64,000 nt of DNA, from the NCBI RefSeq assembly GCF_900142825.1, contig NZ_FRCH01000001.1:1364001-1428000 (forward strand), given 5' to 3'. The position numbers were made by a program, and so were the translations under genes. This DNA comes from Rhodanobacter sp. OK091. Its GTDB lineage: Bacteria > Pseudomonadota > Gammaproteobacteria > Xanthomonadales > Rhodanobacteraceae. The notes under the pieces were generated by a model. That model was not told the origin of the DNA, made no database searches, and saw only the letters and a program-made list of their open reading frames with translations. Shown piece by piece: positions 1 to 64,000 of this stretch (positions within the stretch are counted from its first letter, which is position 1; each line of letters starts with the position of its first letter).

Positions 1-33
1 CAGGCTGATCGGAATGAAGTCGCCGAAATTCAT
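1..33 (-). CDS. 5' end of a truncated gene (first 11 codons only)
   Basis: The complement of these bases reads ATG followed by codons for MNFGDFIPISL and runs off the window edge. A strong ribosome-binding sequence (AAGGAGAACCCC) precedes the ATG at the right spacing, which is why I call a gene. The gene is divergent from the ECF sigma factor and shares its promoter region of about 120 bases. The start of a small membrane protein is a plausible reading, but with 11 residues the family cannot be decided. Confidence 0.5.
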   Translation of the reverse strand, partial: MNFGDFIPISL

Positions 34-155
34 GGGGTTCTCCTTGGGAATGATGGCGGAATGACTGATTGTCGGGGCAAGAGATACAGCCAACCCTACG
101 GCGGTTGCAGCGAAACGCTTGCAACCGTTGCCGGCATGCGCGTATCCCTTGCGCC

Positions 156-734
156 ATGGATGACATCCGCAGCAGCCCTGACCGCGATCTGGTCGACGCC
201 GTGCTGGCCAATCGGCCGGGGGGGTTCGAGCGCCTGATCCGCGAGTATCAGGGGCTGTGCTGGCACATCATCCAGCGCATGGTGCGCAACCCGGAGGACG
301 CGCGCGAGCTGTGCCAGGACACCTTTCTGCGCGTGCATCAGTGCCTGCATCAATACCGCTACGAGAGCGCGTTGAAATCGTGGATCGGGCGCGTGGCCTA
401 TACCATCGCGTTGCGTCATCTGCAGCACAAACGCATCCCGCTGGTCGAGCACGGTGACGCGGATGACTACGCATTGGTGGAGAACATCGGCGACGGCTTC
501 GATCTGGAAGCGGCCTGCGCGGACGAGGAGGCGGTGCAGCACCTGCACGCGGCGATCGAATCGCTGCCGCCGTTGCAACGCACCCTGCTGACACTGTATT
601 ACCTCGAGGAAACCTCGATTCCGGAGATTGCCAGGATCACCGGACTGGCCAGCGGTACCATCAAAAGTCACTTGTTCCGCTCGCGGCTGCGCCTGCGCGG
701 CGCGCTCGAAACGCGGACAGGAGTTGCGGCATGA
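156..734 (+). CDS. ECF-type RNA polymerase sigma-70 family sigma factor
   Basis: This 192-residue protein should direct RNA polymerase to a specific stress or envelope regulon. Sigma region 2 lies near residues 20-90, with the core-binding helix around 'NPEDARELCQDTFLRVH'. Region 4 lies near 130-185, with the helix-turn-helix around 'IPEIARITGLASGTIKSH'. An in-frame TTG at 69 would add 29 residues rich in Arg and Cys that fit no sigma-factor N-terminus, so I prefer the ATG at 156. The stop codon overlaps the next gene by four bases (ATGA), which implies translational coupling, as is usual for ECF sigma/anti-sigma pairs. The family is certain; the signal and regulon are unknown. Confidence 0.93.
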   Translation: MDDIRSSPDRDLVDAVLANRPGGFERLIREYQGLCWHIIQRMVRNPEDARELCQDTFLRVHQCLHQYRYESALKSWIGRVAYTIALRHLQHKRIPLVEHGDADDYALVENIGDGFDLEAACADEEAVQHLHAAIESLPPLQRTLLTLYYLEETSIPEIARITGLASGTIKSHLFRSRLRLRGALETRTGVAA

Positions 735-1186
735 ATCAGCACATCGACGACATTCCTCCCTTCGGCGACGCGAGCCACGAACGCGAATGGCTGGCGCAGG
801 AAAGCGCGATGCGGCGCGAGCGCCTGCATCTCGATCCCGCCGGCGACGATGCACGTGGCCGACGCTATCGCCTGCTTGCGCGCGCCTTGCGCGAGCCACT
901 GCAGGACAGCTTGCCGGCCGACTTCGCAGCGCGCGTGGCCGCCCGCGCCGCTGCCGCACCCGCGTCCGCCTTGCGTTTCGAATTCGTGCTGATGACGGCG
1001 CTCGCCACCGTGCTGGCGATCGCCGCGGGTGTCGTCACTACCATTTACGGGAGCGAGTGGCTGCCGTCATTCCGCGCGATCCTGCCCACACCGCAAGCGC
1101 CGGCAGGTCGCTGGCTGCTGGCGTTTGCCGGCTGCCTGGGCATGTCCTGGCTGCTGGGGCAATGGCAAAGGCGCGGACACGGTTGA
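731..1186 (+). CDS. Small membrane protein, putative anti-sigma partner
   Basis: This 151-residue protein has an Arg/Glu/Asp-rich cytoplasmic N-terminal half (1-80) and two predicted membrane segments, near residues 82-105 and 127-143. It overlaps the upstream ECF sigma gene by four bases. Size, membrane topology and coupling are those of a membrane-bound anti-sigma factor that would hold the sigma factor inactive at the inner membrane. I see no HxxxCxxC zinc anti-sigma motif, so the assignment rests on context and topology. It could instead be an unrelated membrane protein co-expressed with the sigma factor. It ends 14 bases from the convergent dapB gene. Confidence 0.6.
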   Translation: MNQHIDDIPPFGDASHEREWLAQESAMRRERLHLDPAGDDARGRRYRLLARALREPLQDSLPADFAARVAARAAAAPASALRFEFVLMTALATVLAIAAGVVTTIYGSEWLPSFRAILPTPQAPAGRWLLAFAGCLGMSWLLGQWQRRGHG

Positions 1187-1200
1187 CCGCCGATTGCTAC

Positions 1201-2001
1201 CTACAGCTCCAGCACCGCATCCAGTCCGCGATGCAGGCCGACCAGGCCGGACACTTTGCGGATCGCCAGCAGCGCGCCGTCCACGTAGGGTTTCGCGCTG
1301 CTGCCCGCGTTGTGGCGCAGGGTAAGCGTCTGGTCCGGCATGCCGAAAATCGTTTCTACGCCGATGACGAAGCCGGGTAGACGCACCGCGTGCACCTGGG
1401 TTCCGGCCAGCGTGCCGCCGCGCGTCTCGCGCATGCCGACGGTCTGCTCCAGCGGCACCTGCAACTGCGGCTGGCGCACCTTGCCCAGTCGCCCGGCCAG
1501 TTCGCGTACCGTACCGCTGGGCGCATCCGGCTTGCCCGCGGAGGCGTAGTCGATGATCTCCCACTGCGGAATCAGCTTCGCCGCCATCTCGGCAAACTTG
1601 ATCAGCAGCACCGCGGTCAGCGCGAAGTTGCCGCAAGCCAGCACACCGCGCCCGCGTTCGCGCGCGACGGCGTCGATCTGCGCATAGTCCTCGTCGGTGA
1701 GGCCCGAGGTGCCCACCACCACGTGCGCACCGTGTTCCAGCGCGGCGAGGATGTTGGCCTTCGCACTTTCCGGCCGGGTGTATTCGACGAAGACGTCGCA
1801 AGGGTGAGCCAGCGCCTGGGCGGCGTTGGCCGAAAGGCTGACGTCGAGCTTCGGTTCGTCCAGCACGGTGCCAAGCAGTTGCCCTGCATGCCGTCGCGCC
1901 ACCGCAGCAGTCAGTTGCAGATCATCGGCGACAGCGATGCCGCGGGCCAGTTCAGAACCGGCCCAGCCGGTGGCGCCGGCAAGGCATATCTTCAAAGTCA
2001 T
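1201..2001 (-). CDS. dapB: 4-hydroxy-tetrahydrodipicolinate reductase, atypical (DapB family)
   Basis: DapB reduces the product of DapA with NAD(P)H in lysine and diaminopimelate synthesis. The 266-residue protein has the N-terminal Rossmann motif 'GATGWAG' (residues 9-15), the conserved 'VGTSGLT' near 96, and the substrate-binding signature KPDAPSGT at 157-164. The catalytic His pair of the E. coli enzyme (H159/H160, in HHRHKVDAPSGT) is replaced here by Ala153/Ser154, while the catalytic Lys (K157) is kept. It therefore belongs to a His-less DapB subgroup. The gene is not beside carAB, a common dapB neighbour. It could be a second, specialised DapB or a related reductase; I cannot see whether a classical dapB exists elsewhere. 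Confidence 0.85.
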   Translation of the reverse strand: MTLKICLAGATGWAGSELARGIAVADDLQLTAAVARRHAGQLLGTVLDEPKLDVSLSANAAQALAHPCDVFVEYTRPESAKANILAALEHGAHVVVGTSGLTDEDYAQIDAVARERGRGVLACGNFALTAVLLIKFAEMAAKLIPQWEIIDYASAGKPDAPSGTVRELAGRLGKVRQPQLQVPLEQTVGMRETRGGTLAGTQVHAVRLPGFVIGVETIFGMPDQTLTLRHNAGSSAKPYVDGALLAIRKVSGLVGLHRGLDAVLEL

Positions 2002-2123
2002 CGGGCGGGCCTGGATTCATCGACGGAGGAATGACGCAGCGTACGGCGAACGGGCTGCGTCATCCATAGATCCAGAGCATACGATCCGCCCGGCATCAGG
2101 CTTGGTCGATCGGGCCCAGTCGA

Positions 2124-2462
2124 TCAATCGTAGACGTCGTGACAGCGGCGTTCGGTGGTGTAGTAGGCCTTGCTGTCCTGGGCGTTTTTCTGCACGCGGT
2201 TGCCGACATAGCCGCCAGCCACCGCGCCGCCTACCGTCGCCAGGGTCTTGCCCTTGCCGCCACCCACCTGGTGGCCCAGCAGACCGCCCGCGACCGCGCC
2301 AATGCCGGTGCCGATGAGGCGGTGAGTATCCTTTGAGCCGTTGTGCTTGACCTGCACGTTCTCGCAGACCACGCGATGACGTTGCTGCGCCTGCGCCGGC
2401 GCTGCGATCAGCGCAGGCGCGGCCAAGGCAAGCGATGCGATCAGAATCAATGACTTGTTCAT
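2124..2462 (-). CDS. Glycine-zipper 2TM domain envelope protein
   Basis: This 112-residue protein has a cleavable signal peptide (MNKSLILIASLALAAPALIA) ending near residue 25. A glycine-rich double helix follows (residues about 53-90, with repeated GAVAGG/GxxxG spacing, 'GTGIGAVAGGLLGHQVGG' and 'VGGAVAGGYVGNR'). This is the glycine-zipper 2TM domain of the Rickettsia 17-kDa antigen/SlyB type. Such proteins insert into or lie under the outer membrane and contribute to envelope integrity. I chose the ATG at 2462 because it begins directly with a signal peptide; an in-frame start nine codons upstream would precede it. There is no lipobox, and two Cys remain in the mature part. Confidence 0.82.
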   Translation of the reverse strand: MNKSLILIASLALAAPALIAAPAQAQQRHRVVCENVQVKHNGSKDTHRLIGTGIGAVAGGLLGHQVGGGKGKTLATVGGAVAGGYVGNRVQKNAQDSKAYYTTERRCHDVYD

Positions 2463-2654
2463 GGGCTTGCTCCGTCGCGGATGATGCACAGGAATAGCCC
2501 GATGGACGTGACGGCCCGGTCAACCGACCCGTACCGGTGCCGCGTGGGATATCGCGGCGGTTCATGCGCCGAATGGCTCCATTGAACCGCGGCCTCGCGC
2601 GAATCGGGATCGGGTAAGCTCCGCGTTCGCGAATCCACTGCCCGGAGCGATTCC

Positions 2655-3335
2655 ATGCATTTCGAAATACCGAAACAGCCCATGCGCGGCTTCAAGGATT
2701 TCGCCAAGCACTATCTGATGATCGTGCTCAGCATCCTCACCGCGCTGGGGCTGGAGGCGTGGATCGAACATGCCCACCACACGCACGCCGCCGCCTTGGC
2801 CAGCCGCCAGATCACGGCGGAGCTGCGGGCGAATCTGGACGGCGTGCAAAGCTCGTATCGAAGCAATCAGCAGCGGCTCGTCTTGCTGCAACAGCTCGAC
2901 GACACCATCGCGAAAGATGTGCGCGACGGCAAGACCGATGCGGCGATCAACCAGCATATCCAGGCGCTCAAGAACCAGTTCAAGCTCAGTCTCGACTGGC
3001 CGATCTTCGCCAATCAGGCGTGGGACGTCGCCGTGGCCAATCAGTCCGCCACCTGGATGGATCGCGCGGCCTTGAGCGAATATTCGGCTGCGTACAGCAA
3101 GCAGCGCGATGCGGCGAGCTGGATGGCCCAGGACAGCGCACTGTTTCTCAACGCGCCGCTGCTGGCGACGCTGAGCACCCGGATCGACCTGGGGCGCGAG
3201 ATCGACCCCATCGAATTTCTGTCGGTACTGCGCCAGATGATCATCACGTCGGGCGAAACCCAGTCGCATCTGCAGCAGGTCGAGTCGCAATTGAAACAGG
3301 TGCTGCCGGAGGAAGCGGGCCGCAGCAAGAGCTGA
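2655..3335 (+). CDS. Uncharacterised membrane-anchored coiled-coil protein
   Basis: I recognise no named family for this 226-residue protein. It has one hydrophobic segment near residues 20-37 ('YLMIVLSILTALGLEAWIEH') after a short basic cytoplasmic tail. A long, mostly helical, Gln/Ala-rich region follows (40-220) and is probably periplasmic. The architecture resembles small, single-pass hypothetical proteins common in Xanthomonadales. It is transcribed alone and converges on the lpdA operon across the bidirectional terminator at 3396-3425. Confidence 0.7.
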   Translation: MHFEIPKQPMRGFKDFAKHYLMIVLSILTALGLEAWIEHAHHTHAAALASRQITAELRANLDGVQSSYRSNQQRLVLLQQLDDTIAKDVRDGKTDAAINQHIQALKNQFKLSLDWPIFANQAWDVAVANQSATWMDRAALSEYSAAYSKQRDAASWMAQDSALFLNAPLLATLSTRIDLGREIDPIEFLSVLRQMIITSGETQSHLQQVESQLKQVLPEEAGRSKS

Positions 3336-3395
3336 TCGCTGCCCTGCCCTTCATCGCACCGCATCCTGCCATCGCTGAACCAGGGATGGCAGGAT

Positions 3396-3425
3396 AAAAA
3401 AGCCCGGACAGTGTCCGGGCTTTTT
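3396..3425. terminator. Bidirectional intrinsic terminator
   Basis: An A-run, the perfect stem GCCCGGAC/GTCCGGGC with loop AGT, and a T-run together make a symmetric terminator. It lies between the convergent gene ending at 3335 (+) and lpdA ending at 3447 (-), and can serve both. Confidence 0.93.
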
Positions 3426-3446
3426 GCTTGGTCCGCCTGCCTCCGC

Positions 3447-5294
3447 CTACTTCTTCTTCGGCATGTACAAGTCGGTGATCGTGCCCTCGTACACCTCCGC
3501 CGCCATCCCCACCGACTCGCTCAGGGTCGGATGCGGATGGATGGTGAGGCCGATATCGGCCGCCTCGCTGCCCATCTCGATCGCCAGCGCGATTTCGGAA
3601 ATCAGGTCGCCGGCATGCACGCCCACGATGCCGCCGCCGACCACCCGATGGGTGGCTTCGTCGAACAGCAGCTTGGTGAAGCCCTCGGTGCGGTCGATGC
3701 CGATCGCGCGGCCGCTTGCAGCCCACGGGAATTTGCCCACGCCGATCTTCAAGCCCTTTTCCTTCGCCTCGCGCTCGGTCACGCCGACCCAGGCGATTTC
3801 CGGATCGGTATAGGCGACCGACGGAATCACCCGCGCGTCGAAATGGCTCTTGTGGCCGGCGACGACTTCCGCGGCGACCTTCGCCTCATGGGTAGCCTTG
3901 TGCGCCAGCATCGGCTGGCCGACCAGGTCGCCGATCGCGAAGATATGCGGCACGTTGGTGCGCATCTGCGAGTCGACGTTGATGAAGCCACGCTCCGTGA
4001 CGGCGACGCCGGCCTTGTCGGCGCCGATCTTGCCGCCGTTCGGCGAGCGGCCCACCGAGACCAGCACGCGGTCGAACAACGTGGTGGCGGGAATGCTGTC
4101 GCCCTCGTAGCTGACTTCGATGCCTTTCTTGGTGGCCTTGGCCTCGACCACTTTGGTCTTGAGATGAATGCCCTTGAGCCGCTTGCCGATGCGCTGCGCC
4201 AACGGCTTGATGAGGTCGGCATCGGCACCGGGGATCAGCTGGTCCATGAATTCGACCACGGTTACTTCGCTGCCCAGCGCGGCATATACCGTGGCCATTT
4301 CCAGGCCGATGATGCCACCGCCCACGACCAGCAACTTCTTCGGTATGTCCTTCAGCTCCAGCGCGCCGGTGGAGTCGACGATGCGCTCGTCTTCCCACGG
4401 GAACGAAGGCAGCTTCACCGACTGCGAGCCGGCGGCGATGATGGCGTGCTCGAAGCGGATCAGCTTTACGCCGTCCTTCGTATGGACTTCCATTTCATTC
4501 GGCGACACGAAGGCGCCGCTGCCTTCGACCGTGCGCACCTTGCGCTGTTTCGCCATGCCGGCGAGACCGCCGGTGAGCTGACCGACCACCTTGTTCTTGA
4601 AGCCACGCAGCTTGTCGATGTCGATGGCAGGCTTGCCGAACGTAACGCCGTGCGCCGTCATCGCGGCGGCCTCGTCGATCACCGCAGCGGCATGCAGCAG
4701 CGCCTTGGACGGGATGCAACCCACGTTGAGGCAGACACCGCCGAGCGTGGCGTAGCGCTCGACCAATACGGTATCCACGCCCAGGTCAGCCGCGCGGAAC
4801 GCGGCGGTGTAGCCACCGGGGCCGGACCCGAGCACGACCAGTTTGCATTCGATGTCTGCTTTCTTTCCGGACGACACGGCCGCTTGCGGCGCCTTCGCCT
4901 CCTCTCCCTTCTGGGGAGAGGATTGAGGTGAGGGGCTGGTGCTCGCGGGAGACTGTTTGGTTTTGTCCGTTTCGTTGAAACTACCCGGCGAGCTCGTCCC
5001 CTCACTCCTGCCCTCTCCCCGGAGGGGAGAGGGGGACGCGGTGTCGGCTTCGCCGACGGTTTCCAAGATGGCGATCACCACGCCCTCGGAAACCTCATCG
5101 CCGACCTTGAGCTTGAGCTCCTTGATCACGCCGGCGGCGCTGGAGGGAATCTCCATCGTCGCCTTGTCCGACTCCAGCGTGATCAGGCTTTGTTCCTTCG
5201 CTACCGTGTCGCCGACTTTCACCAGCACTTCGATGACCGGCACGTTGTCGTGCCCGCCGATATCCGGGACCTTGATGTCGATGGTGTTGGCCAT
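3447..5294 (-). CDS. lpdA: Dihydrolipoyl dehydrogenase (PDH E3) with N-terminal lipoyl domain
   Basis: E3 reoxidises the dihydrolipoyl arms of E2 and passes electrons to FAD and NAD+. The 615-residue protein starts with a lipoyl domain (residues 1-80; lipoylated Lys44 in '[10 protein letters not shown]'). A linker covers about 81-146, followed by the FAD/NAD disulfide oxidoreductase domain. The dinucleotide motif 'GSGPGGYTAA' begins at 156, the redox cysteines are C188 and C193 in 'CLNVGCIPSK', and the catalytic His-Glu is in 'HPHPTLSE' near the C-terminus. It is the third gene of aceF-mscS-lpdA and ends at a strong terminator. The linker holds residues about 87-131 encoded by two inverted REP-like repeats, with the tell-tale reading 'SPSPLRGEGRSEG'; the reading frame is intact. 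Confidence 0.97.
   Translation of the reverse strand: MANTIDIKVPDIGGHDNVPVIEVLVKVGDTVAKEQSLITLESDKATMEIPSSAAGVIKELKLKVGDEVSEGVVIAILETVGEADTASPSPLRGEGRSEGTSSPGSFNETDKTKQSPASTSPSPQSSPQKGEEAKAPQAAVSSGKKADIECKLVVLGSGPGGYTAAFRAADLGVDTVLVERYATLGGVCLNVGCIPSKALLHAAAVIDEAAAMTAHGVTFGKPAIDIDKLRGFKNKVVGQLTGGLAGMAKQRKVRTVEGSGAFVSPNEMEVHTKDGVKLIRFEHAIIAAGSQSVKLPSFPWEDERIVDSTGALELKDIPKKLLVVGGGIIGLEMATVYAALGSEVTVVEFMDQLIPGADADLIKPLAQRIGKRLKGIHLKTKVVEAKATKKGIEVSYEGDSIPATTLFDRVLVSVGRSPNGGKIGADKAGVAVTERGFINVDSQMRTNVPHIFAIGDLVGQPMLAHKATHEAKVAAEVVAGHKSHFDARVIPSVAYTDPEIAWVGVTEREAKEKGLKIGVGKFPWAASGRAIGIDRTEGFTKLLFDEATHRVVGGGIVGVHAGDLISEIALAIEMGSEAADIGLTIHPHPTLSESVGMAAEVYEGTITDLYMPKKK
4901..5035. repeat. Inverted pair of REP-like palindromes (REPIN) inside lpdA
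   Basis: Unit 1 (4901-4935) is the 8-bp hairpin CCTCTCCC/GGGAGAGG followed by ATTGAGGTGAGGGG. Unit 2 (4998-5033) is the mirror image: CCCCTCAC, five bases, then the 10-bp hairpin CCCTCTCCCC/GGGGAGAGGG. About 62 bases separate them. This head-to-head layout is that of a REPIN, a non-autonomous element of paired REP sequences. It is unusual because it lies within a coding region, in the lipoyl-E3 linker. The full stretch of 135 bases is a multiple of three and keeps the frame open. Confidence 0.8.
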
Positions 5295-5321
5295 GTCGTA
5301 TTTCCTTTGCTGTTGCGGGCG

Positions 5322-6410
5322 TCAGCGAGCCGCGCCCGGTTCTTTGTCGGATGAGGAGCCGCGCCGGTTGACCGACTCCTCGGCAATATCGCGCGCGACG
5401 TCCCGCGCCGCGTCGTTGTCTCTCGTGCCGTCGCCTGTCGCCCCGCCGGCACCGAAGGATTCCACGGGCGTCCGCGGCCCGCGCCCGACCCAGCTCTTCA
5501 CGTGCAGGTCGCGCTGCGGAAACGGAATCTCGATGGCGTATTTTTCCAGTGCCGTATGCAACGCCCAGTAATAGGCCGCGGTGACGGCACCGGGGCGGCG
5601 CGTGGCTTCGGCGTTGAGCCACACCACCAGCTGGAAGTTGAGCGACGAATCGCCAAAACCGGTCAGCCACACCTGCGGCCCTCGCGGACCGTCCAGGCTG
5701 AGCGTGAACGGCACTTCCGCGGCCGCCTCCAGCGCGGCCTTCTTCACCAGTTCCTTGTCGGTGCCATAGGCCACGCCAAAGGGAATTTTCTGCCGCCGCG
5801 CCACTTCGCGCAGCGTCCAGTTCACCACCCGTCCATTCACGAATTCCGAATTCGGCACCAGGATGTCGATGTTGTCGTTGGTCGAAATGCGGGTGGCGCG
5901 GATGTAGATGTCGCGCACATGGCCGTGCACGCCGGAGGCCAGCTCGACGAAATCGCCGACCTTGAGGCTGCGTTCGAACAGAAGGATGAGGCCGGAGACG
6001 AAGTTGTTGAAGATCGCCTGCAGGCCAAAACCCAGACCCACACCCAGCGCGCCGGCGAACACCGTCATCTTCGCCATCGGTATGCCGGCGATGCTCAACG
6101 CCCATAGCGCACCGACAGTCAGCAGCAGGTAGTGAACCAGCCGCTCGACGGTGTAGGCAGACGATTGGTTGATGTTGTCGTGGCTCTGCGCGTAACGATG
6201 CAGCAGCCGTTTGAGCACCGCAGAGACGACCAGGAACAACGCCAGCAGTAGCAAAGCGCCCAGCAGCGAGCCGATCGTGACATTGACGCCGCCGAACCTG
6301 ACGCCCCAGTTCAACCACTCTCCCAGTTCATGGACGCCGCGCTCGACCGCCTGCGGCGCCGGGTCAACCAGGACGCGGGAGCAGCCGAGGCAGGAAGCGG
6401 CGTATGCCAT
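5322..6410 (-). CDS. MscS-family mechanosensitive channel
   Basis: This 362-residue inner-membrane protein should gate in response to membrane tension. Hydrophobic segments lie near residues 45-68, 90-112 and 115-140. The pore helix has the Gly/Ala-rich MscS pattern ('FAGALGVGLGFGLQAIFNNF') and is followed by the beta domain ('LKVGDFVELASGVHGHV', 'VPNSEFVNGRVVNW'). The C-terminal 60 residues are a charged, disordered tail. I start at the ATG at 6410; the open frame runs further upstream only as a shadow of aceF. It sits 11 bases after aceF and 27 bases before lpdA, so it is co-transcribed with pyruvate dehydrogenase genes, an unexpected position for a channel. Confidence 0.93.
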   Translation of the reverse strand: MAYAASCLGCSRVLVDPAPQAVERGVHELGEWLNWGVRFGGVNVTIGSLLGALLLLALFLVVSAVLKRLLHRYAQSHDNINQSSAYTVERLVHYLLLTVGALWALSIAGIPMAKMTVFAGALGVGLGFGLQAIFNNFVSGLILLFERSLKVGDFVELASGVHGHVRDIYIRATRISTNDNIDILVPNSEFVNGRVVNWTLREVARRQKIPFGVAYGTDKELVKKAALEAAAEVPFTLSLDGPRGPQVWLTGFGDSSLNFQLVVWLNAEATRRPGAVTAAYYWALHTALEKYAIEIPFPQRDLHVKSWVGRGPRTPVESFGAGGATGDGTRDNDAARDVARDIAEESVNRRGSSSDKEPGAAR

Positions 6411-6421
6411 CGACCGGCCCG

Positions 6422-7777
6422 TCAGAGCAGCAGGCGGCGGATATCGCCCAGCTGGGCCGCCAGGAACGCGGCGAAGCGCGCGGCCAGCGCGCCGTCGATC
6501 ACGCGATGGTCGTACGACAGCGACAACGGCAGGATCAGCCGGGGCGCGAACTCCTTGCCGTTCCACACCGGCTTCATCGAGGCCTTGGAGACGCCGAGGA
6601 TCGCCACTTCCGGCGCATTGACGATAGGCGTGAAGCCGGTGCCGCCGATACCGCCCAGCGAGGAGATCGAGAAGCAGCCTCCGGACATCTCGGCCGGGCC
6701 CAGTTTCTTGTCCCGCGCCTTTTTCGAGATCTCGCCCAGTTCGCGGGCCAGATTGAGCAGGCCTTTCTTGTCGCAGTCGCGCAGCACCGGCACCACCAGG
6801 CCGTCGGGCGTATCCACCGCGATGCCGATGTGGAAATACTTTTTCAGGATCAGCTTCTCGCCCGACTCGTCCAGCGAGGCGTTGAACTGCGGGAACTGTT
6901 TCAGCGCGGCGACCACCGCTTTGATCTGGAACACCAGCGGAGTGACCTTCAGGTCCTTGTTCTCTTCGCCGAGCTTCTTGCGGAAGGCTTCCAGTTCGGT
7001 GATGTCGGCGTCGTCGTGCTGGGTGACGTGCGGGATCATCGCCCAGTTGCGCGCGAGGTTGGCGCCGGAGATCTTCTGGATGCGTGACAGCGGCTTCTCC
7101 TCGACCTCGCCGAATTTGGCGAAATCGACCTTCGGCCACGGCAGCAGGTTCAAGCCACCGACCGAGGCGGAGGCGCCAGCCACCGGACGCGCACCGGAGG
7201 CGAGCGCGTGCTTCACGTAGGCACCGACGTCTTCGCGCTGGATGCGGCCACCACGGCCGCTGCCCTTCACCTGCTGGATGTCCACGCCCAGCTCACGCGC
7301 AAAGGCGCGAATCGCCGGGCTGGCATACGGTGCGTCGCCGGGCATCACGATACTGGCGTCGAGCGGCGGTCGTGCCGACGGCGGCACGTCGCCCTCCGGC
7401 GCGTTGCCCGGCTGTACGCCCTGGCCGGCGATCGGCGCGGGCCTCTCCTCAACCTTCGGTGTGGCCGGCGCTGTGGGTGCAGGTGCGGCCGCCGGCTTCG
7501 GCGCTTCTTCGGCCTTAGGGGCTGGCGCTGCAGCGGCATCGTCGGCCTCGATCAAGGCAATGATGGCGCCCTCGGAGACTTCATCGCCGACCTTCAGCTT
7601 CAATTCCTTCACCGTGCCGGCGAACGGTGCGGGCACTTCCATGGTGGCCTTGTCCGATTCCAACGTGATCAAGCTCTGTTCTTTCTCGACCCGGTCGCCG
7701 ACCTTGACCAGCACTTCGATGACGGGGACGTCAGCGTGGCCGATATCGGGAACGCGGGCTTCTTTGAGATCGGCCAT
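6422..7777 (-). CDS. aceF: Pyruvate dehydrogenase E2, dihydrolipoamide acetyltransferase
   Basis: E2 moves the acetyl group from the E1 reaction to CoA and forms the core of the complex. The 451-residue protein has a single lipoyl domain (residues 1-78, Lys in '[10 protein letters not shown]') and an Ala/Pro-rich flexible linker. A peripheral subunit-binding domain lies near 150-190 ('[19 protein letters not shown]'), followed by the catalytic acyltransferase domain, with the active-site '[10 protein letters not shown]' near the end. The ATG at 7777 is preceded by AGGAG; the in-frame ATG five codons upstream is less well placed. E. coli AceF has three lipoyl domains, so this is a short form. 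It is the first gene of the operon; its E1 partner aceE is about 26 kb away on the same strand. Confidence 0.97.
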
Positions 7778-8005
7778 GAATGACTCCTGCAAATGGCGAT
7801 GGCGTACCGCTCGGGGATGGCGGTCGCGGACAAGGCTTCAATCATAGCGAAGGCAGGCCCGATCCGTATGCCCAAGCGGGGCAGTTTTCCCGATTCGACG
7901 CCAACCATGCGCATGCGTATGCATGACCTTGAGCGCACGCACGGCCCCGATCCATGCCGTAACCTGATTCTCGAGACCATGCCGCGTGCGGCACAGGAAG
8001 CAAGC

Positions 8006-8890
8006 ATGCTGACGATTCGCGATCTGTCGAAAACCTACGCCAACGGCGTAAGAGCATTGCGCGGCGTATCGCTGGATATTCCCAACGGCATGTTCGGCCT
8101 GCTCGGCCCGAACGGTGCGGGCAAGTCGTCGTTGATGCGCACGATCGCCACGCTGCAGGATCCGGACACGGGCACGATCAAGCTCGACGAGATGAACCTG
8201 CTCACCGACAAGCAGGCCACCCGTCGCCTGCTCGGCTATCTGCCGCAGGAGTTCGGCGTGTATCCGAAGGTCTCGGCCGAGGCGATGCTGGAACACTTCG
8301 CCGTGCTCAAGGGCGTCACCGTGAAGAGCGAACGGCGCGAACTGGTCGAGTCGCTGCTGCGCCAGGTGAACCTGTGGGACGTGCGCAAGCGCAAGCTCGG
8401 CACCTACTCCGGCGGCATGCGCCAGCGCTTCGGCATTGCCCAGGCGCTGATCGGCGATCCGCGCCTGGTGATCGTCGACGAGCCCACCGCGGGACTCGAT
8501 CCGGAGGAACGCAACCGCTTCCTCAACCTGCTCGCCGAGATCGGCGAACGCGTGGTGGTGATCCTCTCCACACATATCGTCGAGGACGTCACCGACCTGT
8601 GCTCGCGCATGGCCATCATCGGCCAGGGCCAGGTGCTGCTCACCGGCGAGCCGGTCGAGGCGATCCGTTCGCTGGATGGCCGCGTGTGGCGCCGCACGAT
8701 CGACAAGGTCGAACTGGACGGCTACCGCGCCCGCATGAACATCCTTTCCACCCGCCTCGCCGGCGGCCGCACTTTGCTGCACGTGCTGGCCGATTCCCTG
8801 CCGGAACAAGGTTTCGAACCCGTCACACCCGATCTGGAAGACGTCTACTTCGGCCGCCTGCGCGCGCAGGCGACAGCCAGGGCCGTCTGA
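8006..8890 (+). CDS. ABC transporter ATP-binding protein
   Basis: This 294-residue nucleotide-binding subunit has Walker A 'GPNGAGKSS' (from about residue 35), the signature 'YSGGMRQRFG', Walker B 'LVIVDEPTAGLDP' and the switch His in 'ILSTHIVEDV'. The C-terminal 80 residues are a family-specific extension. The ATG at 8006 follows CAGGAAGCAAG and matches the family's N-terminus; the open frame reaches back to 7793 without similarity. Forty bases later comes the permease/peptidase fusion, its evident membrane partner. The pair is divergent from aceF. The substrate is unknown. Confidence 0.95.
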   Translation: MLTIRDLSKTYANGVRALRGVSLDIPNGMFGLLGPNGAGKSSLMRTIATLQDPDTGTIKLDEMNLLTDKQATRRLLGYLPQEFGVYPKVSAEAMLEHFAVLKGVTVKSERRELVESLLRQVNLWDVRKRKLGTYSGGMRQRFGIAQALIGDPRLVIVDEPTAGLDPEERNRFLNLLAEIGERVVVILSTHIVEDVTDLCSRMAIIGQGQVLLTGEPVEAIRSLDGRVWRRTIDKVELDGYRARMNILSTRLAGGRTLLHVLADSLPEQGFEPVTPDLEDVYFGRLRAQATARAV

Positions 8891-8930
8891 CGCTCGCCAG
8901 CTTCTTCCGATACCGCGGACGGGAATAACG

Positions 8931-11900
8931 ATGTTCTTCGAGCCCACATTTTTCGAGATCTGCCGATTCGAGTTGCGCCAGCAGCTGAAGGCACCGCTGT
9001 TCTGGATCGTCGCTGCCATATTCGGTGCGCTCGCGTTTGCTCTGGTCAGCACCGACGCGGTGATCGTCGGCGGTGCCAGCGGCAATGTATTGCGCAATGC
9101 CCCGATGGTGATCGTCCGGCTGCTCAGTGTGCTCACCGTCCTCAGCGTCTTCCTGGTGACGATCTTCGTCGCCGGTGCGGCGCTGCGCGATTTCGACCAG
9201 CGCACTTCGGAGTTGTTTTTCACCACACCGATGAGCCGTGGCGCTTATCTCGGCGGCCGCTTCGTGGCCGGCTATCTGGCGGCGCTGGCGATCATGCTGA
9301 CCTGCGCACTGGGTGTGGCGGTCGGCGGCATGATGCCGTGGATCGATGCGGAGCGGCTGGGCCCGGCCAGCTGGCACGGTTATGCCTGGGCATTCGGCGT
9401 AATGGTGATGCCGGACATGTTGTTCATGGCCGCGCTGCTGTTCCTGATCGCGTCCACCACGCGTTCGTTGCTGGCCACTTACATCGGCCTGATCGTCTAC
9501 ATCGTGCTGAACTTCATCGTTGGCCTGCTGACCCGGGACGTCAACAATCATTTCATCGCTGCCATGCTCGATCCGTTCGGCGGCCGTACCCTGGCCCTGG
9601 TCACGCGGTACTGGTCGGCGGATCAGGCCAATCACGAGCTGCCGGCGCTATCCGGCGTGCTGCTGTTCAACCGGCTGCTGTGGGGCGCTATCAGCGTGGT
9701 CATGCTTGGGGCCGCCGTGGCGCTGTTCCGGCCCGATCGCGAGGGTCTGCAGCTACCGCGACGCAAGCAGCGGGCGGAGCCACCGATGCTGCTTCCGCAA
9801 GCCCAGGCCGCCACGCTGATCATGCCCAGGGTGCGACTGGCCGCCGACCTGCGTGCGCACCTGTCGCAACTGCACACGCAGTTTGCGTTCGACACACTCG
9901 GCGTGCTGCGCGGCGTGCCATTCCTGATCATGCTGGCGCTGGGCTTGCTCAATCTATTTTTCGCGCTGGCGCTGTCCAGCCAGATCTATGGCACCGCCAC
10001 CTGGCCGGTGACGCATCAGGTGCTGGAAGGCGTGCATGGCAGCTTCCAGTGGCTGCTGTACATCATCATCACGTTCTATGCCGGCGAACTGGTATGGCGC
10101 GAACGCAGCCAGCACTCGGCCGAGGTCAGCGACGCGTTTCCGGTACCGGACTGGGTGCCGCTGATCGCCAAGCTGGGGGCGCTGCTGGCGGTGATCGCAA
10201 CGTTTCTGCTGATTGGCGCCGTGGTGGGCATCGGCTGGCAATTGAGCCACGGCTATACCCATCTGGAGCTGGGCCTGTATCTGGCGACACTGGCCCTGGA
10301 TGCGGTCCCGTTCGTGCTGCTGGCAGTGCTGGCGCTGTTCCTGCAGGTGATGTCGAACGACAAGTTCCTCGGTTATCTGCTGACCATCGTGTGGCTGGTG
10401 CTCAGCACGATCGGCTTCGGCCTGCTGCACTGGGACCATAACCTGTACAACTATGGCAGTGCGCCGGACGTGCCGTATTCGGACATGAACGGTTTCGGCC
10501 ATTTCCTCGAGGCTGCGCTGTGGTTCGACTTCTACTGGGCCAGCTGCGCCGTGGCGTTGCTGGTGCTGGCCGCACTGTTCTGGGTGCGCGGCACCGATCA
10601 AGCCTGGCCTGACCGGCTGCGCGAAGCGCGGGCGCGCCTGCACGCACCGGCAAAGATCGCACTGGCCGCTGCATGGCTGGCATTCATCGGCAGCGGCATC
10701 TGGATCTACTACAACACCAACGTGCTCAACCACTACCAGAGCAGCGCGGCACAGACGAAACAGCACGCCGACTACGAGAAGAAGTACGCGAAGTACAAGG
10801 ACCTGCCGCAGCCACGCATCACCGCGGTGAAAGCGGACGTGGATATCCACCCATATCAGCGCAGGCTGGATATCCGCGGCCACTACACCTTGGTCAACAA
10901 GACCGCCGCACCGATCAGCGAACTGCACGTGAACTACACCGACGGCTTCAGACTGGAGTCGCTGACGTTCGCACCGCACGACACAGTGAGCGTGGACAAG
11001 CAGCTCGGCTACACCATCTACCGGCTGAAGACCCCGCTGGCGCCGGGCGCGTCGATGAATTTCGACTTCACGCTGGAATATGCACCGAAGGGTTTCACCA
11101 ACAGTCCGGAAGGTAGTTTCCTCGCCCACAACGGCACCTTCTTCAACAACACCGTGATGCCGCAGTTCGGCTACCAGACCCAGGAGCAGCTCACCGACCG
11201 CAACGACCGCCGCAAATATGGACTCTCCGCCGAAGTGCCGCGGATGCCGAAGTTGGGCGACGAGAAGGCCCGCGCGAACACCTACATCAGCAACGACGCG
11301 GACTGGATCAGCTTCGACACCACCGTCTCCACCGCCGCCGACCAGATAGCCGTGGCGCCGGGCTATCTGCAGAAAGAATGGACGGCGAACGGCCGGCATT
11401 ACTTCCACTACACCATGACTCAGACAGGAATGGATCAGCCGATGCTGCCGTTCTTCTCCTATCTGTCGGCGCGCTACGCGGTGAAGCGCGAGACGTGGAA
11501 GGGCGTGGACATCGCGGTGTACTACAACCCGGCGCATGCGTGGAACGTGGAGCGGATGATCCAGGGTGCCAAGGATGCGCTGGACTATGACGACGCGAAC
11601 TTCACGCCGTACCAGTTCCATCAATTGCGCATCCTGGAGTTCCCGAACTACATAAGCATCGCGCAGTCGTTTGCCAATACGATTCCGTTCTCCGAATCGG
11701 TCGGCTTCATCGCCGACCTGCGTGATCCGTCCAAGATCGACTACCCCTACTACATCACTGCCCACGAAGTGGCGCACCAGTGGTGGGCACACCGGGTGAT
11801 CGGCGCGAACATGCAGGGCTCGACCATGCTCAGCGAATCGCTGGCGCAGTACTCCGCGCTGATGGTGATGAAGCACAAGTACGGCGGCGATCAGATGCGC

Positions 11901-12548
11901 AAGTTCCTGAAGTACGAACTGGACGGCTACCTGACGGGACGCGCCACCGAGAAACTGGCCGAGGAGCCACTGGCCAAAGTGGAGAACCAGCAATACATCC
12001 ACTACAAGAAAGGTTCACTGGTGTTCTATGCGCTGCAGGATTACGTCGGCGAGGCCACGCTCGACGCGATGCTGAAGCAGTTCCTGATCGACAAGGGTTT
12101 CCAGCAGCCGCCATACACCACATCACAAGAGTTCATGGACGCGCTGACCAAGGCCGTCGGGTCGAAGTGGCAGCCGCTGCTGGATGACTTCTTCTGGAAG
12201 ATCACCTTGTTCGACAACCGCATCACCGACGCCACCGCGAAGAAGCTGCCGAACGGCAAGTACGAAGTCACCCTGAGCGTGCACGCCAGCAAGGTCTACG
12301 TCGACGGCACCGGCAAGGAGACTGCGGCAAAGCCAGGCATCCCGATCGAGATCGGCGTGTTCGCCGCCTCGCCCGGTGCCGGCAAGGACGGCAAGCCGCT
12401 GTATCTGCAAAAGCGCCTGCTGCCGGACGGCGACAGCACGATCACCGTAACCGTCGACAGCCTGCCCGCGCTGGCCGGCATCGATCCGTACAACGAACTG
12501 ATCGACAAGGTTTCCAGCGACAACCGCCGTGCCGTGACGCTGCAGTAG
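8931..12548 (+). CDS. ABC-2 type permease fused to M1-family metallopeptidase-like domain
   Basis: This 1205-residue protein joins an ABC-2 permease (residues 1-600) to an M1 aminopeptidase-like region (about 630-1200). The permease part has around a dozen hydrophobic segments in two clusters, split by an Arg-rich loop near 270-320. The peptidase part has the zinc motif 'HEVAHQWW' at 945-952. The third ligand is likely E969 in 'LSESLAQY', giving a His-to-Glu gap of 19 residues rather than the usual 18. The GAMEN motif that binds a free N-terminus is not visible before the zinc motif ('SFANTIPFSES' instead). Such fusions are known from genomes but poorly studied. With the ATPase upstream it may export or process peptides at the membrane. 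Confidence 0.92.
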   Translation: MFFEPTFFEICRFELRQQLKAPLFWIVAAIFGALAFALVSTDAVIVGGASGNVLRNAPMVIVRLLSVLTVLSVFLVTIFVAGAALRDFDQRTSELFFTTPMSRGAYLGGRFVAGYLAALAIMLTCALGVAVGGMMPWIDAERLGPASWHGYAWAFGVMVMPDMLFMAALLFLIASTTRSLLATYIGLIVYIVLNFIVGLLTRDVNNHFIAAMLDPFGGRTLALVTRYWSADQANHELPALSGVLLFNRLLWGAISVVMLGAAVALFRPDREGLQLPRRKQRAEPPMLLPQAQAATLIMPRVRLAADLRAHLSQLHTQFAFDTLGVLRGVPFLIMLALGLLNLFFALALSSQIYGTATWPVTHQVLEGVHGSFQWLLYIIITFYAGELVWRERSQHSAEVSDAFPVPDWVPLIAKLGALLAVIATFLLIGAVVGIGWQLSHGYTHLELGLYLATLALDAVPFVLLAVLALFLQVMSNDKFLGYLLTIVWLVLSTIGFGLLHWDHNLYNYGSAPDVPYSDMNGFGHFLEAALWFDFYWASCAVALLVLAALFWVRGTDQAWPDRLREARARLHAPAKIALAAAWLAFIGSGIWIYYNTNVLNHYQSSAAQTKQHADYEKKYAKYKDLPQPRITAVKADVDIHPYQRRLDIRGHYTLVNKTAAPISELHVNYTDGFRLESLTFAPHDTVSVDKQLGYTIYRLKTPLAPGASMNFDFTLEYAPKGFTNSPEGSFLAHNGTFFNNTVMPQFGYQTQEQLTDRNDRRKYGLSAEVPRMPKLGDEKARANTYISNDADWISFDTTVSTAADQIAVAPGYLQKEWTANGRHYFHYTMTQTGMDQPMLPFFSYLSARYAVKRETWKGVDIAVYYNPAHAWNVERMIQGAKDALDYDDANFTPYQFHQLRILEFPNYISIAQSFANTIPFSESVGFIADLRDPSKIDYPYYITAHEVAHQWWAHRVIGANMQGSTMLSESLAQYSALMVMKHKYGGDQMRKFLKYELDGYLTGRATEKLAEEPLAKVENQQYIHYKKGSLVFYALQDYVGEATLDAMLKQFLIDKGFQQPPYTTSQEFMDALTKAVGSKWQPLLDDFFWKITLFDNRITDATAKKLPNGKYEVTLSVHASKVYVDGTGKETAAKPGIPIEIGVFAASPGAGKDGKPLYLQKRLLPDGDSTITVTVDSLPALAGIDPYNELIDKVSSDNRRAVTLQ

Positions 12549-12550
12549 AT

Positions 12551-13423
12551 TCAGCCGGCTTTCGGTGCGATCGATGGCGTGCCCCGCACCAGCGCGATCT
12601 CCTGCGGCCCCGCCGTCACGCTGATCTGCCGCGCGTCGATCTGCTGCTTGATCGCACGCCACAGGTCGGTCTGAACGTTCCAGCTGTCGCCACTGCCGGT
12701 CCAGCCGCGCAACACCAGGTTTACGGTCTGTACGGCCAGGCTTTCGATCCACACGCCCGGCGCCGGATCTTTCAGCACGCGCTTGTCCGCCTCGATCAGT
12801 CGAGTAATCGTCGCGATCACTTTGTCGGTATCGTCGCGGTAAGCGATGCCGAACTTCAGCTCGAAGCGCCGCGTGCCACGCCGGTTGAAGTTGACGATGG
12901 CGTCGCTGCCGATCTTTCCATTCGGCACGATCGCCTCGCGGTTGTCCGGCAGAATCAGCAAGGTGTGCATGAGGTTGAGGCTTCCCACCGTGCCTTCGAC
13001 GCCACCTGCGGTGACGTAATCGCCGACGCGAAATGGCCGGAACACGGCCAGCAGCACGCCCCAGGCCAGGTTGCTGAGCGAGCCCTGCAGCGCCAGTCCG
13101 ATCGCCAGCCCGGCGGTACCGAGCGCGGCGACCATCGGTGCCGACGGTACGCCCAGCACGCCCAACGCGGTGACCACCAGCAGAGCGATCAGCACGCCGT
13201 AGATCAGATTGCGCAAAAAGCCGCTGAGCGTGGAGTCGAAGCTGGCCCGACCCAGTGCGCCCTGCGCGAAATTCGCCAGCCGACGCGCGATCCACATCCC
13301 GACCAGCAGCACCAGCAAGGCGCCAATCAGATGCAGCCCCATCTGTACCGCCTGATCGGTGTAGGCGGAAACATCGTGAGTCGTGGGAACTGCCGCCATC
13401 GACCTGGCGGAAACATCGAGCAT
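12551..13423 (-). CDS. Small MscS-family mechanosensitive channel
   Basis: This 290-residue inner-membrane protein has three transmembrane helices: about residues 28-48, 72-92, and the pore helix 95-122 with the Gly/Ala pattern 'AALGTAGLAIGLALQGSLSN'. The MscS beta domain ('FRVGDYVTAGGVEGTVGSL', 'VPNGKIGSDAIVNFNRRG') and the alpha/beta C-terminal domain follow. The length equals E. coli MscS. GGGAG lies eight bases before the ATG. It is a second MscS paralogue next to the one in the pyruvate dehydrogenase operon. Its stop codon lies two bases from the convergent ABC-M1 gene, with no terminator between them. Confidence 0.94.
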   Translation of the reverse strand: MLDVSARSMAAVPTTHDVSAYTDQAVQMGLHLIGALLVLLVGMWIARRLANFAQGALGRASFDSTLSGFLRNLIYGVLIALLVVTALGVLGVPSAPMVAALGTAGLAIGLALQGSLSNLAWGVLLAVFRPFRVGDYVTAGGVEGTVGSLNLMHTLLILPDNREAIVPNGKIGSDAIVNFNRRGTRRFELKFGIAYRDDTDKVIATITRLIEADKRVLKDPAPGVWIESLAVQTVNLVLRGWTGSGDSWNVQTDLWRAIKQQIDARQISVTAGPQEIALVRGTPSIAPKAG

Positions 13424-13522
13424 GGCTTTGTCTCCCGCAGAAAACCGGGGCTCAGCCTAACAGGAGAAATAGGAAAGCTCCGCCATCGCGCCCGATGCCG
13501 TAACGTTCCAATGCACCATCAG

Positions 13523-14767
13523 TCACAAGACCGATGATTCCTGCAGCTTCCGACGCAGGTGGCGCAACGAAATCGTCTCCCACAGCGCCACCAGCGCCAG
13601 CACCAAGGTTGTTGCCAATCCCAGCGCGAGCACGCTCAGCGGTTTCCAGGCGACGGCGACGGCCAGTGCCGCCAGCAAACCCATGCCGACCAGATGCGAC
13701 AGTGGCAGGTTGGTGCTGTTCACCGTTTTCTTGAACCAGGCATTGCCCAGCAGATAGAGCGCCGGACCACCGATCAGCACCGCGCTGCCGATCGCATCGG
13801 CATGCTGCGAGGCATCGTGAAGCGTCAGTTCATCGGCCACCGCGCTGACGATGATGCCGGCCACGATAAGCAGATGCAGATACGTGTAGGCGATCCGTGC
13901 CGTACGGCCCGGATCCGACGCATGTCTGATTGCCACACTGCCGCGCTCGGCGCCGAGATCGAAATAGATCCACCACATCGCCACGCTGCCCACGAAAGCA
14001 CTGACGAACGCCAGCAGCGCCTGCGGCTGCGACAAGGTGTCGGCGAAGCTCGACCCGGTCACCAGCACCGACTCGCCCAGCGCAATGATCACGAACTGAC
14101 TGCAGCGCTCGGCCAGATGGCCACCGTCGATGTCCCAGTCGGCGGTGCTCGACCGACCCAGGCCGGGCACCGGGAACGCCAGCGCCGGCCCGATGTATTC
14201 CAAGGTCAGGGCAACGATCCAGCACCACGCACGCCATTGGCCATCCAGCCATCCGCCCGCCAGCCACAGCACACCCGAGGTCGCCAGCCATACCGTGATG
14301 CGTTGGAAGTTGCGCGTGTTTGCCGGTGCGGCATCGCCCAGCGCCCACAGCATGAACAAGGTGCGCCCCACCTGCATGAACACATAAGCGCCGGCAAACA
14401 ACAGGCCGCGGCCGGCGAAGGCATCCGGCAGCGCGATCGACAGCAGCAGCCCGGCCAGCGTCAGCATCAGCAGCAACAGCCGCACCAGCGGGCGTTCCGG
14501 ATCGAGCCAGTTGGTGACCCAGCTGGTGAACACCCACACCCACCACACCGCCAGGAACAGCAGCAGCACCTGCGAGGCGCTGACCAGGTTCAGGCCATGC
14601 AGCAGCGTGTGCGACAACTGGGTCACCGCATAGACGAACACCAGATCGAAGAACAATTCGATATTGGTGACGTGTGCGCCTGCCGCACGGCTGCGCAGGA
14701 GGCTGCGCCGTGCAGGCAGGCTGACGGGATTGGCGGATGCGTGAATGCTCAAGGCGATCTCCGGCAT
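13523..14767 (-). CDS. Low temperature requirement protein A (LtrA) family membrane protein
   Basis: This 414-residue polytopic protein has about eleven to twelve hydrophobic helices. Two family signatures are visible: 'FFDLVFVYAVTQLSHTLL' in the first helix and 'HLAERCSQFVIIALGES' in the middle. LtrA proteins were named from a Listeria cold-growth mutant, and their molecular function is not established. I chose the ATG at 14767; the open frame extends 21 codons upstream into unlikely sequence. It precedes the small MscS gene on the same strand with a gap of 99 bases and no clear terminator. Confidence 0.9.
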   Translation of the reverse strand: MPEIALSIHASANPVSLPARRSLLRSRAAGAHVTNIELFFDLVFVYAVTQLSHTLLHGLNLVSASQVLLLFLAVWWVWVFTSWVTNWLDPERPLVRLLLLMLTLAGLLLSIALPDAFAGRGLLFAGAYVFMQVGRTLFMLWALGDAAPANTRNFQRITVWLATSGVLWLAGGWLDGQWRAWCWIVALTLEYIGPALAFPVPGLGRSSTADWDIDGGHLAERCSQFVIIALGESVLVTGSSFADTLSQPQALLAFVSAFVGSVAMWWIYFDLGAERGSVAIRHASDPGRTARIAYTYLHLLIVAGIIVSAVADELTLHDASQHADAIGSAVLIGGPALYLLGNAWFKKTVNSTNLPLSHLVGMGLLAALAVAVAWKPLSVLALGLATTLVLALVALWETISLRHLRRKLQESSVL

Positions 14768-14816
14768 GGATGCGCCTTTATCGCATGACCACCCCGATGC
14801 AGTCACACGGCTCTGC

Positions 14817-15125
14817 TCAGAGCCGATCATCCTCGATGTCGCTGACCCGGCCGTCGACGATCGTCACCACGGTGACATGGCCGTCGCGGCGATAGCGCCA
14901 TTGTTCGCCGCCCTGATCTTTGCTCGCCACGCGAACGCCGCCGCGACCGCTGCTGCGGCTGCGCGAAACGCGCTTGTGCGATTTTGACGAGGGCTTGCCC
15001 AGCAGCTCGGTGACACGCTCGCGGCTGTCGCCGGCCGTGAGTACCTGGTTGCCCACGCGCAGCGTGCTGGACGCATGGACCGTGGCGCTGAATGCGAACA
15101 GGATGACGATGAGACGAAGACGCAT
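14817..15125 (-). CDS. Secreted DUF2845 family protein
   Basis: This 102-residue protein has a signal peptide (residues 1-18, ending 'ATVHA'). The mature start 'STLRVGNQVLTAGDSRERV' is the DUF2845 signature, followed by 'LLGKPSSK' and a basic Ser/Arg-rich insert before the final beta strands ('VTVVTIVDGRVSDIE'). It is periplasmic by prediction and its function is unknown. The Ser/Arg-rich insert (residues about 47-64) is probably disordered. Confidence 0.8.
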   Translation of the reverse strand: MRLRLIVILFAFSATVHASSTLRVGNQVLTAGDSRERVTELLGKPSSKSHKRVSRSRSSGRGGVRVASKDQGGEQWRYRRDGHVTVVTIVDGRVSDIEDDRL

Positions 15126-15192
15126 GACCCTCTCCCTGGCTGGTTGAAATCCGAAAATCCGTTTCGCTGCGCCAGCCCGTCTTCCCGTTAAT

Positions 15193-15768
15193 TCAGAAGC
15201 CGGAACCAGGCTGGGCCAGATAGATCACCTCTTCCGGCGTACTGGCCCGGCCAAGCACAGCATTGCGGTGTGGAAAGCGGCCGAAGCGTGCTATCACGTC
15301 GCGATGCCGCCGAGCATAATCGAGAAAATCCTCGAAACGTTTACGCTGCGGCGGTGGCACTTCCGCGCAAAGCGCCTCGAACAATGCCACCGATCGCTGC
15401 TGCAAAGCCTTGTCCTCGGCATGCTCCAGCGGCAGGTAGGCGAACATGCGCTGCAACGGCGGAAGTTGACGGTCATCTCCGCGAGCGATACCTGACAAGG
15501 CGACGCGCTGTGCGCTGGCGTCCTGCGCCCATGCGCGCGAGTCGCCGCGATAAAGGTTGCGCGGGAACTGGTCCAACAGGATCAACAGCGCCAGCCAGCC
15601 CAGCGGGTCGAGCGCCCAGCCATCCAGCTGTCCATTCGCTGCGGCGTCTGCCACGCTGCCGAAACGCTCGTGCATCTGGGCATCGAACGCCGCATCGGCG
15701 GCAAACCAGTGTGCGGCGCTCGTATCGGCAAACCAGAAATCCAGGACGTCATGCGCGGTAACGGGCAT
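15193..15768 (-). CDS. DUF924 family protein
   Basis: This 191-residue, mostly helical protein has the family marks 'DVLDFWF' at the N-terminus, 'LALLILLDQFPRNLYRG' near 80-97 and 'FEDFLDYARRHRDVIARFGRFPHRN' in the C-terminal third. DUF924 proteins have a TPR-like fold and no assigned function. They are cytosolic (no signal peptide). It stands alone on the minus strand 36 bases after the gene that starts at 16245. Confidence 0.9.
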   Translation of the reverse strand: MPVTAHDVLDFWFADTSAAHWFAADAAFDAQMHERFGSVADAAANGQLDGWALDPLGWLALLILLDQFPRNLYRGDSRAWAQDASAQRVALSGIARGDDRQLPPLQRMFAYLPLEHAEDKALQQRSVALFEALCAEVPPPQRKRFEDFLDYARRHRDVIARFGRFPHRNAVLGRASTPEEVIYLAQPGSGF

Positions 15769-15804
15769 CAGCGCTCCCTTTAAGTGGTGCGCGTTAGAGG
15801 AGCG

Positions 15805-16245
15805 TCAGTGGTGCGCGGTACCGGCCAGGCTATGCATATCCAGATGGATACCGCGCAGGCGCGGCAGCTGCCGGCGCAAGGCCAATGCCGACTCAGCCGG
15901 CGCATCGGCAATGGCCTGCTCGAACGCATGCAGCAATGCACTTTCCTGATGCGCCAGCGCGCGGATCCATGCGCTGTCACGACTACTGGCCGCATGTACC
16001 AGCCAGCTGGCCAGATGGCGGCGGACGGCGCCACGCCAGGTGCCATGCTCACTCGGCTTGCCGTCGTGGGCGCGCAGTTGAGCCTGCAGGTCGGCGATCA
16101 GCAGATCCAGCGTCTGCATGTTTTCATGCAGCACCATGCGCAAGCCCGGTTCGCACCCCATCGCGGCACGCCGATAAAGCCGACGCAGGTCGATGCTGCG
16201 CCGTATCAAGGCATTGCAAGTGGATGGCACGATGTACGTCGACAT
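15805..16245 (-). CDS. PA2169-type four-helix-bundle protein (DUF2383-like)
   Basis: This 146-residue helical protein has the pattern of the PA2169/DUF2383 group. There is an N-terminal helix pair with 'CNALIRRSIDLRRLYRRAA', then a middle helix with conserved acidic and His positions ('HENMQTLDLLIADLQAQL'), then two amphipathic helices. The group is ferritin-like in fold and often stress induced, with unknown function. The ascription is by overall pattern, so moderate. An in-frame downstream Met at residue 29 is a possible alternative start. Confidence 0.62.
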   Translation of the reverse strand: MSTYIVPSTCNALIRRSIDLRRLYRRAAMGCEPGLRMVLHENMQTLDLLIADLQAQLRAHDGKPSEHGTWRGAVRRHLASWLVHAASSRDSAWIRALAHQESALLHAFEQAIADAPAESALALRRQLPRLRGIHLDMHSLAGTAHH

Positions 16246-16383
16246 GGCCGCTTTTTTGCCGAATCATGAGTGGAACACGGCCCCATCGTCGCTCGTGCCC
16301 ACTTAGCCGCAGATAAACCTGGGTGTATCTGCCTGACAACAGTCAGCTCACGGTGGGGGCCCCGCATGCCGGGGCGAGGGTGC

Positions 16384-17136
16384 TCATTGCCCCAATTGCA
16401 GCAGGTTCAACGGCTGACCGTTGCTGCCGCGCACGCCTTGCTGCAACTCGGCAAGCCGCCGGATCGACGGGCACAACGCCTCGATCTGCGGGCGCAAAGC
16501 CTGCATTCGCCGCTGCATGCGCGGTTGCAGCTCGGTAGCGAGATCCGCCGCCCGATCACGCAGGCGGGCCGCGGTATCCATATCGCCACCCAGTGCCGCA
16601 TTGATCGCCTGCTGGCCCAGATCGGCTGCCAGCAAGGGCAGCAGATCGGCGCCAATCTGATTCATGGCCTGATCGCTGGCATCGCCCTGCCAGTCATGCG
16701 TGCTCTGGCTGACCGAGATGCGCCGCTTGAGCTCGCTGGCGTGCGCACTCAATCGACGGTTGAACTCGGCGCGGGTATCAGCACCCAGACCCATGCCATC
16801 GGCCTCGGCGCGCATCCCCTGCACCGCCATGTCCACTCCGTTCTGCGCCACCGTGCGCACCCGCGGCGCCAGTGCGCGCAGTTCACGCTCGAACAGCGCC
16901 AGCCGATCCTGGTTCTCCGCATTCAGCTGCACCGTTGCGCCATCGGTACGCAGCGCCCCTTGCTGCAGTTCGGCGTGAAACGGCGCCGGCGCCGCCCGGT
17001 CGAACAGCAGACTGTCGGTTTTCAAGGTCAGGTCATAGCTGCTGCTGGCATGACAGGTTGCGGCCAGATCCTGCGCGCGCACGGGCAGCGCGGCCGACAG
17101 CGACAACAGGACGACAGACAAACGAAGCACGCGCAT
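16384..17136 (-). CDS. Secreted DUF2884 (YggN-like) family protein
   Basis: This 250-residue protein has a signal peptide (MRVLRLSVVLLSLSAALPVRA), then 'CHASSSYDLTLKTDSLLFD' followed by a long helical region. The arrangement matches the periplasmic YggN/DUF2884 group, which has no known function. I start at the ATG at 17136 because the signal peptide begins there; the frame extends 17 codons upstream without support. A GC-rich hairpin (16359-16375) lies just beyond the stop codon but has no T-run. Confidence 0.75.
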   Translation of the reverse strand: MRVLRLSVVLLSLSAALPVRAQDLAATCHASSSYDLTLKTDSLLFDRAAPAPFHAELQQGALRTDGATVQLNAENQDRLALFERELRALAPRVRTVAQNGVDMAVQGMRAEADGMGLGADTRAEFNRRLSAHASELKRRISVSQSTHDWQGDASDQAMNQIGADLLPLLAADLGQQAINAALGGDMDTAARLRDRAADLATELQPRMQRRMQALRPQIEALCPSIRRLAELQQGVRGSNGQPLNLLQLGQ

Positions 17137-17220
17137 CGACTGGATTTCCGTAAACGATGCGTCAAGCGATACCTTCTCACGCACCAACCCATGCTGAATG
17201 CGGCAGCCGGGCCGAAACGA

Positions 17221-17245
17221 AAACGCCCCGCAGAGCGGGGCGTTT
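17221..17245 (-). terminator. Intrinsic terminator after the TonB-like gene
   Basis: The stem AAACGCCCCGC/GCGGGGCGTTT with a three-base loop is 11 bp and perfect. On the minus strand it is followed by a T-rich stretch. It lies directly downstream of the gene ending at 17264 and upstream of the DUF2884 gene, so it separates the two transcripts. Confidence 0.88.
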
Positions 17246-17263
17246 GTGGCGGCACTGGGCAGC

Positions 17264-18115
17264 TCAGGCGCCGCCGGGCGGTGTGATCAGGTGCAGGCCG
17301 TCCTTTTCTAGCGGATGGAGGCCTTCGTCCGGAAGCGCATCCGCGCTGCCGGACAGCAGCCGCGGGTCATCAATCCAGAGCACCGGCTGCCTGGGGCCGG
17401 GCACATAGGGCTGCCACTTGCCGTAGTCGTCGGCTTGAAGTTCGCCGTACGCCATACTATACGTGACAGGCACTTGAGCTACCCAGTACTCGTCATTCAT
17501 ATGCTCGCCAGATGTCGGCAGATTGAAGGTCCACCTGCGCGCCGCCGCCACGGCGGAGTTGGCGAGCATCTTGCGCCACCGCTCCATTTCCTCATCACTG
17601 TCCGCCACTACCAGGTTGACCTGTTCGGCCACGGCTTCCTGCACCTGCCCCTTTCGACCCACGCGCAGCAACAGATATACCGTGCCCGATATGCGGGAAT
17701 TGGCAGCCAGGGGTGGATAGGTCGGCGCCACCCGATCCTTATAGGCGATGGATTCACCCGGCACGTTCTGCCCGAACTGGGTGCCACTGATGCCGACCGA
17801 GTATTTGTCGTCCCCTACTGGCTTGGCGACGAAACGCACACTCATTTTCGCCTTCGCCGCCACCGGCTTACCGTCAAGCAGCGTGGGCTCGAACTTCCAT
17901 TTCGGAATGCTCTCGGCAATCAGCCCGGTCACCATAGGCGGCAGCTTTTCCGGCTTGTCGATGGCGTAGCTGCTGACACTGCCATCCGGTGCCACCACGA
18001 TCGTTCCGGTAAGTAGCATGCTCGCCTGCATTCGCTTGCGCACGGCGGCTGGTCCGGCAGCCAGCGCGGCGCCCGACAGCAATACGCAGAACAAACCGAT
18101 CAGCCAACGTTTCAT
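17264..18115 (-). CDS. Secreted protein with TonB C-terminal-like domains
   Basis: This 283-residue protein has a signal peptide (residues 1-19, ending 'AALA'). A first beta-alpha-beta unit follows ('GTIVVAPDGSVSSYAI', then 'WKFEPTLLDGKPV'), then a clearer TonB C-terminal-like unit ('PTYPPLAANSRISGTVYLLL', 'GRKGQVQEAV', 'ARRWTFNLPT'). Classical TonB has an N-terminal anchor and a Pro-rich spanning region; neither is present, so energy transduction is doubtful. It may be a periplasmic partner of a TonB system or simply use the fold. The tandem arrangement is inferred from pattern repetition. Confidence 0.7.
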   Translation of the reverse strand: MKRWLIGLFCVLLSGAALAAGPAAVRKRMQASMLLTGTIVVAPDGSVSSYAIDKPEKLPPMVTGLIAESIPKWKFEPTLLDGKPVAAKAKMSVRFVAKPVGDDKYSVGISGTQFGQNVPGESIAYKDRVAPTYPPLAANSRISGTVYLLLRVGRKGQVQEAVAEQVNLVVADSDEEMERWRKMLANSAVAAARRWTFNLPTSGEHMNDEYWVAQVPVTYSMAYGELQADDYGKWQPYVPGPRQPVLWIDDPRLLSGSADALPDEGLHPLEKDGLHLITPPGGA

Positions 18116-18155
18116 ACCTACCCCCCAGTGAGCCCGTTGCGCAGTCTAGCGCCAG

Positions 18156-18653
18156 CTACGACCGCTCGTGGCGCCACGGACGAAACTGCGCGCGCACCGC
18201 GGGCCGGCCCAATTGCCAGGCCAGCCACAGCAGCAGGGGGATCGCGACCGCCTTGAGCGCCAGCCCCACCTGCCAGGTCCGCTGCGCTCGCGCGATCATC
18301 CACAACGCGACCTCGCCCAGCTGCGGCAGTGCCTGCGCATGCTGCCGGGCGGTTTCGAAATCGCCCCATTGCTGCAGCATCAACACGCCGCTGAGCAATG
18401 CCCACAACGCCAGCAGCACAGTCAGCGCCTGCGTGATCGGCCGCGCCCATGCCTGGCGCAGGATGCAGCCGGCGCACACCATGATGATCAACAACGCAGC
18501 CACCAAATAAGCGTATTCCGCATGTTGCAGATACTGCACGGCACCGGTCGCGGTGAGCAGCAGCAAGATCCACACGCCGATCGGCCATACCGAAAAACGC
18601 CGCGCCGGCGCCGTATGAGTGGCCGTATCGGTGCGCACCGCCAAGGGCTTCAA
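18156..18653 (-). CDS. Four-helix integral membrane protein, uncharacterised
   Basis: This 165-residue protein has hydrophobic segments near residues 22-40, 47-64, 72-92 and 127-146. I recognise no family. The proposed start is a TTG that overlaps the stop of the upstream peroxiredoxin gene (TTGA), suggesting translational coupling. A GTG five codons later is an alternative, and there is no ATG before the first helix. Co-transcription with a periplasmic peroxiredoxin hints at an envelope redox or stress role, but nothing in the sequence proves it. Confidence 0.65.
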   Translation of the reverse strand: MKPLAVRTDTATHTAPARRFSVWPIGVWILLLLTATGAVQYLQHAEYAYLVAALLIIMVCAGCILRQAWARPITQALTVLLALWALLSGVLMLQQWGDFETARQHAQALPQLGEVALWMIARAQRTWQVGLALKAVAIPLLLWLAWQLGRPAVRAQFRPWRHERS

Positions 18654-19180
18654 GGTGCCGCCTTCAGCGTGGACAGGTCGCTCATCACCTGGGCGGAATT
18701 CTTCTCGGGATCGACGTCCACATAGACCTTGGCGATCTTGCCCTGCGGATCGATCAGAAAGGTGGTGCGCTTGGCGTAATGCATGCCCATGTGTTCGGTG
18801 AGCACGCCGTAGCTGATGGCCACCTTGCGGTCGGCATCGGCCAGCAGCGGGAACGGCACGTGATACTTCGCGGCGAATTCGGCGTGCGACTTCACGTCGT
18901 CGAGGCTCACGCCAACGACCTCGGCGCCGGCCTTGCGCAGCTTCGCGATGTCATCGCGGAAAGCGCACACCTCGGTGGTGCAGCCTGGCGTGAAATCCTT
19001 CGGATAGAAGTACATCACCAGCCAATGGCCACGAAAATCGGCCGGCGCACGCCAGTGGCCGTTCTGGTCTTGCAGACGGAACGTCGGAGCGATTTCGCCT
19101 ACTTGTGGGGTAGCGCCAAACGCCGGGGCGACAAGGGCGCATAACAAGGTCAACACAAGCAAACGGGAAAAATGGCGCAT
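18650..19180 (-). CDS. Periplasmic thiol peroxidase (peroxiredoxin, BCP/AhpC-TSA type)
   Basis: Peroxiredoxins reduce hydrogen peroxide and organic peroxides through a reactive Cys. The 176-residue protein has a signal peptide (residues 1-22) and a thioredoxin-fold domain. The peroxidatic Cys is C67 in 'DFTPGCTTEVCAFRD', with a likely resolving Cys five residues later (C72), as in BCP-type enzymes. 'VGVSLDDVKSHAEFAAKY' and 'TTFLIDPQGKIAKVYVDVDP' complete the fold. I chose the ATG at 19180 because the signal peptide begins there. The signal peptide makes it periplasmic, unlike E. coli Bcp. Confidence 0.93.
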   Translation of the reverse strand: MRHFSRLLVLTLLCALVAPAFGATPQVGEIAPTFRLQDQNGHWRAPADFRGHWLVMYFYPKDFTPGCTTEVCAFRDDIAKLRKAGAEVVGVSLDDVKSHAEFAAKYHVPFPLLADADRKVAISYGVLTEHMGMHYAKRTTFLIDPQGKIAKVYVDVDPEKNSAQVMSDLSTLKAAP

Positions 19181-19250
19181 GACGAAATCTCCGGTCGGGG
19201 AAGCGGGGCGAAGCACAGCCACCGCAGTTTACGCGCCCCGATGAAGAGAA

Positions 19251-19273
19251 GAAGGGCACCATGGGCGCCCTTC
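19251..19273 (-). terminator. Intrinsic terminator after the secreted protein gene
   Basis: On the minus strand GAAGGGCGCC pairs with GGTGCCCTTC (one G-T wobble) around a three-base loop, followed by a pyrimidine-rich TTCTCTTC tail. It lies 34 bases beyond the stop codon at 19307. Confidence 0.75.
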
Positions 19274-19306
19274 CTCGTCATGCACTGAGTCATGCCTCAG
19301 CAGATG

Positions 19307-19765
19307 TCACGGCCTGCTGATGGTGAACTTGCCTACCGAGACGCCCAGGTTGACGCCTTGGCCCGTGCCGGCCAGGGCCAGCGAGGTGGTGCCCTTGGTC
19401 AGCACCTGCGCGGTGCCACTCTTCACCACGCCGGCTTCGGCACCGGCCTGTGCATAGTTGCCGTATACCTCATCGATACCGTGCACATGGCTGATTTCGC
19501 CCTTGCCGTTGTCGATGTGGTACTTGCCGGCGGTAATGCCGCCGCCGACCACGGTGATCTTCACGTTTGCGCGCTGGCCGTTGTCGCAGGTGACCGTGCC
19601 ATGGCCTTCGGCATGCTTGTAGATCAATGACCAGCCGGACAGGTTGAACGCAAGATCACATTTCACCGAGGCTTCGGCGGCCTGTGCACTGCTTGTCGGC
19701 AGCACGGTCATTGCACCCGCGCAGGCCAGTACCAGGGCGGCCATTCCAAAAGTACGCTTGATCAT
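19307..19765 (-). CDS. Small secreted beta-rich protein, unknown family
   Basis: This 152-residue protein has a signal peptide (residues 1-29, 'TSSAQAA' before the mature end) and a Gly/Thr/Val-rich beta mature domain with a single Cys pair (C36, C60). AAGGAG precedes the ATG at 19765, which decides the start against a much longer open frame. The mature domain recalls small secreted DUF992-like proteins, but the match is not strong enough to name. It may be an envelope or lipid-associated protein. It is transcribed alone, divergent from the universal stress gene. Confidence 0.72.
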   Translation of the reverse strand: MIKRTFGMAALVLACAGAMTVLPTSSAQAAEASVKCDLAFNLSGWSLIYKHAEGHGTVTCDNGQRANVKITVVGGGITAGKYHIDNGKGEISHVHGIDEVYGNYAQAGAEAGVVKSGTAQVLTKGTTSLALAGTGQGVNLGVSVGKFTISRP

Positions 19766-20084
19766 TGTCATCTCCTTGGGTTTGTGCGGGATCGGATTCG
19801 TTCGCCTGCGCAGATCCGGGGTGCCATCGAAAGATCGGCAAACCGCTGCGTGGTGGTGGAATCGTGTGCATGACGCCGTGACAATGGTGTGCAGACGCAT
19901 GACTGTCCGTTCAGACTTCCCGGCTTGATGCTTCAGTAACAAGCTGCCGCGCAGACTGTACTTGGCAGGCAGGGCGGTACCGTGCGAGCCATGCCGAGGC
20001 GAGCCTCGCCGAGGGGTTGTGACGTGGACGAAGCCGTGCCTAGACTTCGCATAGCCTTGATGCGGACCGCAGCAAAGGAGAACC
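19766..20084. promoter_or_regulatory. Divergent intergenic region
   Basis: These 319 bases separate a minus-strand secreted protein gene from the plus-strand universal stress gene and must hold both promoters. I see no gene. A short hairpin CGAGGC-GA-GCCTCG (19995-20008) lies about 80 bases before the stress gene. A good ribosome-binding site (AAAGGAGAACC) precedes its ATG. No recognisable operator stands out. Confidence 0.5.
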
Positions 20085-20501
20085 ATGGTCAAGTATTCAC
20101 TGGTCGGTTACGACGGCTCCGATGCCGCCCGCCGCGCATTCCAGTTCGCCATCGACCTGGCCCGCTGCAGCCATGGCCGGGTGCGCGTGGTGTCGGTGCT
20201 GCAGGTCACCGAGGGCGGAGCCGATGCCTGTGCCCTGATGATGGCCGATTCCGGCAGTCGGCGCGCGCAGGAACTGCTGGACGAACTGGCCGCGATCGTG
20301 CCGGATGCCGCCACCCTGGTCGATGTCGAGTTGATTCACGGCAGTCCCGGCGATGTGCTCCTGAGCCAGGTCGATCAGCACGCGGTCGATCACATCGTGA
20401 TCGGACACACCGAGCGCGGCGCGCTGGCACGCTGGTTGCTCGGTTCGGTATCCGAAAACGTGCTGGCGCGCGCCCACGTGCCGGTGACGGTGGTGCGCTG
20501 A
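20085..20501 (+). CDS. Universal stress protein (UspA family)
   Basis: This single-domain, 138-residue cytosolic protein binds ATP or AMP in many family members and is induced by starvation or stress. The start 'KYSLVGYDGSDAARRAFQFA' gives the first strand and the conserved Asp. The nucleotide loop reads 'IGHTERGALARWLLGSVSEN', close to the G-x2-G-x9-G(S/T) signature of ATP-binding members with a slightly shifted spacing, and the protein ends 'HVPVTVVR'. AAAGGAG precedes the start. Confidence 0.95.
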   Translation: MVKYSLVGYDGSDAARRAFQFAIDLARCSHGRVRVVSVLQVTEGGADACALMMADSGSRRAQELLDELAAIVPDAATLVDVELIHGSPGDVLLSQVDQHAVDHIVIGHTERGALARWLLGSVSENVLARAHVPVTVVR

Positions 20502-20647
20502 AAACCCGGCCGTATTCGATGTCGCTGAACTGCAAGTAGGGCAACGTTAATCCGAAGCCTTGCGCAGGCCGTATCCTGTGTCACCCTTTTGTCACGTGAG
20601 CGCTGGCACCCGGCTCTCGCCAACACGCTGCCGCACAGGAAATCCGC

Positions 20648-21469
20648 TTGAACTATGCGACCGCCCTGCCCTGGACTCTGGAGAGTCTCGATCTCGAGCG
20701 CATCGAGGTTGCGCGCGTGCGCCACAACGAAGATCTGTTCTTTCTGCTGTGCAGTTCGTCGTTCGTCGAGAGCGGCTCGGAACTGTACACGCAGAATCTG
20801 ATCGATCATTTCGCCGGCGACCAGGATCTGCAGACCTGGCTCAGCCAGCACTGGGAACACGAAGAACTGCAGCATGGCCGCGCGCTGGCCGCCTATGTCA
20901 GGAAGGTCTGGCCGGAGTTCGACTGGGACAAGGGTTTCCAGGCGTTCTGGAACGAGTATGGCGCCGTGTGTACGGCCGAACAGCTCGAACCCTGCCGCGG
21001 CCTGGAACTGGCCGCCCGCTGTGTGGTGGAAACCGGCACGGCCAGCTTGTATCGCGCGCTCCACGAGATCACCGACGAGCCGGTGCTGAAGCTGCTGACC
21101 AACCATATCAAGAGCGACGAAGTGCGCCATTTCAAGCACTTCTACCAGCACTACCGGCTATATCGGGAACGCGAAGGTTTCGGCCGCTACAAGGTGTTCC
21201 GCGCCATCCTGCGCCGCGTCAACGAAATCAAGAGCGAGGACAGCGACATCGCGCTTCGCCATGTGTTCAACCAATGCTACCCGCAGCATCTGGGCAACGA
21301 GACAGAGTTCCGCCGCATCAGCGATCGCGCGCAAGGACTGTTGCGCCGGCACATCCCGGCCGGCATGACGGTGAAGATGCTGCTCAAGCCGCTGGACCTG
21401 CCGGCCCGGCTGCAGAGCGCGTTGGAAAAGCCGCTGGCGCGGATCACCGAGAAACTGTTCCTCCACTGA
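20648..21469 (+). CDS. Ferritin-like diiron protein
   Basis: This 273-residue helical protein has carboxylate-His metal ligands in the ferritin-like order: E41/E45, E73-x2-H76 (in 'HWEHEELQHG'), E128, and E158-x2-H161 (in 'SDEVRHFKHF'). Two ExxH motifs predict a di-iron site for oxygen activation or iron handling. The start is a TTG at 20648 with AGGAAA ahead of it; no ATG is available near the N-terminus. The C-terminal 100 residues contain a basic amphipathic region. Function within the superfamily (oxidase, hydroxylase or storage) cannot be told. Confidence 0.85.
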   Translation: MNYATALPWTLESLDLERIEVARVRHNEDLFFLLCSSSFVESGSELYTQNLIDHFAGDQDLQTWLSQHWEHEELQHGRALAAYVRKVWPEFDWDKGFQAFWNEYGAVCTAEQLEPCRGLELAARCVVETGTASLYRALHEITDEPVLKLLTNHIKSDEVRHFKHFYQHYRLYREREGFGRYKVFRAILRRVNEIKSEDSDIALRHVFNQCYPQHLGNETEFRRISDRAQGLLRRHIPAGMTVKMLLKPLDLPARLQSALEKPLARITEKLFLH

Positions 21470-21505
21470 GCGTTGGCTTGCGGCATCTCCGGGAGAGCGC
21501 AATCG

Positions 21506-21961
21506 TCACTGCGCCGTGGCTTCCTTGTCGGTGCCGCGCGGCGCGCTCTTGATCAGACGCTGTTGCTGCTGCACGGCCTTCAGGCTTTTCACATCGATCG
21601 GACGGATCTGCGAAATGGTGCAGGGAAAACTGCGCCGGCCGGTGAGCACCTTGTCAAACCCCACCATGACCTGGTTGACGCTCGAGGTAAGCCCGATGCT
21701 GTTGACGAAGGTCAAGTCAGGGCAACCACCGCCGAGATCCAGCAGCCACGCTTCGTTGGGCCGGGTATAGACGGCCAACTGGCTGTCGCTCAGCGGCTCC
21801 CACGAATACAAAGTGAAGAAGCGGAACTGGCGCACCGGTGCGCCGGCGGCCGCTGCGTACGCGGCCTGGCGCTCGCTGATGCGTTGCGCATAAGGCGCGC
21901 TGGCGCAGGCGGCAAGCAGCGCTGCCAACGTCGTCGCCCACAGAACACGGATCATCGACAT
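21506..21961 (-). CDS. Lipoprotein of the DUF6491 type
   Basis: This 151-residue protein has a lipobox (LLAACAS, Cys19), so the mature form should be a lipid-anchored envelope protein. The motifs 'EAWLLDLGGGCPDLTF' and 'CTISQIRPIDVKSL' are those I associate with DUF6491, a small family common in Xanthomonadales with no known function. The ATG at 21961 starts the signal peptide directly. It converges with the ferritin-like gene. Confidence 0.75.
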   Translation of the reverse strand: MSMIRVLWATTLAALLAACASAPYAQRISERQAAYAAAAGAPVRQFRFFTLYSWEPLSDSQLAVYTRPNEAWLLDLGGGCPDLTFVNSIGLTSSVNQVMVGFDKVLTGRRSFPCTISQIRPIDVKSLKAVQQQQRLIKSAPRGTDKEATAQ

Positions 21962-22024
21962 GGCATCAACCTCCATCGGTGGGGTACTTATCCAACGCGC
22001 GAACCGCTTTCCGGTGTACCGGAA

Positions 22025-22750
22025 CTACTTCTTTTTCTGCTTGCCCACGCTAGCCCACTTGGCTGGATCGAAACCGCCCACCTCGTAGATGAGGGTCTGC
22101 TTTTTGTCGCCATCGGCCAGGGTCACGTCCAGCGTGATCTTCTTGGCCTTCTGCAACATCGCGATGAACGCCTTGTCGTCGCGGATCATCAGCGCCGGTT
22201 CGCCGGTGGATGGCGCGAACGCCATGGTGTGCGCCGGCTTGCCATCGACCGTGCCGGCGATGGTGCAGTTGCCGCGGCAGACGAAGCCGGGCTTGCTGCC
22301 GTACAGGAACACACTCTGGCCCCAGCTGGTATGCCGGCGCAGCACCAGCTGCACGCCACCGTTGCCGATGGTGGCGGTGGACTGCGTGCCGCCCGCCATC
22401 GGCGAGACCTGGTACAGCCACAAACCCGCCAGGCGGTTTTTCTCGCTGGCCTCGGTGTAGCGCTTCTCAATCTCCGGCAGCGTCTGCTGCACTTCCTTCG
22501 CTGCGTCGCTGTTGGGGAACCGCCTGACGATGTCCTGACCCATCGTCACCGCCATCTCGTCGTTATGGATGCGCAGCAGCTGGCGGTAAGTTTCGAGGTT
22601 GCGGGTTGCATCGGTGGCCTGGGACTGCGCTTGCTGCTGCTCGGCATCCGGCGCTGGCGTGCCGCTCTGCTGGGAGCATCCGGCAAGCAGTGCGACTGCA
22701 CAGAAAGCCATCACGGCGTAACGGGAAAAGGCGGGCTTCATGGGCGACAT
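22025..22750 (-). CDS. Uncharacterised lipoprotein
   Basis: This 241-residue protein has a signal peptide ending in the lipobox LLAGC (Cys25 from this start). A Gln/Ala-rich helical segment follows (about 35-110, tetratricopeptide-like 'VRRFPNSDAAKEVQQTLPEI'), then a C-terminal beta domain with a Cys pair ('GFVCRGNCTIAGTVDG'). I recognise no family. A second ATG three codons downstream (22741) is equally possible. It lies 60 bases from the LytTR regulator gene and on the same strand. Confidence 0.7.
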   Translation of the reverse strand: MSPMKPAFSRYAVMAFCAVALLAGCSQQSGTPAPDAEQQQAQSQATDATRNLETYRQLLRIHNDEMAVTMGQDIVRRFPNSDAAKEVQQTLPEIEKRYTEASEKNRLAGLWLYQVSPMAGGTQSTATIGNGGVQLVLRRHTSWGQSVFLYGSKPGFVCRGNCTIAGTVDGKPAHTMAFAPSTGEPALMIRDDKAFIAMLQKAKKITLDVTLADGDKKQTLIYEVGGFDPAKWASVGKQKKK

Positions 22751-22810
22751 ACCGATGGGGACAGGCGGCTAGCTTGGAACGATCCGCTGCCGCCACGCAA
22801 CCGGCCGCGC

Positions 22811-23677
22811 TCAGTCCGACTGGCCGAAGCGCTCGCGCAAGGCGGCGCGGTAACGCCGGCTGCAGGGAATTTTCACGCTGTCGCGCATCTGCAGGCGGGC
22901 ATCGCCGGTTTCCAGCGGCTCGATCTCGGCCAGATAGTCGAGGTTGATGAAGTAGCCGCGATGCACCCGCACGAAACGCGCCGGGTCCAGCCGGCTCTCG
23001 ATGCCGGCCATGGTCGCGCGCAACGGATAGTCGCGACCACGCACATGCAGGTTCACGTAATTGCCGGACGCCTGCAGCCATTCGATCTCGCTGGCGTTGA
23101 CCAGGAACTCCTTGCCCAGCTTGCGCACCAGGAATCGCTCGGGCCGCTCCACCGGCTCCACCGGGGGGCCGTCGTCCGGCTCGGCCAGCAGTTTCGCTTC
23201 GCCCTGCTGGCGCAGCAACCACAGCCGCGACAGGCAGATCAGCGCGACGATGAGAAAATAGCTGCGGATGTCCTTAAGGTACTCGTAGCCGAAGTTCGGC
23301 CACCACGCGCCGAAACGGTAGTGGCGGCCAACCGTTCCATAAGCCAGCTTGCGCAGCTCGACCATGCCGGCCACGTGCATCAGGCTGAACGCCACACTGG
23401 CCAGCAGATGCCACGGCAAGCTGTGGCGCCATGTGTCGAAGCGAAACGGCCAGCGCCGCTCCACCATCCTCACGAAGGGGATCAACAGCAGGATCAGCAG
23501 CGCGCTGCTCGATTCCCACACCCACGGTTCCCAGCTCGCCGTGCGGGCATGGTCGATCTGTGCAACGAGACCGTTGAACATTGTGTTGAGGATGGACAGA
23601 GCCACCCAGAAGGCAACCTCGACCGAGGGACGCCAACGCTGAAAATCCCTGTATCCGACATCCGCCTGCTCGTTCAT
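22811..23677 (-). CDS. Membrane-anchored LytTR-type DNA-binding regulator
   Basis: This 288-residue protein has four hydrophobic segments (about residues 20-40, 53-72, 85-108 and 135-155) followed by a cytoplasmic LytTR domain (about 185-285). Its marks are 'LVNASEIEWLQASGNYVNLH', 'ARFVRVHRGYFINLDYL' and 'IPCSRRYRAALRERF'. LytTR domains bind DNA with beta strands and usually follow a response-regulator receiver. Here a membrane domain replaces the receiver, so it may sense a membrane signal directly. The open frame runs upstream to 24133, but the ATG at 23677 fits. It is divergent from the FAD oxidoreductase gene (157-base gap). Confidence 0.9.
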   Translation of the reverse strand: MNEQADVGYRDFQRWRPSVEVAFWVALSILNTMFNGLVAQIDHARTASWEPWVWESSSALLILLLIPFVRMVERRWPFRFDTWRHSLPWHLLASVAFSLMHVAGMVELRKLAYGTVGRHYRFGAWWPNFGYEYLKDIRSYFLIVALICLSRLWLLRQQGEAKLLAEPDDGPPVEPVERPERFLVRKLGKEFLVNASEIEWLQASGNYVNLHVRGRDYPLRATMAGIESRLDPARFVRVHRGYFINLDYLAEIEPLETGDARLQMRDSVKIPCSRRYRAALRERFGQSD

Positions 23678-23834
23678 GCCGGCGATTCTACGTGGCCGCG
23701 GCGAAATCCCGATGCGTCCCGTCCCGCGCCGAAGTCGATTCGTCCCTGACTGCCCGCAATCCGTCACCCCGCACTGGGAATGACGGCGACGGGGACCCAT
23801 GCTGGCCGCTGTCCATCCAGTCCGGAGCGATACG

Positions 23835-25667
23835 ATGAAAAGGCGCGACTTGCTGAAGGCTGCCATCACACTGCCCCTGCTGCCCTTGCTGATGCGCAGC
23901 GGCACGGCCCTGGCGCACGGCGTCGGCACTCTCGCGACGAGCCTGCGCTCGCGGCTGCGCCCGGGCCAACCGGGCTGGCCCGCGGCCACGGAATGGGAGC
24001 AGCTGAAACGGCAAGTCGGCGGCCGGCTGCTGAAGCTGGAATCGCCGTTCGCCCATTGCGACGCGGCGCAGCCGGACAGCACCTGCGCACAGGCGCTCAA
24101 GCATCTGGACAACCCGTTCGCGGTGGGCGACAACCCGGCGCTGACCCAGACCAGCGGCTGGGCCGACGCCTGGACCTCGCAACCCAGCGCTTACGCCGTG
24201 GCAGCCGAGAGCACGGCCGATGTGGTCGCCGCCATCAATTTCGCGCGCCAGCACCACCTGCGGCTGGTGGTGAAAGGCGGCGGCCACAGCTACCAGGGCA
24301 CCTCGGATGCGCCGGATTCGCTGCTGGTATGGACCCGGCGCATGAATCAGGTGAGCCTGCACGACGCCTTCGTGCCGCAAGGCTGCGCCGCCCAGATGGC
24401 TCCGCAGGCGGCGGTGAGCGTGCAGGCGGGCGCCATGTGGATCGACGCCTACGATGCCGTGACTACCCGCGGCGGCCGCTACGTGCAGGGCGGCGGCTGC
24501 ACCACGGTGGGCGTGGCCGGGCTGGTGCAGAGCGGTGGCTTCGGCAGCCTGTCCAAGAACTTCGGCACCGCCGCATCGAACCTGCTGGAAGCAGAAGTGG
24601 TGACCGCCGACGGCCAGGTACGCATCGCCAATGCCCGCACGAATCCAGAGCTGTTCTGGGGTCTCAAGGGCGGTGGTGGCGGCAGCCTGGGCGTGGTCAC
24701 GCGGCTGACCCTGCGCACCTTCGAGCTGCCCGAGTTCGTCGGTGGTGTCGGCGTCACCATCAAGGTCGACTCGGACGCGGCCTATCGCGCTCTGATCGCC
24801 GAGGCGGTGAGCTTCTACCAGCGCGCGCTGTTCAATCCGCACTGGGGCGAGCAGATGAAATTCTATGGTGGCGACACCTTCGAGATCTCCATGATGTTCC
24901 AGGGCCTCACCCTGCAACAGGCCGAACAGACCTGGGCGCCCTTCCTCGATTGGGTGCATGCCCGCAAGGATTGCCGCATCACCAAACCGTTCCAGGCGCT
25001 GGCGGCGCCGGCCCAACATCTGTGGGACGCCGAATTCCTCCACAAGAACCTGCCAAACCTCATCGTGTCGGACGACCGGCCGGGCGCGCCCCGCGATCAC
25101 ATCCTCTGGGCCGGCGACCATGACCAGGTCGGCTGGTTCATCCACGGCTATCAGTCGGCCTGGCTACCGGCTTCGCTGCTGCAACCCGGGCGGCAAGCAC
25201 AGCTGGTGCAGGCCTTGTTCAACGCGTCGCAGCACTGGGGTTTCGCCCTGCACTTCAACAAGGGACTGGCCGGCGCGCCGGCCGACGCGATCGACCGCGC
25301 CCGCGACACCGCCACCCATCCGCAGGTGCTCGACGCGTTCGCCCTGCTGATCTGCGCCAACGGCGGCGCTCCCGCTTTCCCCGGCATGCCGGGCGCGAAG
25401 CCCGACCTGGCCAAGGCGCGGCGCGAAGCGACAGCCATCGACCAGGCGATGGACGCCATCCGCACTGTGGCGCCCGATGCCGGCAGCTATGTCTCGGAAA
25501 GCGACTACTTCCTGCGCGACTGGCAGCAGGGATTCTGGGGCAGCAACTATCCGCGCCTCGCCGCGGCGAAGCGCAAGTACGATCCGGACGGCCTGTTCTT
25601 CGTGCACCACGGCGTCGGCAGTGAGGACTGGAGCGCGGATGGCTTCACACGATTGCGCGGCGGGTGA
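23835..25667 (+). CDS. Tat-exported FAD-linked oxidoreductase (BBE-like)
   Basis: This 610-residue flavoprotein has a Tat-type signal (KRRDLLKAAITLPLLPLL). The FAD-binding (PCMH-type) region spans about 115-300 ('VVKGGGHSYQGTSDAPDS'), and the C-terminal berberine-bridge-like segment reads 'NYPRLAAAKRKYDPDGLFF'. His151 in GGGHSYQG and Cys222 in QGGGCTTVGVAG match the two residues used for bicovalent FAD attachment. Family members oxidise sugars, alcohols or alkaloid-like substrates. The ATG at 23835 begins the twin-Arg signal, which decides the start. The substrate is unknown, and the adjacent LytTR gene may regulate it. Confidence 0.9.
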   Translation: MKRRDLLKAAITLPLLPLLMRSGTALAHGVGTLATSLRSRLRPGQPGWPAATEWEQLKRQVGGRLLKLESPFAHCDAAQPDSTCAQALKHLDNPFAVGDNPALTQTSGWADAWTSQPSAYAVAAESTADVVAAINFARQHHLRLVVKGGGHSYQGTSDAPDSLLVWTRRMNQVSLHDAFVPQGCAAQMAPQAAVSVQAGAMWIDAYDAVTTRGGRYVQGGGCTTVGVAGLVQSGGFGSLSKNFGTAASNLLEAEVVTADGQVRIANARTNPELFWGLKGGGGGSLGVVTRLTLRTFELPEFVGGVGVTIKVDSDAAYRALIAEAVSFYQRALFNPHWGEQMKFYGGDTFEISMMFQGLTLQQAEQTWAPFLDWVHARKDCRITKPFQALAAPAQHLWDAEFLHKNLPNLIVSDDRPGAPRDHILWAGDHDQVGWFIHGYQSAWLPASLLQPGRQAQLVQALFNASQHWGFALHFNKGLAGAPADAIDRARDTATHPQVLDAFALLICANGGAPAFPGMPGAKPDLAKARREATAIDQAMDAIRTVAPDAGSYVSESDYFLRDWQQGFWGSNYPRLAAAKRKYDPDGLFFVHHGVGSEDWSADGFTRLRGG

Positions 25668-25691
25668 CGCACGGCACTCGACGGCGGAAAT

Positions 25692-25994
25692 TCAGCTCTC
25701 GCTCGCCATGCTCGAGTCCAGATGCTCGACCCGCACGACCTGATCCAGCCAGACGCGCCGGCTCCATTCCGGCACATCGGGCCGTTGCAGTTGCACCAGC
25801 GCGTTGACGCCTTCGTGTTCGTCGGCGTCCCGAAACAGCTGCACGTTCGGTCGCGCGCTGACCACGCCGTCGCAGCTGCTGCCGTCTTTCATCAGCAACA
25901 CGACATGGCCGTTGGCGGGTAATTCGTCGATGATCGACTCCAGCTTCCGGATGCTGGCCGGATCGGTGTAGACCTGGTGCGCCTGCCTGCCCAT
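25692..25994 (-). CDS. DUF3247 Sm-like fold protein
   Basis: This 100-residue cytosolic protein begins 'MGRQAHQVYTDPASIRKLES' with strands 'HVVLLMKDGSSCDGVVSARP', then 'RRVWLDQVVRVEHLDS'. DUF3247 is largely confined to Xanthomonadales and has an Sm-like beta-barrel fold in a solved Xanthomonas structure, as I recall. RNA or nucleic acid binding is a possibility but unproven. It converges with the FAD oxidoreductase gene at a 24-base gap. A much longer open frame upstream is not supported. Confidence 0.88.
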   Translation of the reverse strand: MGRQAHQVYTDPASIRKLESIIDELPANGHVVLLMKDGSSCDGVVSARPNVQLFRDADEHEGVNALVQLQRPDVPEWSRRVWLDQVVRVEHLDSSMASES

Positions 25995-26153
25995 GGGACT
26001 CGCCTCGTACGACGGATGGAGGCGCCACGCTAATCGGCAAAATGGTAAAAGCCTGTCAATTTGCCAGTCTGCCAGCTGAACGATGGGCATGCCGTCGGCG
26101 CTAGGCCGAACAAGGCGGTGGCCCGATAATGGCCGTCCACGCAAGGACAACCA

Positions 26154-27419
26154 ATGCCATCCGTCACCACGCCGTCGGCAGATTCACTGCTGCAGCACCG
26201 CGCGTTTGTCGCCTTCTGGTTCGCCCGGATCGCTTCGGGTTTCGGTTTCCAAATGCTGTCCGTGGCGGTGGGCTGGCAGATCTACGCGATCACCGGCCGC
26301 GCGTTCGACCTGGGCTTGATCGGCCTGGTGCAATTCGTGCCGTCGTTGCTGCTGGCGCTGCCGGCCGGGCATGTCGCCGATCAGTTCGAACGGCGTCGCG
26401 TCGTGTTGCTCGGCCAGGTGGTGGAATGGATCGCGATCGTGCTGCTGGCCGGCATGAGCCTGGCGCACGGCATTCATGAGATCGGCATCCTGTTGCTGCT
26501 GTTCGTGATCGGCATCGCCAAGGCGTTCGAGTTTCCGGCGCTGCAGTCGATGCTGCCGGCCCTGGTGCCGGCAGCGATTCTTCCGCGCGCGATGGCGGTG
26601 AGCGCGTCGGCCGGACAGGCGGCGATGATCATGGGCCCGGCGCTGGGCGGTTTTTTGTACGTGGCCGGACCGGGCGTGGTGTATTCGGTGTGCGGCGCGC
26701 TGTATCTGATCTCGGTGGCGTTGATGGGCCGTCTGCGCTACGAACAGGCCCCGCCGAAGCGCGAGCCGGCCACGCTGAAGACGCTGTTCGCCGGCGTGCA
26801 TTTCATCCGCGCGCGCAAGGACGTGCTCGGCGTGATCTCGCTGGACCTGTTCGCCGTACTGCTTGGCGGCGCGACCGCGCTGCTGCCGATCTTCGCCAAG
26901 GACATCCTACACACAGGCCCGTGGGGACTGGGCTTGTTGCGCGCGGCACCGGCGATGGGTGCGTTGCTGATGTCGGTGTGGCTGGCCCGGCACAATCTGC
27001 AGCAGCGGGTCGGCGCGATCATGTTTGCATCGGTCGCCGGATTCGGCTTGGCGACGCTGGTTTTCGCCGTGTCGACCACGTTGTGGCTGTCGCTGGCGGC
27101 GCTGTTCGCGCTGGGCGCATTCGACATGGTCAGCATGGTGATCCGCGGCGCACTGGTGCAACTGGACACGCCGGACGATATGCGCGGCCGGGTCAGTGCG
27201 GTGAATGCGATCTTCATCAACACTTCCAACCAGCTCGGCGAATTCGAGTCGGGCATGCTCGCCGCGTGGGTGGGTGCGGTAGGCGCCACGGTGATCGGCG
27301 GCATCGGTACGCTGGTGGTGGTCGGCCTGTGGATGGGAATGTTTCCGACCTTGCGCCTGCGCCAGCGGCTGCATGTGGAAGCCGCTGCACCGGATCGACC
27401 GGCAGCGGATACTCTCTAG
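26154..27419 (+). CDS. MFS transporter (EntS/MFS_3 type)
   Basis: This 421-residue inner-membrane transporter has about twelve hydrophobic helices, the motif-A-like loop 'GHVADQFERRRVVLLGQ' after helix 2, and a shorter one after helix 8. The fold and 'IYAITGRAFDLGLIGLVQF' resemble MFS_3 exporters such as EntS, which exports enterobactin. No siderophore genes are nearby, so the substrate is open. It ends 18 bases before the following hydrolase gene, so the two may be co-transcribed. Confidence 0.93.
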   Translation: MPSVTTPSADSLLQHRAFVAFWFARIASGFGFQMLSVAVGWQIYAITGRAFDLGLIGLVQFVPSLLLALPAGHVADQFERRRVVLLGQVVEWIAIVLLAGMSLAHGIHEIGILLLLFVIGIAKAFEFPALQSMLPALVPAAILPRAMAVSASAGQAAMIMGPALGGFLYVAGPGVVYSVCGALYLISVALMGRLRYEQAPPKREPATLKTLFAGVHFIRARKDVLGVISLDLFAVLLGGATALLPIFAKDILHTGPWGLGLLRAAPAMGALLMSVWLARHNLQQRVGAIMFASVAGFGLATLVFAVSTTLWLSLAALFALGAFDMVSMVIRGALVQLDTPDDMRGRVSAVNAIFINTSNQLGEFESGMLAAWVGAVGATVIGGIGTLVVVGLWMGMFPTLRLRQRLHVEAAAPDRPAADTL

Positions 27420-27437
27420 CTTCGCCGGAGCCATTAC

Positions 27438-28355
27438 GTGATCACCACGTCGCCCACCGAATTCCTCGAAGCCTATGCCGCGTTGACTCCGCTGCGAGAC
27501 GCCATGGCGTCTGCACGGGCGGCATACCTGGTCGCCCCGGCCGAGTTCAGCCTGGCGGCGGAATCGGCACGCGACAACCGCTATATGGACATGAGTCTTG
27601 CGGTCGATCCGCTCAAGGCACTGGCCCAGCACAGCGCGCTGGCGCAGGCGTTGCGCGCGGACTGCCCAGTCATCACGTTCCCCGGCAATCCGGCCACGCC
27701 CGATGCGGTATTTCCCAACAACGTGTTCGGCACCGCGCCGGGCCGGCTGATCATCGGTCGCATGCGCCACGCCGTGCGCCAGCGCGAGGCCGAACGCGCC
27801 GACATCCGCGGTTTCTTCGGCGACGTGCTGGGTTACGACGAGATCGACCTGTCCGGCTGCGACGACCTGGTCGCCGAGCTGACCGGCTCGCTGATCATCG
27901 ACCGCGTGCGCGGCGTCGGCTACTGCGGCCTCAGCGAACGCTGCGATCTGGCCGGCGCGCACGCGATGCACAAGGCATTCGATCTGCGTCTGACCTTCTG
28001 CTTCGACCTCGCCGAATCCGAATACCACACCAACGTGGTACTGACCCTGCTGGCCAGCCGCGCCGCGATCATCGCCGCCGACGGCTTCCGCGATCCAGCC
28101 GTACCAAGGGCGATCGCCACGGCCTACGGCGATCGCGTGGTCTGGCTGACCCCGGCCCAGAAGCAGGCGTTTGCCGGCAACGCGATCACCTTGTCCGATG
28201 AGCGTGTGTGGATGAGCGCCTGCGCCGGTGCCTCGTTGACCAACGAACAGACCAAGACGCTGAGCGATTACGGTTTTACGGTGGGCGCGGTGGACCTGAG
28301 CGAGATCGAGAAAGCCGGCGGCAGCCTGCGCTGCTGCGTGGGCGAAATCTTCTGA
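27438..28355 (+). CDS. Arginine-deiminase-superfamily hydrolase (CtlX-like)
   Basis: This 305-residue protein of the guanidino-group-modifying superfamily contains 'DAVFPNNVFGT', 'ELTGSLIIDRVRGVGYCGLS', a catalytic-type His in 'SEYHTNVVLTLL' and a C-terminal catalytic Cys in 'GGSLRCCVGEIF'. This matches CtlX-like citrulline-utilisation or related amidinohydrolases. The start is a GTG at 27438. It lies immediately after an MFS transporter, which suggests uptake and hydrolysis of a guanidino or ureido compound. The exact substrate (arginine, citrulline, N-modified arginine) is not decided. Confidence 0.85.
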   Translation: MITTSPTEFLEAYAALTPLRDAMASARAAYLVAPAEFSLAAESARDNRYMDMSLAVDPLKALAQHSALAQALRADCPVITFPGNPATPDAVFPNNVFGTAPGRLIIGRMRHAVRQREAERADIRGFFGDVLGYDEIDLSGCDDLVAELTGSLIIDRVRGVGYCGLSERCDLAGAHAMHKAFDLRLTFCFDLAESEYHTNVVLTLLASRAAIIAADGFRDPAVPRAIATAYGDRVVWLTPAQKQAFAGNAITLSDERVWMSACAGASLTNEQTKTLSDYGFTVGAVDLSEIEKAGGSLRCCVGEIF

Positions 28356-28403
28356 TCGCACACCGGCGTTGCGTGCACTGGACCGACCGTGCATGCTCGA
28401 ACG

Positions 28404-30254
28404 ATGCCATCGTCCCTCCGCACCCAGCTGCCCAGGCTGATCGCGCTCGCGGCAAGCATCGCCGTCCCCTGCGCGATGTCCGCGCCTGTCACCGCAAGCG
28501 GCCGCACCTGGGCCAACCCGGTCGACATCGACTACCGCTACAACTACGAACAAATGAACGAGGGCATCTCCTACCGCACCGGCGCGGATCCCGCGATCGT
28601 GCGCTACGGCGATGGTTATTACCTGTTCCTTACGCTGGCCGACGGCTACTGGCATTCGAGTGACCTCGTGCATTGGCAGTTCGTGCAGCCGGATCGCTGG
28701 CCGTTCGACGGTCCGGTGGCGCCGGCCACCCTGGTCGCCGACGGCAAGCTGTTCCTGATGCAGGCCGCGATGGAGCCGAGGCCGCTGCTGTTCTCCACCG
28801 ATCCGGCACACGGTCGCTGGCAGTTCTGGACACGCTTGCTGCCGGCGGTGCCGGGCGCGGTGTGGTCCGGCCACGAGAGCGAGATGAAGCCGGGCGACCT
28901 GCCGCCGGGACCGTGGGATCCGGGCCTGTTCCGGGATCGAGACAGCAAGACCTACCTGTACTGGGGTTCGTCCAACATCTTTCCGTTGTACGGCGCCGAG
29001 CTGGATCTCGCGCTCGGCCATGCCCATGAAGGCGAAGGCAAACGGATGGCGTTCGTCGGCAAACCGGTGGCGCTGCTCCGCGCCGATCCGGCCGCGCACG
29101 GTTGGGAACGCTTCGGCCAGGACCACAACGACACCAGCATCCAGCCTTTCGTCGAGGGCGCCTGGATGAATCGCCACGGCGACCACTACTACTTGCAGTA
29201 CGGTGCACCCGGCACCGAATACAACGTCTACGCCACCGGCGTGTATGTCGGCAGCAACCCGCTCGGCCCGTTCAACTATGCGCCGTACAACCCGGTCGGC
29301 TACAAGCCCGGCGGCTTCGCCGTCGGCGCCGGCCACGGCTCCACTTTCCAGGACGCGTACGGCAACTGGTGGAACAGCGGCACCATGTGGGTAGGCCTGA
29401 ACTGGAAGTTCGAGCGGCGCATCGACTTGTTCCCCGCCGGCTTCCACGCGGACGGCCAGATGTGGGTCGACACCCGCTTCGGCGATTTCCCGCAGCGCAT
29501 GCCCGATCGTCCGCTGCATGAGGGCGAGAGCACATTCACCGGCTGGATGTTGCTGTCGTATCGCAAGGCCGCGCGGGCCTCGTCACAACTGCCGGAGCAT
29601 CCGCCATCCGAAGTCACCGACGAGAATCCGCGCACGTTCTGGGCTGCCGCGAACAACACTGCCGGACAGACGCTCACCCTCGATCTCGGCGGCCTGCGCA
29701 CGGTGCGCGCGATACAGGTGAACTATGCCGACTACCAGTCCGGCCGCTACGGCGACGCGCCCGACATCGTCACCCGGTTCTGCCTCGATGGCTCGGTCGA
29801 CGGCCGACAATGGAGCACGCTGGCCGACCTCTCGCACGAAACGCGCGACCGACCGAACGCCTATCTCGAACTCGACCATCCGGCGCGTATCCGCTACGTG
29901 CGCTACGTGCACGGCCACGTCGGCGCGCACACGCTGGCGATCTCCGACCTGCGCGTGTTCGGCAACGCCGATGGTGCGCCGCCGCCAGCGCCGGTGCTGG
30001 TCTCCGCGCACCGTCTGGCCGATACCCGCGATGCCGAGATCGTGTGGAAGCCGGTGCCCGGCGCGGTGGGCTACAACGTGCGCTGGGGGCTTGCCGCCGA
30101 CCGCTTGCACGAGGCCTACCAGCGCTTCGCCGACCAGCCGACGCGGCTGACTCTGCGCTCGTTGAACAAGGGAGTGAAGTATGTCGTGGCGGTCGAGGCA
30201 TTCGACGAACGCGGAGTGTCGGCACTGTCCCGGGCGGCTACGCTGAACCCCTGA
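28404..30254 (+). CDS. Secreted glycoside hydrolase family 43 with discoidin and Fn3 modules
   Basis: This 616-residue enzyme has a signal peptide (first 33 residues). The five-bladed GH43 domain (about 45-385) shows 'GADPAIVRYGDGYYLF' (catalytic base Asp), 'GPWDPGLFRDRDSKTYLYWG' and a general-acid Glu in 'FVEGAWMNRHGDHYYLQY'. It is followed by an F5/8 type C-like carbohydrate-binding domain (about 395-520, 'TVRAIQVNYADYQSG') and a fibronectin III-like domain (about 525-615). GH43 enzymes cleave arabinan or xylan. I chose the ATG at 28404; a GTG five codons upstream also opens the frame. Confidence 0.9.
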   Translation: MPSSLRTQLPRLIALAASIAVPCAMSAPVTASGRTWANPVDIDYRYNYEQMNEGISYRTGADPAIVRYGDGYYLFLTLADGYWHSSDLVHWQFVQPDRWPFDGPVAPATLVADGKLFLMQAAMEPRPLLFSTDPAHGRWQFWTRLLPAVPGAVWSGHESEMKPGDLPPGPWDPGLFRDRDSKTYLYWGSSNIFPLYGAELDLALGHAHEGEGKRMAFVGKPVALLRADPAAHGWERFGQDHNDTSIQPFVEGAWMNRHGDHYYLQYGAPGTEYNVYATGVYVGSNPLGPFNYAPYNPVGYKPGGFAVGAGHGSTFQDAYGNWWNSGTMWVGLNWKFERRIDLFPAGFHADGQMWVDTRFGDFPQRMPDRPLHEGESTFTGWMLLSYRKAARASSQLPEHPPSEVTDENPRTFWAAANNTAGQTLTLDLGGLRTVRAIQVNYADYQSGRYGDAPDIVTRFCLDGSVDGRQWSTLADLSHETRDRPNAYLELDHPARIRYVRYVHGHVGAHTLAISDLRVFGNADGAPPPAPVLVSAHRLADTRDAEIVWKPVPGAVGYNVRWGLAADRLHEAYQRFADQPTRLTLRSLNKGVKYVVAVEAFDERGVSALSRAATLNP

Positions 30255-30467
30255 GCACCCCGCATTACGAGAAAGATGCCCGGTTCCCGTTTGGCCAGCC
30301 ATGCAGCTATTGAAGGCTTCGGGAATGATGAAAACAGAGATCGATCAAGCCGTCCTCGGGTAGCGAATACCCATCAGGCTGAACGAATCGGCGTGGCGAG
30401 GTCCGCTGTTTACGCACCGCTCACGACACCACTGGCAGCCTGTGACATCTGAGCCAAGGAGAACGCC

Positions 30468-30800
30468 ATGCGCCATCGTGATATCGAACGCCAGATCCGT
30501 GATACCGCCGACCGTGCGGGAGAGCGTGCGCGCCACTACGCCGATGGCGCCGCCAGCAGCGCGCAGAATCTGCTCGAACGTGGCCGCCGTCGCATCAACG
30601 AGCGTTTCGGCAAGGGCGGCAAGCATTACGGCCAGCAGTTGACCCAGGCCGCCGAGGATCTTGCCGACGAGGCGAACTACCACTATCGCCGGCTGCGTCG
30701 TCAAGTCAACCGTCATCCCGCGGCCACGGTGGCGATCATCGCCGGCACCATCGGTGCGTTCCTGCTGCTGCGCCGCGCGTTCCGCAGCGACGACGAATAG
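30468..30800 (+). CDS. ElaB/YqjD-type (DUF883-like) membrane-associated protein
   Basis: This 110-residue protein has a long charged helix (1-85, alternating Arg/Glu/Asp/Ala) and a C-terminal transmembrane segment near 86-102 ('ATVAIIAGTIGAFLLLRRAF'). The shape is that of ElaB/YqjD/DUF883 proteins, which are tail-anchored inner-membrane proteins. In E. coli they are stress induced and bind stationary-phase ribosomes. AAGGAG precedes the ATG, and a very strong terminator follows. Confidence 0.8.
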   Translation: MRHRDIERQIRDTADRAGERARHYADGAASSAQNLLERGRRRINERFGKGGKHYGQQLTQAAEDLADEANYHYRRLRRQVNRHPAATVAIIAGTIGAFLLLRRAFRSDDE

Positions 30801-30819
30801 GCGCCATGCCTCACGCGAA

Positions 30820-30848
30820 AGGGCCGGACGATCGCTCGTCCGGCCCTT
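30820..30848. terminator. Intrinsic terminator
   Basis: A 13-bp perfect stem (AAGGGCCGGACGA/TCGTCCGGCCCTT) with a four-base loop is followed by CTGTTTT. It sits between the convergent DUF883-like gene and the OmpA-family gene; the A at its left end lets it act on both strands. Confidence 0.92.
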
Positions 30849-30883
30849 CTGTTTTCCAACGGCGCTGTTGATCGCCGCAACGT

Positions 30884-31750
30884 TCACTGACCGACGTGCG
30901 GCTGCTCGCTCACCACGTGGTCGAGTACCCAGACCACGAATGGGCCGCTGTTGTTCGAAGACACGTAGCGGGAGGCCGTATCCTTGGACTGCTCTCCCAG
31001 TTTTACATCCGAGCGGTACGCCTTGACGACCAGTTCGTAGTCGTTGCCCTCGACATAGTTGAAGCCCTGAATGCGACCGGCCCACAGTTTCCACGGGCCG
31101 TTCTCGCTCTCGCGCACGCGGTAGCAGCGACCCGAGTTGTCGGCGTCGCAAGGCACTGTATGCGGGCCGATCCACACCGTCTGGGTCACGTGGCGTTCGC
31201 CGGGCATGACGGCGGCGGGCGCCGTGCTGGCCACAGGCGCTGCGCTGGCAGCGTCGCTCACCGTGGTCTCGATGGCGACCCGGCGGTTCGGCGCCAGGCA
31301 GGCAATCAGCTTCCCGCCTTTCAGGTTCGGACATTGGACCACCGGGTCGGCGTCCCCGCGGCCTTCGGTCTGGATCACCCCGGCCGGTACGCCATGCGCT
31401 GCCAGATAGTCGCGTACCGCCTCGGCGCGTTTCGCGGAAAGGTCCAGGTTGGCCTGCTCACTGCCGATCCGGTCGGTGTAGCCCAGCACATGCACCGAGT
31501 CGATCTGTGATGCGGCCTTCAGCTTGTCGACCAGCGCATCCAGATCGGCATTGTCGGCGGATTTCAGTTGCGCCTTGCCGAATGCGAACAGTGCATCGGC
31601 CGACAGGTTCTGTTGCACCGGCATGGCGGGTGTCGCCTGCGGCTCCGGTGCGGGTAGCGGAGCCGGCTGTACGGCCTCCTGTTTGCAACCGGTCAGCGTC
31701 AGCGCGACGGCAACACCGAGAAGGTAAACGTACGGACGTAGAGTTTGCAT
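30884..31750 (-). CDS. OmpA-family lipoprotein with C-terminal DUF4377-like domain
   Basis: This 288-residue lipoprotein has a lipobox (LTLTGC, Cys22), a Pro/Ala-rich spacer, and an OmpA peptidoglycan-binding domain (about 50-165). That domain reads 'FAFGKAQLKSADNADLDALV', 'VLGYTDRIGSEQANLDLSAK', 'GRGDADPV' and 'NRRVAIETTV'. A C-terminal domain (about 195-280) carries 'TVPCDADNSGRCYRVRES', 'WKLWAGRIQGFNYVEGNDYE'; its Cys pair and Trp/Tyr pattern match DUF4377. The N-terminal part should anchor the outer membrane to peptidoglycan. The added domain is unusual and its role unknown. Confidence 0.85.
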   Translation of the reverse strand: MQTLRPYVYLLGVAVALTLTGCKQEAVQPAPLPAPEPQATPAMPVQQNLSADALFAFGKAQLKSADNADLDALVDKLKAASQIDSVHVLGYTDRIGSEQANLDLSAKRAEAVRDYLAAHGVPAGVIQTEGRGDADPVVQCPNLKGGKLIACLAPNRRVAIETTVSDAASAAPVASTAPAAVMPGERHVTQTVWIGPHTVPCDADNSGRCYRVRESENGPWKLWAGRIQGFNYVEGNDYELVVKAYRSDVKLGEQSKDTASRYVSSNNSGPFVVWVLDHVVSEQPHVGQ

Positions 31751-32070
31751 GGTCCATTCCTTATGTATCGAGTGACCGCCCGGCATCAGCCACGCCATCG
31801 CGCGGTATCGCCGAAGCAGTCGCCGCCCATCACCGGCTTCCCCGTACCCCGCAGGATATAGCGGCCGAGCGCTGCACCGGGTGCAGCGGAGGTGAAGAAA
31901 ACTGTTCGGGCGCTGAAATACCACCGAAACGGGGCTCTCGCGATCACTTCGTACGAGATCGTGCCGCAGCACGCGAGGCATCGCCGATGCCTTGCTGCAG
32001 CAGCTAGCCCTTCTGGTCCCCGCGCCAATGCAGCAGCTAAGCTGGCCGCTTCGTGCCGCGGCGGTCAACC
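31751..32070. promoter_or_regulatory. Divergent promoter region with two perfect palindromes
   Basis: The 320 bases between an OmpA-type gene and an MFS gene hold two palindromes: CGCTGCAC-CGG-GTGCAGCG at 31870-31888 and AGGCATCG-C-CGATGCCT at 31976-31992. Both have 8-bp arms of regulator-binding size. A direct repeat GCAGCAGCTA lies between 31990 and 32045. No gene is visible. Function as an operator is inference. Confidence 0.45.
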
Positions 32071-33684
32071 ATGCGTCCAAGAGACATCACCTTCCATCAC
32101 CCTGCGGCGTTCTGGCTGGGCTGCGCGGCGGTGGTCGCGGGCGTGCTGGCGCACCTGCCGATGCTGGCGATGGCCGCGCCGATGCATTACCACCTCGCCG
32201 GCATGCCGATGGACAACGCGATGCTGGTCGGCATGGCGCTGGTGCCGCTCGGCGTGCTGCTGGCCGGCTACGGCCTGATGCCGCGCATGGAGCAGATGCG
32301 GCGCGCACTGCACGCTCGGCACAGCCCGTTGCCGTTCCACGTCACCGACCACATACCGCTCAACCGCGAGCATTGGAAACTGGTGGCCGTGCTGACCATT
32401 GCACTGGCGGTCGACGTGATGAAACCGGCGACGATCGGCTTCGTCATGCCGGGGATGTCGGCTGAATACGGCATCAGCCGTTCGGCCGCGGGATGGCTGG
32501 CGCTGTCGGCGCTGATCGGCACCACGGTCGGCTCGATCGTGTGGGGCCGCCTCGGCGACCTGTTCGGCCGCCGCGCGACGATCCTGCTGTCCGCGCTGAT
32601 GTTCATGGGCACGGCGATCTGCGGCGCGATGCCGGCATTTGGCTGGAACCTGGTGATGTGTTTCATGATGGGCGCCGCCGCCGGCGGCATGCTGCCGATC
32701 ACCTTCACCCTGATGGCCGAGACGATTCCCACCGCGCATCGCGGCTGGCTGCTGGTCGCCCTGGGCGGGATCGGCACCTCGGCCGGTTACCTGCTGGCCT
32801 CGGGCGCGGCGACGCTGTTCGAGCCCGCCTTCAGCTGGCGCGCTTTGTGGCTGCTCAACCTGCCGACTGGCGTGCTGATCGTGTTCCTCAACCGCTACAT
32901 TCCCGAGTCGCCACGCTTCCTCGCGCTGGCCGGGCTGGAGGACCAGGCGCGCGCCGTGCTGCAGCGTTTCTCCGGCGGCGCGCTGGCCGCGGACCTGCCC
33001 GTCGTACGTGACCACCAGCCCGAAGCCGCGCCGGCGGCGAAGGAGCCGGCGCGGATCGGCTTGCGCCGCCTGTTGCGCGGCCGGCACGCGCATATCACCT
33101 GGGGCCTGGCGATATGCGCTATCGGCTGGGGCCTGGTGAACTTCGGCTTCCTGCTGTGGCTGCCGGCGAACCTGGTCAAGCTGGGCATCGACGCCCACGC
33201 CAGCAGCGCGCTGCTGGCGCGCTCGGCGATCCTCGCATTGCCTGGCATCGGCATCGTCGTGTGGTTCTACCAGCGCTGGAGCAGCATCCGCACACTGGTG
33301 CTGTTCGCCGCCATGGCGACCTGCGCCCTGCTGTTCTTCTTCGTGATCGATCTGGCCGATCTGCGTTCATCCATGCTCACCATGCTCGGTACGGTATTGC
33401 TGCTGCTGAGCATCAGCGGCGTGATCGCTACGCTGATCCCGTACGCGGCCGAAATCTATCCGGTGCACCTGCGCAGTAGCGGCGCCGGGCTGATCGCCGC
33501 TTGTTCGAAGTTCGGCGGCATTCTCGGCGCGGGACTCGGCGTGGCCGGCCTGTTCGACCACTTCATGCTGTCGGCTGTGCTGATCGCGCTGCCACTGGCG
33601 GCGGCGGGCTGGATGCTTGCGCGCAGCGGCATCGAAACCCGCGGCCACGATCTGGAGGCGATCCAGGAAGTGCTGTCGCGCTGA
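32071..33684 (+). CDS. MFS transporter (sugar/organic-acid porter type)
   Basis: This 537-residue protein has about twelve to fourteen hydrophobic helices. The loop motif 'GRLGDLFGRRATILLSALMF' after helix 2 and 'GLRRLLRGRHAHITWG' before the second half are typical of MFS porters. A hydrophobic helix pair at residues 7-75 precedes the standard fold, giving an extended N-terminus. I prefer the ATG at 32071; a GTG six codons upstream also opens the frame. It converges with aceE. The substrate is not deducible. Confidence 0.88.
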   Translation: MRPRDITFHHPAAFWLGCAAVVAGVLAHLPMLAMAAPMHYHLAGMPMDNAMLVGMALVPLGVLLAGYGLMPRMEQMRRALHARHSPLPFHVTDHIPLNREHWKLVAVLTIALAVDVMKPATIGFVMPGMSAEYGISRSAAGWLALSALIGTTVGSIVWGRLGDLFGRRATILLSALMFMGTAICGAMPAFGWNLVMCFMMGAAAGGMLPITFTLMAETIPTAHRGWLLVALGGIGTSAGYLLASGAATLFEPAFSWRALWLLNLPTGVLIVFLNRYIPESPRFLALAGLEDQARAVLQRFSGGALAADLPVVRDHQPEAAPAAKEPARIGLRRLLRGRHAHITWGLAICAIGWGLVNFGFLLWLPANLVKLGIDAHASSALLARSAILALPGIGIVVWFYQRWSSIRTLVLFAAMATCALLFFFVIDLADLRSSMLTMLGTVLLLLSISGVIATLIPYAAEIYPVHLRSSGAGLIAACSKFGGILGAGLGVAGLFDHFMLSAVLIALPLAAAGWMLARSGIETRGHDLEAIQEVLSR

Positions 33685-33723
33685 GCGCGCCCCGCCGGCA
33701 TGACGCCGGCGAGGCGGGCGGAA

Positions 33724-36417
33724 TCACATGGTCAGCGGATTCGGCTTGTCCTGGTCGAGCTTGTATTCCTTGATCGCACGGCTGACATCCTTGGCGTTGA
33801 CCTTGCCGTCTTTCGCCAGCGCGGCCAGCGCGGCATGCGCGATCCAGTAACGGTCGACCTCGAAGAACTCGCGCAGGTGCGCACGCGTGTCCGAACGGCC
33901 GAAGCCGTCGGTGCCCAGCACGGTATAGCGCATGCCGTCGGGCATGAACGCGCGGATCTGGTCGGCGAATTCGCGCACGTAGTCGGTAGCCGCGATCGCC
34001 GGACCCTGGCGGCCGTCGAGCAGCCCGGTGACGTAGGGCACGCGCTGCTCGGCCTCCGGATGCAGGCGGTTCCAGCGTTCGGCGTCGAAGCCATCGCGAC
34101 GCAGCTCGATGAAGCTGGGGCACGACCAGATGTCGGATTTCACGCCGAAGTCCTTCTCCAGCAGCTCGGCGGCCGCGATCACTTCGCGCAGGATCGTGCC
34201 GCAGCCCAGCAATTGCACGCGCGGCTCGCCCTTCTTCGGCTTGCCGCCATCCTTGAACAGGTACATGCCCTTGATGATGCCTTCCTCGCTGCCTACGGGC
34301 AGGTCGGGATGGCTGTAGTTCTCGTTCATCACGGTGATGTAGTAGTAGATGTCTTCCTGCTCCTGCATCATCCGGCGCACGCCATCCTGCAGGATCACCG
34401 CGACTTCGTACGAGAAAGTCGGGTCGTACGACTTCACGTTCGGGATCGCACCGGCCATCAGGTGCGAATGGCCGTCCTCGTGCTGCAGGCCTTCGCCGTT
34501 GAGCGTGGTGCGACCGGCGGTACCGCCGACCAGGAAGCCGCGCGAGCGCATGTCGCCGGCCGCCCAGCACAGGTCACCGATGCGCTGGAAACCGAACATC
34601 GAGTAGTAGATGAAGAACGGCAGCATCGCCTGGTTGCTGATCGAATAGCTGGTCGCCGCGGCCATCCACGACGCCATGCCGCCGGCCTCGCTGATGCCTT
34701 GCTGCAGCACCTGGCCCTTCTGGTCCTCGCGGTAATACAGCAGCTGGTCGGAATCCTGCGGCTTGTACTTCTGGCCGAACGGCGCATAGATACCGATCTG
34801 GCGGAACATGCCTTCCATGCCGAACGTGCGCGCCTCATCGGCGACGATCGGCACCACGCGCTCGCCCAGCTGCTTGTCGCGCAGCAGCAGGTTGATGCCG
34901 CGCACCAGCGCCATCGTGGTGGAAATCTCGCGCTCGCCAGTGCCCTTGGTGATCTGCTCGAATGCAGCCAAGTCCGGCGTCTTCAGCTTCGCGTCGGCCT
35001 TGCGCCGGCGTTGCGGCAGGAAGCCGCCCAGCGCCTTGCGCCGCTCCAGCATGTACTGCACTTCCGGCGAGTCCTTGCCCGGGTGGTAGTACGGCACGTC
35101 CTTCAGCTTGTCGTCGCTGATCGGGATCTGGAAACGGTCGCGGAAATGCCGCACCGACTCGTCGTCCAGCTTCTTCTGCTGATGGGTGGGGTTCTGCGAT
35201 TCGCCAGCCGCGCCCATGCCGTAGCCCTTGACCGTCTTGGCCAGGATCACGGTCGGCATGCCCTTGGTGTTCGACGCCGCGTGATACGCCGCGTAGACCT
35301 TGTGCGGATCGTGGCCGCCACGGTTCAGCCGCCAGATGTCGTCGTCGCTGAGGTTGGCGACCATCTCGCGCGTTTCCGGATATTTCCCGAAGAAATGCTC
35401 GCGCGTATACGCGCCGCCGAAGGCCTTGCACGCCTGGTACTCGCCGTCGACGGTTTCCATCATCAGCTTGCGCAACACGCCCTTGCTGTCGCGGGCGAGC
35501 AGCGGATCCCAGTAGCTGCCCCAGACCAGCTTGATCGCGTTCCAGCCCGAACCGCGGAAGCTGCCTTCCAGCTCCTGGATGATCTTGCCGTTGCCGCGCA
35601 CCGGGCCGTCCAGCCGCTGCAGGTTGCAGTTGATCACGAAGATCAGGTTGTCCAGCCCTTCGCGGCCGGCCAGCGAGATCGCGCCCAGCGACTCCGGCTC
35701 GTCGCACTCGCCGTCGCCCATGAAGCACCAGATCTTGCGGTCGCTCTTCGGAATCAGCCCGCGATGCTCGAGATACTTGAAGAACTGTGCCTGATAGATC
35801 GCCTGGATCGGACCCAGACCCATCGATACCGTCGGCACCTGCCAGTAGTCCGGCATCAGCCACGGATGCGGATACGACGACAGCGCGCGGCCCTTGCCGA
35901 CCACTTCCATGCGGAACAGGTCGAGCTGATCCTCGGCCAGCCGGCCTTCGAGGAACGATCGCGCGTAGATGCCGGGGCTGGAGTGGCCCTGATGGAACAC
36001 CAGGTCGCCCGGATGATCGGCACTGGGAGCGCGCCAGAAATGGTTGAAGCCCACGTCGTACAAGGTGGCGCTGGAGGCGAAGCTGGCAATGTGGCCACCC
36101 AGCTCGCCCGGCTTACGGTTCGCACGCACCACCATCGCCATCGCGTTCCAGCGGATCAACGTGCGGATGCGCCATTCCATCGCGGCGTCGCCCGTCATCT
36201 TCGCCTCGTTCGCCGGCGCGATGGTATTGACGTACTCAGTGGTCGGATCGAACGGCAGGTAGCCACCGGCGCGACGTGTGCTGTCGACCATCCGTTCCAG
36301 CAGGAAATGCGCGCGTTCGGTGCCGTCGTGATGGATCACCGCGTCGAGCGAGTCCATCCACTCCCGGGTTTCGGTGGGGTCGATGTCCTGATTGAGGATA
36401 TCGTCGAGCTGATCCAT
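33724..36417 (-). CDS. aceE: Pyruvate dehydrogenase E1 component (homodimeric)
   Basis: E1 decarboxylates pyruvate with thiamine diphosphate and acetylates the lipoyl group of E2. This 897-residue protein has the length of the homodimeric gammaproteobacterial AceE. The ThDP/Mg motif begins 'GDGECDEPES' (near residue 230) and ends with an Asn ('NLIFVINCNL'). The C-terminal third shows 'TDGFGRSDTRAHLREFFEVD' (near 840-860). I use the ATG at 36417, preceded by GGAGA; the frame extends 25 codons upstream. It lies apart from aceF-mscS-lpdA, and a hairpin lies in the presumed leader (36464-36487). Confidence 0.97.
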   Translation of the reverse strand: MDQLDDILNQDIDPTETREWMDSLDAVIHHDGTERAHFLLERMVDSTRRAGGYLPFDPTTEYVNTIAPANEAKMTGDAAMEWRIRTLIRWNAMAMVVRANRKPGELGGHIASFASSATLYDVGFNHFWRAPSADHPGDLVFHQGHSSPGIYARSFLEGRLAEDQLDLFRMEVVGKGRALSSYPHPWLMPDYWQVPTVSMGLGPIQAIYQAQFFKYLEHRGLIPKSDRKIWCFMGDGECDEPESLGAISLAGREGLDNLIFVINCNLQRLDGPVRGNGKIIQELEGSFRGSGWNAIKLVWGSYWDPLLARDSKGVLRKLMMETVDGEYQACKAFGGAYTREHFFGKYPETREMVANLSDDDIWRLNRGGHDPHKVYAAYHAASNTKGMPTVILAKTVKGYGMGAAGESQNPTHQQKKLDDESVRHFRDRFQIPISDDKLKDVPYYHPGKDSPEVQYMLERRKALGGFLPQRRRKADAKLKTPDLAAFEQITKGTGEREISTTMALVRGINLLLRDKQLGERVVPIVADEARTFGMEGMFRQIGIYAPFGQKYKPQDSDQLLYYREDQKGQVLQQGISEAGGMASWMAAATSYSISNQAMLPFFIYYSMFGFQRIGDLCWAAGDMRSRGFLVGGTAGRTTLNGEGLQHEDGHSHLMAGAIPNVKSYDPTFSYEVAVILQDGVRRMMQEQEDIYYYITVMNENYSHPDLPVGSEEGIIKGMYLFKDGGKPKKGEPRVQLLGCGTILREVIAAAELLEKDFGVKSDIWSCPSFIELRRDGFDAERWNRLHPEAEQRVPYVTGLLDGRQGPAIAATDYVREFADQIRAFMPDGMRYTVLGTDGFGRSDTRAHLREFFEVDRYWIAHAALAALAKDGKVNAKDVSRAIKEYKLDQDKPNPLTM

Positions 36418-36463
36418 GAAAATTCTCCGCGGCGCCGTTGCAGCGCCAAGCTTGAGGGGAATA

Positions 36464-36487
36464 CCCGCCGCCGGGGATTGCGGCGGG
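36464..36487 (-). other. Hairpin in the presumed leader of aceE
   Basis: On the minus strand CCCGCCGC pairs with GCGGCGGG around an eight-base loop, about 50 bases before the aceE start. There is no T-run, so it is more likely a leader structure than a terminator. A second 7-bp hairpin (CCATGCG/CGCATGG, 36538-36555) follows the maeB stop. Function unproven. Confidence 0.4.
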
Positions 36488-36586
36488 ATCAACGTACAAG
36501 TCTAGCCGCTGGGCCGGACGCCCGCCAATTCAGCCATCCATGCGGCTACGCATGGCAAGCGGCCAAGCGGCCGCCGCCATGCCCGC

Positions 36587-38878
<2,292 letters not shown>

Positions 38879-39123
38879 CGGCGGCGATTATCGAGGGAGG
38901 GAGTGGCAGTCGACACGTCGACCGATTGCCAGCGATGTTAGCACCGGGGCGGCTCTGACCGGCACCGTAACGGCGCCAGCGGCGCTCTGATCTATTCAAC
39001 CTGGGCGGCATGATGTGCGGAAAAATCGCAGGCAGTAGCGCGCGGCTGCGGGCCTTGGGGACATCACCCCATCATGGGTTTTCCCATCGGCTGGGGCCGG
39101 TGCCGGAATAAACCAGGGCGTCC

Positions 39124-40413
39124 CTAGACGCTGGACAGCAACTCGTCGCCCTGTACCCGGTTCATGTGGATGCCGTTGATGAAGACCGAGAACGCCAGCT
39201 TGCCGGCCAGCCCGTGCACATGCTGCATCCACGGCGGCAGCCAGCGCGGCGGCAGGATCGCACCGGACGCGAAATGCGGCTGCAGCGCGATCACGTCGTG
39301 CAAGGTCAGCTTGCCCGCAAACAGGTGCCGCAGCAGATCCATCCGCTGCTGTTTGAACGCCCAGCGAAAGAACGTGTGCACGGTGAGCAGGCCGGACAGG
39401 TACACATTGTCCTTGGCGAACGCGGCGCCGCCGCTCAACGGCACGCCGCGGAACACCCGCTGCGCCGAATGGAAGCTGTCCGCGGCGCTCTGTCCGCAGT
39501 TGCTGAAGTAGCGATAGACCTCGACGAAATCGGCACCGTTCAGCGCCATGTCGATCGCCAGGATGCGCAGGCTGATGCGCTTGAGCCGGGCGATGTCGAT
39601 CGCGCCGGACATCAGTTCGGCGAATACGGCCAGTCCCTCTTGGGTCGCGGTGACTCGCGGCGACGTGCGCGCCAGCGAGGCCAGCAAGGGTTGCTGGCGA
39701 CCGTTCAGCGCGGTCAGCGAGTGCACGAACGCCTCGTGCGCCAGCAGCTGATGACGATCGTATTCGCTGAAACAGGTGTCGCCGCGCAGGCGGATGCGGG
39801 TGGCACCGGCCGCCGCCTTCGCGGTCAGCTCGGCATCCACTTCCACCCTGATCACGCCGGCGCCGAAAAAATCGTCCAGCGTCTTTGCCAGCTCGTCGCG
39901 CAGCTCGATGGCCGGCATGTCCACACTGCAGTCATCGGCGAGCAGATCCGCACCCAGCTCGTCGGACAGTTCGACAAAATAATGTGCCGCATCGAGATTG
40001 CTGCGCTGGCTGCCGGGGATCAGATCGCCCGGCTTGCCGTACAGCGCAATCGACGGTGCGGTGACGCCGGCGCTGCCGGCCGACTCCAGCATCTCGGCGG
40101 CGATCCGCCATGATTCGGCGGTGCGGCGCAGGTACTCGCCGAGCGGGTCGATATCGTGCGGATCGCTGCCGCCGGCGGCCGCCTCGATCGCTGCCAGCTC
40201 GGCGCGTGCCGCGGTCAGATCCGGCCGCGTGTAGGTCACCTCGGGCAAGGCGAACCGGCCCTGGCTGTAGGCCTCGATCATGCGGCCTTCCAGCGACGCC
40301 GGCCACGCCACTGTCGACAGGATGTGGATGCCGCGCACCGCCGCCAGCAGGCGCTGGTCCAGCGCCGCGTAGCGCTGCAATTCGGGCGCGATGGCGCTGG
40401 CCGGCACGTTCAT
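39124..40413 (-). CDS. DUF1704 family putative metallopeptidase (QEGLA motif)
   Basis: This 429-residue protein is usually annotated 'flavohemoglobin expression-modulating QEGLA motif protein'. It has an HExxxH-type motif 'AHEAFVH' (H226-E227-x3-H231) and a downstream Glu in 'TQEGLAVF' (E259). The eukaryotic members of DUF1704 (MATCAP) are zinc tyrosine carboxypeptidases with HExxxH plus a distal Glu, so a proteolytic function is plausible here. It is cytosolic by sequence. It overlaps the next minus-strand gene (40410-40413) and is likely co-transcribed with it. Confidence 0.9.
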   Translation of the reverse strand: MNVPASAIAPELQRYAALDQRLLAAVRGIHILSTVAWPASLEGRMIEAYSQGRFALPEVTYTRPDLTAARAELAAIEAAAGGSDPHDIDPLGEYLRRTAESWRIAAEMLESAGSAGVTAPSIALYGKPGDLIPGSQRSNLDAAHYFVELSDELGADLLADDCSVDMPAIELRDELAKTLDDFFGAGVIRVEVDAELTAKAAAGATRIRLRGDTCFSEYDRHQLLAHEAFVHSLTALNGRQQPLLASLARTSPRVTATQEGLAVFAELMSGAIDIARLKRISLRILAIDMALNGADFVEVYRYFSNCGQSAADSFHSAQRVFRGVPLSGGAAFAKDNVYLSGLLTVHTFFRWAFKQQRMDLLRHLFAGKLTLHDVIALQPHFASGAILPPRWLPPWMQHVHGLAGKLAFSVFINGIHMNRVQGDELLSSV

Positions 40414-40898
40414 CGCGACACTCCGCGCAAGGCATCGACGCGCCGGATCAGCTCGGTCGCGATCGGGTCGGGCTGGAACGCGCTCATGAAACCGCGCGGG
40501 CTGGCCGGTATAAAGGTGAGATTGCGCCCGAAGCGGGAATCCGTCCGCAGCATCAGCGTGACGCGACGCGGATTGGTCATGGTGGTGGCATTGACGTTCA
40601 TCACGTCGCTCAGCGCCACGCGAATCTTCTCGTTGCGGTTCTTCACGACCACCCAGTCGCCGTCCAGCCAGACCTCGTCCAATAGATCATGCAGCAGCTT
40701 GCGGTAGAGCAGGAACATCACGCCGGTCAGGAGCAACGGCATCAGCACCAGCGGAAAAATCGGCTGCGATGGCGCGTCCGCACGGGCATGTGGCACCGCC
40801 CAGATCTGCAGGCCGAAGACAGTCAGCATGAAGCCGATCCACAACACCGGAAAGATCTTCTTGTAGAAGAATGTGAGGGACGACGACAACCGACGCAT
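40410..40898 (-). CDS. Two-helix membrane protein with cytoplasmic beta domain, unknown
   Basis: This 162-residue protein has two predicted membrane helices (about residues 13-30 and 45-63). A soluble C-terminal domain (70-155) shows strands 'EVWLDGDWVVVKNRNEKIRV' and 'RRVTLMLRTDSRFGRNLTFI', resembling a PH-like domain. The ATG at 40898 follows the frame's 20 extra codons. The gene overlaps the start of the DUF1704 gene by four bases, so the two are probably translationally coupled. I do not recognise a named family. Confidence 0.75.
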   Translation of the reverse strand: MRRLSSSLTFFYKKIFPVLWIGFMLTVFGLQIWAVPHARADAPSQPIFPLVLMPLLLTGVMFLLYRKLLHDLLDEVWLDGDWVVVKNRNEKIRVALSDVMNVNATTMTNPRRVTLMLRTDSRFGRNLTFIPASPRGFMSAFQPDPIATELIRRVDALRGVSR

Positions 40899-40985
40899 GC
40901 CTGCGCTCCGCAGCAACGATGCCGCGATACTAGATGCTTTGAGGGGCGCCGTGCGCAACAGCGGCGCGCCGGGGATACCCTGTTC

Positions 40986-42041
40986 TCAGTCCCGCTCGCG
41001 CTGCCCGCGATGCCCGTGCGGCCGCTCCGTCGGCCGGCCGCCACGCTGCCGACGCAGGCGCGCCTCCAGCGTCGCCGCCTGCTCCTCGCGCTCGTCGTGC
41101 AGCTTGAGGTAGTTGCGCCAGCGTCCCGGCGTCAGTTCGCCATTGTCGAGCGCTACCTGGATCGCGCACCCCGGTTCGCTGCCGTGGCCGCAATCGGCGA
41201 AGCGGCATTGCTCGGCCAGCGCCTCGATGTCGGCGAACAAGTCGAGGTTTTCCTCGCCGGTGAGCTTCAGCTCGCGCATGCCGGGCGTGTCGATCAGACA
41301 GCCGCCGCTGGGCAACTGCAGCAGGGCACGGTGGGTGGTGGTGTGGCGGCCGCGGCTGTCGTGGCTGCGGACTTCGGCCGTGGCCATCGTCGCCGTACCG
41401 AGCAAGGTGTTGGTCAAGGTGGATTTGCCCGCTCCGGACGAACCGACCAGCACCGCGCTGTCGCCCGGCTGCAGATACTGCGCCAGCAGCGCCACACTGG
41501 ATGGGTCCTTGCCGTTCAGCGGATGGATAGGAATGTCCGCCGGCAGCCGCGCGCGCAGTGCCGCTATCTGCTCGGCCGCGTCATCGCGCGTGTCCAGTTT
41601 GCTCAGCAGCACCACCGGCTGGGCACCGGAGTCCTCGGTCAATGACAGGTAGCGCTCGATCCGCGCCGGATTGAAGTCGCCATCCAGCCCGGTCAGCACC
41701 AGCACATAGTCGATATTGGTGGCGATCAGCTGCCGTTCGTAACGCTCGCCGGCGGCGGCCCGCGACAGCACGGTGCGCCGCGGCGTCACGGTGACGATGT
41801 GCGGCGGCGTGCCGCTTTCCACCTCGACGAAATCACCGACCACCGGCCGTTCGGCCGGGTCGATCCCGCGCTTCAGAAAGCGTCCGTCCGGTTGCGCGCC
41901 GAACAGGGTCTCGCCGTCATGCAGCTCATAGCCGGCGCGATGCTGGGCGACTACCCGCGCCAGCCGCAGGCCGGCGGCGGGCAAGGCATCGCCACGCCAA
42001 CCGATGTGCCGCAGCCGCCCGATCGTTTCGGCATCACTCAT
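40986..42041 (-). CDS. rsgA: Ribosome small-subunit-dependent GTPase A
   Basis: RsgA is a circularly permuted GTPase that checks late maturation of the 30S subunit. The 351-residue protein has an OB-fold N-terminus (about 35-110) and a G4-type motif early ('LLSKLD'). The P-loop 'VGSSGAGKSTLTN' and G3 'DTPGMREL' come later, the permuted order. The C-terminal zinc region has 'CRFADCGHGSEPGCAIQ' (Cys-Cys-His-Cys). The C-terminal tail is Arg-rich, as expected for RNA contact. The ATG at 42041 is chosen over an extra 32 upstream codons. Confidence 0.96.
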   Translation of the reverse strand: MSDAETIGRLRHIGWRGDALPAAGLRLARVVAQHRAGYELHDGETLFGAQPDGRFLKRGIDPAERPVVGDFVEVESGTPPHIVTVTPRRTVLSRAAAGERYERQLIATNIDYVLVLTGLDGDFNPARIERYLSLTEDSGAQPVVLLSKLDTRDDAAEQIAALRARLPADIPIHPLNGKDPSSVALLAQYLQPGDSAVLVGSSGAGKSTLTNTLLGTATMATAEVRSHDSRGRHTTTHRALLQLPSGGCLIDTPGMRELKLTGEENLDLFADIEALAEQCRFADCGHGSEPGCAIQVALDNGELTPGRWRNYLKLHDEREEQAATLEARLRRQRGGRPTERPHGHRGQRERD

Positions 42042-42201
42042 GGCGAAGGTCTGTCTGCATGGTCTGGGGATTATGCCTTGCCCGGGCATTGCCCGCCGAT
42101 GAACCGGAATTCGCCCCCAATGGTGCTCGCGCTGCACTGCATCACGCTGCTAGCATCCATCTGCCGGTGATAACGCCGGCTGTTGACCTCAAAGGATACC
42201 G

Positions 42202-43452
42202 GTGGTGGCTTCGATCAGACCCAGTGCGCACCTGGCGGACGTGCGCTACGAAATCCGCGGTGCACTGACCCGGCGAGCGCGCGAGCTGGAAGCCGCCGGT
42301 CTCGACATTATCAAGCTCAATATCGGCAACCCGGGCCGCTACGGCTTCGAGGCGCCGGCGCATCTGCGCGAGGCGATCGCCTGCCACCTGCACGACAGCG
42401 AAGCCTATGGCCACGAACAAGGCCTGGAAATCGCCCGCGAAACGATCGCTGAGCAGCAGCGCGCTCGTGGCGCCCGGGGCGTCGAGCCTGAACGCATATT
42501 CATCGGCAACGGGGTCAGCGAACTGATCGACCTGTCCTTGCGCGCGCTGTTGCAACCCGGCGACGAGGTGCTGCTGCCCAGCCCGGATTACCCGCTGTGG
42601 AGCGCCGCCACCATCCTCAACGGCGGCCAGCCGCGCTATTACCACTGCCTTGCCAGCCATGGTCATCTGCCCGATCCGGACGAGATCGAGGCGCTGGTTA
42701 CCCCGCGCACCCGCGCCCTGGTGTTGATCAACCCGAACAACCCGACCGGCGCGGTGTATCCGCGCGCGTTGCTGCAACGGCTGGTGGCGATCGCGGCACG
42801 ACACCGGCTGCTGCTGCTCACCGACGAGATCTACGACGAGATCCTGTACGACGGCGCCACCTTCCAGCCCCTGGCCGAAGTGGCCGGCGAAGTGCCCTGC
42901 CTCAGCTTCGGCGGCCTGTCCAAGGTGCATCGCGCCTGCGGTTACCGGGTCGGCTGGATGAGCCTGTCCGGCGATCCCACACGTACGGCGGCGTATCGTG
43001 ATGCGCTGCAACTGCTTGCCGCATTGCGCCTGTGTGCCAACGTGACCGCACAGTGGGCCGTTGTGCCGGCGCTGCTCAGCGCGCCCACGATCGGCGCACT
43101 GACCGCACCCCGCGGCCGCCTGCATGAGGCGCGCCGCGCCGTGCTGGAAGGTGTGGCCGCCAGCGAATACCTGGAACTGGTCGTGCCGGACGGCGCGCTA
43201 TATGCCTTCCCGCAGGTGCGCGCCGACCGCTTCGCCGACTTCGACGACGAGGCGTTTGCCCTGCGCCTGCTGGAAGAGGAATCGGTCCTGGTGGTACCTG
43301 GCAGCAGTTTCAACGTACCGCGCAGCCGCCATTTCCGGCTGACTCTGCTGCCGCCGCCGAAACAGTTGCATGAGGTCTTCGTGCGGATCGAGCGGGTGCT
43401 GGCACGGATGGCCCGGGAACAGACGAAGGCCCCTGCGGCCGCAGTGGCCTGA
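42202..43452 (+). CDS. AlaA-like pyridoxal-phosphate aminotransferase
   Basis: This 416-residue class I/II aminotransferase closely resembles E. coli AlaA (alanine-synthesising, glutamate-pyruvate transaminase). It shows 'DIIKLNIGNPGRYGFEAP' and 'IGNGVSELIDLSLRALL' in the N-terminal third, 'PNNPTGAVYP' near 175, and the PLP lysine in 'SFGGLSKVHRACGYRVGWM'. The start is GTG at 42202 or 42205 (tandem GTG codons) after AAAGGA. It is divergent from rsgA and 14 bases upstream of a GDSL hydrolase. Confidence 0.92.
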   Translation: MVASIRPSAHLADVRYEIRGALTRRARELEAAGLDIIKLNIGNPGRYGFEAPAHLREAIACHLHDSEAYGHEQGLEIARETIAEQQRARGARGVEPERIFIGNGVSELIDLSLRALLQPGDEVLLPSPDYPLWSAATILNGGQPRYYHCLASHGHLPDPDEIEALVTPRTRALVLINPNNPTGAVYPRALLQRLVAIAARHRLLLLTDEIYDEILYDGATFQPLAEVAGEVPCLSFGGLSKVHRACGYRVGWMSLSGDPTRTAAYRDALQLLAALRLCANVTAQWAVVPALLSAPTIGALTAPRGRLHEARRAVLEGVAASEYLELVVPDGALYAFPQVRADRFADFDDEAFALRLLEEESVLVVPGSSFNVPRSRHFRLTLLPPPKQLHEVFVRIERVLARMAREQTKAPAAAVA

Positions 43453-43466
43453 GCTTCAATCGTCCA

Positions 43467-44081
43467 ATGATGTCCACCACACCCCCGCTGCACTACCTGG
43501 CTCTCGGCGACTCCTACACCATCGGCGAAGCGGTGGCCGCGCACAGCCGCTGGCCGGCCGAACTGGTGCAGCGCCTACGCCGGGCGGGCGTGGCGATCGA
43601 CGATCCACGCATCGTTGCCGTCACCGGCTGGACTACCGACGAGCTGGCGCAAGGCATGGATGCGGCGTCGCTGACACCGGCGTACGACCTGATCACCTTG
43701 CAGATCGGCGTCAACAATCAGTACCGCGGCCGCGCGGCCGACGAGTACCGCGGCCAGTTCGCCAGCCTGCTGGCTCGTGCGATCACGCTGGCCGGTGGCC
43801 ATGCAGCACGCGTGGTGGTGGTGTCGATCCCCGACTGGGGCGTCACCCGCTTCGCCCATGAGCAAGGCCGCGACCGCTCACGCATCGCCGCAGAACTGGA
43901 CGCCTACAACGCCATTGCCCGCGACGAGAGCCACCATGCAGGCACGCACTTCGTCGACGTCACCGGCATTTCGCGCGCGCACCCCGATCTGGTCGCCGAC
44001 GACGGCCTGCATCCCTCGGCGGCGCAGTACGCGTTGTGGGTGGAAGCGATCGAGCCGATCGTTCGCGCAGCGCTCCGCTAG
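43467..44081 (+). CDS. SGNH/GDSL-family hydrolase
   Basis: This 204-residue hydrolase has the block-I Ser motif 'LALGDSYTIGE', a block-III position 'GVNNQYRG' and the catalytic pair in 'DDGLHPSAAQY' (Asp and His). It is an esterase/lipase-type enzyme. No signal peptide is visible, so it is likely cytosolic. Either of two tandem ATGs (43467 or 43470) could start it. It follows the aminotransferase by 14 bases. Confidence 0.9.
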   Translation: MMSTTPPLHYLALGDSYTIGEAVAAHSRWPAELVQRLRRAGVAIDDPRIVAVTGWTTDELAQGMDAASLTPAYDLITLQIGVNNQYRGRAADEYRGQFASLLARAITLAGGHAARVVVVSIPDWGVTRFAHEQGRDRSRIAAELDAYNAIARDESHHAGTHFVDVTGISRAHPDLVADDGLHPSAAQYALWVEAIEPIVRAALR

Positions 44082-44169
44082 GCGGCAACGAGGCTGCAAC
44101 CTGTTCGCCATGCCGCGGTGACGTAACGATCGCAGACTGGCGCCCCGGACCACTACCGGGGATTGCGCC

Positions 44170-45024
44170 ATGAATACCTTTCTTTGCCGCAGCGCCTTCA
44201 TCTCCGACGTGCATCTGGGCACGCCCGATTGCAAGGCCGCTTACCTGCTCGATTTCCTGCGCCAGCTGCGTTGCGAAAAGCTCTATCTGGTCGGCGACAT
44301 CATCGACATGGAGGCGCTGGCGAAACGGCATTGGTGGCATGCCGCGCACAGTGCGGTGATCGCCGAGATATTCGCGCTGGCGCGGCGCGGGGTCGAGGTC
44401 ATCTACATCCCGGGCAACCACGATGCGCCGATGCGCCGTCTGCACGGGCAGAACTTCGGCGGTGTGCGGATCGCGCTGGACGCCGTGCACGTCGGTGCCG
44501 ACGGCCGCCGCTATCGGGTCAGCCATGGCGACGAATTCGACTCCGAGCAGGTCGGTCGCCGCTGGATGCTGTTCGGTGAAGCGATGCATCGCATGATCTG
44601 CTGGAGCAATCGCCGCCTGCACGCCATGCGGCAACGGCTGGAACTGCCCTACCTGCCGCTGTCGATCATCATCAAATCGCATGTCGGCAAGGCGCTGGCG
44701 TACATCCGTGCCTATGAGGAGCGTGTCGCCGCCGATGCGCGCGGGCGCGGGTTCGATGGCCACATCTGCGGACACATCCACTTCGGCCACGTGCGCGAAC
44801 TTGACGGCGTGCTCTACCTCAACGACGGCGACTGGGTGGAGCACTGCACCGTGCTGGTCGAGGACCACACCGGTGCGATGGAGCTGATCCACTGGAGCGA
44901 ACAGTCCACCGCGCTGGGCCGCGCCAGCCGCGAGCTGGTATGGCCGTCGCCCGCCGCGGCGCTTGCGCTGGCGCCGCTGGGCGTCAGCCGGCGCCATCTG
45001 GGCGAGCTGCGCCGGGCCGCCTGA
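44170..45024 (+). CDS. UDP-2,3-diacylglucosamine diphosphatase-like metallophosphoesterase
   Basis: This 284-residue enzyme belongs to the LpxH/LpxH2-like calcineurin phosphoesterases that release UMP from UDP-2,3-diacylglucosamine in lipid A synthesis. The metal motifs run in order: 'FISDVHLGT', 'VGDIIDME', 'IPGNHDAPM', 'SHGDEFDSE' and 'CGHIHFGHVREL'. It has the extra C-terminal segment of long members. Whether it is the essential LpxH or a paralogue cannot be judged from the window. Confidence 0.85.
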   Translation: MNTFLCRSAFISDVHLGTPDCKAAYLLDFLRQLRCEKLYLVGDIIDMEALAKRHWWHAAHSAVIAEIFALARRGVEVIYIPGNHDAPMRRLHGQNFGGVRIALDAVHVGADGRRYRVSHGDEFDSEQVGRRWMLFGEAMHRMICWSNRRLHAMRQRLELPYLPLSIIIKSHVGKALAYIRAYEERVAADARGRGFDGHICGHIHFGHVRELDGVLYLNDGDWVEHCTVLVEDHTGAMELIHWSEQSTALGRASRELVWPSPAAALALAPLGVSRRHLGELRRAA

Positions 45025-45098
45025 ACAACGACCTTGAAGGCCGGCAGGATCGCCGCATATCGGGCAGCGTATCATTGTCTTCTTTGCCGGAGCTCCCC

Positions 45099-46022
45099 AT
45101 GTCCCTCGACAACGCCACCCGCGAACGTATCGAAACCCTGCTCAAGGACCACCGCGTGGTGCTGTTCATGAAGGGCAACCGCCAGCAGCCGATGTGCGGC
45201 TTCTCCGCCGCGGCCACCAACACGCTCAATGAGTTGTTGCCCGATTACCACACGGTCAACGTGCTGGATGACCCGGAGATCCGCGAAGGCATCAAGGCCT
45301 ACGGCGAGTGGCCGACGATTCCGCAGCTTTATGTGGAAGGCGAGCTGGTCGGCGGCGCCGACATCATTCGTCAGATGTATGGCAGTGGCGAGCTGCATGC
45401 GCTGTTCGGCGTGAGCGCACCGGATCGCACGCCGCCGCAGATCACCATCACCGATGCGGCTGCCGAGGCGATCCGCCAGGGCACCGCGAACGCGCAGGGC
45501 GTGGCACTGCACCTTGAGATCGGCCCCGACCACAGCGCCGGCTTTCAGCTGGCCCCCGCCGGCGAACACGACATCGTGGCGCACGCGAACGGGCTGGAAG
45601 TGCACTTCGATCCGGCCAGCGCCCAGCGCGCCAAAGGCATCGTGATCGACTGGGTCTCCACCGTGCAGGGCGAAGGCCTCAGCCTGAAATTCCCCGGCGC
45701 GCAGGAGATCAAGCCGCTCAGCGTGCATGAGCTGAAAGCCTTGCTGGAAGCCGACCAGATCACCTTGATCGACGTACGCCCGGCCCACGGCCGCGCCCAA
45801 GCCGCGCCGCTGGCGCAGGCGCGGGTGCTGGAAGACGAAGGCTACGAAAGCCTCGCCAACTTGCCGAAAGACACCGCGCTGGCCTTCATCTGCCATCACG
45901 GCATTTCCAGCCGCGCCATGGCCGAACGATTTGCGGCACATGGTTTCAGCAACGTGCACAACGTCGAAGGCGGCATGGATGCATGGGCCGCGGAGATCGA
46001 CCCCAGCACGCCGCGTTACTGA
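45099..46022 (+). CDS. Grx4-type monothiol glutaredoxin fused to HesB-like and rhodanese domains
   Basis: This 307-residue protein has three modules. A monothiol glutaredoxin (1-107; CGFS at 33-36, glutathione site 'WPTIPQLYVEGELVGGAD') normally carries [2Fe-2S] clusters. A HesB/IscA-like fold follows (about 114-200), but the three Cys that bind cluster in A-type carriers are absent; the first position reads 'PDHSAGF' and no C-terminal CxC is present. The rhodanese-like domain (206-300) has an active-site Cys265 in 'FICHHGISSRAMAERF'. GGAG precedes the ATG at 45099. It probably serves Fe-S trafficking, with the rhodanese handling sulfur; this is inference from domains. Confidence 0.92.
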   Translation: MSLDNATRERIETLLKDHRVVLFMKGNRQQPMCGFSAAATNTLNELLPDYHTVNVLDDPEIREGIKAYGEWPTIPQLYVEGELVGGADIIRQMYGSGELHALFGVSAPDRTPPQITITDAAAEAIRQGTANAQGVALHLEIGPDHSAGFQLAPAGEHDIVAHANGLEVHFDPASAQRAKGIVIDWVSTVQGEGLSLKFPGAQEIKPLSVHELKALLEADQITLIDVRPAHGRAQAAPLAQARVLEDEGYESLANLPKDTALAFICHHGISSRAMAERFAAHGFSNVHNVEGGMDAWAAEIDPSTPRY

Positions 46023-46092
46023 TCTGGCGCACATGCATCGCGGACCAAAGGCTGCTGATCAAGGGAAGCTCTGATCAAACCTGCGGGAGGAG

Positions 46093-46129
46093 GCGGCCAT
46101 AGCGCGGCTCGATGCCACACGATGGCCGC
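46093..46129. other. Intergenic hairpin between convergent genes
   Basis: Eight-base inverted arms GCGGCCAT/ATGGCCGC are separated by 21 bases, between the convergent glutaredoxin-fusion and hydroxylase genes. There is no T-run, so a terminator role is uncertain. Confidence 0.4.
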
Positions 46130-46162
46130 TGAAAAGCTTCCGCGCTTTGCGTGCGGGCTCCG

Positions 46163-46852
46163 TTAGGTTTCCGCCCACATGCGCACCAGGTTCGCGCGGG
46201 ACTTGCTGATCAGGTCGAAAGCCGGGCTCTTGCCTTCGCGACTGAAAGTCAGACGCTTGGCGTTTTCCATATCCCACAATAACTCCCGTTTCGCAGGATC
46301 GCGTATCTGGCTTTGCACCCAGATGATCGCCGCATCGCGCACACCGCGGGTGACCGGTGTTACGTGATGCAACGTGTTGGCGGGATAGGCAATCGCGGCA
46401 CCCGCCTCAAGCTTGAATTGGCTGCTGATGCCGTTCATGAATACGGTCAATTCGCCGCCATCGTAGCTTCGCGGGTCGGAGAGAAAAATGGTGATGGCAA
46501 TATCGCTACGTACCGCATTGCTCATGCTTCCCATGACCGGCGTATCCACATGGGGACCGTATTCCATGCCTTGCCCATAGCGGTTGAACAATACCGACGT
46601 TGCCGCTGCCGGCAGCAACGCCGTCTGCAATTCCCCGCTACGCATGAAGGCTTCACGCACAATGCGTGCAATCTGCTCATATTCAGGCGCACCCGGCGTC
46701 ACTTGCAGATTCCGCTTCACCTCACGCGCGGACCAGCCAGCCGTGCCGGCTCCATCGATGAAAGAAGCACTCTCCAGTCTGGATTGGATGGCTGCCAGCT
46801 CATCGGGACCCAGAACGGCGGGGACACAGTAAATCAAGGCAGTAACCCTCAT
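46163..46852 (-). CDS. Fe(II)/2-oxoglutarate-dependent PKHD-type hydroxylase
   Basis: This 229-residue dioxygenase has H101 and D103 (in 'YGPHVDTPVM') and a distal His in 'LHHVTPVTRGVRD' with Arg169 in position to bind 2-oxoglutarate. The pattern matches PiuC/YbiX-type PKHD hydroxylases, often found with TonB receptors and iron regulation. The start is the ATG at 46852, since the open frame extends 63 codons upstream without similarity. It is divergent from the TPR-sulfotransferase gene across about 130 bases. A target protein or small molecule is unknown. Confidence 0.9.
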   Translation of the reverse strand: MRVTALIYCVPAVLGPDELAAIQSRLESASFIDGAGTAGWSAREVKRNLQVTPGAPEYEQIARIVREAFMRSGELQTALLPAAATSVLFNRYGQGMEYGPHVDTPVMGSMSNAVRSDIAITIFLSDPRSYDGGELTVFMNGISSQFKLEAGAAIAYPANTLHHVTPVTRGVRDAAIIWVQSQIRDPAKRELLWDMENAKRLTFSREGKSPAFDLISKSRANLVRMWAET

Positions 46853-46985
46853 GAAGTTGCATGACGCCGTCCATGGTAATCGCGCACCCCATGAAGCGGA
46901 ACGTTTGGCGCCATACAGCCATTCTTTACCGTCGAGAACATGCAAGACTGGGCGCCGGTTTCGAGCCATCTGCATCAGGTAATCC

Positions 46986-48548
46986 ATGTCGCCTCCCTCC
47001 CTCTCTCCCGCAGCGCGCCAGTGGCTGAGCGATGCCGGCAAGGCGTTATCCCAAGGGCGCGCGGACTTGGCGGAGCAACCCTTGAAACGCGTGCTGGCCG
47101 AGGCGCCCGGCTTTGCCAGCGCTCAGCTCATGTACGGCATAGCCTGTCAGATGCGTGGCGACAGCATCACCGCTGCCGAGTACATGCGCAAAGCAGCGCA
47201 GCAACGCCCTGATGACCCAAGCATCCTGACGACTCTAGGGGGTGCTCTTTATGATTCTGGCGCAACGGAAGAAGCGTTTGTCTGCTTGCGCCGAGCCACT
47301 GAACTGGCCCCGATGCAGGCATCAAACTGGTACAACCTTGGCAAAGCACTGAAATTGCACTGGCAACTGGACGAGGCTGCGGACGCTTTCCGACGCACAC
47401 TCGATCTGGACGAAAAGCACATCAATGCGCGCAATACGCTCGCCGACATTTTCACGATACGCGGCAACATCCCGGACGCGGTTGCCGAATACCGCAGAGT
47501 ACTGGCCTTGCAACCGGATCAAGCGCATGCCTGGCATGGACTGGCCAATCTGAAAACCGAGTCACTCACCCTGACGGATGCCAAGCAGATCCGTCACATC
47601 CTGCAAAACCAGCGGCCTGCGCCTGACGCACGCGTATTACTCGGCTTCAGCCTGTACAAAGCCTTGGAAGACCAACATGACTACGCCGGCGCTTTTCAGG
47701 CATTGCGCGAGGCCAATGCACTCAAACGCAAGTTGGTGCCATGGGATGCGGCGGCCGAGCATGCGCATGACGAGGACATCATCGAAGCCTTTCGTCACCC
47801 ATTGCCGGCTCCGCTCGACCCGACCCTCGGATCCGAGGCGATTTTCATCGCCAGTCTTCCCCGCTCCGGATCGACATTGGTTGAGCACATCCTTGCCTCG
47901 CATGCGTTGGTGGAAGGCGCCAATGAGATCAGGGACTTGTCGCAGGTTCTCGACGATGAATCGAAACAGCGCGGCAAAAACTTTCCGCACTGGGTGGCCG
48001 ACGCTACAGCGGAGGATTGGGCACGTTTAGGCAAGAACTATCTCGCCCGCACCGCCCGCTGGCGCATCAAGCGCCCTTATTTTACCGACAAGGGGCTGCA
48101 GAACTGGCAATGGGTCGGCGTCGTTCGCGCCATGCTGCCGGGCGCCAAAATCGTCAACTGCCATCGTGATCCGGTCGAGACCTGTTTTGCCTGCTACCGC
48201 CAGTTGTTCAGCGAAGGCATCCACTTCAGCTACGACCTGGACGACCTGGCCAGCTATTACAACGACTACCGGCGCCTAAGCCATTACTGGCAGGAACGTT
48301 ACCCGAGCCACGTGTTCGACCTTTCCTACGAGACGCTGGTACGGGAGCCCGAAACACAGATCCGGCAACTGCTTTCATTCTGCCAACTGCCCTTCGACAC
48401 CGCGTGCCTCTCGCCGCACCAGACGCAACGCGATGTACACAGCACGGCCAGTGCGGCACAAGTACGCCAACCCATTCGAGGCGATACGGCACGCAGTCCG
48501 CGCTATCGGGATTTCCTGCAACCGCTGATCCAACGTCTCGATCACTGA
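46986..48548 (+). CDS. TPR-containing sulfotransferase
   Basis: This 520-residue protein has an N-terminal array of about five tetratricopeptide repeats (10-230; for example 'ASNWYNLGKALKLHWQLDEA') and a C-terminal sulfotransferase domain. The PAPS 5'-phosphosulfate loop is 'FIASLPRSGSTLVEHIL' (near 290) and the 3'-phosphate site contains 'NCHRDPVETCFACYRQLF'. Such proteins transfer sulfate to unknown acceptors, and the TPR part likely binds a protein partner. It is divergent from the hydroxylase and convergent with the TonB receptor, with a strong terminator after it. Base use looks slightly AT-richer than in the flanking genes. Confidence 0.92.
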   Translation: MSPPSLSPAARQWLSDAGKALSQGRADLAEQPLKRVLAEAPGFASAQLMYGIACQMRGDSITAAEYMRKAAQQRPDDPSILTTLGGALYDSGATEEAFVCLRRATELAPMQASNWYNLGKALKLHWQLDEAADAFRRTLDLDEKHINARNTLADIFTIRGNIPDAVAEYRRVLALQPDQAHAWHGLANLKTESLTLTDAKQIRHILQNQRPAPDARVLLGFSLYKALEDQHDYAGAFQALREANALKRKLVPWDAAAEHAHDEDIIEAFRHPLPAPLDPTLGSEAIFIASLPRSGSTLVEHILASHALVEGANEIRDLSQVLDDESKQRGKNFPHWVADATAEDWARLGKNYLARTARWRIKRPYFTDKGLQNWQWVGVVRAMLPGAKIVNCHRDPVETCFACYRQLFSEGIHFSYDLDDLASYYNDYRRLSHYWQERYPSHVFDLSYETLVREPETQIRQLLSFCQLPFDTACLSPHQTQRDVHSTASAAQVRQPIRGDTARSPRYRDFLQPLIQRLDH

Positions 48549-48550
48549 AA

Positions 48551-48586
48551 CGAAAAAGGCCGCCGGATAACCGGCGGCCTTTTTCG
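48551..48586. terminator. Bidirectional intrinsic terminator
   Basis: A 16-bp perfect inverted repeat (CGAAAAAGGCCGCCGG and its mirror) with loop ATAA has A and T runs on the two sides. It lies between the convergent sulfotransferase and TonB-receptor genes and fits both. Confidence 0.95.
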
Positions 48587-48640
48587 TTGCTCCCGTTACC
48601 GGCACCATGGCTGGCACCGGTGAACTGCCAACGGGGATTA

Positions 48641-51600
48641 TTACCACTCGTACTTCGCGGTGAAGTCAAAGTAGCGCGGCGGTTCCGTCGCAACCGCGGT
48701 CTTGTAGATCGGATTGTAGTAAGACGTTGAACCCTGATACTCGACGTAACCGTTGGCGATGCCCGCGTAATTCAACGCATTCTGCTCGTTGAGCACGTTG
48801 TGCACTTCCGCCTGGAGGGTGAGGTGCTTGTTCGCCCATTCCGGCACGTACGTCACGCTCAGGTTGAGCATGTGGGTCCACGGCGTGTGACCACTGGCCC
48901 CCGGAGGAGAGCCTTTGCCGCCATGAGCCACAGGCGAGGTCACGGGCAGGCCCGTCGTGGGATCTATGACAGTGACAGTGACCGTCGAGTTACCGCTCGG
49001 CACACCACCGCAGAAGTGCTGATAAGCACCGCCATACAGATCCGGATCAATCGTGTCGCCATAGCCGCTCAAGCAGATATTCGGCGCACCCGACTGCATG
49101 ATGAAGGTGCCACTGACCATCCACTCCGGCGTAATGGCATACGAGCCGAAGGCCTTGATGGTGTGGCGATGGCTATTGGCCTGCTCACCGTTGGCGAATG
49201 CCATGATGTCGGGGAAGTCCCACGCCGCCGTGGTCGAACCGGACTCACCGCCACTCTTCTGGTTCGTGATCTGCCCCGTACCGGTGTTGGTCGGACCTTC
49301 GCTGCTGCCGTACGACCTGGAGAACAGGTAGTCGACTTTGCCGTACCACTTGCCGTCCCAGCTGTGTTCCAGATAGCTATCCAGGGCGTAGTACTTGCGC
49401 GATGCCTTCGGGAACGTACTGAGGAAATTTGTAAAAACCCCCGTGCCGGTGTTCGGATTCCACGTGGCCAAACCGCAGGGTTGCGGGATGTAGTTGGTCT
49501 TGCCCGGATTGACCAAGGCCCCAACGATGGTGCCACACGCTACGAGGTCGGTGTCATCGATGAGGTTGCCTGCCTTCTCATAGGTCGCCTGCATGCCGAA
49601 TACCAAACCGGTAGAGCCGAGCATCTTCTGGAAGCCCAGCACGTATTCGTCCTGATACGAAGCCTTGAGGTTGGTCGAGGCATAATCCTTGGGATTGCCG
49701 ATAACGCCATTCTCGCCATCCGGCGAGTAGTAGCCTGGCTTCGTCACACCCGGAGCCAGGACCACGGGAAGCGGGGTCAGCCCCGTCGGAACACCATTCG
49801 CACTGATGCCTGTGTAGGTGTAGGTGACTTCACCGTTCACCGTACCAAACGCCGAGTTACGTGCGGCCAAGCCCGCCGGCAACGCCAGGTAATAACGCCC
49901 TGCGTTACCGAAGACCTTCAACGTGCTGTCGCCCGACACGTCCCAACTGAAGCCCAGGCGCGGCGCCCATTGCGGTTTGGTTTCCCGCACGTAGGCAATG
50001 CCGTCGGGGCCGAGGTTGGTGAACTGGTCGTTGCGCAGACCAAGGTCAAGCAGCAGGTTAGGCGTGACCTGCCAGCGGTCTTCCACATACTGTGCCTTTT
50101 GGCGGACAGCCAGCGAGATGTCCGAACCAAACAGACTCTCCGTGACGTAATTGCCGCTAACAGGAGGATTGACGTAAGGCGCGGTGGAGGCGTAAGGCGG
50201 CAAGCCGTTAAAATAATTATATGAACCGCCACCAAGGGTCGTTATACCGTCGTGATCGTCGCGGTACTGCAGGTTGTCGATACCGAACTTGATGTCGTGG
50301 TCGGCCGTGATCTTCCAATCAAGGTCGACGCGCAGGTTGGCGGTCTTGGTTTTGTGATCCGGGTTGCCAATGGTTGTATCAACCAGGTTCGGAATGACAA
50401 CGCCCGGCGGCTGAGTCGCCCCCGTGCCAAAGGACACAGGTGCCGCATTCCCACCGCCAGCCAGGCTGGCGTAATACTGCCCCGTCATCAGGCCGTACGA
50501 CATTTCGAGCGTAAGGGAGTCGGTGATGTACGAGGTGTACTTGAGGATGCCAACGTCAAAGGTGTTCTTGGTCGTCACGCCAGGACCGTAATAGGAGGCT
50601 ACTTTCTGGTTCGTGTAGTCGTAGTTGTAGAAGTTGCTGGTGGTGTCCTGGTCCTTGGTTTGGACGCCCGTGAACTCCAACACGTTGCTGTCGTTGATGT
50701 TCCAGTCCAGCTTGCCATACACCTTGGGCTTGTTTTGAGCCGTCGACTTCCAGTAACCCGACGGCGACGTCACGCCATTGTTCCCTATGCCGTACTGGTT
50801 GCTATCTTTCTGCCATTCGGCAGTCAAGAAGAAGAACAGCTTGTCCTTGATCAGCGGACCGCTTAGGTAGGCGCCGTACACCGTTTCCCAGTCGCTATTC
50901 TGCTTCTTGCCTGTCTGGATATGGCCGTAGCCGGGAGCATAGGCTGTGGTGCCCTGGCTAGGGGCCAGATAAGGCTGAGGAATGCCATTTTCTCCTGGCC
51001 CAAGACCATTGTCCAAAGCACCGACCGGCGTCCGCGGATTGCTGTAATAAACGTTGTCGTAGTTGCTTTCGGCAAAGGCCGGTCGGTAGGACACGTACGC
51101 ACCGGCATGGAACTCGTTGCTGCCGCGCTGGCCGATCTGACTGATCACGCCGCCGGTCGAACGACCGTATTCAGGACCATAACCGGAGGTGATGGTCTGC
51201 TGCTCGGCAATGGCGAAGTACGGCAGCGCAATGCCGCCCGAGCCACCGATCGGATCGGTGGTGTTGAAACCGTTGAGGTAATAGGCGTTTTCGACGACGC
51301 TGTTGCCGCCCATGGAAACCAGCGGCGTACCGGTCGGTCCCTGACCGAGGTTGGAGGCACCCGAGTTCACGCCAGGAGCCAGCAGCGCAATCGCTTCAGC
51401 GCTGTGAGCCAGCGGCAGAGTCTTCAATTGCTGCGCGGTGATCACCGAAGTCTGGCGGGTGGAGGACACGTCGATCGCAGGCAGCGCGTTGGCCGTGACC
51501 GTGACGCCGGAGAGGCTCTGCACGTTCTTGCTGGCCTCGGCAGCGGCAAACGCCACCGCCGTGCCGCCGGCCACGGTCACCTGCACATGCTCGTGCGTAG

Positions 51601-51889
51601 CCACCACGCTGCCGTTCTGCACCAGTGACACGGTGTAGTCGCCCACCGGCAACTTGTTGGCGCTATAGCGGCCATCGCTGCCGACCGCTACTTCGCGGGT
51701 CAGGCCAGTCTGGCTGCTAACGACGCGAACCGTCTCGCCAGACGACACCGGCGCAGTACCAAACACGGAACCGGTGGTGGCCTGAGCCAATACCTGTCCA
51801 GACACACCGAATCCCATCGCGACTGCAACGGCCAGCGCGCTATGACGTAAGTACGCTTTTTTAACATGCGTCAACTTTTTGCTGTTCAT
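48641..51889 (-). CDS. Oar-like TonB-dependent receptor with carboxypeptidase-like N-terminal domain
   Basis: This 1082-residue outer-membrane protein has a signal peptide (residues 1-36, ending 'GQVLAQA') and a beta-sandwich carboxypeptidase-regulatory-like domain (about 38-130). A plug domain (about 135-260, 'VITAQQLKTLPLAHSAEAIA') and a large beta-barrel ending in an aromatic residue ('FDFTAKYEW') follow. Receptors of this Oar class take up unknown large ligands. It faces the TPR-sulfotransferase gene across a bidirectional terminator. Its upstream region is long and AT-rich with an inverted repeat. Confidence 0.95.
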   Translation of the reverse strand: MNSKKLTHVKKAYLRHSALAVAVAMGFGVSGQVLAQATTGSVFGTAPVSSGETVRVVSSQTGLTREVAVGSDGRYSANKLPVGDYTVSLVQNGSVVATHEHVQVTVAGGTAVAFAAAEASKNVQSLSGVTVTANALPAIDVSSTRQTSVITAQQLKTLPLAHSAEAIALLAPGVNSGASNLGQGPTGTPLVSMGGNSVVENAYYLNGFNTTDPIGGSGGIALPYFAIAEQQTITSGYGPEYGRSTGGVISQIGQRGSNEFHAGAYVSYRPAFAESNYDNVYYSNPRTPVGALDNGLGPGENGIPQPYLAPSQGTTAYAPGYGHIQTGKKQNSDWETVYGAYLSGPLIKDKLFFFLTAEWQKDSNQYGIGNNGVTSPSGYWKSTAQNKPKVYGKLDWNINDSNVLEFTGVQTKDQDTTSNFYNYDYTNQKVASYYGPGVTTKNTFDVGILKYTSYITDSLTLEMSYGLMTGQYYASLAGGGNAAPVSFGTGATQPPGVVIPNLVDTTIGNPDHKTKTANLRVDLDWKITADHDIKFGIDNLQYRDDHDGITTLGGGSYNYFNGLPPYASTAPYVNPPVSGNYVTESLFGSDISLAVRQKAQYVEDRWQVTPNLLLDLGLRNDQFTNLGPDGIAYVRETKPQWAPRLGFSWDVSGDSTLKVFGNAGRYYLALPAGLAARNSAFGTVNGEVTYTYTGISANGVPTGLTPLPVVLAPGVTKPGYYSPDGENGVIGNPKDYASTNLKASYQDEYVLGFQKMLGSTGLVFGMQATYEKAGNLIDDTDLVACGTIVGALVNPGKTNYIPQPCGLATWNPNTGTGVFTNFLSTFPKASRKYYALDSYLEHSWDGKWYGKVDYLFSRSYGSSEGPTNTGTGQITNQKSGGESGSTTAAWDFPDIMAFANGEQANSHRHTIKAFGSYAITPEWMVSGTFIMQSGAPNICLSGYGDTIDPDLYGGAYQHFCGGVPSGNSTVTVTVIDPTTGLPVTSPVAHGGKGSPPGASGHTPWTHMLNLSVTYVPEWANKHLTLQAEVHNVLNEQNALNYAGIANGYVEYQGSTSYYNPIYKTAVATEPPRYFDFTAKYEW

Positions 51890-52354
51890 TAGATTAGGTT
51901 CCCCAACGGTCCGAACTTCGGAAAGAATTGAATAAATAACCGCACCCCGATACGGCTTGTAACTGATGCAGCCAATCCAAATTGGCTGTCCGCTAGAAAA
52001 CGCGCTTTCATAAACGTGTTAGCAATTTGTTCAGCAGGGACACTAAGAGTTTCGATAACAAAAAGTCAACAGCACCATACTGCGAAATAAACGCACGTTA
52101 TTACGTATGACAAGGTGTTTAGAATTAATCGAAATATGTTGCGTCAGCTATGCCTTGAAACCTGTTTTTTCATCGTATGCAAGGCAATGAGTATTCAATT
52201 ACCAGCGCATTTTCTTGCAGAGACAAGCGTGCCGACATGGCCTGCCTCGCTGCTTTCGCGGCAGACGCGCAGACGCTTACGCTGAAGGCTAAGGTTATAC
52301 CGTCGTGTCGCGAGAAGATTCGAGTCGAATGGCATCGCTCCGACATCCCGCTGT
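51890..52354 (-). promoter_or_regulatory. AT-rich upstream region of the TonB receptor
   Basis: These 465 bases lie between the receptor gene and the secreted ChaN-like gene, both on the minus strand. They are clearly AT-richer than their surroundings and hold no recognisable gene. An inverted repeat CAGCCAAT-CCAA-ATTGGCTG lies at 51969-51988, about 80 bases before the receptor start, and a smaller ACGT-TATT-ACGT dyad lies at 52095-52106. These may be operator sites. Short open frames (for example 52177-52377) lack support. Confidence 0.5.
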
Positions 52355-53701
52355 TCAAGGTCCGTTTATCTGTATGACTTGCTCGGACAGGGTTTTGCCG
52401 ACGGTATTCCACGCGCGCAATCGGTAGCGGCCTGGGCGCAGGTAGAGCTTGCTGCTGGAATACGGCTCAGTGAATGCATAGCAGTCCGCCGCTATGGCGT
52501 CATCTGACTCCCCGATGTAGCGGGCGCTTATCACGCAGGGAACCTGTGTCCTGCAAAGATTGGTATCAATGGGAAATGGCTGGCGTTGCCCACCCAAGGG
52601 CAGCCACTTTGGGCGTTGCAGATTATTGAGCGCGATCAGCGAATTCACGACGAGACGCGTCGGGGCGTGGACGTAGTCTGAAAACGTGCCTCTTACGCTA
52701 TCGCCGAAAGTTTTCACATCGAGCGCGATCGGCAGGAGCACATCGAGGTCATAGAGCTTCGGCAACGCACTCCATGGCTTGCCGGTGATGCGGTTGACCA
52801 ACACCTCGGCTGACTGCGCAGGAAACCGGTGCATCAGCACATGATAGTCATCGGGCGTATCCGGGCCGGATTCAAGGAACTCGGTCTGGTCGATCGACAG
52901 CGGGTCGAAGCCCGTCAACTTTGCCAGCTTCATCGCCATTGGCTCGATGTCGTTGAGACGCCCGCTGGCCTTGTCGATGTGCGCATAGCCGGTATGCACG
53001 AACAGACGCGCGTGGGGGTCGCTGGCAAACACTTTCCGGAACAGGGTCTCGGCCTGCGCGGCATCGCGTGCTTGCGGGTCGAGGATGGCATTGTCGTAGG
53101 GCACGAGAATGAAGCCCAACCGTATCGCTTCGCGTACGATCTCGCCGTAAACGGGCTCTTGCAGGTATTCGGAACCGCTGGTCTGGACCGGGTAGCCCCG
53201 ACGCATCAGCCCGGGATCGTTCCCGCCCAATGCCTCGGCCGCAAAGTAGGTGAATCCAAGCGCCCGCAAGCGCGGCAGCAGAGCCAGAGTGAGCTCGCGC
53301 GTATGTGCGTTGTGGTGAGCCTCGTTGATCATCACGATACGACGATCGGCGGCGAGTTCCGTGATGACATCGACCGCGGAGGCAGCTTTCCATTCATCGT
53401 GATCGGGCAGAACCAGACCAGGCGGCGGCTCGCTCCTGAGCGGAAAACCCAACACGGCCTGGTTGTACAGCCCCAGTTCGTTCAACGAGAACGACCGGAA
53501 CTGTCCGGCCACCACCTGATCCGACGCGGGAAGATGCGGCACGGCCCGCACGAGATACTGGTAACGGGCGAGCTGGTTGGGCTGTCGCCGCATCGCCTGG
53601 AACAAGTCGAGCTCGGGCTGATCGTACGATTGCGCAATCGCTCCTGTCGAAATCAGTAATGCCAATAGACATACAGGCAAGCTGAAAAATCTTTTCGCCA
53701 T
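52355..53701 (-). CDS. Secreted ChaN/EreA-like superfamily protein
   Basis: This 448-residue protein has a signal peptide (residues 1-23). A region with 'MINEAHHNAHTRELTLALLP' and 'GFTYFAAEALGG' resembles the ChaN/EreA-like superfamily. ChaN is an iron-regulated heme-binding lipoprotein; EreA hydrolyses macrolides. His and Glu positions of the shared motif (ExxH-type) are present. The C-terminal 100 residues are Cys-containing and unassigned. The frame's upstream 13 codons are not used because the signal starts at the ATG at 53701. It is upstream of the TonB receptor, on the same strand. Confidence 0.75.
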   Translation of the reverse strand: MAKRFFSLPVCLLALLISTGAIAQSYDQPELDLFQAMRRQPNQLARYQYLVRAVPHLPASDQVVAGQFRSFSLNELGLYNQAVLGFPLRSEPPPGLVLPDHDEWKAASAVDVITELAADRRIVMINEAHHNAHTRELTLALLPRLRALGFTYFAAEALGGNDPGLMRRGYPVQTSGSEYLQEPVYGEIVREAIRLGFILVPYDNAILDPQARDAAQAETLFRKVFASDPHARLFVHTGYAHIDKASGRLNDIEPMAMKLAKLTGFDPLSIDQTEFLESGPDTPDDYHVLMHRFPAQSAEVLVNRITGKPWSALPKLYDLDVLLPIALDVKTFGDSVRGTFSDYVHAPTRLVVNSLIALNNLQRPKWLPLGGQRQPFPIDTNLCRTQVPCVISARYIGESDDAIAADCYAFTEPYSSSKLYLRPGRYRLRAWNTVGKTLSEQVIQINGP

Positions 53702-54182
53702 GGCTATCGACCGATAAAGACCAATGGCCAAAGCGTGCACGCGAAATACCCTCTCGACAAGTAACCACGTGGCGGGCGCCTAACCATTGTGGAAATTCGA
53801 ATTGCCCACGTGTATGGCCGACCGGACATTTCCCGTATCGGCCAATGGCAAAGCGGGTCATCCATTGACCTTCTTGTGGCCATCAACGCAGATTTCCGCT
53901 TCGCGGGAATCGCCCGAATCAGATTTTTTCGGCATGCCTTTTATGTATGCAGCATCTTTTATTACGGCCACATCAAATGACTTCACGTGCAGGTCTTGAC
54001 GAACGACCCGCACAGCCCAGGCACCGCTCATCGCTGCATCAAGCCGCGCGCCTGGCGCACCATGGCTATCCGTTCGGCAACAGCTGCCTTTAACAGCAAG
54101 GTTCGATCATTCCTCTGGTGCCATAGCGGCTGCATCGGGATGCACACAGCCGCCTTCCTACCCGCGAAAGATCGGCCTCACG
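53702..54182. other. 481-base intergenic region without a supported gene
   Basis: Two short overlapping open frames (for example 53789-53980 and 53987-54253) exist, but their translations match nothing I recognise. A near-duplicate of about 13 bases, caatggccaaagcg and caatggcaaagcg, occurs at about 53722 and about 53843. I see no RNA gene, hairpin or mobile element end. Confidence 0.5.
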
Positions 54183-54995
54183 TCATTCCGGTTCGATGTC
54201 CTCTTCGAAGCGCAGGTGCTTCACGCTGCGTCCGTTGCGACGTACCAGCTTGAGCGCCTCGATACCGATCTTGATATGCGCTTCGACAAACTGCGAGGTG
54301 ATGTGGCGGTCGCTGATTTCGGTCTTCACCCCTTCCGGAATCATCGGCTGATCGGAAACCAGCAGCAGCGCGCCGCATGGGATCCGGTTGGCGAAACCGG
54401 CGGCGAAGATGGTGGCGGTTTCCATGTCCACCGCCATGCAGCGGGTACGCCTCAGATAATCCTTGAAGGTGTCGTCGTGTTCCCACACGCGGCGATTGGT
54501 GGTGTACACCGTGCCGGTCCAGTAGTCGTGGCCTAGATCGCGGATCATGGTGGACACCGCACGCTGCAGTTGGAACGCGGGCAATGCCGGTACTTCCGGC
54601 GGCAGGTAGTCGTTGCTGGTGCCTTCGCCGCGGATCGCCGCGATCGGCAACACCAGGTCGCCAAGACGGTTCTTCTTCTTGACGCCGCCGCACTTGCCCA
54701 GGAACAGCGCGGCGTGCGGTTCGATCGCACTGAGCAGATCCATCACGGTGGCCGCGTTGGGACTGCCCATGCCGAAATTGATCAAGGTGATGCCGTCGGC
54801 GGTGGCGTTAGGCATCGGCCGGTCGCGGCCCTGCACCTCCACCCCATGCCATTGCGCGAACAGCTCCACGTAATGACCGAAGTTGGTCAGAAGGATGTGT
54901 TGGCCAAACTGTTCGAGCGGCGTGCCGGTGTAGCGCGGCAGCCAATTGGAAACGATGTCCTGCTTGCTTTTCATAAGGGAACCGATACTCGTCAT
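54183..54995 (-). CDS. AMP nucleosidase (short form, nucleoside phosphorylase fold)
   Basis: This 270-residue enzyme hydrolyses AMP to adenine and ribose 5-phosphate. It has the catalytic domain of Amn without the N-terminal domain of the long E. coli enzyme. Marks are 'INFGMGSPNAATVMDLLSAI', 'LFLGKCGGV', 'AIRGEGTSNDYLP' and 'AVDMETATIFAAGFANR'. An in-frame ATG eight codons downstream (54974) is an alternative start. It is divergent from degV. Confidence 0.92.
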   Translation of the reverse strand: MTSIGSLMKSKQDIVSNWLPRYTGTPLEQFGQHILLTNFGHYVELFAQWHGVEVQGRDRPMPNATADGITLINFGMGSPNAATVMDLLSAIEPHAALFLGKCGGVKKKNRLGDLVLPIAAIRGEGTSNDYLPPEVPALPAFQLQRAVSTMIRDLGHDYWTGTVYTTNRRVWEHDDTFKDYLRRTRCMAVDMETATIFAAGFANRIPCGALLLVSDQPMIPEGVKTEISDRHITSQFVEAHIKIGIEALKLVRRNGRSVKHLRFEEDIEPE

Positions 54996-55192
54996 GCGTT
55001 ACCGGCGACGCCACGCCGGCGGGATGCCAGAGGCAGACGGCTCATCTTAGAGGCTGTCCACGGCTTGCGGCGAGGCCGTCAAATCAAGCAGTCGAATCGG
55101 CAAAGACGGCCCGGCCGGGGGCGGCTTCGGTTGACGCCGCAGTCGCATGTTGCGTGCTATGTTGGGATCGCCATTCATGACGGGGGTACGTG

Positions 55193-56137
55193 ATGCGGAT
55201 GGGCCTGGCCATTGATGCCTCCTGCGATCTGTCGCAGGCGTTTCTGCAGCAACACAACGTTGCGATCATGCCGATCACCGTCAAGCTGGATCGCGAAACC
55301 TTCATGGACGACCGCCGGCCGGAGGAACTGCAGCGCTTCATCGACCGCCGGCTAGGCAGCCGCAGCCACTCGGCGGAAACCGAGCCGTGCCCGGTGGAAG
55401 AGGTGCAGAAACTGTTCCTCGACAAGCTGGTGCTGGGCTACGACTGTGTGTTCTGCCTGACCATCACCGCTACCCGCAGCCCGATCAACGAACACGTGAA
55501 TCGCGCCAGCTTCGCGATCCTCAAGAATTATCGCCAGGTGCGCGAGCAGGCGGGCATACCCGGCCCGTTCATGATGCGCGTGGTCGATACCCGCAATGTC
55601 TTTGCCGGAACCGCACCGGCGATCTACGAGGCGGCACGGCTGATCGCCGCCGACGAGCCGCCCGCAGTCATCCGCGAACGCCTCACCCATATCGCCAACA
55701 ACAGTTACGGCTACATGCTGCCGCGCGACCTGATCCATCTGCGCAACCGCATCAAGAAGCGAGGCGACCGCAGTGTGAGTCTGTTCAGTGCGATGGTCGG
55801 CACGGCGCTGGATATCAAGCCGCTGTTGCGCTGCTTCCGTGGCGAAACCGCGCCGGTCGGCAAGGTACGCGGCTTCGATCATGGCGCGGAGATGCTGTTC
55901 GGCTATGCCACGCGGCGGGTGCGCGCCGGCCTGCTGGTGCCGCTGGTATGCGTAAGCTACGGCGGCGACCTGGCCGTGCTGCCGCAGCTACCCGGTTATC
56001 TCGAGTTGCGTGCGGCCTGCGAGGAATGTGGCGTCGAATTGATGGAAGCACCGATGAGCATCACCGGCATGGTCAACGTAGGCGAAGGCGCGGTGACGCT
56101 GGGCTTCGCCGCAGAGGAACACGTCGCCGAGTTCTGA
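55193..56137 (+). CDS. DegV family fatty-acid-binding protein
   Basis: This 314-residue DegV-fold protein binds fatty acids and supplies acyl groups in related systems. The first strand reads 'GLAIDASCDLSQAFLQQHNV' and is followed by a conserved acid patch ('ITVKLDRETFMDD'). The lid and second domain read 'LTITATRSPINEHVNRASF', 'VVDTRNVFAGTAPAIYEAAR' and 'SLFSAMVGTALDIKPLLRC'. A GTG one codon upstream also opens the frame; GGGGG precedes both. The next gene follows by 14 bases. Confidence 0.9.
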   Translation: MRMGLAIDASCDLSQAFLQQHNVAIMPITVKLDRETFMDDRRPEELQRFIDRRLGSRSHSAETEPCPVEEVQKLFLDKLVLGYDCVFCLTITATRSPINEHVNRASFAILKNYRQVREQAGIPGPFMMRVVDTRNVFAGTAPAIYEAARLIAADEPPAVIRERLTHIANNSYGYMLPRDLIHLRNRIKKRGDRSVSLFSAMVGTALDIKPLLRCFRGETAPVGKVRGFDHGAEMLFGYATRRVRAGLLVPLVCVSYGGDLAVLPQLPGYLELRAACEECGVELMEAPMSITGMVNVGEGAVTLGFAAEEHVAEF

Positions 56138-56151
56138 GGAAGGTCCGCAGC

Positions 56152-56796
56152 ATGTCCCGCCTGATCACGCTGCTGTTGTTGCTTGTCGTCACCGGCGGTC
56201 CGGCCACCGCCGGTACGGTCTACAAGTGCAGCGGAACCAGTGGGCAGGTGACCTATCAGGATGCGCCCTGCGCGAGGACGCAACGGCAGCAAACGCTGCA
56301 GCTGTCGAACGACCCGAGCGCACTGGCGCCGTCGGCTTCCGCTATATCCACACCATCCAGCACGCCGACTACGGACGAACACACCGAAGCAGCACCCGCT
56401 GTGCCGAGCGTGCCGCTGATCCCCTTGTACCAGTGCGCGCACGCCGTCGATGGCAAGCTCTACATCAGCAGCAATGGCCACCCGCAACCGTTTCTGGCGC
56501 CGCTCGGCATGCTGGGTGCACTTCCGACGTCACTCTCACAGGCATACGGACAACCTGGCGGAGCCGGCATTTCGGCTCCCGAGGCAAATCGTGGCCGCGT
56601 CACCTCGGGACTGGTCGCCAGCAACTACGTCTGGGTGCAGGATCAATGCCGGCCGCTGAGCGTGCCGGAGATCTGCCACGAGCTGCGCGACGAATACGAA
56701 CAGAACGCCCGCCAGCTGCAGCGCGCGTTCCAGAGTGATCAACCGCCGCTGCAGCGCCGCGACAGCGAATTGCAAGCCCAACTGACGAATTGCTGA
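56152..56796 (+). CDS. Secreted DUF4124-containing protein
   Basis: This 214-residue protein has a signal peptide (residues 1-20) and a DUF4124 domain immediately after it ('GTVYKCSGTSGQVTYQDAPC', about 21-42). A Ser/Pro-rich disordered spacer (50-90) and a C-terminal region with paired Cys ('VWVQDQCRPLSVPEICHELR') follow. DUF4124 is a small disulfide-bonded domain of periplasmic proteins of unknown function. It starts 14 bases after degV. Confidence 0.88.
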   Translation: MSRLITLLLLLVVTGGPATAGTVYKCSGTSGQVTYQDAPCARTQRQQTLQLSNDPSALAPSASAISTPSSTPTTDEHTEAAPAVPSVPLIPLYQCAHAVDGKLYISSNGHPQPFLAPLGMLGALPTSLSQAYGQPGGAGISAPEANRGRVTSGLVASNYVWVQDQCRPLSVPEICHELRDEYEQNARQLQRAFQSDQPPLQRRDSELQAQLTNC

Positions 56797-56813
56797 GCCG
56801 CGTAGTCCCCTGC

Positions 56814-57596
56814 TCAGAAACCGTAGTTCAGGAATCCGCCGTCCACTGCCAGCACCTGGCCGGTAATGTAGCTGGCCGCCGGCAGGCACAAGAACGCGAT
56901 CGCGGCGGCCACCTCCTCGGGCTCGCCGATTCGCCTGAGCGGCGTGTGATCGAGTACTTCGTCGAGATAGTCGACATCCGTCAGCGCCGGCTCCGAACGC
57001 TGCGTGCGGATGTACCACGGCGCCACTGCATTGACGCGGATGCCGTCCACCGCCCACTCGGCCGCCAGATTGCGGGTGAGCTGGTGCAGCGCCGCCTTGC
57101 TCATGCCGTACGGCGAACCGGTGCGCACATGCGTGACTCCCGACACCGAACCCACGTTGACGATCGCCGCATTGGCATGCTGCACGAGCTGCGGATGCGC
57201 CAGCCGGCACATCTCGAACGCCGAAAACAGGTTCTGCTCGAACACCATGCGGTATTCGTCTTCGCGATAATCGAGCGTGGCCATGGGCTGGTTGCCGCCG
57301 GCATTGTTGATCAGCAGCGAGACCGGTGCGCCCAGATCGGCGATCCAGTCGAACACCGCCAGACGCTCCTCGGCCTCGGTCAGGTCCGCGCCGAACGCCA
57401 GCACCTCGACATCGGCGAATTCGTCGGCCAGTTCCACCCGCACCTGTTCGAGGTAATCCTCGTCACGCGCCACCAGCAGCAGGTCGGCTCCCAGGCCGGC
57501 CAGTTCGCGCGCGGTGGCATAGCCGATGCCCTTGCTGGCACCGGTGATCAGGGCGGTATGGCCTTGCAATTGCCAGGCATCGATGCGGCTGTTCAT
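56814..57596 (-). CDS. Short-chain dehydrogenase/reductase
   Basis: This 260-residue NAD(P)-dependent enzyme has the cofactor motif 'TGASKGIGYATARELA', an 'NNAGG' loop, and the catalytic Ser in 'VNVGSVSGVTH' with Tyr and Lys in 'SPYGMSKAALHQL'. It resembles tropinone-reductase-like classical SDRs, cytosolic and tetrameric. The substrate is unknown. It is convergent with the DUF4124 gene and divergent from a small lipoprotein gene. Confidence 0.93.
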   Translation of the reverse strand: MNSRIDAWQLQGHTALITGASKGIGYATARELAGLGADLLLVARDEDYLEQVRVELADEFADVEVLAFGADLTEAEERLAVFDWIADLGAPVSLLINNAGGNQPMATLDYREDEYRMVFEQNLFSAFEMCRLAHPQLVQHANAAIVNVGSVSGVTHVRTGSPYGMSKAALHQLTRNLAAEWAVDGIRVNAVAPWYIRTQRSEPALTDVDYLDEVLDHTPLRRIGEPEEVAAAIAFLCLPAASYITGQVLAVDGGFLNYGF

Positions 57597-57716
57597 GCGC
57601 GCAGCTTAAAACGTCGATCCCGGCGCGCATAGCTCGAACGACGATTCTGCCAATCCACGCTTGCCTGCACCCGGGCGTGGCGGGACACTGACTCGTCACT
57701 CCGCGCGAGAACCGCC

Positions 57717-57920
57717 ATGAAGACGCTGCCGATCCTGCTCTGCGTACTTGCCCTCGGCGCCTGCTCCGGCAAGCCGCCGGAACCCAAGGCCAAACCTGCC
57801 GACGTCGCCACCCCGTTCGACGCGCTGAAGGCGAGCGAACAACGCGCCAAGGACGTGCAGAAAGTCGTCGACAAACAGGCCGACGAACAGCGCAAGCAGA
57901 TCGACGCGCAGGACCACTAG
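57717..57920 (+). CDS. Small lipoprotein
   Basis: This 67-residue lipoprotein has a signal peptide ending at LGAC (Cys16). The rest is a charged, Lys/Ala/Gln-rich helix (25-65, 'DVQKVVDKQADEQRKQIDAQ') likely to lie along or tether to the envelope. No family is recognised, but it is a likely real gene given lipobox, composition and isolation from overlapping frames. Confidence 0.7.
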   Translation: MKTLPILLCVLALGACSGKPPEPKAKPADVATPFDALKASEQRAKDVQKVVDKQADEQRKQIDAQDH

Positions 57921-57939
57921 CGCTTCAACACTCTTGTGG

Positions 57940-57961
57940 GTAGGAGCCCGCGGCGACGGCG
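57940..57961. repeat. GTAG-type REP-like fragment
   Basis: The sequence begins GTAGGAGCC and continues with a GC-rich imperfect palindrome. It resembles REP elements of xanthomonads, in which GTAG precedes a GC-rich hairpin. Only one such copy is visible in the window and its hairpin is incomplete, so it may be decayed. It sits between the small lipoprotein gene and sppA. Confidence 0.4.
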
Positions 57962-57962
57962 C

Positions 57963-59837
57963 TCAACGCGGACTGCACAGACAATCGGCGTAGATGTTGG
58001 GAGTACCGGCCCTGGCGTTGCGCAGCAGCTGCAGTTCCGGTGCCAGCGCCGGCAGTTGGGCAAACCAGCTTGGCAGGCGAACGCCCCACGACTGCATCAA
58101 GTGCACGCTGGCGCTCTGGTTGAGGCCGATCAGGAATCGCTCGAAGCCACCTAGCGGTGCCTCCTGGTAGCGCACCGGATAGACCTTGCCGAGCTTCGCC
58201 AGAGTCGCGGCATCCGCGACTGCCTGGTCCAGGCCGCCAAGCTGGTCGATCAGGCCGCGTTCGAGCGCTTGTTGACCGGTCCACACGCGACCCTGCGCAA
58301 TCGCGTCGATCGCCTCGTAGCTCTTCCCGCGCGCCTTGGCGACGTTGCCGACGAAGTCGTGATAACCCTTGTCGATGATCGCCTGGATCACCGCGCCGAC
58401 CTTCGGATCGAGCGGGCGGGTAATGTCGAATGCGCCGGCCATCGGCCCGGTACCGACGCCGTCGCTCTGGATGCCGAGCTTGGCCAGCGTGTTGGGCACC
58501 GTGTAATACATGCCGAAGATGCCGATCGAACCGGTGATGGTGTTCGGCTCGGCGTAGATCCGGTTCGCGTTCATCGAGATCCAGTAGCCGCCGCTGGCCG
58601 CCACGTCGCCCATCGACACTACGACCGGGATGCCGGCCGCGCGCGTCAGCTCGATCTCGCGGCGGATCTGCTCGGCCGCATACACTTCGCCACCGGGCGA
58701 GTTGACCCGCAGCACCAGCGCCCTGGTCTTGCGATCCTCGCGCGCGTCGCGGATCAAGGCCGCCGTGGACTCGCCACCGATCGAACCGGGTGGCTGCTTG
58801 CCGCCACTGATCTCGCCCTCGCCCACCACGATCGCCACGCCCGGCGCGAACAGGTCGCTGTTGCGCGACACGCTCGCCGCGTAACGGCCCAGGTCGACCT
58901 GACGGAAACTGTGCCCCTTGCGGTCGGCCGGCACCCCTTCCTTGCGCATCATCGTGACGAGCTCGGCGCGGGTGGCGAGGCCATCGACCAGGTGCTGGTT
59001 CAGCGCCAGCTGGGCCAGATTGCCTTGCGTGCTGGCAATATGCTTCGGCAGGTTGTCGATGTCGTCGCGCAGCGCCGCCGGATCGAGTTTCCGCAATGCC
59101 GCCACTTCGGCGATATAGCCGTCCCACAACCCGCCCATCCAGTAGCTGTCGGCCTGCTTGGCCTCCGCCGAGGCATGATCGAGGATATACGGCTCAGCCG
59201 CGCTCTTGAATTCGCCTACGCGGAACAAGTGCACGTCGACGCCGAGCTTGTCGAGCAAGTCCTTGTAGAACAGCCGATAGTTGGCCAGGCCGGTGATCAT
59301 CACGCCGCCTTGCGGGTCGACCAGCAGACGGTCGGCGTGTGCGGCGATGTAGTACTGGCCCTGATCCAGATTCACCGCCCACACGATGACCGGCTTGCCT
59401 GCGGCGCGGAACCGGTCCAGCGCCGCACCGACCTCGTGCAACGAGGCAAAGCCGCCCTGCATGTCGTCCGGCAGCAGCAGGATGCGGGTGATGCGCGAAT
59501 CCTTGGCCGCCGCGTCGATCGCGCCGACCAGGTCGCGCAATTGCACCTGCTTCGGCTTGTCGCCGGACAACCCGGCCAGCGCACGCTGCAGCGGCTCGAT
59601 GCTGTACTGCTCGACCAGCTGGCCCTGCGGTTTGATCACCAGCACGCTGTCGTTCTGCACCGTGCTTTCCATCCGGCTGCCTGCCACCCCTGCGGTCAGC
59701 GCCAGCAGCAACACGAACAGCACGGTGAAGAACACCAGATTGATGATCACCAGCCGGACCAGGTTGATGCCGCGCCCAAGCGTGCGCAGGAAAACCCAGA
59801 AACCGTTGCGGCGGGGCGGCGGGAGCGGTGGTGTCAT
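57963..59837 (-). CDS. sppA: Signal peptide peptidase SppA, 67-kDa type
   Basis: SppA cuts residual signal peptides in the inner membrane. The 624-residue protein has an N-terminal membrane segment (28-52) and two homologous ClpP-like halves. The catalytic Lys is K211 in 'VGEFKSAAEPYI' of the first half and the nucleophile is S415 in 'MGDVAASGGYWISM' of the second half, matching E. coli K209 and S409. The first ATG at 59837 is used. It ends at a REP-like fragment. Confidence 0.96.
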   Translation of the reverse strand: MTPPLPPPRRNGFWVFLRTLGRGINLVRLVIINLVFFTVLFVLLLALTAGVAGSRMESTVQNDSVLVIKPQGQLVEQYSIEPLQRALAGLSGDKPKQVQLRDLVGAIDAAAKDSRITRILLLPDDMQGGFASLHEVGAALDRFRAAGKPVIVWAVNLDQGQYYIAAHADRLLVDPQGGVMITGLANYRLFYKDLLDKLGVDVHLFRVGEFKSAAEPYILDHASAEAKQADSYWMGGLWDGYIAEVAALRKLDPAALRDDIDNLPKHIASTQGNLAQLALNQHLVDGLATRAELVTMMRKEGVPADRKGHSFRQVDLGRYAASVSRNSDLFAPGVAIVVGEGEISGGKQPPGSIGGESTAALIRDAREDRKTRALVLRVNSPGGEVYAAEQIRREIELTRAAGIPVVVSMGDVAASGGYWISMNANRIYAEPNTITGSIGIFGMYYTVPNTLAKLGIQSDGVGTGPMAGAFDITRPLDPKVGAVIQAIIDKGYHDFVGNVAKARGKSYEAIDAIAQGRVWTGQQALERGLIDQLGGLDQAVADAATLAKLGKVYPVRYQEAPLGGFERFLIGLNQSASVHLMQSWGVRLPSWFAQLPALAPELQLLRNARAGTPNIYADCLCSPR

Positions 59838-59875
59838 GCGTGCGTATCCAGAGTCATGGGGTCAAGCCTAGCCGG

Positions 59876-61258
59876 TCAGGCCGGCGCGGTCATGCGAACG
59901 GGGCGCCAGCGCTGCTTCCAGGCGCTGCGCCAGAAACGGATGAACAACATCACGGCCGCCACCGACAGCCCGGCGATCAGCCCGATCCACATGCCGCGCG
60001 CGCCCATGCCGCGATGGAACGCCAGCCACCAGCCCACCGGCATGCCGATGACCCAGTATGCGAACAAGGTGATCGCCATCGGTACGCGGGTGTCCTTCAG
60101 GCCGCGCAACGCACCGTTGGCAGCGACCTGGATGCCGTCGGAAAACTGGAACAGGCCGGCCAGCATGATCAGCTGCGCCGCCAGTACGATCACTTTCGGA
60201 TCATGTGTGTACAGCGCCGCGATGTAGTGCGGCAGTCCCAGCATCAGGCCGGCCGACAGCAGCTGCGTGGCCAGGGTCAGGCCGATGCCGCACAAGCCGG
60301 CATAGCGCACGCCACGCTCGTCGCCGCGGCCCACCGCATTGCCGACGCGCACGGTGATCGCCATGGCCAGGCCCAGCGGGATCATGAAGAACAGCGAGGC
60401 GATATTGATGGCCACCTGGTGGCTGGCGATCACGTCCTCGCCCAGCGTGGCAATGATCAACGCTGTCGCCACGAACAGGCCGGCCTCGGCCAGCAATGTC
60501 ACCGCCATCGGCAGACCGATGTGCACCAGCGCGCCGATCCGGCGCAAGCTCGGCCATTCGAAATGATCGAACAGGCCCAGTCCGCGATAGTTGCGCCGGC
60601 AGATCACATAGATGCCGAACGCCAGCATCTCCAGCCACAGCACGATCGCGGTGGCCACGCCGCAGCCATGCGCACCTTGCGGCGGAATGCCCAGCTTGCC
60701 GAACATCAGCACATAGCCGAGCGGCACCAGCAGGACCAGTCCGCCCAGGCTGAAGTACATCGACGGCCGGGTCAGCGACAAGCCTTCGGACAGGCCGCGC
60801 AGTGCGAAATAGCAGGTCAGCGCAGGCGCGCCCCAGCTGATCGCCAGCAGGAAACGCTGCACGTCGTCGCGCAGGCTCGGCGTCACTCCAATGAGATCGA
60901 TCAGCGGTGCGGCGTGACGCACCGCGAACCAGAGCACGACGCCCATGCCCAGCGCCAGCCACAACGCCTGCCGGAACACCGCGCCAACCTCGGGCCGGCG
61001 CCCGGCGCCGTCGAGCTGCGCCACCGACGGGGGCACCGCCATCATCATGCCGATGCCGCTGACGATCGCCAGTGACCAGATGCTGGCGCCCACCGCTACC
61101 GCACCGAGCACATGCGCACTGACATGCCCCGCCAGCACCGCGTCGATCACATTGCTGCCGATCGCCGCCAGCTGCGCGCAGATCAACGGCAGCGCGAGGC
61201 GTACGGTAGCGCGCATCTCATGCAGCAGACGGGCGCGCTCGGGGCGTAATGACTTCAT
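59876..61258 (-). CDS. MATE-family multidrug/cation exporter
   Basis: This 460-residue transporter of the NorM branch exports drugs with Na+ or H+. Twelve hydrophobic helices are visible, with 'LALPLICAQLAAIGSNVIDA' at the first helix and 'GVATAIVLWLEMLAFGIYVI' mid-protein. I prefer the ATG at 61258, preceded by GGAG and beginning near the family N-terminus. An ATG at 61300, also with a GGAG-like site, would add 14 residues. It lies just upstream of sppA on the minus strand. Confidence 0.93.
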   Translation of the reverse strand: MKSLRPERARLLHEMRATVRLALPLICAQLAAIGSNVIDAVLAGHVSAHVLGAVAVGASIWSLAIVSGIGMMMAVPPSVAQLDGAGRRPEVGAVFRQALWLALGMGVVLWFAVRHAAPLIDLIGVTPSLRDDVQRFLLAISWGAPALTCYFALRGLSEGLSLTRPSMYFSLGGLVLLVPLGYVLMFGKLGIPPQGAHGCGVATAIVLWLEMLAFGIYVICRRNYRGLGLFDHFEWPSLRRIGALVHIGLPMAVTLLAEAGLFVATALIIATLGEDVIASHQVAINIASLFFMIPLGLAMAITVRVGNAVGRGDERGVRYAGLCGIGLTLATQLLSAGLMLGLPHYIAALYTHDPKVIVLAAQLIMLAGLFQFSDGIQVAANGALRGLKDTRVPMAITLFAYWVIGMPVGWWLAFHRGMGARGMWIGLIAGLSVAAVMLFIRFWRSAWKQRWRPVRMTAPA

Positions 61259-61364
61259 CGACACAGCAGACTCCAGGGCCGCACATTCTACCTGAGCCAT
61301 TCGTCACGCTCCGTGGCAGGTGGCTCTGTGCGAAGATCGCCCGCTGCACCGGAGGGGGATCGCG

Positions 61365-62582
61365 ATGAAGCGGCTGACCAGCTACGAGGGACTGCACTGC
61401 GCCAACTGCGGCGCGTCGATGCAGGGCGAGTTCTGCCATGAATGCGGCCAGTCGATCCACAGCGTGCTCAAGCCCGTGCACGGGATGTTCGAGGAGACGC
61501 TGGAGACCGTGCTGCACATCGACGGCCGCATCGTGCACACCTTGCCGCCGCTGCTGCTCAAGCCCGGCTTTCTCACCCTGGAATACTTCAGCGGCCGGCG
61601 GGTGCGCTACATCGCACCGTTCCGGTTGATGTTCGTGCTGTGCCTGCTGTCGTTCTTCGTGTTTCACCTGGCGGTCGATCAGTTTGCCGGCAAGATCCAG
61701 ACGAACGGGCACCCGTTGGTGTACGTGAACAGCGGGGCGATCGATTCTGCCGCCAGCCCGGCTGAAGTGCGCAAGGCGCTGCAGCACGAATTGGAAGGCC
61801 TGCAGCGGGCCGAGCAAAGCGGTGTGCTGCCGCAGAACGTAGTGGACAAGATCCATGCCGGCACCCAGGAGCTGCGCCAGAAAGCCAGTCAGCGTCTTGT
61901 CGCGTTGGGAGAAGCTCCGATGTCGGCCGCCTCCCTGGCCGCGCCCCTCCCCGTCGCGCCGATACAGTCCCCCGAGGCGACGGACACGGAAGATGCCGTG
62001 CCGCGCAAGAGCCGCCACCGGACCTTCGAACAGGAGTCACAACCGATCCAGATCAGCTGGCTGCCGGACCTGGTCAATGCCCGCCTGACCGCTCTGAACC
62101 GCCAGATCTACACGAACTGGCAAACCTTCCGACATGGTGATGCCGCGGCCAGCGCCGAAGCGAAGCAGCGGATGATCAGCGGGGTCTTCAGCACCTTGCC
62201 GCCCACGATGTTTGTGTTGATGCCGGTGTTCGCTGGCCTGCTCAAGCTGTTCTACGTCTTCCGTCGGCGGCTGTACATGGAGCACCTGATCGTTGCCCTG
62301 CACAGCCATGCGTTCCTGTTTCTCTGGCTGCTGCTGTGTACGTTGCTGGCCTGGCTGGCCAACTGGTTGGAACCGCGCGCGCTCTGGACCACCTATCCGT
62401 TGAACTGGCTGGAACGGATCCTGGTGCTATGGGCTCCGATCTACCTGCTGCTGATGCAGAAGCGGGTTTATCGCCAGGGCTGGCCGATGACCTTGCTGAA
62501 ATTCTGGTTCATCGGCTGGTGTTACTTCTGGTTGCTGATGATCGCGCTGATGATCGCAGCGGCCCTGGGTGTGGCCCATTGA
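61365..62582 (+). CDS. DUF3667 family membrane protein with zinc ribbon
   Basis: This 405-residue protein has an N-terminal C4 zinc ribbon ('CANCGASMQGEFCHECGQS', four Cys) followed by 'HIDGRIVHTLPPLLLKPGF'. Four to five hydrophobic segments are near residues 88-106, 276-294, 310-330 and 375-398, and a central helical soluble region separates two of them. DUF3667 proteins are of unknown function. A GGAGGGGG ribosome-binding site decides the start at 61365 over an upstream in-frame start. Confidence 0.9.
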   Translation: MKRLTSYEGLHCANCGASMQGEFCHECGQSIHSVLKPVHGMFEETLETVLHIDGRIVHTLPPLLLKPGFLTLEYFSGRRVRYIAPFRLMFVLCLLSFFVFHLAVDQFAGKIQTNGHPLVYVNSGAIDSAASPAEVRKALQHELEGLQRAEQSGVLPQNVVDKIHAGTQELRQKASQRLVALGEAPMSAASLAAPLPVAPIQSPEATDTEDAVPRKSRHRTFEQESQPIQISWLPDLVNARLTALNRQIYTNWQTFRHGDAAASAEAKQRMISGVFSTLPPTMFVLMPVFAGLLKLFYVFRRRLYMEHLIVALHSHAFLFLWLLLCTLLAWLANWLEPRALWTTYPLNWLERILVLWAPIYLLLMQKRVYRQGWPMTLLKFWFIGWCYFWLLMIALMIAAALGVAH

Positions 62583-62972
62583 AGCTGCTTTGCATAGGGG
62601 ACATGGGGGGTTTTGCACAGCGTCATGAACCTGTCAAGGCAGTCGTGGGCTATTTGTCAATTGTGTGAACAGTGCCTCAGCGCCATTTGTATCTCTTTGA
62701 AATAAAACATGTTTTATGCGTGACGAAAACTTCGTCAGAGCGTCCCGAAAGGCGCCACGACGCGCTTTGAAGGCCCCCCTCCCCGCTGCATCCACAGACT
62801 TATCCACAGGTCTTGTGGATAAGCATAAAACCTCCGGAGGGATAGCCACTTACCCCTGATTCCTCGATAGCCGGGCAGCAAGTTTGCGCAAGTCCAGCCG
62901 ATGGCTTTTCCAGGCCTGTCAACGGCTGGCTGCAAAGGTGCTGCAGTTACACTGAGCCGCCACGAGGTAACC
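62583..62972. promoter_or_regulatory. 390-base region upstream of priA rich in dyads
   Basis: No gene is evident here. Features seen are a perfect 16-base palindrome ATAAAACATGTTTTAT at 62702-62717, a hairpin TGACGAA-AAC-TTCGTCA at 62721-62737, an inverted DnaA-box pair (62800-62822), and CCTCCGGAGG at 62831-62840. A weaker DnaA-like GCATCCACA occurs at 62788-62796. Short open frames here (for example 62634-62849) have no support. The density of dyads suggests a control region. Confidence 0.6.
62800..62822. promoter_or_regulatory. Inverted pair of consensus DnaA boxes
   Basis: TTATCCACA (62800-62808) and its complement TGTGGATAA (62814-62822) are separated by five bases. Both match the bacterial DnaA box consensus TTATNCACA exactly. 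They lie about 150 bases before priA, suggesting DnaA control of priA or a DnaA-titrating cluster. A functional origin is not implied. Confidence 0.7.
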
Positions 62973-64000
62973 ATGCCTGCCGTCCTTCGCGTCGCTCTTC
63001 CGCTCCCCTTGCCGACCTTGTTCGACTACCTGCCGCCCGCGGCGGGCCAGGCGTCTGTGGGCAGCCGGGTGCTGGTGCCGTTCGGCCGCGGCAGGCAGGT
63101 CGGCGTGGTGGTGGCGATCGACGTCGAGGCGGCGGTCGGCAGCGCCCGGCTGAAACAGGTGCTGCGACTGCTCGACGATACCGCCCTGCTCGACACCGAG
63201 CTCATGCAGACGCTGGCCTGGGCCGCTGATTACTGGCTCGGTGCGCCGGGCGAGGCGTATGCGAATGCGTTGCCACTGGCGTTGCGCGAAGCGAAGCCGC
63301 TGCCGGCGCTCGGCGATGAATACTGGTCGCTCAGCGTGGCCGGCCGCAGCGCTAACGATACCGGCAGCCGGCGCGGCGGCAGCAAGACCTTGCTGGCGTT
63401 GCTGGCCGATGGCGCACTGAGTGCGCAGGAATTGAATGAACGCCTGCCGGGCTGGCGCGACGCGGCACGGCGACTGGCCGGTGCAGGCCTGCTCGAACGC
63501 AGCGAACGGCCGCCGCTGGACCGTCCACTGCCCGCCTCATCGGCTCCGCAACTCAGCGACGAGCAGCAACAAGCCGTCGCCGCGGTCGGCGCCAGTCTCG
63601 GTCAGTACCAGCCGTTCCTGCTCGACGGCGTTACCGGCAGCGGCAAGACCGAGGTGTATCTGGCGCTGATCGAGCAAGTGCTGGCGCAAGGCAAACAAGC
63701 CTTGCTGCTGGTGCCGGAGATCGGCCTGGCGCCGCAAACCGTGCGGCGCCTGCGCGAACGGCTCGGGGTGATCGTCGAAGTGCTGCACTCCAACCTTTCC
63801 GAAGGCGATCGGGCGCGCGCCTGGCTGCGTGCCCGTGCCGGCAGCGCGCGGGTGATCCTGGGTACCCGCTCGGCGGTATTCACGCCGCTGCCGCAGGCCG
63901 GACTGATCATCGTCGACGAAGAGCACGACAGCGCATACAAGCAGCAGGAAGGCTTCCGCTATCACGCTCGCGATCTGGCTCTGGTCCGCGCCCGCGCCCT
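62973..64000 (+). CDS. priA: Primosomal protein N' (PriA), 5' part, truncated by window end
   Basis: PriA recognises stalled forks and reloads the replisome. The first 342 residues are present. The N-terminal DNA-binding region reads 'RVALPLPLPTLFDYLPP' and 'GSRVLVPFGRGRQVGVVV'. The helicase core begins with Walker A 'GVTGSGKTEVYLALI' (near 221) and Walker B DEEH in 'LIIVDEEHDSAYKQQEGFRY' (near 310). The ATG at 62973 has GAGG ahead of it. The helicase C-terminal part and zinc-binding Cys lie beyond the window. It follows the DnaA-box region. Confidence 0.96.
   Translation, partial: MPAVLRVALPLPLPTLFDYLPPAAGQASVGSRVLVPFGRGRQVGVVVAIDVEAAVGSARLKQVLRLLDDTALLDTELMQTLAWAADYWLGAPGEAYANALPLALREAKPLPALGDEYWSLSVAGRSANDTGSRRGGSKTLLALLADGALSAQELNERLPGWRDAARRLAGAGLLERSERPPLDRPLPASSAPQLSDEQQQAVAAVGASLGQYQPFLLDGVTGSGKTEVYLALIEQVLAQGKQALLLVPEIGLAPQTVRRLRERLGVIVEVLHSNLSEGDRARAWLRARAGSARVILGTRSAVFTPLPQAGLIIVDEEHDSAYKQQEGFRYHARDLALVRARA

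Follow-up and report, generated by a model that had tools for sequence, protein, structure and literature searches.

Virtually the only case of bacterial protein sulfation known to us is RaxST of Xanthomonas. This tyrosine sulfotransferase acts before export, is linked to type I secretion genes, and has been modelled as sulfating an exported peptide (RaxST/RaxX; PMC4216712). A sulfotransferase and a TonB-dependent transporter also occur together in methanobactin clusters, where MbnS and MbnT share one operon (PMC3621798); MbnS belongs to PF00685, and MbnA/MbnB are encoded alongside it, in most cases with MATE exporters as well. In Pseudomonas, piuC, which encodes a PKHD-type hydroxylase of the same family as YbiX, adjoins the siderophore receptor gene piuA, a TonB-dependent receptor (TBDR) gene (PMC11878004). 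Each of these systems partly resembles a locus in a 64,000-nucleotide stretch of a 4.4-Mb Rhodanobacter genome (hereafter the window; G000:C2:1364001-1428000), where a TPR-sulfotransferase gene lies beside a TBDR gene. Unlike RaxST, the window enzyme is partnered by a TonB receptor, and neither a peptide precursor nor type I secretion genes were seen by the sulfotransferase in the locus. Unlike the methanobactin operons, the locus showed no MbnA/MbnB or MATE exporter neighbours when its genes were read. The window PKHD differs from PiuC in being a divergent paralogue without a Fur box, and it lies near an Oar-like barrel rather than a Fur-regulated siderophore receptor.

The locus has four adjacent genes, each found at or near the position assigned to it by an earlier, sequence-only reading of the DNA. 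They encode a PKHD-type Fe(II)/2-oxoglutarate hydroxylase (PiuC/YbiX family; 46163-46852, minus strand), a TPR-sulfotransferase without an evident signal peptide (46986-48548, plus strand), an Oar-like TBDR (48641-51889, minus strand) and a putative secreted ChaN/Tiki-like protein (52355-53701, minus strand). As that reading had noticed, they are AT-richer than their flanks (57.8-59.7% GC versus mostly 64-68% for flanking genes). The low-GC stretch has ~54-60% GC, compared with 63-68% in the surrounding DNA. Its lowest GC is in the intergenic region upstream of the TBDR gene (51890-52354), and the dip extends into the next gene, which encodes AMP nucleosidase (60.9%). A glutaredoxin-rhodanese gene borders the site on one side and the AMP nucleosidase gene on the other. 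This arrangement is retained in many relatives, among which the contents of the site vary (one to three TBDRs and one or two TPR-sulfotransferases). The four genes are not an operon, because the PKHD and sulfotransferase genes diverge (from 46853-46985) and the sulfotransferase and TBDR genes converge on a terminator-like repeat; the intergenic gaps are 92-465 bp. The repeat (48549-48588) is perfect and inverted, with 18-bp arms, a 4-nt loop and T runs both ways, and is probably a two-way terminator common to the convergent genes. Comparable inverted repeats are present in most other convergent sulfotransferase-TBDR pairs. Consensus scans for promoters and terminators gave no excess over shuffled sequences and did not pick up this palindrome.

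The conserved core of the locus is a two-gene unit of TPR-sulfotransferase and TBDR. We sampled one high-scoring TPR-sulfotransferase from each of 40 genomes of the bacterial family, and 27 of the 40 loci had a TBDR within 4 kb. The TBDR was directly adjacent, no more than 600 bp away, in 19 loci and 1.1 kb away in 1; in 7 further loci it lay ~3.5 kb away, inside a multi-sulfotransferase cluster. Outside the family, a TBDR was found 34-160 bp from the TPR-sulfotransferase in 18 of 20 loci, a figure valid for high-scoring relatives only. These loci came from alpha- and other gammaproteobacteria, judged by same-phylum or same-class placement, and a Pfam check of the 18 TBDRs found Plug in all and a barrel domain in 17. 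Random control loci, largely from the same genomes, had a TBDR in 1 of 40. The contrast between sulfotransferase loci and controls is large; the exact probabilities for adjacency (Fisher P = 3e-9 in the family, 19/40, and 4e-6 in other families, 18/20) should not be leaned on, because loci were chosen by score, genera and families are shared, and detection in the controls relied on home-made profiles. In the window's own genome, only 41 Plug domains were found, yet four of the six TPR-sulfotransferases lie beside a TBDR (the window pair, L118, L128 and L129).

All four relative orientations of the two genes occur, with gaps of 34-253 bp, so it is proximity itself that has been kept. Pairs in the family set were convergent in 23 cases and tandem with the TBDR first in 13 (including L204, a duplicate of the window pair). 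The partner TBDRs come from two barrel families (OMP_b-brl_4 and PF00593), and neither PKHD nor ChaN-like genes are among the recurrent neighbours of the pairs. This is consistent with the loci having the receptor in common, and not a single ligand. The linkage in relatives expected for all four genes holds for the sulfotransferase and TBDR, which are adjacent across Proteobacteria, and fails for the ChaN-like gene. The adjacency suggests that bacteria sulfate the receptor or its cargo. The components were already known; what is new, as far as we found, is their pairing, for which a search of open-access papers gave no description (an absence that is not proof).

The sulfotransferase joins a TPR array (residues ~20-245) to a Sulfotransfer_3 domain (Pfam E = 3.6e-39; residues 286-471) with the P-loop PRSGSTL at 292-298. 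A 14-sequence profile of the catalytic domain, compared with the PDB, matched protein-tyrosine sulfotransferases best (8w5z, 6e-16; TPST1, 1e-14; TPST2, 3e-10); cytosolic sulfotransferases all ranked lower, as did most polyketide sulfotransferases. On this profile evidence, the domain is nearest to the animal enzymes TPST1 and TPST2 (PDB 8w5z, 5wri and 3ap1), with which it aligns at the PRSGxTL loop, the Glu of the GEE motif, the Lys of NKD and a C-terminal QV(R/K)xP. The PAPS-binding P-loop hardly varies, and nor do Glu314 and Lys369, whose aligned counterparts are catalytic in TPST. The window enzyme differs in being bacterial and in having the N-terminal TPR array, and its protein-tyrosine sulfation is only predicted. 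With an APS kinase gene in its genome, the bacterium can make PAPS. AlphaFold, run with six near-identical sequences, gave high pLDDT for the TPR helices and values below 50 for the catalytic part. TPR arrays typically bind polypeptides. O-GlcNAc transferase (OGT), whose TPRs were among the PDB matches, likewise fuses a TPR array to a protein-modifying catalytic domain, and its TPRs hold extended polypeptides; the catalytic domain is a different one, and the comparison is an analogy of working mode, not of family membership.

The partner receptor of the sulfotransferase is Oar-like, with a CarboxypepD_reg-like N-terminus, a Plug (2.6e-6) and a large OMP_b-brl_4 barrel (3.3e-30). The last two exceed their Pfam cut-offs; the carboxypeptidase-like domain ascribed to this protein from sequence has a low E value (1.4e-5) but scores 25.8 bits, under the 32.3-bit cut-off. 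Within the bacterial family, 35 Oar-like TBDRs are paired with a TPR-sulfotransferase. The two partners also co-vary. Mirror-tree comparison of sulfotransferase and TBDR distances gave r = 0.74 (0 of 5000 permutations as high), with a partial r of 0.59 after control for species by the flanking glutaredoxin gene (17 pairs; 6 of 10,000 permutations). For each of two paralogous pairs in the window's own genome, one Dyella genome has a counterpart pair, at sulfotransferase/TBDR identities of 82/79% and 64/69%, versus 28/41% for cross-pairs. Together with adjacency across Proteobacteria, this co-variation supports the functional link between sulfotransferase and receptor that the sequence-only reading had proposed.

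The PKHD is an optional third member of the unit. It scores above the curated cut-off of its family (NCBIfam NF003974, PRK05467; E = 7.7e-72, 241.4 bits versus a 143-bit cut-off), it matches PiuC and Sbal_3634 in the PDB at E ~1e-37, and the HxD...H iron ligands and 2-oxoglutarate-binding Arg can be read in its sequence (GPHVDT ... TLHHVTPVTRG). The reading frame is open further upstream, and family homology begins at the ATG at 46852. A PKHD lies beside the sulfotransferase only in the window's own genome, in one congener (G093) and in Dyella; it occurs in 0 of 60 sampled sulfotransferase loci. Conversely, no sulfotransferase or TBDR genes were present near PKHDs of the same type in the examined flanks of L116, L117, L121, L122, L125 and L235-L241. 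A TPR-Asp/Asn beta-hydroxylase, in turn, was found in 9 of 60 sulfotransferase loci versus 0 of 40 controls, and also at L129 in the window's own genome. A hydroxylase, a TPR-sulfotransferase and a TBDR therefore recur together, with differing hydroxylases. The proposal that hydroxylation is joined with sulfation and a receptor is partly vindicated by this recurrence, with the amendment that the 2-oxoglutarate hydroxylase is usually of the TPR-Asp/Asn type and not a PKHD.

Two further arrangements involve these hydroxylases. At two places in the window's own genome (L224:3571-5426, on G000:C5, and G000:C2:1982378-1983600), an Asp/Asn hydroxylase gene and a short sulfotransferase gene are immediate neighbours, possibly a hydroxylate-then-sulfate pair; at L224 there is no TBDR immediately beside the two genes. 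In other genomes, a conserved cluster holds a TBDR, two or three TPR-sulfotransferases and a TPR-Asp/Asn hydroxylase (L161, L166, L169-L172 and L242), with an additional short sulfotransferase at L166.

The gene at 52355-53701 is a bystander; it stays with the genus, unlike the other three. Of the names proposed for the four proteins, those of the PKHD, sulfotransferase and TBDR stand. ChaN is a weak match (PF04187; E = 0.041, 14.3 bits versus a 27.7-bit cut-off), and for erythromycin esterase (EreA) there was no Pfam match at E up to 10. The gene is adjacent only in the window's own genome and G093; in other genomes it lies at different sites or is absent. Members of this ChaN-like family occur in several copies per genome, with nine matching stretches in the window's own genome, and G116:C1:641892-644763 carries tandem copies, one with an in-frame TAA.

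The flanking genes share 92-97% identity with those of G093 and 71-90% with those of Dyella. The trio shows the opposite pattern: identity to G093 is 70% for the PKHD, 65% for the sulfotransferase and 54% for the TBDR, and identity to Dyella is 82-93%, 80-87% and 66-76%, respectively. Because the trio is Dyella-like while its flanks follow the genus, the three genes were probably exchanged together horizontally. The ChaN-like protein and its G093 counterpart share 77% identity, and there is no such protein beside the Dyella copies of the trio; the simplest reading of these comparisons is that its gene was not co-transferred. The lower GC of the trio fits joint exchange, though the ChaN-like gene is equally AT-rich.

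Our preferred reading, to which we give a probability of roughly 0.4, is that the TPR-tethered enzyme sulfates the unexported chain of the adjacent receptor in the cytoplasm. We infer that the receptor itself is the substrate, that tyrosine is the residue and that the step is cytoplasmic. The two genes would form a receptor-modification unit, in which a TPST-like enzyme acts on the product of the neighbouring TBDR gene. The TPR superhelix would grip the extended receptor chain before export, and the C-terminal domain would move sulfate from PAPS onto tyrosines (or other hydroxyls) of future surface loops, altering their charge and ligand binding once the receptor is exported. Where a lineage adds a 2-oxoglutarate hydroxylase to the unit (the PKHD in this locus, a TPR-Asp/Asn type in others), this enzyme may act on the same chain. 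We favour this reading because the sulfotransferase is a constant partner of receptors whose barrel family varies, and because OGT TPRs hold extended polypeptides. Several observations count against it. Neither Tyr nor acidic-Tyr motifs are enriched in TBDRs linked to a sulfotransferase, compared with unlinked TBDRs (Tyr content 5.9% versus 6.0%, a rough comparison, since some own-genome receptors occur more than once among the unlinked), and the TBDR alignment has no linkage-specific Tyr column beyond clade membership. In the window's own genome, most TBDRs lack a sulfotransferase partner; of the family TPR-sulfotransferases sampled, about a third have no TBDR in the flanks examined; and we know of no sulfated TBDR. 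Tyr columns 338 and 472 were considered as marks of linkage and rejected; they are commoner in linked TBDRs but follow clades.

A close rival, only slightly less probable in our view, is that the enzyme sulfates a small molecule or peptide, which is secreted and then re-imported through the adjoining TBDR. It has a described precedent in the MbnS-MbnT operons and agrees with the modelled action of RaxST on an exported peptide; a halotolerance survey also lists clusters of sulfotransferases and Asp-hydroxylases whose gene numbers adjoin those of lasso-peptide genes (PMC10040529). The window locus, with gaps of 92-465 bp, lacks genes for a precursor, for export and for any other biosynthetic step, and the barrel family differs among partner TBDRs. 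Nothing separates sulfation of the receptor from sulfation of its ligand decisively, because linked TBDRs are neither Tyr-richer nor marked by a linkage-specific Tyr. We consider it improbable that the target is a cell-surface glycan or lipid contacted or imported by the TBDR: one own-genome pair (L128:6710-14170, on G000:C2) adjoins apparent aminosugar-catabolism genes, of which N-termini were read, but the catalytic domain is closer to protein-tyrosine than to heparan or aryl sulfotransferases, TPR arrays typically bind polypeptides, and recurring glycan-synthesis genes were not seen at the loci read. Adjacency might also have arisen without functional coupling, through horizontal transfer or because the interval from the glutaredoxin-rhodanese gene to the AMP nucleosidase gene is a hotspot; the variable contents of the site and the probable exchange with Dyella speak for this reading. 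It is very improbable, as the pairing recurs at unrelated sites and in other bacterial families with different TBDR families, and the partners co-vary. The scheme first proposed, in which four iron-regulated genes form one module that hydroxylates, sulfates and imports, is scarcely credible now. The piuC-piuA neighbourhood and the identical four-gene order in G093 speak for it; synteny largely refutes it, with the ChaN-like gene linked in one congener only and of different ancestry, and the PKHD confined to the three settings named above. Nor does iron regulation find support: no Fur box was matched in 51890-52354 or 46853-46985, a 19-mer search allowing up to three mismatches gave 0 matches in the whole window, and a 13-mer search gave one, intragenic, fewer than expected by chance.

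We think it rather unlikely, on present evidence, that TBDRs across Proteobacteria are sulfated, and sometimes hydroxylated, by dedicated TPR-guided enzymes encoded alongside them, a modification previously undescribed. If the phylum-wide pairing is real, it provides a large and testable set of candidate sulfation substrates, and possibly a new layer of control on entry through the outer membrane.

Some copies of these genes look damaged. At L126:11402-11695, a 97-amino acid TPR-sulfotransferase remnant lies between two TBDRs, where one of two tandem pairs is apparently decaying. At L148:1708-4871, a TBDR lies beside TPR-sulfotransferases split into two ORFs, a possible pseudogene or sequencing error.
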